Shown: one piece after another, positions 1 through 39,363 of the stretch
Layout of the letters: each line of letters starts with the position of its first letter
How positions within the stretch are numbered: the first letter of the stretch is position 1
Origin: Opitutia bacterium
GTDB taxonomy: Bacteria > Verrucomicrobiota > Verrucomicrobiia > Opitutales > Seribacteraceae
Assembly (NCBI GenBank): GCA_002686835.1
Contig: NYYP01000016.1
Span: 24,597-63,959 of the forward strand
DNA length: 39,363 bases
Direction: 5' to 3'
Translations under genes and position numbers: made by a program
The notes under the pieces: generated by a model
Seen by the model: the letters and a program-made list of their open reading frames with translations, nothing else
What the model was told of the DNA's origin: nothing
Database searches by the model: none

Positions 1-395
1 CCTCCTGGAAGCGACTCATAAGTCCGCAAAGCAGATTCCATTGACTGGGGGCTTGGGGTTTCGAGCAACTCAGCAAAGGCTCGTAACCGCGTGATCGGGT
101 GGGAAGATTGAAGGCCGATGAGCGAGGGTTCCAACCTGGATGAACTGGTAGCAGAGCCATACCCTCGAGTTACGGCATCCTCGGTGGATCGATTTCCCTC
201 TGGGACATTGATATTTATGGGCGGTTCTTCAATAAAATGATCATGCACGAGTTCCCTCGGGTCAATTTCGTGGGGCTCCTCACCCAAAGTTCCCACATCT
301 TTATTTGTATAATGATCAGGCAGACCACTCCGCCCAAGCCAATAGGCAATTCCTGCAGAGAAAACCCAAATCGTTAAGACAAAGGGTTTGGTCAT
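1..395 (-). CDS. Partial exported or membrane-anchored protein of unknown function (C-terminus beyond window)
   Basis: The frame is open from an ATG at 395 to the left edge (131 codons), so the C-terminus is missing. The N-terminus starts MTKPFVLTIWVFSAGIAYWL, a hydrophobic segment that fits a signal anchor or signal peptide. An acidic, Pro-rich linker follows, then a segment around residues 105-131 (ITRLRAFAELLETPSPQSME) that looks like the helical repeats of many secreted verrucomicrobial proteins. It lies 7 nt downstream of the DUF423 gene on the same strand, so co-transcription is likely. I do not recognise a family from the visible part. Confidence 0.6.
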   Translation of the reverse strand, partial: MTKPFVLTIWVFSAGIAYWLGRSGLPDHYTNKDVGTLGEEPHEIDPRELVHDHFIEEPPININVPEGNRSTEDAVTRGYGSATSSSRLEPSLIGLQSSHPITRLRAFAELLETPSPQSMESALRTYESLPG

Positions 396-402
396 ACTAA
401 CA

Positions 403-792
403 CTACATCCTTTTACCAAGACGATTAATCCAAGCCACCCTCAATAGAAGCAGCCAAGAAACAACAAAGCCGATTCCCCCGAACGGAGTGAGTTTGATCA
501 GCCAACCTGGTCCCCCAAGAACCCAAAAATATATACTGAAACTAAAAGCAAGAATGGAACAACTCAGTACCATCCAAAAATAACTGGGCACAAAAAAACG
601 GGGAATATACGAAAAAATGCCCACTACGACCAGAAGGATGGAATGTAACATGTGATAATCCACAGCATTTTGATATGCAGTCTGCATTTTGGGAAATTCG
701 TTAAAAGTGACATCAAGTCCATGTGCACCGTAGGCTCCAAATAAAATGGACGATGCACCCAATAATGATCCTGTAATTAAGGCACCATTCAT
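403..792 (-). CDS. DUF423 family small membrane protein (YgdD-like)
   Basis: A 129-residue protein with four hydrophobic helices. The N-terminal motif GASSILFGAYGAHGLD (about residues 12-27) is the DUF423/YgdD hallmark (G-A-x-G-A-H-G). The C-terminal half has GGPGWLIKLTPFGGIGFVVSW, also typical of the family. The molecular function of DUF423 is unknown; it is an inner-membrane protein. I chose the ATG at 792. The frame stays open to a TTG at 969, but that extension would run through the DUF3147 gene and has no family counterpart. It sits 17 nt after the DUF3147 gene, probably in the same transcript. Confidence 0.88.
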   Translation of the reverse strand: MNGALITGSLLGASSILFGAYGAHGLDVTFNEFPKMQTAYQNAVDYHMLHSILLVVVGIFSYIPRFFVPSYFWMVLSCSILAFSFSIYFWVLGGPGWLIKLTPFGGIGFVVSWLLLLRVAWINRLGKRM

Positions 793-809
793 ATGACAGT
801 TAATTTTGA

Positions 810-1160
810 CTACAGGTTCATTCCGAATTTTGCCAATGCCTTGGTCATAATGACATACAGCACGCAGGTCAGTACGACCCCGGCAGATAAAGCGTATGGA
901 AAGGATATACCCTTTCGTAATAACCATGGCATAAACAAAAACATAGGCAGGGAGGGAATGACATACCAAAAAGTACCCTCTGCATGATCTGCAATACGGA
1001 CAATGTCCTTGGTCTCACCATATATCCAGATCATGCCCAAAACAGATACCAAAGGTAAAGAAGCGATCAAACTCCCCAACAAGGGGAGACGCTTGGAAAT
1101 CTCGGAGATTACAACAATGATACCTGCAGTAATGATTAATTTTGTGAAATACCAAGCCAT
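810..1160 (-). CDS. DUF3147 family membrane protein
   Basis: A 116-residue, four-helix membrane protein. The N-terminus (KLIITAGIIVVISEISKR, then LGSLIASLPLVSVLGMIWIY) and the middle part (FWYVIPSLPMFLFMPWLL) match my memory of the DUF3147 pattern, with the conserved E-x-x-K-R and ASLP elements. The role is unknown. It is the first gene of a minus-strand run with DUF423 and the partial gene at the window start. The upstream 170 bp up to the divergent PEP-CTERM gene are very AT-rich and probably hold promoters for both directions. Confidence 0.85.
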   Translation of the reverse strand: MAWYFTKLIITAGIIVVISEISKRLPLLGSLIASLPLVSVLGMIWIYGETKDIVRIADHAEGTFWYVIPSLPMFLFMPWLLRKGISFPYALSAGVVLTCVLYVIMTKALAKFGMNL

Positions 1161-1331
1161 TTAAATAATTTTAAAAAGTAATTTCATAATAACCCATCGT
1201 ATGAAATTAAAATTACAACATTTACTTCCTCTTAGTAAAATAATTATTCCAAATATTAACAAAAGTTTATTTTTTAAGAAATCAGTCAATAAACTGTATC
1301 TTTTGCTCCCATTTTGCTAATTATAGACACT

Positions 1332-2660
1332 GTGCGTCTAAATTTCTTAAAATGCTTTTGGTTATTGATTGTAACAGTTTGGTTACTGCATTCACCTTTG
1401 CTGGCACAGTATGTTCATCCACTTATCACTTCCAGGGAGAACCAAACAATTACCTATGATTTCTCAATTGCATACAACCCAAACATTAAATCATTACCCG
1501 ATTTAATTGAAAGAGATTCTCCACCATTACTAAAAGAATCTTCCCTTTATGCTTTTGCTGACTTAAATAGCTCCCGCTCAAATTTTCATAAAAACGAATA
1601 CACAACCACCAACCAGCTTGAATCACAACTGTCATTGAGCAGCGAATTGTCTGAATTCCCAGGAACAGATTTTGTAAATTGGGACAAATGGCCCGGAAAT
1701 TTATTTTTAAAGAATTATCAAACTTCCGACCATGCGAAGTCCCCGGATCAATTAAGGTCCTACCTCCCAGGATTAAGCCCCGACCTTGTGCAAGTCTTTG
1801 AACTTTTTAGTTTGAAAGAGGAAATTGCTGATTTCGGCTCCCAGCGATTTCCTCTGATCAGTGACATCATATACACCGGCGAGTTGTCTGACCAAAAAGA
1901 ACAAATATCCACGCCCCTACCCCATTCCGAAAAAGATGCCTTTAACGCCATTGATCTTGTAAATAATTATCCTGAGTTTAGGCCAATAAATCTGCCAGTA
2001 AACACCAAGCACCTGAACATTTTCGAGTCCAATGAAGCAAAAATTGATCGCCCTGTGCTTGAATCTGAATTTGCACAACTGGATCCTACAATTACTGGAG
2101 AAAGTCTTATCCCAAGCAGACAAAGAAGATTGACCACATATGTATGGGAAATGTCGGATTTCAATGACTATTCTTCTAATAACTCCAACGACTACTTTAA
2201 TTTGTCAGGTTGGTCTGGGGATGACTTGAAAATAGTGCTCAAACCACTTTCAAGTGGTGGTGTTGCCGCAGGCACCAATGAAAATGGATCAGCGACTCAA
2301 GGAGTTGCTTCTAATATGCCAGTCTTTCCTGATTCTGCTATTTGGTCTCCCAGTACCAGGACTTACAACGATTTCTTACAAATTACGGGAACACTACCCT
2401 CATCTATCACTATTGATGCAAGTGCAGTTAAGTATTATATGAACTGGCATTATGGTGACTGGGACATATCAACCACGGATGTATCAGCAAATCATTACGA
2501 TTTAATCTATTATTCAGCAGTTCCAGAACCATCAACCTACATCATGACGGGTGCGTTGTGCTGTTTGATCGGTTGCAACCAAAGAACAAAAAAAATGTTT
2601 AAAATATTTTCTAATAAAAGTCATCCAAACACATCGCCAAAAAAAAACTTCACAACCTAG
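1332..2660 (+). CDS. PEP-CTERM sorting-domain protein, otherwise unknown
   Basis: An exported protein of about 442 residues. The N-terminus is a clear signal peptide (basic RLNFLK, hydrophobic WLLIVTVWLL, then LLAQ). The C-terminus has the PEP-CTERM signal: VPEPSTY at about residue 397, a short hydrophobic stretch, then basic QRTKK. Proteins with this signal are processed by an exosortase and are linked to exopolysaccharide and surface export. The body is rich in Asn/Ser/Pro with no domain I recognise. Oddly, about 26 residues follow the membrane stretch, longer than the usual short basic tail. No start has a good RBS. I prefer GTG 1332, which gives a textbook signal peptide, over TTG 1314. 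Confidence 0.75.
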   Translation: MRLNFLKCFWLLIVTVWLLHSPLLAQYVHPLITSRENQTITYDFSIAYNPNIKSLPDLIERDSPPLLKESSLYAFADLNSSRSNFHKNEYTTTNQLESQLSLSSELSEFPGTDFVNWDKWPGNLFLKNYQTSDHAKSPDQLRSYLPGLSPDLVQVFELFSLKEEIADFGSQRFPLISDIIYTGELSDQKEQISTPLPHSEKDAFNAIDLVNNYPEFRPINLPVNTKHLNIFESNEAKIDRPVLESEFAQLDPTITGESLIPSRQRRLTTYVWEMSDFNDYSSNNSNDYFNLSGWSGDDLKIVLKPLSSGGVAAGTNENGSATQGVASNMPVFPDSAIWSPSTRTYNDFLQITGTLPSSITIDASAVKYYMNWHYGDWDISTTDVSANHYDLIYYSAVPEPSTYIMTGALCCLIGCNQRTKKMFKIFSNKSHPNTSPKKNFTT

Positions 2661-2669
2661 CGTAAAGGC

Positions 2670-3554
2670 ATGTATTCGCGCCTCTTCTTGATTCTCTTGG
2701 TATCAGTAATTTCAAAATCATTTTATGCAAATGGCGTAAAGCAGACGGAATCATTACTGGAAAATCGTTTTTTATTACTAGACAACCAAACACCACCCAA
2801 GCTCGTATATATATGTCTAAAAAATGATTTCCCTATCGATCTAAACCAAACCAGACACGAAGTTGAAAAAATTGCGGAATTGGATTGGGAAAAGAATTTC
2901 TCCAGCACAACAAACAGACTTACACTATCCACAATTAGTAGTTCATCAATCAATGAGTGGTTAACTGAGAACTATTTACAAAATATTGAAACAAACCTCT
3001 TTCTTCAATCCTTCCTTTATCAAGAATCTTCTAAAATCGAAGATTTTTTAGTAAAACAGAGGCAGGTAGAATTAGAGGAACTGGCAATCATTAACCAAAA
3101 ACTCGAGGATAGAAACCTTTCTTCCCCTTTGCCAACGAGTCCACCAAGTCCCGACTTAAGCCAAAAGCAATCAAGATCAACCGATGCAGAGGGAGGATTC
3201 GCAAAATTTGCCCTGTATTTAATTTTGGGAGGAGGAGCGTGTATAATCTATTCAGTACTTTCTCCAGTTGGGACAGGAAAACAGGGAGTAAACCGGGATA
3301 AAAAGATCGTGTTGGCCAGAAGAAAGAGATGGCTGGAGAAAATATTCAGCAAAGGTTGGATCGACCGGCCAACCTACCACTTTTTACTGAGAAAAATTGA
3401 GAACCTTCCGAAATGGCTGGGGGGAATCACACCCCCAGTTCAATCAGAGGATTTTGAATTTGATGAAGAGCCTTCGGTTGATTTGAGCAGACGAAACAGC
3501 GGGGAATCTGTAGTCAAAACCAAAGATACATCATTGGATAAAACCTCACGGTAA
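2670..3554 (+). CDS. Single-span membrane protein of unknown function, downstream partner of the PEP-CTERM gene
   Basis: A 294-residue protein starting 9 nt after the PEP-CTERM gene, so probably co-transcribed with it. It has a signal peptide (MYSRLFLILLVSVISKSFYA), a polar Glu/Leu-rich helical region to about residue 145, a Pro/Ser linker (SSPLPTSPPSPDLS), a transmembrane helix around 177-198, and a basic, presumably cytoplasmic C-terminal domain (RRKRWLEKIFSKGW). I do not recognise the family. The last 115 nt overlap the convergent hflC gene antisense. The tail encoded there is polar and looks disordered. Confidence 0.65.
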   Translation: MYSRLFLILLVSVISKSFYANGVKQTESLLENRFLLLDNQTPPKLVYICLKNDFPIDLNQTRHEVEKIAELDWEKNFSSTTNRLTLSTISSSSINEWLTENYLQNIETNLFLQSFLYQESSKIEDFLVKQRQVELEELAIINQKLEDRNLSSPLPTSPPSPDLSQKQSRSTDAEGGFAKFALYLILGGGACIIYSVLSPVGTGKQGVNRDKKIVLARRKRWLEKIFSKGWIDRPTYHFLLRKIENLPKWLGGITPPVQSEDFEFDEEPSVDLSRRNSGESVVKTKDTSLDKTSR

Positions 3555-4414
3555 GTTTCCAGAGTTTTGATAAACTTGTAAAATTCGGCGGAATCCGGAC
3601 TGCTATCATATGCCTTGGCGTAAATGGCTGAAGCCTTGGCATCTGCTTCTCCATAAATTTCTTGTACACGCTTGTATGATTCAGATTCGATTTCCTGCAA
3701 ATCTCTTTCTTTTTTACCAATAATTTTAGCTGCCGCTCCTGCCCCTTCAGAACGGAAACGGGCGGCAATTTGCTGACGTTCACTGACCATACGTTCGTAT
3801 ATTCTTCGTCGCACGGTCTCATTGTAATTGATTCGCTTGAATCGAACATCAAGTAATTCTATGCCAAATCCGGCAAGTTTGTCTGCAGCCTTTTGGAAAA
3901 TTTCCTGCTCTACTTTTTCCCGTCCGATCTTGATGGGGTATAACATGCCCACATTCCCCATACCCTCGGTTAATGATTTATCTGTCACCGCTACACGGTC
4001 CTTCGATGTGCGAACAATCTCGATCAATTCATGCTTGGCCACCGCATTGCGGGTCTCACTACCGAGAATATCGTCCAACCTGGACAAGGCACTACGCTCG
4101 TCACGCAAGCGTAAAAAGTACTGCATAGCATCACTGATTCGCCAGCGGGCATAGGTATCGATAATCAAATAGGTTTTGTCCTTGGTTGACATTTCATTGG
4201 CTGGACCATCCCAGGGCAGAAAACGTTTTTCAATGCGGTTTACTTCCTGGATAAATGGCAGGCGAAAATGCAAACCTGCTTCAGTCACAGGTTCTCCAAC
4301 TGGCTTACCAAACTGGGTGAGAATCACCTGATCGGTCTCCTTTACCACATAGGTACAAAGATAAAAAGCAATTGCACCAAGAATAATCACAATAGCAAGT
4401 GCCTGGGTCTTCAT
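3440..4414 (-). CDS. hflC: HflC, SPFH-domain membrane protease modulator
   Basis: A 324-residue prohibitin/stomatin-type protein with one N-terminal membrane helix (about 5-22). The SPFH domain follows (VVKETDQVILTQFGKPVGEP), then a long charged helix (ERMVSERQQIAARFRSEGAG) and the family's C-terminal LTTDSPLFRLLK. HflC pairs with HflK in a large membrane cage around the FtsH protease and limits its access to membrane substrates. The ATG at 4414 overlaps the hflK stop (ATGA). Its 3' end overlaps the convergent unknown gene by 115 nt, and about 75-80 nt of that lies within the conserved HflC C-terminus. Confidence 0.95.
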   Translation of the reverse strand: MKTQALAIVIILGAIAFYLCTYVVKETDQVILTQFGKPVGEPVTEAGLHFRLPFIQEVNRIEKRFLPWDGPANEMSTKDKTYLIIDTYARWRISDAMQYFLRLRDERSALSRLDDILGSETRNAVAKHELIEIVRTSKDRVAVTDKSLTEGMGNVGMLYPIKIGREKVEQEIFQKAADKLAGFGIELLDVRFKRINYNETVRRRIYERMVSERQQIAARFRSEGAGAAAKIIGKKERDLQEIESESYKRVQEIYGEADAKASAIYAKAYDSSPDSAEFYKFIKTLETYREVLSNDVSLVLTTDSPLFRLLKSTEGSSSNSKSSD

Positions 4415-5394
4415 CGTACGAGCCCTCCCTTGGCACTATCATTTAATTGAAGAAGGGGTAAAATCTGTGACGCATCCTCATCAAGAATAATTTTCTTTCC
4501 CATTTGCGGAACAACTTCTTTCATCGATTCGAGGTATAGTCGTGTTCGGGTTATTTCCGGTGCCTTTTTGTACTCAGCAAGCATCGAATTAAAACTGGCC
4601 ACATCTCCCAGTGATTCGTTTACCCTTTTCAGTGCATATCCTTCTGCAGCTTGTATTTTTTGGTCTGCAACTCCACGTGAACGGGGGACTTCCTTATTAT
4701 ACTCTCCGTTTGCTTCGTTAATCATGCGTTCCCTTTCCTGCTGTGCCTGATTGACCTCATTAAAAGATGCCTGCACCGGGGGAGGCGGATTAACATTCTG
4801 TAACTGGATTTGGTCAATGCCGATACCTAACTCGTACTTATTCACGAGAGTTTCCAGCCGATCACGTGCATCCTCCTCAATTTCCTGGCGGCCAATTGTG
4901 ATAACCTCGTCCACTGTCCTGTCACCCACCACCGTGCGCATTACCGATTCAGATACATATCGGAGAGTACCTTCCGGGTCTAAAACATTAAAAAGATAAA
5001 GACGAGGATCGCTTATGCGGTACTGGACGATCCACTCCACTTCGGCAGCATTAAGATCTCCAGTCACCATGCTTTTTTCGCGGTCCCGGGTACGCGGCTC
5101 CGAAAACTGATTGAGATTTTTTGCCCCCAGGGTAGCAAAACCAAACTCCTGTTTTAGCTGTCTGCGCACAGGCAGGACATACACCTTGTCGATTCCAAAA
5201 GGTGCTTTGAAGCGCAACCCTGGCTCAACTGTCTTCAAATACTTGCCAAAACGCAGCACAACACCCTGCGATTCCGCCTGCACAGTGTAGGTGGAGGTAA
5301 TGACCCCGCTAATTACCGCTATGGCAATAATAACCCAAAGGATCAAGCCATTGCGTACGAATTCAGGGATACGAATTTCAATCGGTTCGTTCAT
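4411..5394 (-). CDS. hflK: HflK, SPFH-domain membrane protease modulator
   Basis: A 327-residue SPFH protein. A membrane helix at about 17-36 is followed by TYTVQAESQGVVLRFGKYLK, the start of the SPFH domain. Further on are the HflK-typical DLNAAEVEWIVQYRISDP and LQNVNPPPPVQASFNEVNQA, and a Glu/Arg-rich helix with a Gln/Ala heptad region. The Gly-rich N-terminus of proteobacterial HflK is absent, giving a shorter protein. It forms the HflKC complex that surrounds FtsH and is translationally coupled to hflC by a 4-nt ATGA overlap. The ATG at 5394 has no clear Shine-Dalgarno. Confidence 0.94.
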   Translation of the reverse strand: MNEPIEIRIPEFVRNGLILWVIIAIAVISGVITSTYTVQAESQGVVLRFGKYLKTVEPGLRFKAPFGIDKVYVLPVRRQLKQEFGFATLGAKNLNQFSEPRTRDREKSMVTGDLNAAEVEWIVQYRISDPRLYLFNVLDPEGTLRYVSESVMRTVVGDRTVDEVITIGRQEIEEDARDRLETLVNKYELGIGIDQIQLQNVNPPPPVQASFNEVNQAQQERERMINEANGEYNKEVPRSRGVADQKIQAAEGYALKRVNESLGDVASFNSMLAEYKKAPEITRTRLYLESMKEVVPQMGKKIILDEDASQILPLLQLNDSAKGGLVR

Positions 5395-5466
5395 AAGAAA
5401 AAAATAAAATCAAACAGGGTAATAAGAGCAAGGTCAACGATGGACGGAATAAAACCATCCATCCGT

Positions 5467-5901
5467 TCAATCAATTTCATACTTTTCTTTGATTGATAAG
5501 CTGACTTGCCGAGCATCGTAAGAAAAACCATCTTCGGCTTGAACCTTGAGCAAACGGATTGTCTTGGTGACAAAGGCAATATCATGCAAAAAAGGATCAT
5601 TCAAATGATAATACCGGTGAAATGGATAAGTTGACGACACTTGATCAATGGACGAACCAGATTCCGAATCAACCACCTCAAAGTATGAATTCCCAGACTC
5701 CAGGGTAAGCTCGGCACAACGCAACAAACAAAGGTCGCCAGTCATTGGATGGTCCCCCCCACGAAAGGTAACCCGCCTAACATCGTTACCGACCTTGGTC
5801 TCCGAATAAAATGCAGGACTGTATATACTGCCAATACCACAACCGCCAAAAATGGATACAATTAAACAGAGAAGGAGGCTTTTTGAAACAGATGGGTTCA
5901 T
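5467..5901 (-). CDS. Small lipoprotein resembling the CC0125/CC1285 family
   Basis: A 144-residue protein with a lipoprotein signal: hydrophobic LLLCLIVSIF, then GGC with Cys21 as the probable acylated residue. The mature part contains YSETKVGNDVRRVTFRGG and LLRCAELTLESGNSYFEVVD. These resemble the pattern I recall for CC0125/CC1285-type lipoproteins, in which the F-x-G turn is followed by a run of Arg-Cys/Ala-Ala-Glu and a Gly-x-x-x-Phe strand. Function is unknown. It lies between typA (49 nt upstream) and hflK (72 nt downstream) on the same strand, so one transcript typA-lipoprotein-hflK-hflC is plausible. Confidence 0.75.
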   Translation of the reverse strand: MNPSVSKSLLLCLIVSIFGGCGIGSIYSPAFYSETKVGNDVRRVTFRGGDHPMTGDLCLLRCAELTLESGNSYFEVVDSESGSSIDQVSSTYPFHRYYHLNDPFLHDIAFVTKTIRLLKVQAEDGFSYDARQVSLSIKEKYEID

Positions 5902-5950
5902 GGATTATAAAACCCTAGGTTTACCCAACCTAAACTCAAGCAGATAGCCC

Positions 5951-7783
5951 TTAAGCCATTTCTTTCTTCGCCTCGCGCTTGCGGACATTAAAATCTAAGA
6001 TGCGCTTGCGCAAACGAAGCAATTTGGGCGTGACCTCGACCAGTTCATCCGGCCCGACATATTCGATTGCACGTTCTAACGAAAACCGGATGGGCGGGGT
6101 GAGGGCTTCTGACTTGTCGCTACCTGCAGCCCGGTGATTTGTCACATGTTTGGCCTTCGTGGGATTGACAGGCAAGTCCTCAGACCTCGGATTTTCCCCG
6201 ACAATCATACCTTCGTACACTTCCTCTCCAGCACCGATAAAGAGTTTTCCACGGGTCTCAATATTGCGCAAAGCATAGGTCATCGACTCTCCCTTTTCCA
6301 TCGAGACTAATGTCCCGCTTTGCCTGGTACGGATCTCGCCGGTAACCGGACGGTATTCCAGAAACAAGTGGGAAAGAATACCCTGACCACTGGTAATGTT
6401 GAGAACCTCAAATTCGAGTCCAATCAATCCACGGGTTGGGATAATTGCTTCCAGACGGGTCCAATCATTGGAGGAAGACATGTCCTGCACCTGACCCTTA
6501 CGATTTGCAATCGCCTGCATACACCCACCCAGGCAATCGTCAGGCACCTCCAAATAAAGTGTCTCATAAGGTTCATGTTGCCTACCATCAATTTCCTTGC
6601 GGATAACCGATGGCCGACTGACCAAAACTTCAAATCCTTCACGCCTCATGGTCTCCACCAAGACTGCCACCTGCATGGCACCACGAGCACTTACTTTGAA
6701 CTCAGTAGAATCATCACCATCCTCCACCTTAATCGAAACATTGGTTCGTGCCTCCCGGAATAAGCGTTCACGAATCTCCCGAGAGGTTACCCTATCACCA
6801 TCCCGACCTGCCAATGGACCGTCGTTGACGGAAAAAGACATCATCACCGTGGGCGGATCAATTTGGACGAAAGGAACAGGCTCCCCATCGGCCACCCCTG
6901 ATAGAGTCTCCCCTATATCAACTTCCTCAAACCCGGATACACCAATTATGTTACCCGCAACCCCCTCTGCCAAGTCTTGGGTAGCCAAGGCACTGTACTC
7001 AAACACTTTGGTAACCTTCGCACGCGGAGAGGATCCATTCTGACCGATCCGCCAAACTGGATCTCCTGCTTTTACTTTCCCCGACAATACCTTGCCCACT
7101 GCAATCCTGCCAACATAGTCCGACCAATCAACATTACTCACGAGCATACGGAAGTTTGGGTTATCCTCTATCACCGGTGGCGGAACCCGGTCTACAATTG
7201 CCTCAAACAAGGGTATCATGTCCCTGCCTTCGGACTCCATTGATTTCTTGGCAAATCCTTCTTTGGCACTTCCAAAAAGAAAGGGTGCATTAAACTGTTC
7301 GTCCGTGGCGTCCAGTTCCAAAAAAAGTTCGAGCACCAGGTCCTGCATTTTGGCAGGCTGGGCGTTTGGACGGTCGATCTTATTCACAAATACAACGGGC
7401 AACAATCCTGCGGACAGGGCCTTTTGCAGGACAAACCGGGTCTGTGCCTGGGGACCTTCATGTGAATCCACCACCAGCATAACTCCGTCCACCATTTTCA
7501 TCACCCGTTCCACCTCGCCACCGAAATCAGCATGCCCAGGAGTATCAACCACATTAATTAAATAATCCTTCCAGCGTACGGAAGTGTTTTTTGCCTTTAT
7601 GGTAATGCCGCGCTCACGTTCCTGGTCCATAGAATCCATCGCCCGTTCATCAATGGCTTGGTTTTCCCTAAAGACACCAGATTGCCTGAGCAATTGGTCA
7701 ACCAGAGTGGTTTTTCCATGATCAACATGGGCAATAATAGCGAGGTTACGAATGTTCGTGGAAAGTGTTGGCGTCGAATTCAT
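5951..7783 (-). CDS. typA: TypA/BipA ribosome-associated translational GTPase
   Basis: A 610-residue translational GTPase. It shows G1 AHVDHGKT (about 18-25), the switch region ERERGITIKAKN, G3 DTPGHADFGGEVER and G4 NKIDRP. Domains II and III follow, then the BipA-specific C-terminal domain (YLEVPDDCLGGCMQ, IPTRGLIGLEFEVLNITSG, GMIVGENPRSEDLPVNPTKAK). BipA binds the ribosome at the EF-G site and helps 50S assembly and growth at low temperature or stress. I use ATG 7783, which gives the usual length and N-terminus, although it lacks an RBS. A perfect GGAGGT at 7833-7838 sits in front of an in-frame TTG at 7828, which would add 15 residues. Confidence 0.95.
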   Translation of the reverse strand: MNSTPTLSTNIRNLAIIAHVDHGKTTLVDQLLRQSGVFRENQAIDERAMDSMDQERERGITIKAKNTSVRWKDYLINVVDTPGHADFGGEVERVMKMVDGVMLVVDSHEGPQAQTRFVLQKALSAGLLPVVFVNKIDRPNAQPAKMQDLVLELFLELDATDEQFNAPFLFGSAKEGFAKKSMESEGRDMIPLFEAIVDRVPPPVIEDNPNFRMLVSNVDWSDYVGRIAVGKVLSGKVKAGDPVWRIGQNGSSPRAKVTKVFEYSALATQDLAEGVAGNIIGVSGFEEVDIGETLSGVADGEPVPFVQIDPPTVMMSFSVNDGPLAGRDGDRVTSREIRERLFREARTNVSIKVEDGDDSTEFKVSARGAMQVAVLVETMRREGFEVLVSRPSVIRKEIDGRQHEPYETLYLEVPDDCLGGCMQAIANRKGQVQDMSSSNDWTRLEAIIPTRGLIGLEFEVLNITSGQGILSHLFLEYRPVTGEIRTRQSGTLVSMEKGESMTYALRNIETRGKLFIGAGEEVYEGMIVGENPRSEDLPVNPTKAKHVTNHRAAGSDKSEALTPPIRFSLERAIEYVGPDELVEVTPKLLRLRKRILDFNVRKREAKKEMA

Positions 7784-7828
7784 GCAAACGGGAAAAAGTA
7801 TAGACATGCACTCCCGTTGGCAAGGCAA

Positions 7829-8204
7829 CCTTACCTCCGATAATAAATTTTAATTTCAGCTGAACGGAATTATCACCTTCGTTTACAAACTTATCAATCC
7901 AAGCAGTGTAACCGAGAACACTGTGATGAGGACCCCCCAACTCAGGCTCTTTATCCAAATTAATGAATCATTTAATTCTCTGCATTTTCCATTTATAGTT
8001 TCCATCCGCACCTCCTGGTTAAAGTTAATTAATTCCTATTTTGCAAACAGCGTGCCAAATGCCGTATTGCGAGTGCGATTGTTACTATTTTTCAGCTTTC
8101 TTCAGAGATTTCTGTAACGGATGAATTTTCCTCATTTATAAAACAAATAATTTTAACAAATTAACGGTCCTTTCGAGTTGTCCTTTTGATGATGGGCCAT
8201 TGTG
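7829..8204. other. Intergenic region between divergent typA and the Kef-type antiporter gene
   Basis: About 375 nt without a convincing gene. Apart from the typA ribosome-binding site it is AT-rich towards the antiporter gene and should carry the divergent promoters. I could not assign -35/-10 pairs with confidence. Short open frames on both strands here have weak starts and no recognisable domain. Confidence 0.5.
7833..7838 (-). promoter_or_regulatory. Strong Shine-Dalgarno upstream of typA (TTG 7828 alternative start)
   Basis: On the minus strand GGAGGT is followed by AAGG and then TTG at 7828, in frame with typA. This is among the best ribosome-binding sites in the window, whereas the conventional ATG at 7783 has none. 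Either TypA carries a Cys-rich 15-residue N-terminal extension, or the site serves another purpose. Confidence 0.5.
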
Positions 8205-10229
8205 ATGCATCCAACCATGCATTTATTGGAAGAAATTACTGTTATTGCCACTGTCAGTGTAGTGGTCACCCTAATTCTTGGGCGACTTAAACTACCTGTG
8301 GTTGCTGGGCTCGTACTTTCCGGTGCCCTTGTGGGACCAAAAGCACTCTCACTTGCTCATGATCCTGAAGCCATCGAAGTAATCGCTGAAGTCGGTGTAA
8401 TTTTCCTACTTTTTACGATTGGGTTGGAATTCTCACTCGCCCGCTTGCGTAACATTTTCCGACAAGTCGCCCTGGGCGGTTTGCTCCAGGTAAGCGTGAC
8501 TGCATTTGTCACCTCCGCCGTTTGCCTGAGTCTGAATCTTTCTCTTCCCGAAGCTATAGTCTATGGCTTTGTATTTGCATTATCCAGTACTGCCTTAGTC
8601 CTACGAACACTTGGAGAACGGGCAGAACTTGATGCTCCCCATGGAAGATTTATCGTGGGCACCCTGATCTTTCAGGACCTTTGTATCGTGCCCATGGTTT
8701 TGATCGTTCCCTTGCTTGCGGATGGACTCGACAAAACGGAGACCTGGCAGGCAATTCTTGTGGCTTTGGGAAAAGCAGTCCTTGTCGTGACCCTGCTCTT
8801 TGCGACATCACGAAAGGTGGTGCCCATGCTCTTTCGTCTGGTTGATAGCAGTCGCAGCAATGAAGTCTTTATCCTCACTGTTCTTTGTCTGTGCATTGGC
8901 ACAGCTTACCTCACTTCGCTGACCGGCCTTTCTCTTGCCTTGGGAGCATTTCTTGCCGGTATGATCGTAGCAGATACGGACTTCCGCCACCGGGCAATGG
9001 GGGACATTCTACCCCTTCGGGATGTGTTCGTCAGTTTTTTCTTTGTTTCTTTAGGCATGTTTTTTGACTTTCAATTGCTCGCAGATAAGCCACTGGAGGT
9101 CGGTTTGCTTCTACTCGCTTTTATAGGCGGAAAAGGGCTGCTTGCCATTCTTGCCGCCTCCTTCATGCGCTTTCCTCCACGAGCCGCCTGGCTTGCTGGA
9201 GTGGGGCTTGCTCAGTTTGGAGAATTTGGATTTGTTATTCTCCAGTTGGCCATCCATGAGGGGGTCGTGCTCGATTCCGAAATTGGTCCGCTTCTCAATG
9301 CTGGCATCTTAAGTATGTTCCTCACTCCATTGATGGTTTACAAGGCTCCTCACTTCACCGCGGGGGAACGGGCACTCGATCCTCTTGCTAAACTTTTACG
9401 GGCTCGAAGCGCGGAGGAACTGGAAGACCGGACAGTCGGACACAATGACCATGTGGTAGTGATTGGATATGGATTGGCTGGCCGCCTGCTAACAAATAGC
9501 CTGAGCCGTTTAGATATTGAAGCAGTTGCATTAGAGATGAACTCTGACAATGTCGAGTTGGGACGCCGACTCGGAGACCCGGTTTACTATGCTGATGCCA
9601 CCAGTGAGGAGGCTCTTGGCCATGCACATGTTGAAAGCTGCAGGGCCATTGTTATCATGATCAACGACAATCAGGCAATCGAACGGGTCATATCTACCAT
9701 CGCCCGGATGAAAGTTGAGGCACCAGTTTTTGTACGCACTCAATACATGCGCGGTTCCGAACAACTTAGTAAAAATATGCCTGTAAATGTGGTTGCATCG
9801 GAAGTGGAAGGGGGACTAGAGATTCTTTCACTGGTTCTTCGCCAACTCAAAATTCCCCGTAATTTAATCGTTAGGGAAATAGATCAGGCAAGGGAGGAAA
9901 CCATGCATTCCGACCGTGAACACTCCTCCTCCCCTCTTCCATTGGAAGCTCATGCGGGACTGAAAGATTTAAAGGTAGAGAAATTATTAGTCACAGAAGG
10001 AAGCCGGGTCATTGGCGAATCACCCCGCCTTCTCGATCTTGCAGAGACCTCTGGAGTTTCTATTTTAGCTATTCGCAGAGAAGAATCATTGCTGGTGCAT
10101 CGCCTTGCCGATACTTTTTTTGCTGTGGGAGATTTGGTTTATTGCATTGGAAGTGATCAGGACCTCAGGACGATCACTCCATGGTTTGATGCCGATAAAG
10201 TCGTCCAAGAAGCAGACGCTCACGGCTAA
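8205..10229 (+). CDS. Kef-type monovalent cation:proton antiporter (CPA2) with RCK domains
   Basis: About 674 residues. The N-terminal part (to about 385) is a Na+/H+-exchanger-type membrane domain with 12-13 helices, including GVIFLLFTIGLEFSLARL, LSSTALVLRTL and LALGAFLAGMIVADTDFRH, as in KefB/KefC/YbaL proteins. After a linker comes an RCK-N (TrkA-N) Rossmann domain with GYGLAG (about 423-428) and acidic residues after the second strand, then an RCK-C domain with VGDLVYCIGSDQDL. Such proteins exchange K+ or Na+ for protons under nucleotide control. No kefF/kefG partner lies nearby. The start could be GTG 8202, ATG 8205 or ATG 8217; none has an RBS. Confidence 0.92.
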   Translation: MHPTMHLLEEITVIATVSVVVTLILGRLKLPVVAGLVLSGALVGPKALSLAHDPEAIEVIAEVGVIFLLFTIGLEFSLARLRNIFRQVALGGLLQVSVTAFVTSAVCLSLNLSLPEAIVYGFVFALSSTALVLRTLGERAELDAPHGRFIVGTLIFQDLCIVPMVLIVPLLADGLDKTETWQAILVALGKAVLVVTLLFATSRKVVPMLFRLVDSSRSNEVFILTVLCLCIGTAYLTSLTGLSLALGAFLAGMIVADTDFRHRAMGDILPLRDVFVSFFFVSLGMFFDFQLLADKPLEVGLLLLAFIGGKGLLAILAASFMRFPPRAAWLAGVGLAQFGEFGFVILQLAIHEGVVLDSEIGPLLNAGILSMFLTPLMVYKAPHFTAGERALDPLAKLLRARSAEELEDRTVGHNDHVVVIGYGLAGRLLTNSLSRLDIEAVALEMNSDNVELGRRLGDPVYYADATSEEALGHAHVESCRAIVIMINDNQAIERVISTIARMKVEAPVFVRTQYMRGSEQLSKNMPVNVVASEVEGGLEILSLVLRQLKIPRNLIVREIDQAREETMHSDREHSSSPLPLEAHAGLKDLKVEKLLVTEGSRVIGESPRLLDLAETSGVSILAIRREESLLVHRLADTFFAVGDLVYCIGSDQDLRTITPWFDADKVVQEADAHG

Positions 10230-10233
10230 TTCT

Positions 10234-10566
10234 TTAAGAACATGAAACGCAAGTGCTGGATTCAGGAGCCGCCTCCAATCGCTCAGGACTAATTGGTTTT
10301 CCGCAAAATATACAGTCCCCAAACTGGTTATTTTCAATCCTTTGCAATGCGGAAAGAACGGCCACTTTTTGCATTTTTTTTCGTCGTCGTGCTTCCAGTA
10401 TGAGCTGCTGGTCCTGCATCGCTTCCATTCTCGACAATCTCCCCAGACTTTTATCAGGTGATACCGCTTCTGCTGATTCCTCAGTCTTGTCCAGATACTC
10501 CTCAATTGCACATAAGGATTTTTGTAATTGATTTCGGTAAACCATCAGGTTTTGTGAGTCTGTCAT
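10234..10566 (-). CDS. DksA/TraR-family zinc-finger protein
   Basis: A 110-residue protein. A helical N-terminal half contains the family stretch VSPDKSLGRLSRMEAMQDQQ. The C-terminal C4 zinc finger is intact (CIFC, 17 residues, CVSC), with the family pattern GKPISPERLEAAPE. DksA/TraR proteins act at the RNA polymerase secondary channel, often with ppGpp. The short SPDKSLGRLSR subgroup is less well studied and lacks the Asp-x-x-Asp-x-Ala tip of canonical DksA. I use ATG 10566, with GGAG 8 nt upstream. A longer frame to 10722 would overlap the start of the divergent YHS-like gene. It converges on the antiporter gene with only 4 nt between stops. Confidence 0.87.
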   Translation of the reverse strand: MTDSQNLMVYRNQLQKSLCAIEEYLDKTEESAEAVSPDKSLGRLSRMEAMQDQQLILEARRRKKMQKVAVLSALQRIENNQFGDCIFCGKPISPERLEAAPESSTCVSCS

Positions 10567-10693
10567 GCACAACACTCCATGCTCGCATATATGTTTGGTC
10601 AACGAAGGAATTTTAAACACATTCCGAATTTTTTTGTGCCCTTTTTTTTGAAAAGCTTGAATTCCTTCCAAACTTTGATCAATGTATAAAGTT

Positions 10694-11146
10694 ATGAAAA
10701 CTGTACTCACCACACTCTTCATTGCTTTACTTATGCAACCCGCCCTTTACGGGGTTGATAAATGCGCTCTCATGCTGGAGGACGATATCGATCCTGAGGA
10801 ATACTCGGAAGTCTTGGGCAAAAAGATTGAATTTTGCTGTGGTTCCTGTGTTAAGGCATTCGACAAGGCAACTGCATATTACATCAAAGCTGTACCTGCT
10901 TTAGCCGAAAAATTCACCGAAGCTGAGAAAAAGGAACTTGGAGTAGATAAAGTAACTCTGCTCGACCAACGTTTCTGCCCCATTTATCCAGACAGAATAG
11001 TCAACCCTGAGTCTAAGACCATCGAGTACAATGGTAAAACGATTTATTTCTGGTCATCCAGTGCCCAGCGCCGATGGAAAAAGGATCCTGAAAAGTACTT
11101 CAAGGAAGCAATGGAAAGAGGCCATCTCCCTCAGTTCAAGTCCTAA
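10694..11146 (+). CDS. Exported YHS-like metal-binding-type protein
   Basis: About 150 residues with a signal peptide (MKTVLTTLFIALLMQPALYG). Two YHS-like units follow. The first has DKCALMLEDDID, GKKIEFCCGSC and an AFDKATAYYI helix, keeping the Cys and CC-x-x-C ligand pattern. The second has RFCPIYPDRIVN, NGKTIYFWSSSAQRRW and KDPEKYF, with only the first Cys and no C-terminal cysteines. YHS/TRASH-like domains commonly bind heavy metals such as copper. An extracytoplasmic metal-binding role is inferred. An ATG at 10682 is an alternative start. A strong terminator follows 24 nt after the stop. Confidence 0.75.
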   Translation: MKTVLTTLFIALLMQPALYGVDKCALMLEDDIDPEEYSEVLGKKIEFCCGSCVKAFDKATAYYIKAVPALAEKFTEAEKKELGVDKVTLLDQRFCPIYPDRIVNPESKTIEYNGKTIYFWSSSAQRRWKKDPEKYFKEAMERGHLPQFKS

Positions 11147-11163
11147 GAGTATAATTTCTATTT

Positions 11164-11202
11164 AAAAAAAAGCCCTGTCGGTTAATCCGGCAGGGCTTTT
11201 TT
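11164..11202. terminator. Bidirectional Rho-independent terminator
   Basis: An 11-bp hairpin (AGCCCTGTCGG / CCGGCAGGGCT, one G-U pair) with loop TTAAT is flanked by seven A on the left and a T run on the right. It works for the YHS-like gene on the plus strand and, through the A/T symmetry, for the thiamine pyrophosphokinase operon on the minus strand, whose stop codon begins at 11203. Confidence 0.93.
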
Positions 11203-11848
11203 ATGCATCCTTGGATATAAAAGCATAAAGGACACCCTGAGTACAACTTACAGTAACATCGTCGGAGACACAGCGGTTACTTTGGCTTATCCTTCTATTC
11301 CACGAAAAGTTCATATTCTCCAACTCCCATTCCAATCCATTACTGGTAACCCCCTCACAATCACCGATTGGAATAATTGACAGAGAGGCACCGGCACGCC
11401 CGAGCAACGATAAATCAGAGTCTGGAGTTATCCGACTTACAAATTCGTGCTCGTCATCAAATACAACTCGAAGTGCCGGGTCCAGTCGTCCTGCAATCAT
11501 CAGATTGGAAAGCGTATGATCCATACGCTTTCCCAGTCCACCTAAGATAATGATCTTAGAGGGCTTCTCTCTTTCCAGCAACCAATCCAATGCCTTTTCG
11601 AAATCGGTAAGGTTTTGATCGCTCAACTTATGTAAAACAGACCGAGGAAAGGTTTTTTCAATTTCAGAAAGATCACCACACGAATCGAAATCTCCGAGAA
11701 CCACATCGGGTTCCACTTGAGCATGTCGATGAGCCAACCATCCACCATCAACTGCAATTAAAAAGTCCGCCCCATCTGCACGCCATTGCAACAACTGGTT
11801 TGATGGAGCATGACCCGCAAGGGTTATCAGCACTGTTAAATCAACCAC
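11201..11848 (-). CDS. thiN: Thiamine pyrophosphokinase (ThiN type)
   Basis: A 215-residue protein that transfers pyrophosphate from ATP to thiamine to give thiamine diphosphate. The family motifs are present in order: AVDGGWLAH (about 32-40), VVLGDFDSCGD (about 49-59), SDQNLTDFEKALDWL (the DQ-x-x-T-D-x-x-K-A motif), LGGLGKRMDHTLSN and the C-terminal SN-x-L-E-W (SNGLEW). It starts at GTG 11848, 14 nt after the uracil-DNA glycosylase stop, so it is the third gene of a ribE-udg-thiN operon. A salvage or activation role for thiamine fits the flavin-synthesis neighbour. The C-terminus ends inside the shared terminator. Confidence 0.92.
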   Translation of the reverse strand: MVDLTVLITLAGHAPSNQLLQWRADGADFLIAVDGGWLAHRHAQVEPDVVLGDFDSCGDLSEIEKTFPRSVLHKLSDQNLTDFEKALDWLLEREKPSKIIILGGLGKRMDHTLSNLMIAGRLDPALRVVFDDEHEFVSRITPDSDLSLLGRAGASLSIIPIGDCEGVTSNGLEWELENMNFSWNRRISQSNRCVSDDVTVSCTQGVLYAFISKDA

Positions 11849-11862
11849 CTTTAACTCAAAAA

Positions 11863-12819
11863 CTACTGAAAAAAGTCCCTCTGCTTCTCACTGATCGGAA
11901 GTTCCAGCTTTTCCATCACAAGGAGCATATCTTCCCAAACCTTGCGCTTGCTGGACTTGCTTGGGTTGTGGAGCAGGTAAGATGGGTGGTAAGTCACCAT
12001 CATAGGCACATTTGCATATTCGTGCCAGGTTCCTCGCATCTGCCCGAGCCGGCGTTGCGGATCGACTCCGAGCAAGCCATCCGTTGCAGTCTTCCCCAAA
12101 GCAACCAGCACTTTTGGCTGTACGATTTCCACTTGGGCACGCAAATAAGGAAGGCAGAAGTTCATCTCCTCTTGCGAGGGTGGACGATTGCCGTATGAAC
12201 GTTCGTGCCGGGGGCGGAAATTCACCATGTTGGCAATGTAGACGGATTCCCGGGATAGTCCCATCGCAGCAAGAATTCGATTTAGTAATTCGCCCGCCGG
12301 CCCCACAAAGGGTTCTCCAGCAATTTCCTCTTCCGCTCCGGGTGCTTCTCCACAAAAAAATAAGTCGGCGTCTAAATCCCCAATTCCAAAAACAATTTTG
12401 CCCTGAGGATTGAGCTCAGATTTGCAAACGTCACAACCCGTCACCTTGTCTTTTAACCATTCCCACTGCTCCTGCTTGTTGCCAGCCGGCAAAGAAAATT
12501 GCGGAGGGCTTAAAAGCTTTGGATTATTGGCCTTGGAGTCGGATTGGACCACCGGTAACTTTTCTTGAACTGTAGAGGGAGGAACTTCCTCGACCTGAGG
12601 GAATGAAACGGCACGGCCTTGCGATATTTCTGGAACCGGGCGAGCAGAAATATTTTTAACATCTTGTTTTGTCTGATCTGCCCCCAATACCTTTTCCAAT
12701 CCTGCCAGAGTGGAATCTTCGATGTAGAGATGCCGAACTCCCTCGGTTCGCTGCCTTTTTAATTCCTCCAATACCGCAAGGGCACCATCGACAGGCTCAA
12801 TTGCAGGGTTCGTGTTCAT
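11863..12819 (-). CDS. Family 4 uracil-DNA glycosylase with a substituted Fe-S cysteine
   Basis: A 318-residue protein. An N-terminal 120-residue variable region precedes the catalytic domain. It shows CDVC (about 146-149), then LFFCGEAPGAEEE and GEPFVGPAGELLNRI (motif 1 of family 4), NFRPRHERS, VLVALGKTATDGLLG and the C-terminal YHPSYLL. The enzyme removes uracil from DNA. In classical family 4 enzymes four cysteines bind a 4Fe-4S cluster, the third in a K-C-R-P-P motif. Here that position reads N-F-R-P, while the fourth (EMNFCLPYL) is kept. The ATG overlaps the ribE stop (ATGA), so the two are translationally coupled. Confidence 0.9.
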   Translation of the reverse strand: MNTNPAIEPVDGALAVLEELKRQRTEGVRHLYIEDSTLAGLEKVLGADQTKQDVKNISARPVPEISQGRAVSFPQVEEVPPSTVQEKLPVVQSDSKANNPKLLSPPQFSLPAGNKQEQWEWLKDKVTGCDVCKSELNPQGKIVFGIGDLDADLFFCGEAPGAEEEIAGEPFVGPAGELLNRILAAMGLSRESVYIANMVNFRPRHERSYGNRPPSQEEMNFCLPYLRAQVEIVQPKVLVALGKTATDGLLGVDPQRRLGQMRGTWHEYANVPMMVTYHPSYLLHNPSKSSKRKVWEDMLLVMEKLELPISEKQRDFFQ

Positions 12820-13409
12820 GACTTAAGCTGAATCCGCTCGACATATTTTGCCAATAAATCGAATTCAAGATTCAATCGGTCGCCCACTTTACGGCTTTTG
12901 AGGTTTGTTTTGTCAAGAGTATGGGGAATCAACCACACCGCAAAAGAGCAATCTGTAACCTCACACACGGTGAGCGAACATCCGTCCACAGCAACACACC
13001 CTTTATCGACCAAATACTTTGCACCTTCTGACTCTACACGCACTTGCAAAAAGAGGTTTTTTCCTCTCTCCTCAAATATTTCAATCATCCCGGCACTGTC
13101 CACATGTCCGGTGACAAAATGTCCGCCCAACCGCCCACCTACGGCTAATGACCGTTCCAAATTCACCCGGTCTCCTGGTCTAAGATCACCAAGATTTGTA
13201 CGATTTAAAGTTTCCTCTAATAAATCAAATGTCCCATCCGATGATCCGTCCGCCCGCATGGTCAGGCAACATCCATTGACCGCAAGACTCTCACCGGCTT
13301 TTAATGTTTCCTCTACACCAAAGGGCAAGTCCAAGCCGAGCAACCAAGACTCCTTGCGTTCTTGCAAACTTTTTACAATGCCAACCCCCTCTACGATTCC
13401 AGTAAACAT
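12816..13409 (-). CDS. ribE: Riboflavin synthase, alpha chain
   Basis: A 197-residue protein with two lumazine-binding repeats. The first starts MFTGIVEGVGIVKSL and has SLAVNGCCLTM. The second starts FVTGHVDSAGMI and has GCVAVDGCSLTV, with the closing IPHTLDKTNL. It catalyses the dismutation of 6,7-dimethyl-8-ribityllumazine to riboflavin, acting as a trimer. Length is normal. It is the first gene of the operon ribE-udg-thiN. No FMN riboswitch is visible in the short 93-nt region upstream, which it shares with the divergent ankyrin gene. Other rib genes are not in the window. Confidence 0.96.
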   Translation of the reverse strand: MFTGIVEGVGIVKSLQERKESWLLGLDLPFGVEETLKAGESLAVNGCCLTMRADGSSDGTFDLLEETLNRTNLGDLRPGDRVNLERSLAVGGRLGGHFVTGHVDSAGMIEIFEERGKNLFLQVRVESEGAKYLVDKGCVAVDGCSLTVCEVTDCSFAVWLIPHTLDKTNLKSRKVGDRLNLEFDLLAKYVERIQLKS

Positions 13410-13502
13410 GTCCTTTTTAATACTTAAGCATTAGAAAGTAGTTGGGCGAATGGAAAGATAATTTGACGATTATCCGACGCTGCATAGCTTGAAACTTTGT
13501 TT

Positions 13503-15959
13503 ATGCACATTTTGCACACCCACATAAAACTAACTGGTCTGTTCTTGCTATCCTGCCTGCTTACACCTGCGACCACCCAATCGGCTCCGTTCTCGCAAAC
13601 ACTCAACTTGGTACCAAAAGACTCCATTCTTATTCTGAGTATTGATGGAAAGAAAATCATATCCAAGTCGGGAATTTTAAAAAACCCAAGGTGGCTGCCA
13701 CTTCTCAACAGGCTGGAAAACAATGGATCCCCAATCCGTAAATGGCTTTCCGATTCCAATAACAGTGCAATTGAATTGGACGAGCCCCTGCAGTTTTTTT
13801 TGCGCTTAATTGAGGGGGAACAGCCACAACCACAATTTGGTGCGATCGCCAAAATCAAATCCAGTAAACAGGCTGACCGCACCCTTGCAGATTTGGGCAA
13901 CTTGCTTGGATTGCGTCCATCTATAAACAATCCCAATGTTTACCAAAGAGCAACCCAGCCCTTCGCCATTGGTCGACAGGGTGATTACTTCTTTCTATTA
14001 GGCACTCTGTTTTTCCAGCAGCCTACCGAACTATCTTCCATAGGAGATGAGATTGCTCCATTTGTGGCTTCGCTATCTGCAAATGAGAAACCGAGAATTA
14101 TGCCATCTTCCCTTGCTAAACATGCTCAACACTCAGCCGACCTTTCCCTTTATCTCGAGGGAAGTGGAACTGGAAGGTTGTTTGAAACCTTGAAAGGGAA
14201 CACCCTGTTTGAGGGCATGCTTCCCCTTTTTGACCCTCTTCTTCAAGACTCTTTTGGTATTTTATTAAACTCCTTACCAGGAAGTTTACAGATTCAGGCA
14301 CACAACTATGTAGCCATGGAAAGGAAAACTCGAACCAGTGTTGAGCCCCTCAAGATGGTCGACCAGTTACCGGGCGATTCACCCTTGGTTGCTCGTTTTA
14401 GTTTTCCTGAAGAAGATTTTCAGGGATTTTTGAGCGATGGAGTGGACAGCGTTTTGCGTTTTCTTTCCGCTAACAAACTCGGTGCAGACACAGAGTTGCC
14501 CGGTTTTGATCTCAGTGCCCGGGAATTGTTAAAATTTCCAAGTGGTGACTTTGTCCTGGCCGGAGGAAACTACCGAAATGAACTGGTATCCCTGCCCACA
14601 GGTCAATCCATTGCCACACTTACTCCAATCTGGGCCACTGGCATTAAAATTTCACATCCCCTTGCCTTGCGGGAATTGATCGCCGGCATGAGTGCAGGGA
14701 TGGGACTATCCTCCTTTCTTAATTCCCAACAGCTGAGAATGAATCATTTTGAAGAGTCTGCATGGATAACAAGTCCAGAATACTCAAGAGAAATCAAACT
14801 TGGGAATCCAATCAAACCACTCTCTTTTGACCGCAGAAAGTTATTGAACAATCATAATTTTGCCCTGGACTTCAATCCAGCAGCCGCTGCCCGTTCCCTC
14901 AGGCAGTCAGGTGGTCTGTCTTTTGATCAATTAAAGAGAATCAGATGGTTGGATGAATGTAAAAACTTGTCCATCCGCATGGATAAGCACGGTGTGCTCT
15001 TCGGAAAACTTATACTCTCGCAGTCCGACCAACAAGGCTGGCATGTTTTGGCAGACCGCCTTGGGCAGGAATGGATCGACCTAATCAATGCCCGACTGTT
15101 TCTGGGCATCGCACGGGACGACCTCAATGAAGTGATGGAATCGGTGGCAATGGGCGCCTTGATCAATGCAAACGATCGCTTTGGCCACTCCCCTCTTCAC
15201 TATGCTGCCTACCGGGGAAATGCTTACATTGTGGATTATTTACTCAGACACGGGGGAAACCCCAACACCCGAGGCAATCATTTATCCACCCCTTTACACA
15301 GTGCGGCCTGGGGAAAAAACCAGAAGGTCGTGGAATTATTGCTTGAAGATGGAGCAGAAGTCGATGCCCAGACCGATGAGCACGAGACGCCAATCATGAC
15401 TGCAACCTTGCGTGGACAAGTAGAAACTGTGGAAACCCTCCTCGCACTATCGGCAGATCCTCACGCGGTCGATAAGTACGGGTCCAACCTGATGGATCTA
15501 GCCGGTGCAAGTGGAAATAAAAAGCTCGTTCAATTATTTAAAAAACTTGGAGTCAAAGTATCTTATCCGCTCCACCTTGCTGCCGGCACTGGAGATTTTG
15601 CATCCATCAAATCTCTGCTCGAAGACGGCCGCTCAATAAACGAACAGGACTCCTTCGGAGCCACACCCCTCTTGGTTGCTACCGTGGCGGGTCGGGAAGA
15701 CATGGTTATTTATCTCCTCGAACACTCGGCCGATCCCCAAATTGAAGCAAAGGATGGGTATTCCCTGCTCCACGGGGCCGCATTTTCCGGGAAAAAGTCC
15801 CTCGTTCGTATGATGCTCGCCCATGGTCTCAAAATCAACCAGCGCTACGGGCCAGACCAAATCACCCCTGCTGATGTGGGAGAGGAAGGTAGCGAGGGGT
15901 TACTCTACCTTCGCTCAATGGGCGGGCGCTCAGCATGGGAACTGGGACCAGCAGAATAA
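13503..15959 (+). CDS. Exported ankyrin-repeat protein with an N-terminal domain of unknown function
   Basis: About 818 residues. A signal peptide (KLTGLFLLSCLLTPATTQSA) is followed by a domain of about 500 residues starting LNLVPKDSILILSIDGKK, which resembles the substrate-free DUF3352-like proteins of this phylum. From about residue 550 there are some seven ankyrin repeats (for example GHSPLHYAAYRGNAYIVDYL, STPLHSAAWGKNQKVVELLL and YSLLHGAAFSGKKSLVRMML). One repeat (SYPLHLAAGTGDFASIKSLL) is preceded by a degenerate unit. A periplasmic or surface protein-binding role is inferred. The start is ATG 13503 or TTG 13497; neither has an RBS. It stands alone on the plus strand, diverging from ribE. 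Confidence 0.82.
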   Translation: MHILHTHIKLTGLFLLSCLLTPATTQSAPFSQTLNLVPKDSILILSIDGKKIISKSGILKNPRWLPLLNRLENNGSPIRKWLSDSNNSAIELDEPLQFFLRLIEGEQPQPQFGAIAKIKSSKQADRTLADLGNLLGLRPSINNPNVYQRATQPFAIGRQGDYFFLLGTLFFQQPTELSSIGDEIAPFVASLSANEKPRIMPSSLAKHAQHSADLSLYLEGSGTGRLFETLKGNTLFEGMLPLFDPLLQDSFGILLNSLPGSLQIQAHNYVAMERKTRTSVEPLKMVDQLPGDSPLVARFSFPEEDFQGFLSDGVDSVLRFLSANKLGADTELPGFDLSARELLKFPSGDFVLAGGNYRNELVSLPTGQSIATLTPIWATGIKISHPLALRELIAGMSAGMGLSSFLNSQQLRMNHFEESAWITSPEYSREIKLGNPIKPLSFDRRKLLNNHNFALDFNPAAAARSLRQSGGLSFDQLKRIRWLDECKNLSIRMDKHGVLFGKLILSQSDQQGWHVLADRLGQEWIDLINARLFLGIARDDLNEVMESVAMGALINANDRFGHSPLHYAAYRGNAYIVDYLLRHGGNPNTRGNHLSTPLHSAAWGKNQKVVELLLEDGAEVDAQTDEHETPIMTATLRGQVETVETLLALSADPHAVDKYGSNLMDLAGASGNKKLVQLFKKLGVKVSYPLHLAAGTGDFASIKSLLEDGRSINEQDSFGATPLLVATVAGREDMVIYLLEHSADPQIEAKDGYSLLHGAAFSGKKSLVRMMLAHGLKINQRYGPDQITPADVGEEGSEGLLYLRSMGGRSAWELGPAE

Positions 15960-15970
15960 TTGCCCCGATC

Positions 15971-16729
15971 TTATTCTGTCCGCCCCAAAGCAAACACGGG
16001 CTTACCAGCTTGGGTAAGCTCTCGGTCCACCAACCGAGCGTTCGCAACAAATTGTTCTAACTTTCCCCAGAATTTTGATGAATGATTCATTTCGGCAAGA
16101 TGAGCAAGTTCATGAAAGACTACATAATTGCCCAGTTCTTTGCTCAGAAGAATAATTCGCCAGTTCAGGGATATAGTACCTTTGGGCGAACAGGACCCCC
16201 AGCGGGTTCTCTGGTCGCCCACACGTACCCTCTGAGGGAATAACCCACATTGCATTTGTGCCCATTCTATCCATCCGGGAAGAAATTGACGGGCTAACTT
16301 CCAGCATGTCTCCTTGATGATTAGCTCCTCGTTTTGACCAACTGGCAGATTGATTTCAATTTCCTGATTTCCAAGATGTATCGATGGTCGATCGATCGTT
16401 TTGTTATGCTCAATTCGAACGGTTCTCTCTCCGATCTCGGGGCTAAGACAAATTTTACCACCTTTGGCAAAGTGCTGTGCTAAAGAAATCCGTGAAGGAA
16501 ACTCCAGACTTTTTCGTTGAAGCCAATTGCCTTGAGCCAACAAAAATTCTTCCGCCGTGCGCCAACTCATGCGGCTGGGGAATGTCAGCAAGGCATAGTG
16601 GGGATTTTTTAGACGAAGATTGATCCTGCGTATCCGGGGGCTTTTTCTCAATTCGCAGGAAATGGTATAAATTTTGGAATTCTCACAAAATTCCAAAGTT
16701 CTAAACCTCGTATTTTGGAAAACCTTCAA
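15971..16729 (-). CDS. YgjP/WLM-like zinc metallopeptidase domain protein (DUF45)
   Basis: About 252 residues. It has the DUF45 layout: basic RKSPRIRRINLRLK near the N-terminus, then DQRTRWGSCSPKGTISLNWR, and the zinc motif VVFHELAHLAEMNHSSKFW (H-E-x-x-H plus a later His). Substrates of this family are unknown; some members are linked to UTP or DNA-repair proteases. The start is uncertain. TTG 16729 overlaps the mazG stop (TTGA), and TTG 16696 has GAGG 9 nt upstream. An ATG at 16834 would give 35 extra residues that overlap mazG by 109 nt, which I consider unlikely. Confidence 0.85.
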   Translation of the reverse strand: MKVFQNTRFRTLEFCENSKIYTISCELRKSPRIRRINLRLKNPHYALLTFPSRMSWRTAEEFLLAQGNWLQRKSLEFPSRISLAQHFAKGGKICLSPEIGERTVRIEHNKTIDRPSIHLGNQEIEINLPVGQNEELIIKETCWKLARQFLPGWIEWAQMQCGLFPQRVRVGDQRTRWGSCSPKGTISLNWRIILLSKELGNYVVFHELAHLAEMNHSSKFWGKLEQFVANARLVDRELTQAGKPVFALGRTE

Positions 16730-17403
16730 CCGGCTGACTGATTTTTTCTCTCCATTTTTTGCACCTGGGAAGTCACAAATTTGCGCAGGGCAGACTCCGG
16801 ATCGATCCCAGACTGCCTGCAGGCAGCGACCCATTCAAATAAAGCAAGGCCCGCCTTTTCTTCATTCAAACTTTCTGCCCGTTCATTAACTGCCTTTTCA
16901 TCCCAGTCTCCCTCGCGCTGTAATTCCAGTTTACATGCCTGCTTGTAAATCTTGTCGGCAAATAAAGTAGCTGGGATTTGCGGAGGTAAATCTTTGAATA
17001 ATTGGCTGGCATTATCCTCCCCCCTATTCTTTTTCTCCTCTGCCTTAATTTTTTCCCACCGATCAATCACGGCATCTGCATCCTCTTCTTTGTCCTTTGG
17101 ATCACCAAAAACATGAGGATGTCGACGGATTAATTTTTCGGAAATCTCCCGGGCGACATCCTCCAGGTCAAACCGTCCTGCCTCCTCTTCAATCTGGGCA
17201 TGAAAGACGACCTGTAGTAAAAGGTCGCCCAGTTCTTCCCTCAATAGCTCAGGGTTTTCTGTGTCGATAGCTTCGAGCACTTCCGAGGCTTCTTCTACCA
17301 AGCAGCGGGCAATCGACTGATGAGTCTGCTCCTGATCCCAGGGACATCCATCCGGTGCCCGTAATCTTGCCATTAGTTCTCTCAGTCGTAAAATTTCACT
17401 CAT
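16726..17403 (-). CDS. mazG: MazG nucleoside triphosphate pyrophosphohydrolase
   Basis: A 225-residue protein. The N-terminal MazG domain has LMARLRAPDGCPWDQEQTHQS, VEEASEVLEAID and ELGDLLLQVVFHAQ (the E-x-x-E...E-x-x-D metal-binding pattern), then RRHPHVFGD. The C-terminal half repeats the fold more weakly (KDLPPQIPATLFADKIYKQA, DWDEKAVNERAESLNEEKAG). MazG hydrolyses NTPs to NMP and pyrophosphate, cleaning the pool and moderating ppGpp responses. GGAG touches the ATG directly, so the RBS spacing is poor, but the N-terminus matches the family. The metallopeptidase gene follows with overlapping ends, probably in the same transcript. Confidence 0.94.
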   Translation of the reverse strand: MSEILRLRELMARLRAPDGCPWDQEQTHQSIARCLVEEASEVLEAIDTENPELLREELGDLLLQVVFHAQIEEEAGRFDLEDVAREISEKLIRRHPHVFGDPKDKEEDADAVIDRWEKIKAEEKKNRGEDNASQLFKDLPPQIPATLFADKIYKQACKLELQREGDWDEKAVNERAESLNEEKAGLALFEWVAACRQSGIDPESALRKFVTSQVQKMERKNQSAG

Positions 17404-17644
17404 CTCCTTTTGAAGATTTAACTCTAATTAATTTTTAATGGGCTCAAGACCTCATCCTGAACTTTTAACTCGTGTAAGTCATTTAAAAGTCCCATAGAGC
17501 ATTCTTCCTAATATTTTCAGTAATTGAATACAAAACATTTAATCTAAATTGATATTTCTTCGAGACACTGCAGTATTGTATCGATACAGCGGACTGGCAA
17601 ACCCATAGCCCGGTAATTTCAATTTATCATAATGCACAGACTCA
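17404..17644. other. Intergenic region between divergent mazG and trpC
   Basis: About 240 nt of AT-rich DNA with no gene that I can support. It contains a perfect 12-bp palindrome, TGTATCGATACA, at 17577-17588, about 57 nt before trpC. This could be an operator, but it may also occur by chance. No trp leader peptide or attenuator hairpin is evident. Confidence 0.4.
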
Positions 17645-18442
17645 ATGGACAAACTATCTGAAATCATGGCGGCCAAACGCCGGGAGATCGAACCGATCAT
17701 ACGCCCTGTTCGAGACAGCGAATTATCAAATCTCGGCGAACGCATGCGCAGTGGTCCCTCCTTTCTCGATGCTCTTTCGTCTCCCGATGAATTGTCTGTG
17801 ATTGCTGAGATAAAAAGAAAATCTCCTTCTGCCGGAGAGATCGCCACTGGGACATCCGCGGTGGAACAGGCACGAGAATACATTAATGCCCATGCGGACT
17901 GCTTATCTATTTTAACCGACCAACCCTATTTTGGAGGTACCCTCGAAGACCTTTGGGAGGTCAATGATTTCATCTGCGTACACAACCGCTCAACTCCTAC
18001 CTTACGCAAGGATTTCATGGTGCACCCAGTACAGGTATTGGAAGCACTGGAAGCTGGTGCAAAAGCTATTTTATTGATTGTTCGTGCACTCAATGATGAT
18101 GAACTGAAAATCCTCAGAAATGCAGCCGATAATGCCGGACTTACCTGCCTTTATGAAATTCATGAGGAGGCAGAACTGGAAAAAGTTTTGCCCCACAACC
18201 CCCAGCTCCTTGGTGTAAACAACCGCGATCTTAAAAAGTTTAAAACTGACCTAGCCGTAACCGAGCGTTTATTCCCTCAAATCCCTGAGGGAATTGTCAA
18301 AGTGAGTGAAAGTGGAATTATTGAACCTGCGGATGCGTGGCGTGCCCGCCAAGCAGGAGCGGATGCGGTACTTTGTGGAGAGGCACTGATGCGGGCAGAG
18401 GACATTGAAGACTTCATTGATCAAATGAAGGACTGCGACTAA
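17645..18442 (+). CDS. trpC: Indole-3-glycerol phosphate synthase
   Basis: A 265-residue TIM-barrel enzyme converting CdRP to indole-3-glycerol phosphate in tryptophan synthesis. The active-site elements are visible: SVIAEIKRKSPSAG (catalytic Lys), LSILTDQPYFGG, LRKDFMVHPVQ (catalytic Lys), ALLIVRAL-like AILLIVRAL, YEIHEEAELE (Glu), LLGVNNRDLKKF and KVSESGI. Length is standard. It is followed 17 nt later by ksgA on the same strand. No other trp gene is present, so the pathway is dispersed in this genome. Confidence 0.96.
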   Translation: MDKLSEIMAAKRREIEPIIRPVRDSELSNLGERMRSGPSFLDALSSPDELSVIAEIKRKSPSAGEIATGTSAVEQAREYINAHADCLSILTDQPYFGGTLEDLWEVNDFICVHNRSTPTLRKDFMVHPVQVLEALEAGAKAILLIVRALNDDELKILRNAADNAGLTCLYEIHEEAELEKVLPHNPQLLGVNNRDLKKFKTDLAVTERLFPQIPEGIVKVSESGIIEPADAWRARQAGADAVLCGEALMRAEDIEDFIDQMKDCD

Positions 18443-18459
18443 GAATTTTCTTCTAATTT

Positions 18460-19305
18460 ATGGCCCTTAGTCCATCCAAGACCAGTGAACTACTCCGGCA
18501 ACTGGAACATCGGCCAAATAAAAAGCTGGGGCAAAATTTTCTTATCGATGGGAACCTGGTGGAAAAGTCCATTTCAATGGCGTCTCTGCCCACCAACTAT
18601 CCTGTACTGGAGATCGGCCCTGGCCTTGGTACCCTTACCAGTCACTTATTAAATCTTGGTCATACTGTATATGCGGTGGAAATTGACCGTCGACTGGAAG
18701 CACATTTGCGGGAAATACTGAATAGCTTCATTGAATCAGGTCAGTTCAATCTAGTCAGGGCAGATGCGGTCAAGCAACCCATAGGTAATTTACCAGACGA
18801 TATTACGGAATATTCAGTCGTTGCTAACCTCCCTTATGCCATATCCTCCGCCTGGCTCGAATCATTGCTCGGTTCCGAAAAATTGCCCACATCCATGGTG
18901 ATGATGCTTCAAAAAGAAGCGACCGAACGGATGCTCGCCCCCCCCGGGACTAAAGCATACAACGCTCTCGCGATCTTTTTACAGGCCTCTTACCAGCAAA
19001 GAGGATATCACTCAGTGCCTGGTCAGTGTTTTTATCCAGCACCTGCTGTGGCATCCGCACTGCTGAAAATGGAAAAGAAAACCGAGCCCTACCTATTTGC
19101 AAAAGAGACCCGATCATTAATTCGGAGGATTTTTACCCAGCGAAGAAAGCAAATCGGAAGTTTACTCAAAAAAGAAGAGCATGAGATTCAGCAGATTATG
19201 ACTTCCTGGCTGGAAGAAAATAATATTTGCTCAACAACCAGACCGGAAAAAATATCTGTGGATCAATGGATAAAACTTGGGGGCCAGTTCCCGTCTACTA
19301 ACTGA
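18460..19305 (+). CDS. rsmA: 16S rRNA (adenine1518/1519-N6)-dimethyltransferase
   Basis: A 281-residue SAM-dependent methyltransferase (also called KsgA) that dimethylates two adjacent adenines near the 3' end of 16S rRNA. Motifs in order are NKKLGQNFLIDGNLVEKS, VLEIGPGLGTLTSHLL (SAM loop), YAVEIDRRLEAHL, the catalytic VVANLPYAISS (N-L-P-Y), and a C-terminal helical domain with FTQRRKQIGSLL. Length is normal. It lies downstream of trpC and converges on secA with only 9 nt between the stops. Confidence 0.95.
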   Translation: MALSPSKTSELLRQLEHRPNKKLGQNFLIDGNLVEKSISMASLPTNYPVLEIGPGLGTLTSHLLNLGHTVYAVEIDRRLEAHLREILNSFIESGQFNLVRADAVKQPIGNLPDDITEYSVVANLPYAISSAWLESLLGSEKLPTSMVMMLQKEATERMLAPPGTKAYNALAIFLQASYQQRGYHSVPGQCFYPAPAVASALLKMEKKTEPYLFAKETRSLIRRIFTQRRKQIGSLLKKEEHEIQQIMTSWLEENNICSTTRPEKISVDQWIKLGGQFPSTN

Positions 19306-19314
19306 TAAAAAAAA

Positions 19315-22300
19315 CTAAGCCGCAGCTCCCACCCCACAGCACTTCTTGTATTTTTTCCCGCTTCCGCAGGGGCAGGGATCATTCCGTCCCACTTTTGGGG
19401 CATCCCGCACAACTGGGGTAGCCGTCTTAGGTGCACTGGACTCATCGATTTGAGGTGCCGGTGATGAAGGTGCGGAAAAGCGATCAAAACCTGCAGCACC
19501 GCCGGAATCAGGACCAGTCGATTTTGCTGATTTACTCAAGGTGCTTAGCATATTTTCAAAGGCGGCCAGATTGGTCGCCGCTCGGAACATCCCCGTGCAC
19601 ACTTCGGAACGCATCGCCCCCATCATCTCTTCAAAAGCACGGAATGCCTCACTCTTATACTCACTCAATGGGTCTTTCTGTCCATATCCTCGCAAGCCCA
19701 CACTGCGCCGCAATTCCTCCATTTCAGTTAGGTGATCCTGCCAATGAACATCGACCGCATTGACCACCACATAACGCTCCAGGCTCAGTATTTGGTCCGG
19801 GTTCTCCAACTTTCTTTTTCCCTGGTATGCCTGGTTGATTTTTTCGAGAAGTAAATCCCGGCTACCATCCTCGCCTTTGCCCACGAATTCCTCCGCAGAT
19901 AAATTGAGAGGAAAGGTAACGTTTATCCACGAAGCAACCAGAGATTCAAACTCGGGCATATCTTCCAATTTATTGGCTTTATATTCATTCTCCGGAATAG
20001 TCGCTAAGCGTTCATCCACTTCTTCCTCCACCAACTCGAGGAGAATCTTCCCGGGATCTTCATCAAGCAATACATCATTGCGAATGGAATATACAATTTC
20101 GCGCTGGCGGTTAAGCACATCATCATACTGAAGCAGACGCTTACGAATGGAGTAATTTTGCTGCTCCACTTTCTTTTGAGCATTTTGTATCGACCAGTCT
20201 AGGGTGCCATGCTCCAGCATTTCATCATCCCCAAAAGATTTTTCCAGCATCTTGGATAATGCCCCCTGGTTGGCGAACAGACGCATCAAGTCATCTTCCA
20301 ACGATACATAGAAACGGGACGAACCGGGGTCTCCCTGTCGGGCACAACGACCGCGCAACTGGCGGTCAATCCGGCGGGACTCATGTCTCTCTGTACCAAG
20401 AACCAACAAACCGCCAAGTTCCTTTACTCCTTCACCAAGTTTGATATCCGTTCCACGCCCGGCCATATTCGTGGCAATGGTGACTGCACCCTGCTGACCA
20501 GCCTTTGCAACAATTTCAGCTTCTTTCTCATGAAATTTCGCATTGAGAACAGTGTGACGGATATTGGCTCGTTTTAACATCCGGCTGAAAACCTCAGATG
20601 ATTCCACCGAAGCAGTACCGATCAACACAGGTTGTCCACGCTTGTGGGCCTCGGTCAAATCTTCCAATACCTGATTATATTTCTGACGCCGACCCTTGAA
20701 CATTAAATCATTGAGGTCCTTGCGGATACACTCACGGTGCGTAGGGATAACCATAACCCCAAGCCTGTAAATATCATGAAATTCGCCGGCTTCAGTCTCC
20801 GCAGTACCGGTCATGCCAGCCAACTTATCATACATCCTGAAATAATTCTGTATAGTGATGGTGGCGTAGGTTTTAGTTTCCTTCTCGATCTGCACACCTT
20901 CCTTGGACTCCACCGCCTGGTGCAACCCATTGCTCCAACGCCTTCCAGGCATCAAACGACCCGTATTTTCATCCACGATCATCACCTTGCCCCCCTGCAC
21001 CACATACTCCTTATCTTTCTCGTAAAGGGCATAAGCACGGAGTAACTGGGAAATGGTATGTATTCGCTCGCTCTTTACCTGAAATTCAACCTCTGCCTGC
21101 TCTCGCTCATCTCTTTTCTCCTCGTCTGAAAGAGTCTTTTTTCGATCAATCTCCACATAGGTGGTAGCCAAGTCTGGAATCACAAAACCTTCCGGGTCAC
21201 TCGGACTGATTAAGCCACGCCCAAGCTCAGTAAGATCTGTCTGCTGGTTTTTTTCATCAATTACATAATGGAGAGCCTCCTTTAACTCATGGGCTCTGGT
21301 TTTGTTGTAATCGGAATTCATTTCAAGGTCGAACTTCTCAAACCTTTTACGGATATGAGCATCCTCCATCATCCGCATGAACTGACGGTGGGTGGGCATA
21401 CCGCGCTTTACCTGATAGAGTTTGGAGGTTGCTTCATCCAGGGCATCCTCTTCGGACTCATCTGAAGTAAGTACTCGTTTAGCATCCTCAGCCAAACGGT
21501 TGCATTGGCGTACCTGAGCATCCACCAGTTTAGTCACAAGTGGCTTCATTTCATTGAAAGGCAGAGGGTTGTCCTCCCTCATAGGACCAGAAATGATCAG
21601 GGGGGTTCTCGCTTCATCAATTAAAATGGAGTCTGCTTCATCAATGATGCAAAAGAAATGATCTTTCTGGACCTGGTCCTCCTGACTGGTTGCCATTCCA
21701 TTGTCCCGCAAGTAGTCAAATCCAAATTCAGAAGCTGTTCCATAGGTAATATTTTTTGCATACATCTCTCGCCTCTGGGCGGAAGGCATACTGTTTTGAA
21801 TACATCCAACCGATAATCCGAGAAATTCAAACAGGGCCCCCATCCAGTGAGAGTCCCGACGGGCAAGGTAGTCGTTGACTGTGACCAATTGGCAATTCTT
21901 GCCCGATAGAGCATTGAGGTAAAGCGGACAGGTAGAGACAAGCGTTTTACCCTCCCCAGTGGCCATCTCCGCTATGTGTCTCTCATGTAGTGCCATTCCA
22001 CCAATCAATTGCACATCGTAATGAACCATTTGCCATTCAATCGGCTGGTCACATACCTCGATGGTTTTACCGCAGAGCCGGCGGGCACCGTTCTTGACCA
22101 CAGCAAAGGCTTCAGGCAAAAGATCATCCAGGCTCGCCCCGTCCTGATAACGCTGCATAAACTCCGTTGTTTTTGCCCGTAATTCATCATCGCTAAGCGA
22201 TTGCAGTTCTTTTTCCAGATGGTTAATTCGGACAACTACTGGAGCACACTTTTTGATAAATTTACGGTACTGCCGCCCCTTGAGGGACTGCATCACTGCT

Positions 22301-22323
22301 TGAAAGGGAGAAAACAAACTCAT
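19315..22323 (-). CDS. secA: SecA preprotein translocase ATPase
   Basis: A 1002-residue motor ATPase that drives secretory proteins through SecYEG. It shows [20 protein letters not shown] (Walker A), [18 protein letters not shown] (Walker B), [31 protein letters not shown] and [19 protein letters not shown]-terminal zinc motif, [14 protein letters not shown], binds SecB or ribosomes. It is about 100 residues longer than the common type, largely from an acidic insert after [13 protein letters not shown]. The ATG at 22323 gives the standard [16 protein letters not shown]-type N-terminus. A longer in-frame extension to 22506 would overlap the next gene and was rejected. Confidence 0.97.
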
Positions 22324-22357
22324 GAAATTAGAAAGGTATAATGTGCGCAGGTTTGTT

Positions 22358-23290
22358 CTATTGGGTAATGGCCTCCCTGAAATAAGGAATGGTAAGATCG
22401 AGACCATCCGCCAGTTGAACCTTTGGCTCCCACTCCAAAACTTTTTTGGCCAGGGAGATGTCAGGCTTACGCTGAGTGGGATCATCAGAAGGCAATGGCA
22501 TCTCAATCAATTTTGAGGATGACCCTACTTTTGCCAGAACCTGCTCGGCAAGTTCACGAATGGTGAACTCTACAGGGTTTCCAATATTTACCGGGCCAAC
22601 GCTTTCTTCCTGCTCCATGGTTCGTAAAATAGCTTCCACTAAATCGTCCACATAACAGAAGGATCGGGTCTGAGATCCATCGCCATAGATAGTGAGGTCT
22701 TCGCCTTTTAGTGCCTGAACAATAAAATTGGAAACGACCCGGCCATCATCTGGAGCCATCCGAGGACCATAAGTGTTGAAAATGCGAACCACTCGGGTAT
22801 CCACCTTATTTTCCCGATGGTAATCAAAAAACAAAGTTTCAGCACAGCGCTTTCCTTCATCATAACAGGCACGAAGGCCGATGGGGTTAACATTCCCACG
22901 GTAGCTTTCGGGCTGCGGATGCACTTCAGGATCGCCATAAACTTCTGAGGTCGATGCCTGCAGAATCCTGGCCCCTACCCTTTTGGCTAAACCCAAACAA
23001 TTAATCGCTCCCATTACCGAGGTTTTGATGGTTTTAATTGGGTTGTACTGATAGTGAACGGGCGATGCCGGGCAGGCCATATTATAGATTCGGTCCACTT
23101 CAACTTTGAAAGGGTCGATCACATCATGCCGCATCAGCTCAAAACTTGCATGATCCCGCAGGTGTTCAACATTCTGCTTGTTACCCGTAAAAAAGTTGTC
23201 CAAACAGATTACCTCATGGCCCTGCTCAAGCAATCGCTCGCAAATATGGCTTCCCAAGAATCCGGCACCTCCTGTGACTAGAGTTTTCAT
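22358..23290 (-). CDS. UDP-glucuronate decarboxylase (UDP-xylose synthase), SDR family
   Basis: A 310-residue extended SDR enzyme. It has the NAD-binding [55 protein letters not shown] (typical of UDP-xylose synthases), the catalytic STSEVYGDP and YDEGKRCAE (Y-x-x-x-K), [20 protein letters not shown] and a C-terminal [17 protein letters not shown]. It decarboxylates UDP-glucuronate to UDP-xylose for cell-surface or capsule polysaccharide. Length matches the soluble bacterial form. It precedes secA by 34 nt and lies after a tRNA-Pro gene, all on the minus strand; a functional link to secA is not expected. Confidence 0.92.
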
Positions 23291-23341
23291 AAATTTTCCA
23301 AAGTTATAAGTTCTAGCAGATACAGGCGATTTGAAAACCTT

Positions 23342-23364
23342 CTTTTCCTAAGTGTAAGGAAAAG
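23342..23364 (-). terminator. Possible terminator downstream of tRNA-Pro
   Basis: A perfect 8-bp inverted repeat (CTTTTCCT, 7-nt loop, AGGAAAAG) lies just past the tRNA 3' end in the minus-strand direction. It has no G+C-rich stem or following T tract, so it is only a weak candidate for termination. Confidence 0.35.
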
Positions 23365-23369
23365 AAAAA

Positions 23370-23448
<79 letters not shown>

Positions 23449-23498
23449 CTGGATGCCCGAAGGCAAGGGTTTGAAAATGCTTTATCGAGGGACTCTAG

Positions 23499-24665
23499 TC
23501 AAGAACAAGCCCCGTTTTCATAAGTGGCAATCCAATGCTTTGACCAATTCTCGAAATTTCCCTGCAATATGTGAAGTCTCGCCTGCTCCATCAGGGATAC
23601 AAAAAATCGAAGGTTGTGCAGAGTAAGAAGAGTGCCAGCCAAGGATTCCTTGGTCTGGATCAGGTGACGCAAGTAGGATTTGGAAAATTCCCTTGATGCA
23701 TAACAATCAGAGCTTTCGTCAAGCGGGCTATAATCAAATTTAAATTTTTCATTTCGTAAATTCAAAGTACCATGACTGGTGTAGGCCATTCCGTGACGGG
23801 CCGCACGGCTAGGCATTACGCAATCAAACATATCCGCACCCATTCCTACCATTTTCAGCAACTGGGTGGGTGTGCCTACTCCCATAACATATCTGGGCTT
23901 ATCCGTCGGGAGTACCGCCGTAGTCCAGCTTACCTGTTCGAGCATTTCCTCCTCTGTTTCGCCCACGCTCACTCCCCCGACTGCATAGCCTGGAAAACCA
24001 ATTTCGATTAATTCTTCAGCGGATTTCCTGCGCAATTCCTTAAACCTCCCACCCTGGACAATACCAAATAAATTTCTGCCCTCCTCAGGGCCGGTTCCCT
24101 CTCCCCAGGCATTTTTACATGCTTTGGCCCAATGGGTGGTCCGATTTACCGCCTTTTCGACCTCATTCAGGTTGTCATCTGCCGACGGACATACATCCAG
24201 GCACATTGCAATATCAGACCTCAATCCATTCTGAATCGACACAGCCTCGTTTGGTCCCAAAAAGATTTCCTTGCCATCGAGATGCGAACGAAAAGTTACA
24301 CCCTCTTCGTTGATTTTTCGCAGCTTGGAAAGACTGAATACCTGAAATCCCCCGCTATCAGTTAGGACCGGACCACCCCAATTCATAAAATCAGACAGTC
24401 CGCCAGCCTGTCTAACTACATCAACTCCTGGACGAAGGCTCAAATGATAGGTGTTGCCTAAAATGATAGGCGCACGAACAACATCCTGAAGATCACGGGG
24501 CAAAGTTCCTTTTACTGTGGCCTGAGTTCCCACAGGCATAAAAACTGGGGTTGGTACTTTACCACGAGGTAGCGATAAACATCCAGCACGAGGTCCTGAT
24601 GGTGGCAGACCCGGGGTTTCCGAGGAAAAAACTGATTTAATATCGTCTGTTACTGAGGGGGACAT
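23499..24665 (-). CDS. tgt: tRNA-guanine transglycosylase with a degenerate zinc site
   Basis: A 388-residue enzyme that replaces G34 with preQ1 in tRNAs for Asp, Asn, His and Tyr during queuosine synthesis. It has GTLPRDL, LRPGVDVVRQAGGLSDFMNW, VLTDSGGFQVFSLSKL (catalytic Asp), FGIVQGG, YAVGGVSVGE and the nucleophile region MFDCVMPSRAARHG. The zinc site is unusual: where the family has C-x-C-x-x-C, this protein reads SDCYASREFSKSY, so only the middle Cys remains, though the His (TLHNL) is kept. The E in the usual D-E-C recognition triplet is V. The ATG at 24665 gives a rather long N-terminus. Confidence 0.92.
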   Translation of the reverse strand: MSPSVTDDIKSVFSSETPGLPPSGPRAGCLSLPRGKVPTPVFMPVGTQATVKGTLPRDLQDVVRAPIILGNTYHLSLRPGVDVVRQAGGLSDFMNWGGPVLTDSGGFQVFSLSKLRKINEEGVTFRSHLDGKEIFLGPNEAVSIQNGLRSDIAMCLDVCPSADDNLNEVEKAVNRTTHWAKACKNAWGEGTGPEEGRNLFGIVQGGRFKELRRKSAEELIEIGFPGYAVGGVSVGETEEEMLEQVSWTTAVLPTDKPRYVMGVGTPTQLLKMVGMGADMFDCVMPSRAARHGMAYTSHGTLNLRNEKFKFDYSPLDESSDCYASREFSKSYLRHLIQTKESLAGTLLTLHNLRFFVSLMEQARLHILQGNFENWSKHWIATYENGACS

Positions 24666-24753
24666 AATATGGAAATGAGTCTATCCACCAACTTATCCTA
24701 GGTAAAAGCTATATTTTATCGTAAAAAAGAGTAAAGACCTGAAAATCTAAACC

Positions 24754-24900
24754 CTAATGGATGGATATAACAGGAAACTGGATGCCCTTCTCCTTTAAAA
24801 ATTTATACAAATTTCCGCGCACGATCAGACTAACTGCACAACTTCTTAACCAATATAATTTTACCTCTGTTTCAGCTTGGTGACACTCAAATTCACCCAT
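24754..24900 (-). CDS. Possible 48-residue small protein
   Basis: A short reading frame from ATG 24900 to TAG 24754, in an otherwise gene-free stretch. The product begins MGEFECHQAETEVKLYWLRS and continues with a hydrophobic and basic stretch (AVSLIVRGNLYKFLKEKG). The amphipathic pattern looks protein-like, but I know no family and see no RBS. It lies 57 nt downstream of the 80-residue gene on the same strand. Confidence 0.35.
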   Translation of the reverse strand: MGEFECHQAETEVKLYWLRSCAVSLIVRGNLYKFLKEKGIQFPVISIH

Positions 24901-24957
24901 TTAATTCAAATTGATTAACTTTTGACCACTCATGGGAGTGGAAATGATTACCTAGAT

Positions 24958-25200
24958 TCAGTTCAAAGAAGGTTCATTTGTGGAAAGGCTTACCTTTTCC
25001 CATCGGTCTGCCCACCGGTTCCACATTTCCACTTTGTCAAGCATGGCAGAATGAGATCTTTTTGAACAGGCATATTCAAACATTCTCTTTGCTTCGTCGA
25101 TATCGTGAGCAAGAAAATATTTGTCAGAATAACCTTTTGCATCAACTAACTGATAGTGAAACCTATACTCAAATAAGTCACTTTTTGGATCTTTTTTCAT
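24958..25200 (-). CDS. Small protein of unknown function
   Basis: An 80-residue hydrophilic protein starting MKKDPKSDLFEYRFHYQLVD, with a region KYFLAHDIDEAKRMFEYACS that suggests an alpha/beta fold, and a Trp-rich end (MWNRWADRWEKV). I chose ATG 25200; a longer frame to 25236 begins with a TTG and lacks support. It has no RBS and no domain I recognise. It stands alone, with very AT-rich DNA upstream (25201-25373). Confidence 0.5.
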   Translation of the reverse strand: MKKDPKSDLFEYRFHYQLVDAKGYSDKYFLAHDIDEAKRMFEYACSKRSHSAMLDKVEMWNRWADRWEKVSLSTNEPSLN

Positions 25201-25373
25201 GTATAATAATATAGCTAAAATGAGAACATTTATCAAATTTTTACATTATATTATGTGATTTTCAGTAGATTCCGAATTATTTTTTATGTTATTGCGTATT
25301 TTTTTTATATAAACACCAACATGTAAATTAGTAGTCCTATTCCCTTATTATCCCAGAAGTTGTGAAAGGGATT

Positions 25374-26003
25374 TTATGCGTCGTCAAGGGTTGGCATTCC
25401 CTGGAGGTGAGCAACATCTCCCCAACTGACCAAACTCCAACTCTCGCCATGTTTTTGAATACGATTTAACGAGCAGTTTAATAGTACGAAATTTCTAGAA
25501 GCACTTAGTGGAATTTTCAGTACGTACCTGAAAATTACCCCTAACACACCACCGTGAGTTACGACAGCAATTTTTTTATTAGGATGTAAAAGTGCAAGAT
25601 TTTCTATCGCAGAAGTACAACGATCAGAAAACTGGAGGAAACTCTCCCCTCCCGGTGGTTGATATTCAGGTCCATCCTCGAGGAATGATTGGTAAACATC
25701 GGGTTGCTTCAACAGCATCTCATCAGTGGTTAGTCCCTCCAGTACTCCGAGATCCCGCTCCCGAAGTTCTGGCATGAGAGAGAAAGACCAATTCGCCTCA
25801 CTTCCTGCAAGTCGAGCAGTGTGTTGAGCACGTTCCAGGTCACTAACATAAACAAAATCAATCTCTTCCTTTGCTATTCTTCCTGAGAGTGCCTCAGCTT
25901 GGGCAACACCTCTTGGACTAAGCGCAGAGTCTGCATGACCTTGCCAGCGACCACTAAGATTCCACTCCGTTTCTCCATGACGAATTAAAGTTATCTCAGT
26001 CAT
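25374..26003 (-). CDS. Histidine phosphatase family protein (phosphoglycerate mutase-like)
   Basis: A 209-residue enzyme of the histidine phosphatase superfamily. It has the catalytic ITLIRHGETEWNLSGRWQGH (R-H-G-E-T-x-W-N), SPRGVAQAEAL, YVSDLERAQHTARL, the acid loop LRERDLGVLEGLT, and the second catalytic His in IAVVTHGGVLGVIFR. The layout matches the GpmB/CobC/PhoE subgroup, which hydrolyses small phosphates such as alpha-ribazole phosphate or broad substrates; the true substrate is not clear. The ATG at 26003 is the natural start. It lies between the ThuA-like gene (64 nt upstream) and the 80-residue gene. Confidence 0.92.
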   Translation of the reverse strand: MTEITLIRHGETEWNLSGRWQGHADSALSPRGVAQAEALSGRIAKEEIDFVYVSDLERAQHTARLAGSEANWSFSLMPELRERDLGVLEGLTTDEMLLKQPDVYQSFLEDGPEYQPPGGESFLQFSDRCTSAIENLALLHPNKKIAVVTHGGVLGVIFRYVLKIPLSASRNFVLLNCSLNRIQKHGESWSLVSWGDVAHLQGMPTLDDA

Positions 26004-26067
26004 CTAAACAAGATGGAACCAGATTAAAACAAAGTTTCCCCAAAAGGGAAAAAACTTACAAATTTGT

Positions 26068-27144
26068 TTATTTTGATGGAAAATCACGGAATTTCCACTC
26101 TGGGGTACCAGAAGGATCTTCCGCATGTGGTGATTTACCCAAACCATAGTCATTTGGTTGCATGTCCATATTCTTCCAATAGTTTTTCTTGTCCTTCAAG
26201 AATCCATAGAAAGAAGGATAGAAAGGGTCGATATAGGCAACATCCGCGTCCGATGGAACTTCCAAACCACTCAAATGGTAAGTTGCATTGACGATAAGCC
26301 GGCGAAGATCCTCACTTACCAAATCGACGGAACCACCCATGGTTGTGCAGAAGGCAGTGCCCTTGGCACCACTTGGTGAGGTGTATGGGTGTAACCACGC
26401 GAGAGGTTGCATAGGATTGTTTTTGGAGGCAACAGGTTTGGAATTGGGTTCAAGGTTTTTGGTAACCTGCCCTCGGAGCAGAATTGTATCTTTGGAAGTC
26501 AGTGCCCTGATACCGTAAACATCAGTTGGCCCAAAAACATCCTCAACGCCTCTTAAAATAGGATGTTTGGCATTGGCAGGCTCAATCACACCACGGGCTC
26601 CCTCAATTTTGTGCTTTCCATGATGACTAACCCACCCCTCACCCAAAATCTTGGGACCGAAATCCTTGAAAGTTATCTTTCCCCCAAAAGATCGGTCATT
26701 GAGCCATTTAAAGGCATGGGTGGAAGTCCTTATGCCAATGACTGGTTTACCGGCATTTAGGAACTGAGTTATGTGCTTGGTATCTTCGGCAGAAGGATTC
26801 CTAAATCGTGTACCGATGATCATGAGATCTGCATTACCGAGATAATGCCAACCCCTCACCCCTTGATGATTATCGGGGTCAATGTAAGTGCCTGTATCGT
26901 CCCATGAAAACAAAACTTTGCAGGAAAACCCATGTTTCTCTGCAAGAATTTTGGCAAGCATTGGCATACTCTCTTCAGTGCGATATTCCTCATCTCCAGA
27001 AATAAGTACAACTACTTTACCGGAACCGGGACCTTCCTTTCCATCGAGTGAAAGTACATAAGGATCACTGGCTTGAGTAGATCCAATGCATGCGTGAATG
27101 GCAAAACTGAGCAGGAAGAAAATCGTAAGGAAGGAATGCTTCAT
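26068..27144 (-). CDS. Secreted ThuA-like domain protein
   Basis: A 358-residue protein. A signal peptide (MKHSFLTIFFLLSFAIHACIG) precedes a ThuA-like Rossmann domain: KVVVLISGDEEYRTEESMPM, ADLMIIGTRFRNPSAEDTKH, AGKPVIGIRTSTHAF and a late AFCTTMGGSVDLVSEDLRRL. ThuA-like proteins resemble glutamine amidotransferase folds. They are abundant as secreted copies in Planctomycetes and Verrucomicrobia, where they are tied to sugar use, but activity is not established. The C-terminal 60 residues (SDADVAYIDPFYPSFYGFLK) are family-specific. It starts 17 nt after the small lipoprotein gene and probably shares its transcript. Confidence 0.85.
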   Translation of the reverse strand: MKHSFLTIFFLLSFAIHACIGSTQASDPYVLSLDGKEGPGSGKVVVLISGDEEYRTEESMPMLAKILAEKHGFSCKVLFSWDDTGTYIDPDNHQGVRGWHYLGNADLMIIGTRFRNPSAEDTKHITQFLNAGKPVIGIRTSTHAFKWLNDRSFGGKITFKDFGPKILGEGWVSHHGKHKIEGARGVIEPANAKHPILRGVEDVFGPTDVYGIRALTSKDTILLRGQVTKNLEPNSKPVASKNNPMQPLAWLHPYTSPSGAKGTAFCTTMGGSVDLVSEDLRRLIVNATYHLSGLEVPSDADVAYIDPFYPSFYGFLKDKKNYWKNMDMQPNDYGLGKSPHAEDPSGTPEWKFRDFPSK

Positions 27145-27161
27145 GATATAGTGGTAAGATT

Positions 27162-27314
27162 TTATTCGTCAGCTCCGAAGAAAGATTTAGTGGCGGACCA
27201 ACCAGCCTTGGATTTTTCGGTAATGTAATTACCCGCCTTAGTGGCATAGCATCCTGACAGCGAAGAAAGGCTGATAATTAAAAGACTGGAAACTAAAACT
27301 TTAATTTTGTTCAT
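27162..27314 (-). CDS. 50-residue small lipoprotein
   Basis: A short reading frame from ATG 27314 to TAA 27162. The product begins MNKIKVLVSSLLIISLSSLS, followed by GC (lipobox L-S-G-C, Cys22), and a mature part of 29 residues (YATKAGNYITEKSKAGWSAT). The layout, basic n-region, hydrophobic core and lipobox, strongly suggests a lipoprotein, similar to the entericidin-like small lipoproteins in size. It is 17 nt upstream of the ThuA-like gene on the same strand. Confidence 0.65.
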   Translation of the reverse strand: MNKIKVLVSSLLIISLSSLSGCYATKAGNYITEKSKAGWSATKSFFGADE

Positions 27315-27491
27315 TGGAATAGATGTTGAGATTTGATGATCAGTCCATCATGGACAGATTATTTAGTACAATAGAATTAAATTCTAACAAGAAATTTATT
27401 CTTTAGTCATTGATGTTGGTTAAACTAAGACCACCATATATGGAGCACTTTCTTGTTCGCCTTTTTACAATCAATCCGTAAACTTGTTAAT

Positions 27492-28631
27492 ATGTTTAAA
27501 AATATACCATTCAATCGGGTGGAGTGGGTAACGAGTGGATTTCTCATCTTTACTGCCATTTTAACGGTCACTGCGGTTCCATACTATTTATGGACCTACG
27601 GTTGGGATTGGTTCCTTTTCGGTGTCTTTCTCTTTTTCTATATCTCCACCGGCATGAGTATTACCGTAGGTTATCATCGGCTTTTTTCCCACAAAGCTTT
27701 CCAGGCAAAATGGCCGGTCAAATTGTATGTGCTTCTTTTTGGAGCTGCTGCTTTCGAAAATTCTGCAATTTGGTGGAGTTCGGAACACCGTAAACACCAC
27801 AAGCATGTCGATACCGATGATGACCCGTACGATATCACCAAGGGTTTTTTCTGGGCACACATGGGTTGGCTGATGTTCAAACTTAAACCAGAGCCTCCCC
27901 TTAATAATGTCAACGACCTTCACAACGACAAGCTCGTAGCCTGGCAGCACAAATGGGTTCATGCTATTTCCTTCGTTGTAAGTTTCATCGTTCCAACCCT
28001 GATTGGATATTACTACGCATTATACACAGGAAATATGCTGCCAACAGTTGGAGCCCTTGGAGGATTTCTGATTCCTGGTGTGGCCCGTGTGGTTATGGTA
28101 CAGCACGCTACATTCTGCATTAATTCTCTTTGCCACATGATTGGCAAGCAGCCCTACTCCACCGATCATTCAGCCCGCGATAGTTGGATTGCAGCCATTT
28201 TCACTATGGGCGAGGGTTATCACAACTATCACCACGAATTTGCCTGGGATTATCGCAATGGCGTCAAACCATGGCAACTCGATCCATCCAAGTGGATCAT
28301 ATGGACACTTTCAAAATTTGGTTTAACCAGCGATTTAAAGCGTGTTGCCAATGAACGAATCCTTTTGGCAGAAACCAAAGAGGTTTCGCGCATTGTTAAA
28401 AGCAAAATCTCTGCTTTTCAAACTGCTCACAACAAAGGCTCAGAGATAATGGAGCAGGCTGTGTCCAACCTTGAAAAGCTCGGTGATCGTCTCTCCGAAA
28501 TCCATGTTGAGTTACAGACTGCAATTCGGGATAAAATTGAGATCTCGCGTGTCAAAATGAACGAATTAAGGTTAGAAGTTCGTACCATGGTACAAGAGAT
28601 TGAGTCCTCTGGAAAGATTGCCGTTGCGTAA
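27492..28631 (+). CDS. Membrane-bound acyl-CoA/acyl-lipid desaturase with helical C-terminal tail
   Basis: A 379-residue membrane di-iron desaturase of the stearoyl-CoA (OLE1) type. Four transmembrane helices and three His boxes are visible: HRLFSH (about 62-67), EHRKHH (98-103) and HNYHH (244-248), plus an H-A-T-F-C-I-N-S motif. It introduces a cis double bond into fatty acids and supports membrane fluidity, as in cold or marine conditions. After the catalytic part (to about 300), roughly 75 residues form an amphipathic helical tail, which is not typical. The start is ATG 27492; a longer frame from TTG 27453 lacks an RBS. Confidence 0.93.
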   Translation: MFKNIPFNRVEWVTSGFLIFTAILTVTAVPYYLWTYGWDWFLFGVFLFFYISTGMSITVGYHRLFSHKAFQAKWPVKLYVLLFGAAAFENSAIWWSSEHRKHHKHVDTDDDPYDITKGFFWAHMGWLMFKLKPEPPLNNVNDLHNDKLVAWQHKWVHAISFVVSFIVPTLIGYYYALYTGNMLPTVGALGGFLIPGVARVVMVQHATFCINSLCHMIGKQPYSTDHSARDSWIAAIFTMGEGYHNYHHEFAWDYRNGVKPWQLDPSKWIIWTLSKFGLTSDLKRVANERILLAETKEVSRIVKSKISAFQTAHNKGSEIMEQAVSNLEKLGDRLSEIHVELQTAIRDKIEISRVKMNELRLEVRTMVQEIESSGKIAVA

Positions 28632-28660
28632 CACAACTTGCTCCCGTTTTTTTAAAATTT

Positions 28661-28683
28661 AGAACACTCAACTTGAGTGTTCT
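28661..28683. terminator. Perfect 10-bp inverted repeat downstream of the desaturase gene
   Basis: AGAACACTCA, loop ACT, TGAGTGTTCT. It lies 30 nt after the desaturase stop and is a likely terminator hairpin, though the following T tract is weak. A factor-binding palindrome is the alternative. Confidence 0.5.
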
Positions 28684-28735
28684 GATACACATCTTTTAAA
28701 AGGGTTTTGACATTTATCCTATGCTCATATTTCAG

Positions 28736-28920
28736 AGTGTCGGGATATGTAAAAGGTAGATCAACGCCTACAAGTGGGTGTTAGCCACATGCTTAATAAG
28801 GCACCCCGATGGTTGCAACAAAGAGATGTCAGCTAAAAGGACTAAAGGTAATGCGAAAGCAAATGAGTAAACCAAGCAAAACTCTCTGGGTGATTTAGTC
28901 TTGGTAGAGAGAGTAACAGA
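28736..28920 (+). ncRNA. Candidate structured RNA, possibly a 5' (domain I) fragment of a group II intron
   Basis: Gene-free, between convergent genes, with dense possible RNA structure on the plus strand. It begins GTGTCGGGATATG, close to the GUGYG 5' end of group II introns. It then shows GGGTGTTAGCCAC, CGATGGTTGCAACA and AAGGTAATGCGAAAGCAAAT (GAAA tetraloop), which resemble domain I of bacterial group II introns. AGGACTAAA (28838-28846) can pair with TTTAGTCTT (28894-28902), and ACTCTCT (28881-28887) with AGAGAGT (28908-28914), a crossing, pseudoknot-like pattern. A perfect TTGACA lies at 28707-28712. No reverse transcriptase or domain V is present. An independent small RNA is the alternative. 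I could not test either fold. Confidence 0.4.
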
Positions 28921-30330
28921 CTAATCCTCTTCGGAGAAGTTTTGATCAACTTGTGAAAACCGACTGGACATAAACGGATTTGATATTTTCTTACCCATCT
29001 CTTTCATGTGCGTAACATACTTTCCTGCTAATACCTCCATCACATCTGTATTGTTGATGTGTACCGAAGCCATGAAGGTATCACTGTCTCCCTGTCGGGC
29101 GACAACATACTCTTCGGAAACTGGGTGAAACCCACTTACAACAACTGAACTACCTACCTCGACTTGCACATTTGCACTCAAAGTAAGGTCAGAGAGTGTA
29201 ATAGGATCGTTGACAACTTTCACCTCGCAGGGAAATGCCAAAGTCGAAAATTTCTGAGTCCATTCTTTTATTTCATAGATAAATTTTTGTGGAATCAAAG
29301 GGATGTATAGGTCTGAAGGGTTTACATCTGTAAGCATTTCTTCACTTTGCGCTTCTTGCTCCAGACTGATTAATGAGGCTAGCTCTTCCTCAGTATCCAT
29401 AAGTTTCGCTTTCAATGAATCATATTCATTGTCGCGAAAACTCAGTTGTTCTTTGGTGCTCTTCAATTCTTCAGATATAGAATTATTCAGTGCTTTAACT
29501 TTAGAATTTTCGATAACAAGTTCCTGATTCTCTGCCTCGATACGATTTTTTAGTTCAAGGTAGAAGGATTCATTACTTTTGAAATTATCCAATTCTTTAG
29601 TAAGAGTTACTAAGCGATCGGGTGCATCATGATCATAGGAGTTGTAAAGCCCTGCCATGCCAATAATTGCAAGACTAGCCACAGCCAGACTGGATACAGA
29701 AACCCAGTTGAAATGAGATCGTTTGCTAAGGTTTTCTTTTCTGACACGCGTCGCGTGATTTAGACTATCCACCTTGGATTGTAATTCTTTTAAGGCAATT
29801 GTCTTTAAATTATCCTCTTCGGAAGCAGTTCGGAGACTGCTGATAGCAACATCAAGATCCATCTTTACCTTGGAAACAACCGAATTTTCCTTTTGTAAAC
29901 GATCGGCCAACAAACCAGCCAAGTTTAGACAAAGTTGTCCGGCGATCGTCCCATGATTGTGGATAAACTCAAGTAATTGATCATGGTTCATCCGCCAAAG
30001 TATGCAAAGACCGCGAGTCTCGGATGTCGCGGATGCGATGTGTCCACGCAAGAAAGCAACCTCTCCAAAGGTATCGCCACTGCCCAGGTTTGCAATTACT
30101 TGTTGTTTTCCTTTCTCGTCTTTTTTGGATAACTCGACTGAGCCTGATACAATCAAATAAAGAAATTGTTGCTCCTTTCCTTCTCTGGCAACGAGTTCGT
30201 CTTCAGCAAGCAACCATTCGCCCTCTGATATCAATGCATTGGAATCTTCCTGACTAAGGTTGTAGCAAAGCCCAGTGGTAGGCAGTTCATAGCCTTCAAC
30301 CTTCAAGTCTTCCTCGAATAATGTTTTCAT
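28921..30330 (-). CDS. Cyclic-nucleotide-binding-like domain membrane protein with coiled coil
   Basis: A 469-residue protein. The N-terminal part (about 35-150) is a CAP/cNMP-binding-type beta-roll with LYLIVSGSVELSKK and GSGDTFGEVAFLRGHIASAT. The Arg that contacts the cyclic nucleotide phosphate in the usual R-A-A/S-T element is replaced, so ligand binding is doubtful. A helix leads to one membrane segment (about 209-229, SVSSLAVASLAIIGMAGLYN), followed by a coiled coil (240-330) and a C-terminal domain of about 130 residues that I do not recognise. Topology suggests a cytoplasmic sensor and an external helical part. The ATG at 30330 has no RBS. The gene runs alone. Confidence 0.75.
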   Translation of the reverse strand: MKTLFEEDLKVEGYELPTTGLCYNLSQEDSNALISEGEWLLAEDELVAREGKEQQFLYLIVSGSVELSKKDEKGKQQVIANLGSGDTFGEVAFLRGHIASATSETRGLCILWRMNHDQLLEFIHNHGTIAGQLCLNLAGLLADRLQKENSVVSKVKMDLDVAISSLRTASEEDNLKTIALKELQSKVDSLNHATRVRKENLSKRSHFNWVSVSSLAVASLAIIGMAGLYNSYDHDAPDRLVTLTKELDNFKSNESFYLELKNRIEAENQELVIENSKVKALNNSISEELKSTKEQLSFRDNEYDSLKAKLMDTEEELASLISLEQEAQSEEMLTDVNPSDLYIPLIPQKFIYEIKEWTQKFSTLAFPCEVKVVNDPITLSDLTLSANVQVEVGSSVVVSGFHPVSEEYVVARQGDSDTFMASVHINNTDVMEVLAGKYVTHMKEMGKKISNPFMSSRFSQVDQNFSEED

Positions 30331-30676
30331 AATAAATTAAAAGTAAAGTGTTATTGTAAATGAGCCAAAAATCAACCCACGCAGGTTCGTCCGCAATGCT
30401 TGTGCCAAAATCCTTTTTCCACCAAAAAATGTTAATAATTAAGCGACCCAAATAGTCTCAGTTCAATTTTCAAAAATATTGATACTCTGAATCTTGTTAA
30501 TAAGCAAGCAGTATAAGCTCAATTTTTGTAAATTTTGGGTAACAAAAACCAGATATTTAATTAACTCTTAAGCCTCATATATAATAATTCACAGTTACTT
30601 TCTCTTCCTGTCAAATTTTGCTTAATGAAAAGTTTCAGTTGGTAAAAAATTTCAGTTTTATACTTATTAAAATTAG
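30331..30676. other. AT-rich intergenic region between divergent genes
   Basis: About 346 nt separate the cNMP-binding-like gene from nhaC. It is very AT-rich with no reading frame worth reporting and no clear RNA structure. It should hold the two divergent promoters. Confidence 0.5.
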
Positions 30677-32275
30677 ATGAAATCTGGAAAAAAAGTGGTG
30701 TTATTATTGTTGGTAATTACCTTCGTTTTGCCTCAACTAAGCATTGACGTTATTTCACTCTGGCCGAGTTTCGTTGCCCTGCTCTCGGTCTTATTTCTAA
30801 AGAAAGCTTTGCCAGGTCTTTTGATCGGGGCGGTTTCTGGAGTTATTCTAATAGCCCACGGAAATCCACTTCGGGTTCCCTCTGTATTCATTGCAGATAT
30901 TGCCACTCCTGCCCTTTCAAGCAGTTGGAATCTAAGCATTCTCACCTTTACCCTTCTGCTTGGTGGATTTTCTGCTCTTCTTGAAAAAGGGGGTGGGTTT
31001 GAAATCATTTTGAAAAATTTGCTAAGTAAAACAGATAAATTATCCAAAAAAGTTGAATGGTCAGCATTTTTACTCGGTATAATCTGCTTTTTTGATGGGC
31101 TGGCCAGTTCTCTGCTTGGAGGTCGGGCAATTCGCCCCCTTGCAGATAAAACAGGACTATCCCGAGCCAAACTAGCCTACCTGGTCGACTCCACAGGCTC
31201 GGCAATTGCCTGCGTGGCCATCATGTCGACATGGATTGCTTATCAACTTTCAATGATTAGAGAAGGATACCTTGCCGTAGAAATTGTTCATAGCGAGCCC
31301 TTCACCCTTTTTCTCTCATCGATTCCCCGCAATTTCTACTGCTGGTTCACCCTGATTTTAGTGGTTCTTACTATCCGTAAATCCCTCAATTTTGAATCGA
31401 TGGATAAGTTTGAAATTAAAATCCCTAAAAATATTACTGAAAACGAGATCACGGATGCAAGGAATCATCCAACAGATACTAGTGGACAAAACAGGGTGCT
31501 CATCCCCATTGCCACCCTGATTAGTTGCCTATTCATCGGCTTGTATTTCAATGGGGTGCAAGGAACGGCTTGGCCGGTAAATTTTTTGAAAATCAAGCAA
31601 GCATTTGGCGATGCTGAGTCAAACATCGTACTCCTTTTCAGCTCCATTGTAGCCTGTATTATTGCGTTTTTTTTAAACCGAAATTCAATTTTAATTTCTG
31701 GCTTATCCCCAAGGAAAGAATTCATCAAAGGAATTGGGCGTTTCATCACCCCTTCCCTTGTCCTCATTGCTGCATGGTTCTTGAGCGGCACTCTTCGTGA
31801 GCTTGGAGCTGCTTCTTTTCTTTCCCAAGCTTTAAGCGGATCTCTCCCCCCTGCTCTTTTTCCAGTTTCTGTCTTTCTTCTCGGTGTTTTAATTTCTTTC
31901 ACTACCGGAACATCCTGGGGCACCATGGGCGTGCTCATGCCCCTAACCATTCCCGTCTGTTTATCTTTGGCCCCCGATTCAAATACTATGATGGCGTCTG
32001 CCATCGCAGCCGTATTTAGCGGTGCCGTCTTTGGAGATCATTGTTCACCCATGAGCGACACCACCATCGTTTCAGCCGTAGCCTGCGAAATTTCTCCCTA
32101 TGATCATTTTCGAACTCAACTACCCTATGCGTTGCTTGCCGCAAGCGTAGCTGCCCTTGCTGGATTTATTCCCATGGGCCTTGGACTATCTCCATGGCTA
32201 TGCCTGATCGTGGGTACATTCATTTTACTATCAGTTCCTTGGATCAGGAATAAATTCTTTTCCATTTCCGGCTAA
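30677..32275 (+). CDS. NhaC-family Na+/H+ antiporter
   Basis: A 532-residue transporter with about 12 membrane helices. It carries the NhaC-family signature near the C-terminus, GTSWGTMGVLMPLTIPV and VFGDHCSPMSDTTIVSAVAC, and the earlier FFDGLASSLLGGRAIRPLAD and STGSAIACVAIMSTWIA. It probably exchanges Na+ for protons, fitting a marine habitat; related proteins also carry malate/lactate or other organic acids. The ATG at 30677 has a hydrophobic, basic-flanked N-terminus. The stop shares one base with the next ATG (TAATG), so the downstream MFS gene is translationally coupled. Confidence 0.9.
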   Translation: MKSGKKVVLLLLVITFVLPQLSIDVISLWPSFVALLSVLFLKKALPGLLIGAVSGVILIAHGNPLRVPSVFIADIATPALSSSWNLSILTFTLLLGGFSALLEKGGGFEIILKNLLSKTDKLSKKVEWSAFLLGIICFFDGLASSLLGGRAIRPLADKTGLSRAKLAYLVDSTGSAIACVAIMSTWIAYQLSMIREGYLAVEIVHSEPFTLFLSSIPRNFYCWFTLILVVLTIRKSLNFESMDKFEIKIPKNITENEITDARNHPTDTSGQNRVLIPIATLISCLFIGLYFNGVQGTAWPVNFLKIKQAFGDAESNIVLLFSSIVACIIAFFLNRNSILISGLSPRKEFIKGIGRFITPSLVLIAAWFLSGTLRELGAASFLSQALSGSLPPALFPVSVFLLGVLISFTTGTSWGTMGVLMPLTIPVCLSLAPDSNTMMASAIAAVFSGAVFGDHCSPMSDTTIVSAVACEISPYDHFRTQLPYALLAASVAALAGFIPMGLGLSPWLCLIVGTFILLSVPWIRNKFFSISG

Positions 32276-33618
32276 TGCAGGAAAAACTGGAAATTGCCCG
32301 CTCCAACATACGGAACTTCATTGCCTTTCGTATGTTCTTCAGTGCCCGGTTTTATTACCCCGTCTTCGCGGTCATTTATCTGGATTTCGGAATGACTCTT
32401 GAACAATTTGCCATTCTCAATTCCATCTGGGCGGCTACGATTATTTTAGCAGAAGTACCATCCGGTACCCTTTCAGATATTATTGGCAGGAAGAAAATGA
32501 TCGTGACCGCTGGCATTCTCATGGTGGTGGAAATGTTGGTCTGGGGATTTGCTCCCACCTCCAATCTCGATGTTCTTTTTTGGATCCTCGCAATTAATCG
32601 TGTGCTCAGTGGTTTAGCTGAAGCGGCGGCCAGCGGAGCAGACGAAGCCCTCGTTTACGATTCTATCGATGAAGCAGGCAAAAAAGATGAATGGGGATTA
32701 ATCCTCCAAAAAGTTACCCGTTGGCAATCCTTCGCCTTCATGATAGCCCTACTTACCGGGGGAATTTTGTACGACCCCGAAGTAATGACCCATGTATGTC
32801 AGTTTCTTGGAATAGATATTCATTTGACTCAGCAGGAAACCATGCGCTGGCCCATCTTTCTCAATCTGGTCACCGCCCTACTCACTCTTCTTGCTGCCTT
32901 ATCCCTTCGGGAGACAGGAAACTACCAGTCCAACACTGATCCAATTTCCAGCAAGACCGCATTTGCTCAAACCTGGAGAGTTGCCAAATGGATAGCCCAT
33001 ACCCCTTTTGCCCTAATTATCATTTTAGCGGCGGCCACCATCGACAGTGCCATTCGCATGTTCATTACCATGAATAGCGAATATTACCGGCAGATCTCCT
33101 TTCCCGAGGTTGCCTTTGGTATAATCGGAGCCGTCATTTCACTACAAGGCATGGTGGTTGCCCGAATTTCCCGGGAGATGACAGAACGGTTTGGACCCAA
33201 TCAAAATTTTCTAATCATTTCATTCATCACCCTGCTTGCATTTATTGGGATACGCTTTTTCGTCCCCTACTTCGGAGTACTTTTCTCCATGCTCTTATTT
33301 GTGGCCATGGGGATGACTGGCTTTTGCACGAGTTACTACCTCAATAAAACCGCAGACAAGTCGATCCGTGCCACCCTCCTTAGTTTTAAGGGATTGGCTC
33401 TCAACTTGGGCTACGGCGGTATTGGTATTCTCTATGCCCTCCTTGTGGCCTACTTACGGGAACAGCCTGAACTTTCTTCAGATGCGGGAATGCTTTTTCA
33501 GGCATCCTCCGAGTGGTTTCCACCATGGTTTTTGATTACTTTCCTGGCTGTAATTTTGTGCCAGTTGAAATGGCGTGGAAAGCTTCCTTCTGAAGGGATT
33601 TCAATAAAAGGAGCTTAA
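32275..33618 (+). CDS. MFS transporter of unknown substrate
   Basis: A 447-residue protein with about 12 hydrophobic segments. It has the MFS motif A-like element EVPSGTLSDIIGRKKMIV in the loop after helix 2, and LALNLGYGGIGILYALLV in the C-terminal half. The substrate is unknown. It starts at the last base of the NhaC stop codon and was probably selected for coupled expression, perhaps moving a compound whose uptake depends on the sodium or proton gradient. Its stop lies 12 nt from the convergent stop of the large secreted helical protein gene. Confidence 0.88.
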   Translation: MQEKLEIARSNIRNFIAFRMFFSARFYYPVFAVIYLDFGMTLEQFAILNSIWAATIILAEVPSGTLSDIIGRKKMIVTAGILMVVEMLVWGFAPTSNLDVLFWILAINRVLSGLAEAAASGADEALVYDSIDEAGKKDEWGLILQKVTRWQSFAFMIALLTGGILYDPEVMTHVCQFLGIDIHLTQQETMRWPIFLNLVTALLTLLAALSLRETGNYQSNTDPISSKTAFAQTWRVAKWIAHTPFALIIILAAATIDSAIRMFITMNSEYYRQISFPEVAFGIIGAVISLQGMVVARISREMTERFGPNQNFLIISFITLLAFIGIRFFVPYFGVLFSMLLFVAMGMTGFCTSYYLNKTADKSIRATLLSFKGLALNLGYGGIGILYALLVAYLREQPELSSDAGMLFQASSEWFPPWFLITFLAVILCQLKWRGKLPSEGISIKGA

Positions 33619-33630
33619 GTATAGCATCGA

Positions 33631-35907
33631 TTACAATTCTACATCGTCTTGCCAGAGTAATCCGGGTGCTACTTCCCCCCTTTTTTTTGCCCAAGATGAA
33701 ATAGCCTCCTCAACCTGTTGACGAACCAAAATGCTCATTTGGTGCCGTACGGCTGAACTGGATACACGAAACAGCATCTTCAGTTCAGATTCCTGGCTAT
33801 CTTGCCCGAATAGATTGAAAATTCCCGAACCTCCACTTTGGACATTTTCATCCAAGACCAAACCGAGTGGTTTTTTTAGGGCTTCTGAAATCACCTGAGC
33901 GGCTCCTTCGATGTTTTGAGGATCAAACTCGAGTGAGAATGCCCCTGCCCCATTGGGCGAACCGAACAACATCCTGCATCTACCATTCGGGGCATCACTA
34001 AAAGCAAAGACTCCATCGGCCAAGCCTAGGTAAGTCTCCAGCTCTTCAGTCACCCCTCCAGCTTTTTCCTCCGCTCCTCCCTGGGCGGTTTGCTCGGGTT
34101 TATCTTCCTCCTGTTTTGATTCGGGTTGTTCATTTTCTGTGGGAATGGCATCAGATGTACTACTCTCTTCATCCCCGCCAAGCTCATCAATTGAGGAGTC
34201 TTTATTAGATGGGGCTTGCACCACTACTTTTTGCATACCCTCGTATAATTGTCTGACAACTTTGTTAAGTTCCTCGTCCACTGATTGAAACTTGGGTTTC
34301 CATTGCTGGGAGTAATTCGTGTGTTTTTCATTCCATAATTCCTGCCATTCCAACTCCCATTTTTTTAAAATATCCGCAACCGGCAGATGATCGCTTACAT
34401 CTTTTCTCAACTGCTCGATATTTTTTTTCTCCAGATTCCCGACCAGTTCAAGCTGGGCACGCATCGACCTAATTGCAGGTTCTAGCAATGCATTTGTTTT
34501 CTGCACGGCCATTCGTCGGGTTTCCTCCAAAAGATGGGAATGGTCGACATCCATACCTAAACTCCTGGACAAATCGGTAAAATCTCCCACTCTGCTCTTG
34601 CCCTTTTTGTAATACCAAAGAATGACGGATTCTTCGGGAAAAGAATCATCCAGAAAACTTGCAAACTCTTGGGAAAACTGCTCCTCTGCAATTTGCTGCC
34701 TAACTGCATTCGATCTTTGTTTAATTGATACCCTCAGTTGATTTTTAAAGGTCTTCGCCAAGGCCCCTGCCTCGGTCATTTCACCGGAAAAATATTCACT
34801 CAACTTCTCTCCCCCATACTGTTTGGCCGCAATATTACTGGCCTTTCCAAAATACTTTTCCACTAGTAATTTAAGACTTTTCCCAGCATATAAATGCTCA
34901 GTTATATTTCGGCGAATTTCACTTTCTAATTCCCCTTCATTTGGAATCCACTCCCTCGAGGATTTTAGGTATTTCTCAAACCGCTTTGTTTCCCAATGAG
35001 CTGAAGCCCGCTCCACCAGTTTTTCGATTGCCTCAAAGGTTCCATAAACGGGTGGCTTCGCTTCCAGGTCCTCCACCGCTCCTTCTTTTAATTGCTCTAA
35101 GGAACTGGCATAGAGATCAGCGCGTGATTTAAGTTCAGCGGCATATTGGTTTCCCTCCACCTGTTTTTTGACAGTTTCAAATTGTGCTTTGTATTGCTTG
35201 GCCACTTCTCTGCGAAAATCGGCCGACATTTCCGCTACCTTTTTGCTCACCTCCTCAAACACCGGTTCTGTGTTCCTCTCCATGGTGTTTAACCACTCGT
35301 CAAGATGAACAAATTCATCGGTGGTTATGGGCTTTACCCCCTTTCCTTTATTCTCAAAAATTTTCGAAACCCGACTGTTTAATTCTGGCCAACTTGGATA
35401 AGTTTGATTTTCACGCAGTCTTTTTATCTGCTCCTCGGTCGCCAATTCCCTGGCCTTGGCATAGACCTTTCCTAAATTAATCCTGGCATACTCGCTTGCT
35501 TTTTGTGGAGCTTCCTTTGCCCAGTTTTTGACCGCCCGCTTTAACAGTTCCGCTCGTTCAATCGGCAAAGGACTTTGCTCCTTGGCCCACTCCAGGGTCT
35601 GGTTGACCGACTTCTCTAATTCTTTTAAGCGCCATTGCTCGATCCATTTCCCACCCGGCTCTTCACCACCCTTTAGAGTCTTGAATTGCTCGACCCTTTC
35701 GAGCATCTCTTTGGAAAGTAAAATGCTCAACTCTCCCGCTTGCGAATCGTTTGCATCCGCTACACTTTTTAGGTGTAATTTTACCTTTTCGGCCGCCGCC
35801 CGCAGGGTAAGCACTTTTTTTGCTCCAGCCTTAGGGTCCGACTGTGCCAGTACTCCCGAAACCACTCCAAAGAATAAAATCGAATAAAGAAGGGTGATTC
35901 TTATCAT
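33631..35907 (-). CDS. Large secreted helical (coiled-coil) protein of a three-gene channel locus
   Basis: A 758-residue protein with a signal peptide (MIRITLLYSILFFGVVSGVL, likely cut after A21). The mature part is almost entirely charged alpha helix, rich in Glu, Lys and Ala, for about 580 residues. An acidic, low-complexity linker (about 590-650, with DELGGDEESSTSDAIPTENE) and a compact C-terminal segment (YLGLADGVFAFSDA, VISEALKKPLGLVLDENV) follow. I do not recognise a family. The ATG at 35907 overlaps the preceding stop (ATGA), so it is coupled to the single-span protein. It is likely a periplasmic partner that the channel pair acts on. Confidence 0.7.
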   Translation of the reverse strand: MIRITLLYSILFFGVVSGVLAQSDPKAGAKKVLTLRAAAEKVKLHLKSVADANDSQAGELSILLSKEMLERVEQFKTLKGGEEPGGKWIEQWRLKELEKSVNQTLEWAKEQSPLPIERAELLKRAVKNWAKEAPQKASEYARINLGKVYAKARELATEEQIKRLRENQTYPSWPELNSRVSKIFENKGKGVKPITTDEFVHLDEWLNTMERNTEPVFEEVSKKVAEMSADFRREVAKQYKAQFETVKKQVEGNQYAAELKSRADLYASSLEQLKEGAVEDLEAKPPVYGTFEAIEKLVERASAHWETKRFEKYLKSSREWIPNEGELESEIRRNITEHLYAGKSLKLLVEKYFGKASNIAAKQYGGEKLSEYFSGEMTEAGALAKTFKNQLRVSIKQRSNAVRQQIAEEQFSQEFASFLDDSFPEESVILWYYKKGKSRVGDFTDLSRSLGMDVDHSHLLEETRRMAVQKTNALLEPAIRSMRAQLELVGNLEKKNIEQLRKDVSDHLPVADILKKWELEWQELWNEKHTNYSQQWKPKFQSVDEELNKVVRQLYEGMQKVVVQAPSNKDSSIDELGGDEESSTSDAIPTENEQPESKQEEDKPEQTAQGGAEEKAGGVTEELETYLGLADGVFAFSDAPNGRCRMLFGSPNGAGAFSLEFDPQNIEGAAQVISEALKKPLGLVLDENVQSGGSGIFNLFGQDSQESELKMLFRVSSSAVRHQMSILVRQQVEEAISSWAKKRGEVAPGLLWQDDVEL

Positions 35908-36692
35908 TCTTCCAGCCCCTCGCCCAATTGCCCGTATTCCTCGACAACGCTGTTAATCAGAGGGTAACCTCTTGCTTTTAATTCATCTGAGACTCGTAAC
36001 AACTGAGCAGATAACCCATTATTCGAGTCCTCCAGATTTAGCAGGGGTAACTGATCAGCACACTGGGCGACAGCTGCCCATTGCAAACCCTCCACCTGCT
36101 CTTTCCATTTCGACACCCGGTCTGCAACATACCCCAAAGCATAGGCCCTTCGCTGCTCATTGATCACAAAATCTTCCGAAACTAAATCAGGGTCATTTGG
36201 GCGGGCCTTTGCCAGCGGATCGTACAATGTGATAAACTGCAGAGCATTCTCCTCTTCTCCTGCCGGCGGTTCATAGGCTAAGGCCGCATTGTAGAGATCT
36301 TCCTGTAAATTTTTACGGTCATTCATTTCCAGTGCCTTAACGCACAAGCTGGCAAATCTTTGATCATCGGGAAATGCCCCCGCCCATTGTACTCTTTGAA
36401 AATCCGGAAATGCCCCCAGTTCTGCCTCTCTCTCCCAGTTATCCATCACCGTATCAATACGCAGGATCAATTGCTGTTTCCACATCTCCAATATGCGTGG
36501 GCCCTTGTTGCGCACCGCTTCAGTATATTCGATCACCATCAGACGCGTAATGATTGCCAAAATCAATACGAGGGGGAGTGCCACCTGTACCAAGGCATCA
36601 TTCGGACTTAACAATGGGGAACGGCCAGCTTTTGCTCCCTTTCCATCCTTTAAACCAGCAAGGAATGCCAGATCCTTTCTTCCAGTTCTCAC
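35904..36692 (-). CDS. Single-span ExbD/MotB-position membrane protein
   Basis: A 262-residue protein with one membrane helix at about 34-54 (LVQVALPLVLILAIITRLMV). Directly before it is SPNDAL with Asp32, in the place of the ion-binding Asp of ExbD/TolR/MotB (P-x-x-D at the helix start). The remaining 200 residues are presumably periplasmic and show no ExbD or OmpA/peptidoglycan-binding domain that I can recognise. A GTG start at 36692 lies in GTGA, overlapping the channel gene stop, with GAGG 4 nt ahead. The motif match is short, so the assignment to the ExbD/MotB role rests mainly on gene order. Confidence 0.65.
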   Translation of the reverse strand: MRTGRKDLAFLAGLKDGKGAKAGRSPLLSPNDALVQVALPLVLILAIITRLMVIEYTEAVRNKGPRILEMWKQQLILRIDTVMDNWEREAELGAFPDFQRVQWAGAFPDDQRFASLCVKALEMNDRKNLQEDLYNAALAYEPPAGEEENALQFITLYDPLAKARPNDPDLVSEDFVINEQRRAYALGYVADRVSKWKEQVEGLQWAAVAQCADQLPLLNLEDSNNGLSAQLLRVSDELKARGYPLINSVVEEYGQLGEGLEE

Positions 36693-37948
36693 TTTTCCTC
36701 AACTTCGCCGGTGGCTTGGTTTGACATCGCAAACTGCCCAAAGGCACTGCGTAAGGCTTTTCTCTCTGCCTTTCTTTCAGCTTGGGCATTTTCCAATAAA
36801 TGGAGAACTTCCTGCCGTTGGGATTGAGCCTCCTCGCGACCAAGGTTGAGGCTGGCATTAATTGATCGTACTTGGGATACAATTTCATCGAGTTTTTCGG
36901 TTCCTGAGCTGCCCGACTCCTTCAATGAGGCCAAGTTTTGCTCCATGGCCTGAAGGCTATCTCCCATTACTGCAAAACCTTCATTGGCTTTACGAGCCTC
37001 TTCCAGCTGATCTTTATGGATCAAATCCAGAGCCCCGAGAATCTTAAGATCCGTTTGGTTGCCCGCTTCATGAGCCTCTCCAATCCTACCCAGCAAGTTT
37101 TCCAGATTCCCAAGCCTGCCTAATTCCTGTAGGGGTGCCAGCATTGAATGCCCCTCTCGTTGAGAATCCCCCAATCCTTGAATTCTTTCGTTTGCCCGGG
37201 CCAGTTCTTGTTTTAGCCCGCCCAACTCAATCTTAATTTCGTTCAATGTGGCTGGTATATCTTGTATACTGGTACCATCCAAACGCTCACCAAAGGCCCG
37301 GCTGGCATCTCCCAAATTACGCATATCTCCGACCAACCTTTCGATTGTTTCCGTAAGGCCCAGGTCTTCTTCATCCGTTAATTCGGTGGCCCATTGATAA
37401 AGCCAGGTTAAGGGACGGGCCGCCAGAAAAGCACCGACCAACCCGAGCAAGGAACTTAGCAGTGCGGTAGCCGTGCCTCCAAGTAATTGATCAAGCGAGT
37501 CGTTTATCTTATCCACGGTTTGGGCCTTGTCTCCCAATTCCTTAACCCCGCTCACATCCAGCCCGATCAACAGACCATATAAGGTGCCTGCCAGTCCCAG
37601 CATAACCAGAAAATAGGCAAAGTTTAGAGGATATGGATCGCTCGATAATTGTCGCCTTGCCAGCTCGTCATTACCAACGCGCAAAACATTCCAGCTTTGA
37701 ACACATGGAAACAGCACAAGGAGTACAGGTACCAATGTGCTTATAGTACTTAAATCTGCTGAAAATACCTCTAACCAATGGTAAAGCTTTTTAGGTAACA
37801 GATCACTGACCAATATCAATTCCACAGAAATGGTCTGCAGGGCAATTTCAAGGTTCACCAACCATGCTACAAGCGATATTACAAGAACGCATAGCGATGA
37901 TAAAAATAACACATGAGTCTTGCTAAAATTCCTTTCCTTTTCGTTCAC
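36689..37948 (-). CDS. MotA/TolQ/ExbB/ZorA-like proton-channel protein with long helical tail
   Basis: A 419-residue protein with four membrane helices (about 12-32, 64-84, 111-130 and 155-176). Helices 3 and 4 carry GLAGTLYGLLIGL and GGTATALLSSLLGLVGAFLA, the pore-helix pattern of MotA/ExbB proteins. About 240 residues follow as a cytoplasmic helical tail with heptad-like Leu/Glu, as in the ZorA tail. In known systems such channels use the ion gradient to drive a periplasmic partner. The GTG at 37948 is preceded by AGGAAGGA at 4 nt; an upstream TTG at 37972 has no RBS. It is first in the three-gene operon. Confidence 0.72.
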   Translation of the reverse strand: MNEKERNFSKTHVLFLSSLCVLVISLVAWLVNLEIALQTISVELILVSDLLPKKLYHWLEVFSADLSTISTLVPVLLVLFPCVQSWNVLRVGNDELARRQLSSDPYPLNFAYFLVMLGLAGTLYGLLIGLDVSGVKELGDKAQTVDKINDSLDQLLGGTATALLSSLLGLVGAFLAARPLTWLYQWATELTDEEDLGLTETIERLVGDMRNLGDASRAFGERLDGTSIQDIPATLNEIKIELGGLKQELARANERIQGLGDSQREGHSMLAPLQELGRLGNLENLLGRIGEAHEAGNQTDLKILGALDLIHKDQLEEARKANEGFAVMGDSLQAMEQNLASLKESGSSGTEKLDEIVSQVRSINASLNLGREEAQSQRQEVLHLLENAQAERKAERKALRSAFGQFAMSNQATGEVEEK

Positions 37949-37952
37949 GGGT

Positions 37953-37960
37953 TCCTTCCT
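37953..37960 (-). promoter_or_regulatory. Shine-Dalgarno that fixes the start of the channel gene
   Basis: AGGAAGGA followed by ACCC and GTG 37948 on the minus strand. It favours this GTG over the in-frame TTG 24 nt upstream, which has no such site. Confidence 0.7.
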
Positions 37961-38191
37961 TTTTTTGGGCAAAGCTGTAAAACTGAACTATGAACACTGG
38001 CTACTTATTTCAGCAAGTAGAAATACTTAACACCCAAAAGATTTTGCGAATAAGAATTACATTACAGATCTTCACAACTTGTTATAAATAAATAAAAGCT
38101 TTGGAATTAATCATCGAAAAGACAATAAGTGAGAACTTTCTGCCAATTAGGGGGATGAAGATTTCAAAATTTAATGATACTATAAATTGCT

Positions 38192-39028
38192 ATGAACCGT
38201 AGACGCTTTCTCGCCACTGCCACCAGCACACTTGCCCTTTCTCATTTTTGTTTTGCACAAGCCCCTTCCTTTCGTGGAAAGATCAAAAAGGCAGTCAAAT
38301 TTGGCACCGGCCCGGACGAGGAGCAGATGAAAAAGCTCAAGGATCTTGGGTTCGACGGAATTGAAGGTTCCGCACCGGGACTGAAAGCCGAAGCAATGAA
38401 GAAGGCCTGTGCTAAGCACAATCTACCGATGCACGGCGTGGTATACAGCAAGCACTGGCATACACGACTATCCGATGCGAACCCACAAGTTCGTGAAAAA
38501 AGCAGAGAGGGTCTTGCTCAGGCCATTCGCGAATCGCATGCAGTCGGGGGGACATCTGTCCTGCTTGTTCCCGGCAAGGTAACCGGGGCAAATGAGAACC
38601 ATCAGCATGTCTGGGATCGTTCGATCGAGCAGATCCGCCAGGTTACTCCACTCGCCCAAGAGCTAAAGATTCATGTATTGATCGAGACCGTATGGAACGG
38701 TTTTTGTTACAAACCCGAGCAGTTTCGCGACTACATCGATGCAATCGACAGCCCATGGGTACAGGCATATTACGATATTGGAAACATGCAGAAGTTTGCC
38801 CCCAGTCACGAGTGGCTCAGGATACTTGGCAAACGTACCGTAAAATTGGACATTAAGGACTGGGGATCAAAGAACGGCTTCTGCCCCCTCGGCCGGGGAG
38901 ATGTCGACTGGAAGAAAGTCCGCCACGAACTCGAAAATATCGAGTTTACCGGTTGGGCGACGCGAGAAGGAAGCGACGGCGGTATAGATAAAACTGCCAA
39001 GTTAATGAACGAACTGCTCGCCCTCTAA
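38192..39028 (+). CDS. Tat-exported sugar phosphate isomerase/epimerase-like TIM-barrel protein
   Basis: A 278-residue protein. The N-terminus MNRRRFLATATSTLALSHF is a twin-arginine signal with A-Q-A cleavage region. The mature part is a xylose-isomerase-like TIM barrel: LKDLGFDGIEGSAPGL, HNLPMHGVVYSKHW, VHVLIETVW-type LKIHVLIETVWNGF (metal Glu), AYYDIGNM (Asp), KLDIKDWG and GRGDVDW. Such exported members are frequent in Verrucomicrobia and Planctomycetes and are linked to sugar or inositol use; the substrate is unknown. The ATG at 38192 lacks an RBS. The C-terminus (WATREGSDGGI) departs from the common W-A-T-x-E pattern. Confidence 0.87.
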   Translation: MNRRRFLATATSTLALSHFCFAQAPSFRGKIKKAVKFGTGPDEEQMKKLKDLGFDGIEGSAPGLKAEAMKKACAKHNLPMHGVVYSKHWHTRLSDANPQVREKSREGLAQAIRESHAVGGTSVLLVPGKVTGANENHQHVWDRSIEQIRQVTPLAQELKIHVLIETVWNGFCYKPEQFRDYIDAIDSPWVQAYYDIGNMQKFAPSHEWLRILGKRTVKLDIKDWGSKNGFCPLGRGDVDWKKVRHELENIEFTGWATREGSDGGIDKTAKLMNELLAL

Positions 39029-39108
39029 GTTTCAACTGATTATTCCGTGAAAACATTACCCAGGATGACCAAAATATCTTATGACTATGTTTAAAAATGG
39101 AGGAAATA

Positions 39109-39363
39109 TCACTCAACAGGTTGTAGAGTAACTTTCAAATTATTGATTAACTCCATTAACGGAATCATAGAAGCCATTAGGTCATCTTCCATAGAATCGA
39201 CTGAAAATGTAATCCGGTCGGACTGACACTTCACTAAACCAAGGGCAGGATCGAGGTCCACCCATTCACCATCGATATAAAACTGTGTCCACATATGGTA
39301 AACTAGGACATTCTTTTCACCTTCAAATTCATCGGCATAAACCAAGCCAGTTGCCACTCGTGT
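39109..39363 (-). CDS. Partial transglutaminase-like domain protein (N-terminus beyond window)
   Basis: The frame is open to the right edge and ends at TAG 39109, so about 84 C-terminal residues are visible. TRVATGLVYAD, then VYHMWTQFYIDGEWVDLDPA, matches the transglutaminase core, with the catalytic His in Y-H-M-W and Asp in DLDPA; the catalytic Cys would be upstream. Such enzymes are often secreted cysteine proteases or cross-linkers in this phylum. The C-terminal tail (PLMELINNLKVTLQPVE) is short. Confidence 0.75.
   Translation of the reverse strand, partial: TRVATGLVYADEFEGEKNVLVYHMWTQFYIDGEWVDLDPALGLVKCQSDRITFSVDSMEDDLMASMIPLMELINNLKVTLQPVE

Follow-up and report, generated by a model that had tools for sequence, protein, structure and literature searches.

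An overlapping cassette of three minus-strand genes, here called A, B and C, probably encodes a new force- or signal-transmitting machine of the cell envelope. A-B-C is an evolutionary unit and is neither Zorya nor Ton/Tol. It lies in the window, which is the whole stretch of 39,363 nucleotides from an Opitutia bacterium that was analysed, and shows the following features:

36689-37948, minus strand: gene A, GTG start, 419 aa, four-span channel subunit of the MotA/ExbB superfamily (ZorA-like) with a cytoplasmic tail
37754-37756, minus strand: codon of A Asp65, at the start (periplasmic end) of TM2, motif DxSTxST; Asp in 42/42 homologues
37466-37585, minus strand: A residues 122-161, from Thr122 of TM3 (GT motif) to Thr161 of TM4, by alignment to ExbB profiles; both Thr in 42/42
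36692-37411, minus strand: A residues 180-419, cytoplasmic helical/coiled-coil tail, 240 residues past Pro179 of TM4
36689-36692, minus strand: GTGA stop-start overlap of A and B, read in the sequence
35904-36692, minus strand: gene B, GTG start, 262 aa, single-span protein
36597-36599, minus strand: codon of B Asp32; Asp in 22/42 homologues, conserved in clade 1 only
36585-36587, minus strand: codon of B Gln36, invariant in 42/42, in register with the Asp essential to ExbD (hhalign, permutation controls)
35904-35907, minus strand: ATGA stop-start overlap of B and C, read in the sequence
33631-35907, minus strand: gene C, ATG start, 758-aa periplasmic protein, based on the open reading frame and co-occurrence with A and B
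34216-35835, minus strand: C residues 25-564, helical body and conserved core; AF2 pLDDT mostly 80-95
34057-34215, minus strand: C residues 565-617, acidic disordered linker; AF2 pLDDT below 50 at residues 564-618
33634-34056, minus strand: C residues 618-758, small beta-beta-beta-alpha-beta-alpha-beta domain; AF2 pLDDT about 36-80

The coordinates, strands and lengths of the three genes, and the two 4-base overlaps, match those reported in an earlier sequence-only reading. The frames of A, B and C show 45-80% identity within the genus and about 16-52% in distant families, with the order unchanged, and since all three are conserved in this way A-B-C is far beyond chance. Both neighbours, named by eye from the sequence, are on the opposite strand: an MFS transporter gene on the C side (32275-33618, plus strand) and a gene encoding a sugar-phosphate isomerase-like TIM barrel on the A side (38192-39028, plus strand). 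An antiporter-like membrane protein gene, NhaC-type by eye (30677-32275, plus strand), overlaps the MFS gene end to start; these two genes point convergently at C and both are retained in most genomes of the window's genus.

The same order and strand are found in 41 of 46 loci, a count that omits L127, and these belong to about ten family-level groups of the Verrucomicrobiota in the broad sense; the homologues do occur together across this phylum. Five loci are exceptions: G340 contains two of them, with A-B on one contig and C on another, C is probably split from A-B in G627 as well, both pieces sit at contig edges in G358, and in G588 C was found and B was not. The C match in G485 (L127) is weak, has neither A nor B, and was disregarded. 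Among 177 genomes of the order, full-length A is present only in the window's genus, where 8/8 sampled genomes contain the cassette, in most of them at a fixed place. In a sample of 388 genomes of the phylum, the B profile matches nine and the C profile 11; all nine are within the 11, and the two genomes matched by C alone carry a strongly diverged A-B-C. Relatives of C are found in 33/240 genomes of the Kiritimatiellia-containing class (the class of G257) and in 7/78 genomes of family f41. Of the 41 loci, 32 show the B/C stop-start overlap in the form ATGA or GTGA, a pattern that suggests coupled translation. No neighbour of A-B-C is generally conserved, flanking genes being common to close relatives only. 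In a FastTree phylogeny of concatenated A-B-C, rooted at midpoint, the window's genus is nested in Kiritimatiellia-type sequences, beside f47/f50, with support of 0.96-1.0. This placement makes horizontal acquisition likely, and the genus probably received the cassette from a Kiritimatiellia-like donor.

In three close f58 genomes (L120, L125 and the near-identical L126) A is preceded, at a distance of 73 bases and in the same orientation, by a gene encoding a GspE/PilB-type ATPase, and pilus-type genes are found within a few kb of the cassette in L046 and L049. An assignment of the cassette to type II secretion or type IV pili was rejected because such neighbours are not general and the lineages concerned are rich in genes of this type. 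Downstream of C, three f61 genomes (L113, L114 and L118) show genes encoding a secreted protein of about 550 aa, a sigma-factor-like and an anti-sigma-like protein, and one clade-2 genome shows an alpha/beta-hydrolase lipoprotein-like gene overlapping the end of C (L063, 9118-11028, plus strand). In a sister genus (L007, L008, L009 and L010) there is another MotA/ExbB-like locus, distinct from the cassette and made up of two genes (in L007, at 850-1821 and downstream): one encodes a channel-like protein of about 324 aa, and the next a 349-aa single-span protein with FFAFQDIITAVIGILVLI, in which an Asp is retained in the helix. A gene encoding a GYF-like protein lies upstream of this locus.

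Gene A encodes a protein with four hydrophobic spans and, counted past TM4, the tail of about 240 residues already described in the sequence-only reading; among homologues the tail ranges from 103 to 259 residues. The A protein of the window matches ZorA2 of PADLOC (E=2.2e-6), and the genus profile matches the solved ZorA chains (8qyy) among PDB profiles (E=4.9e-4). Against Pfam MotA_ExbB the window protein scores 9.7 bits, below the gathering cut-off of 22.9, and two A proteins of clade 2, the clade to which the window does not belong, score above it (L062, 26.0 bits; L115, 25.5 bits); the A profiles of clades 1 and 2 join at 2.9e-24. On this profile evidence A belongs to the MotA/ExbB superfamily, with the Pfam cut-off reached by the family and not by the window protein alone. 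Its earlier description as MotA/ExbB-like stands on sequence evidence, and ZorA is its nearest known match. A second ZorA-like match in L016 (17230-18636) is false and corresponds to a cyclic-nucleotide-binding-like coiled-coil protein. The residues invariant in 42 A homologues are N32, D65, T71, G118-L119, G121-T122, G125, L155, T161-A162, S165, L167 and P179, and Asp65 is the sole invariant acidic residue across the membrane regions of the cassette. In ExbB/TolQ, the motifs GLxGTxxG and TAxxS (TM2/TM3) carry conserved pore threonines; in the alignment to ExbB profiles, T122 and T161 fall in these motifs, so that A shows the pore threonines of TM3 and TM4 in all 42 homologues.

Gene B encodes a single-span protein which, by charge, is oriented N-in/C-out, with an all-helical periplasmic part of about 200 aa. 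Its AF2 model (10 sequences, pLDDT 66.7) shows helices essentially throughout. No family was matched in Pfam, NCBIfam or PADLOC, a Foldseek search of the model against PDB gave nothing at E<=0.001, and neither Pfam/NCBIfam nor the helical model shows a recognisable peptidoglycan-binding, OmpA/Pal-type or ExbD-type periplasmic domain. Two clades of B are distinguished: clade 1, which includes the window, reads SPNDxLVQ at the helix start, and clade 2 shows an acidic pair 3-4 residues further upstream, with G, A or S replacing Asp32, as in the remaining 20/42 homologues. The transmembrane profile of B was aligned with ExbD of the same lineage, using order-shuffled profiles as controls. The combined B profile scores 29.6 (permutation maximum 26.0, 0/60 as good) and the clade-2 profile alone scores 31.1 (permutation maximum 22.7, 0/100), and the clade-1 profile alone is not significant (26/60 permutations as good). 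Since clade 1 alone lacks signal, the ExbD register of the window's B rests on the alignment between clades 1 and 2 (1.8e-6). In this register Gln36 of the single TM helix falls on the Asp that is essential in ExbD. The sequence-only reading was right in placing Asp32 at the start of the helix, but its role as the ion-carrying acid does not hold for the family. Because Gln36 and not Asp32 is aligned with the ExbD Asp, and Asp32 is limited to one clade, Asp32 is doubtful as an ion carrier, and might be one in clade 1.

Gene C encodes a protein with a Sec-type signal peptide at the N-terminus (...GVLA|QSDP, by eye). In the AF2 model (11 sequences, pLDDT 76.5, pTM 0.48) it is nearly all helix, in agreement with the secreted helical protein first described, a description that missed the beta-alpha domain formed by residues 618-755. 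C is thus modelled as a soluble helical body followed by a small, variable alpha/beta tail domain. The family-invariant residues, R153, P171, E219, R403, E462 and Q485, are all within the helical body. C matched no family in Pfam, NCBIfam or PADLOC, and a Foldseek search of its model against PDB gave nothing at E<=0.001; a kinship to RNase H-like domains was rejected, with only E~1 and a low TM-score. Most C proteins of family f58 (L116, L119-L123, L125 and L126) stop about 56 residues into the alpha/beta domain, whose second half is missing. The domain shows the same strand and helix order as the periplasmic domain of ExbD/TolR; this identity is not claimed, because P in the profile comparison is 0.52 with the clade-1 sequences against 0.02 with those of clade 2, and because of the half-domain missing from most f58 members.

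The host genome contains, besides the cassette, four other ExbB/TolQ genes, five ExbD genes and one MotAB pair. They are arranged as a TolQR/ExbBD-type pair, a cluster of two ExbB, two ExbD and a TonB-like gene, a cluster of one ExbB and two ExbD, and the MotAB pair. Since the host already has these sets, A-B-C is an additional system.

We give a little better than even credence to A-B-C being related to the 5:2 motors in a non-canonical form, in which A-B acts on the soluble periplasmic C as third core subunit and which is probably ion-driven. By homology, A and B would assemble in the inner membrane as a member of the MotA/ExbB-MotB/ExbD superfamily, with probably about five copies of A surrounding two of B. 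The moving part would act on C through the helical periplasmic domain of B, and C might serve as load, adaptor or shaft. The long cytoplasmic tail of A would be bundled like that of ZorA and may have a sensing or anchoring role. The most likely task would be cell-envelope work by a self-contained cassette. Since Asp32 is not family-wide and Gln36 takes the position of the ExbD Asp, we infer the ion drive rather than observe it; ion flow would probably not use the usual single-span Asp, and the candidates for the coupling acid are Asp65 of A or the clade-specific acids just upstream of the B helix. It is possible, and is put forward tentatively, that A-B-C represents a motor family new to the MotA/ExbB superfamily, with coupling through Asp65 in TM2 of A and the separate soluble C as its output.

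The main rival to the ion-driven reading is a non-conducting sensor or scaffold, which would keep the motor-like architecture without ion flow and use C and B to report the state of the periplasm to the cytoplasmic tail of A. With the canonical Asp replaced by Gln, ion conduction by A-B may be absent, and the invariance of this Gln, together with acids of B that are clade-specific and upstream of it, fits such a sensor. We consider it unlikely, since the pore threonines of TM3 and TM4, Asp65 and the Ser/Thr motif of TM2 are invariant or nearly so, as if a polar path were kept, and since GldLM (type IX secretion, gliding motor) is proton-driven with its essential acid, GldL E49, in the channel subunit (PMC8986121).

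Among known proteins ZorA matches A best, long tail included, which would suit a Zorya-like anti-phage module with a ZorAB-type sensor, in which C would be an effector or partner not yet recognised. Such a module is improbable: ZorC, ZorD and ZorE are not recognised among the neighbours listed, PADLOC is silent for B and C, B does not show the Pal-like domain found in ZorB, C is a secreted protein and the Zorya effectors known so far are cytoplasmic in their action, and the cassette is present throughout the sampled genus, mostly at a fixed place. Little likelihood is given also to an energiser of Ton/Tol type specific to the lineage, in which C would replace TonB or TolA as force transducer. 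The strict pairing of a periplasmic C with a motor-like pair would be expected of it, and in some genomes of the window's genus a TonB-dependent receptor-like gene lies upstream; however, across families no receptor is conserved near the cassette, the host already carries ExbB/ExbD sets, a TonB-like gene and a TolQR-type pair, and, apart from its signal peptide, C has nothing to anchor it in a membrane, and neither a TonB C-terminal domain nor a TolA domain is detected in it. In line with the sequence-only reading, neither the neighbours of the cassette nor the PADLOC matches include a partner known from Zorya, Ton, Tol or Pal, and A-B-C fits no named system in the libraries searched, B and C having no family match and both Zorya and Ton/Tol failing on the features tested.

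The known members of the superfamily (flagellar stators, Ton, Tol, gliding and Zorya) are few, and all are central to the conversion of ion gradients into force in bacteria. If one more self-contained family had an obligate periplasmic partner and carried Gln where the Asp is supposed to be essential, the need for this Asp in ion-driven motion could be tested directly, and three protein families without annotation would gain a function. No description of the A-B-C family was found in the open-access literature, a scope outside which fall most subscription papers and all preprints.

ExbBD relies on an Asp in the single-span subunit. Likewise, ZorAB uses D24 of ZorB (PMC11890865) and MotAB the single-span Asp of MotB (PMC9389320). 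The non-flagellar relatives of MotA/B, or generic ion transporters (GIT), resemble the cassette in their varied extra domains, and the three-gene family is not described in the searched passages of the survey that covers them (MotAB survey, mBio 2025, PMC12505986). ZorA-ZorB (PDB 8qyy and 8qyh; PMC11890865) shares with A-B the four-span channel subunit with GT/TA pore motifs and a long C-terminal cytoplasmic tail, and the single-span partner gene directly downstream. Unlike ZorB, B shows no OmpA/Pal-type peptidoglycan-binding domain and has Gln at the Asp position; unlike Zorya, the cassette has a secreted third gene, C, and no ZorC/D or ZorE partner is recognised among the neighbours listed or by PADLOC for B or C. 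ExbB-ExbD and TolQ-TolR share the GLxGTxxG and TAxxS motifs with A, and the TM of B is aligned with that of ExbD. They differ in the periplasmic part of B, which is of about 200 residues, helical and without an ExbD domain, in the Gln replacing the essential Asp, in the long tail of A, and in TonB, TolA or Pal, none of which is in the conserved neighbourhood of A-B-C, the TonB-like gene and ExbBD of the host being elsewhere in the genome. GldL-GldM (PMC8986121) is also a motor-like pair with a large periplasmic output and an essential acid in the channel subunit. However, no GldK/N or T9SS genes are seen near the cassette, and GldL has two spans with E49 in TMH2, whereas Asp65 of A is in TM2 of four, so the positions are not equivalent; in GldM the long shaft belongs to the protein itself, and in the cassette a separate soluble protein, C, supplies the large part.
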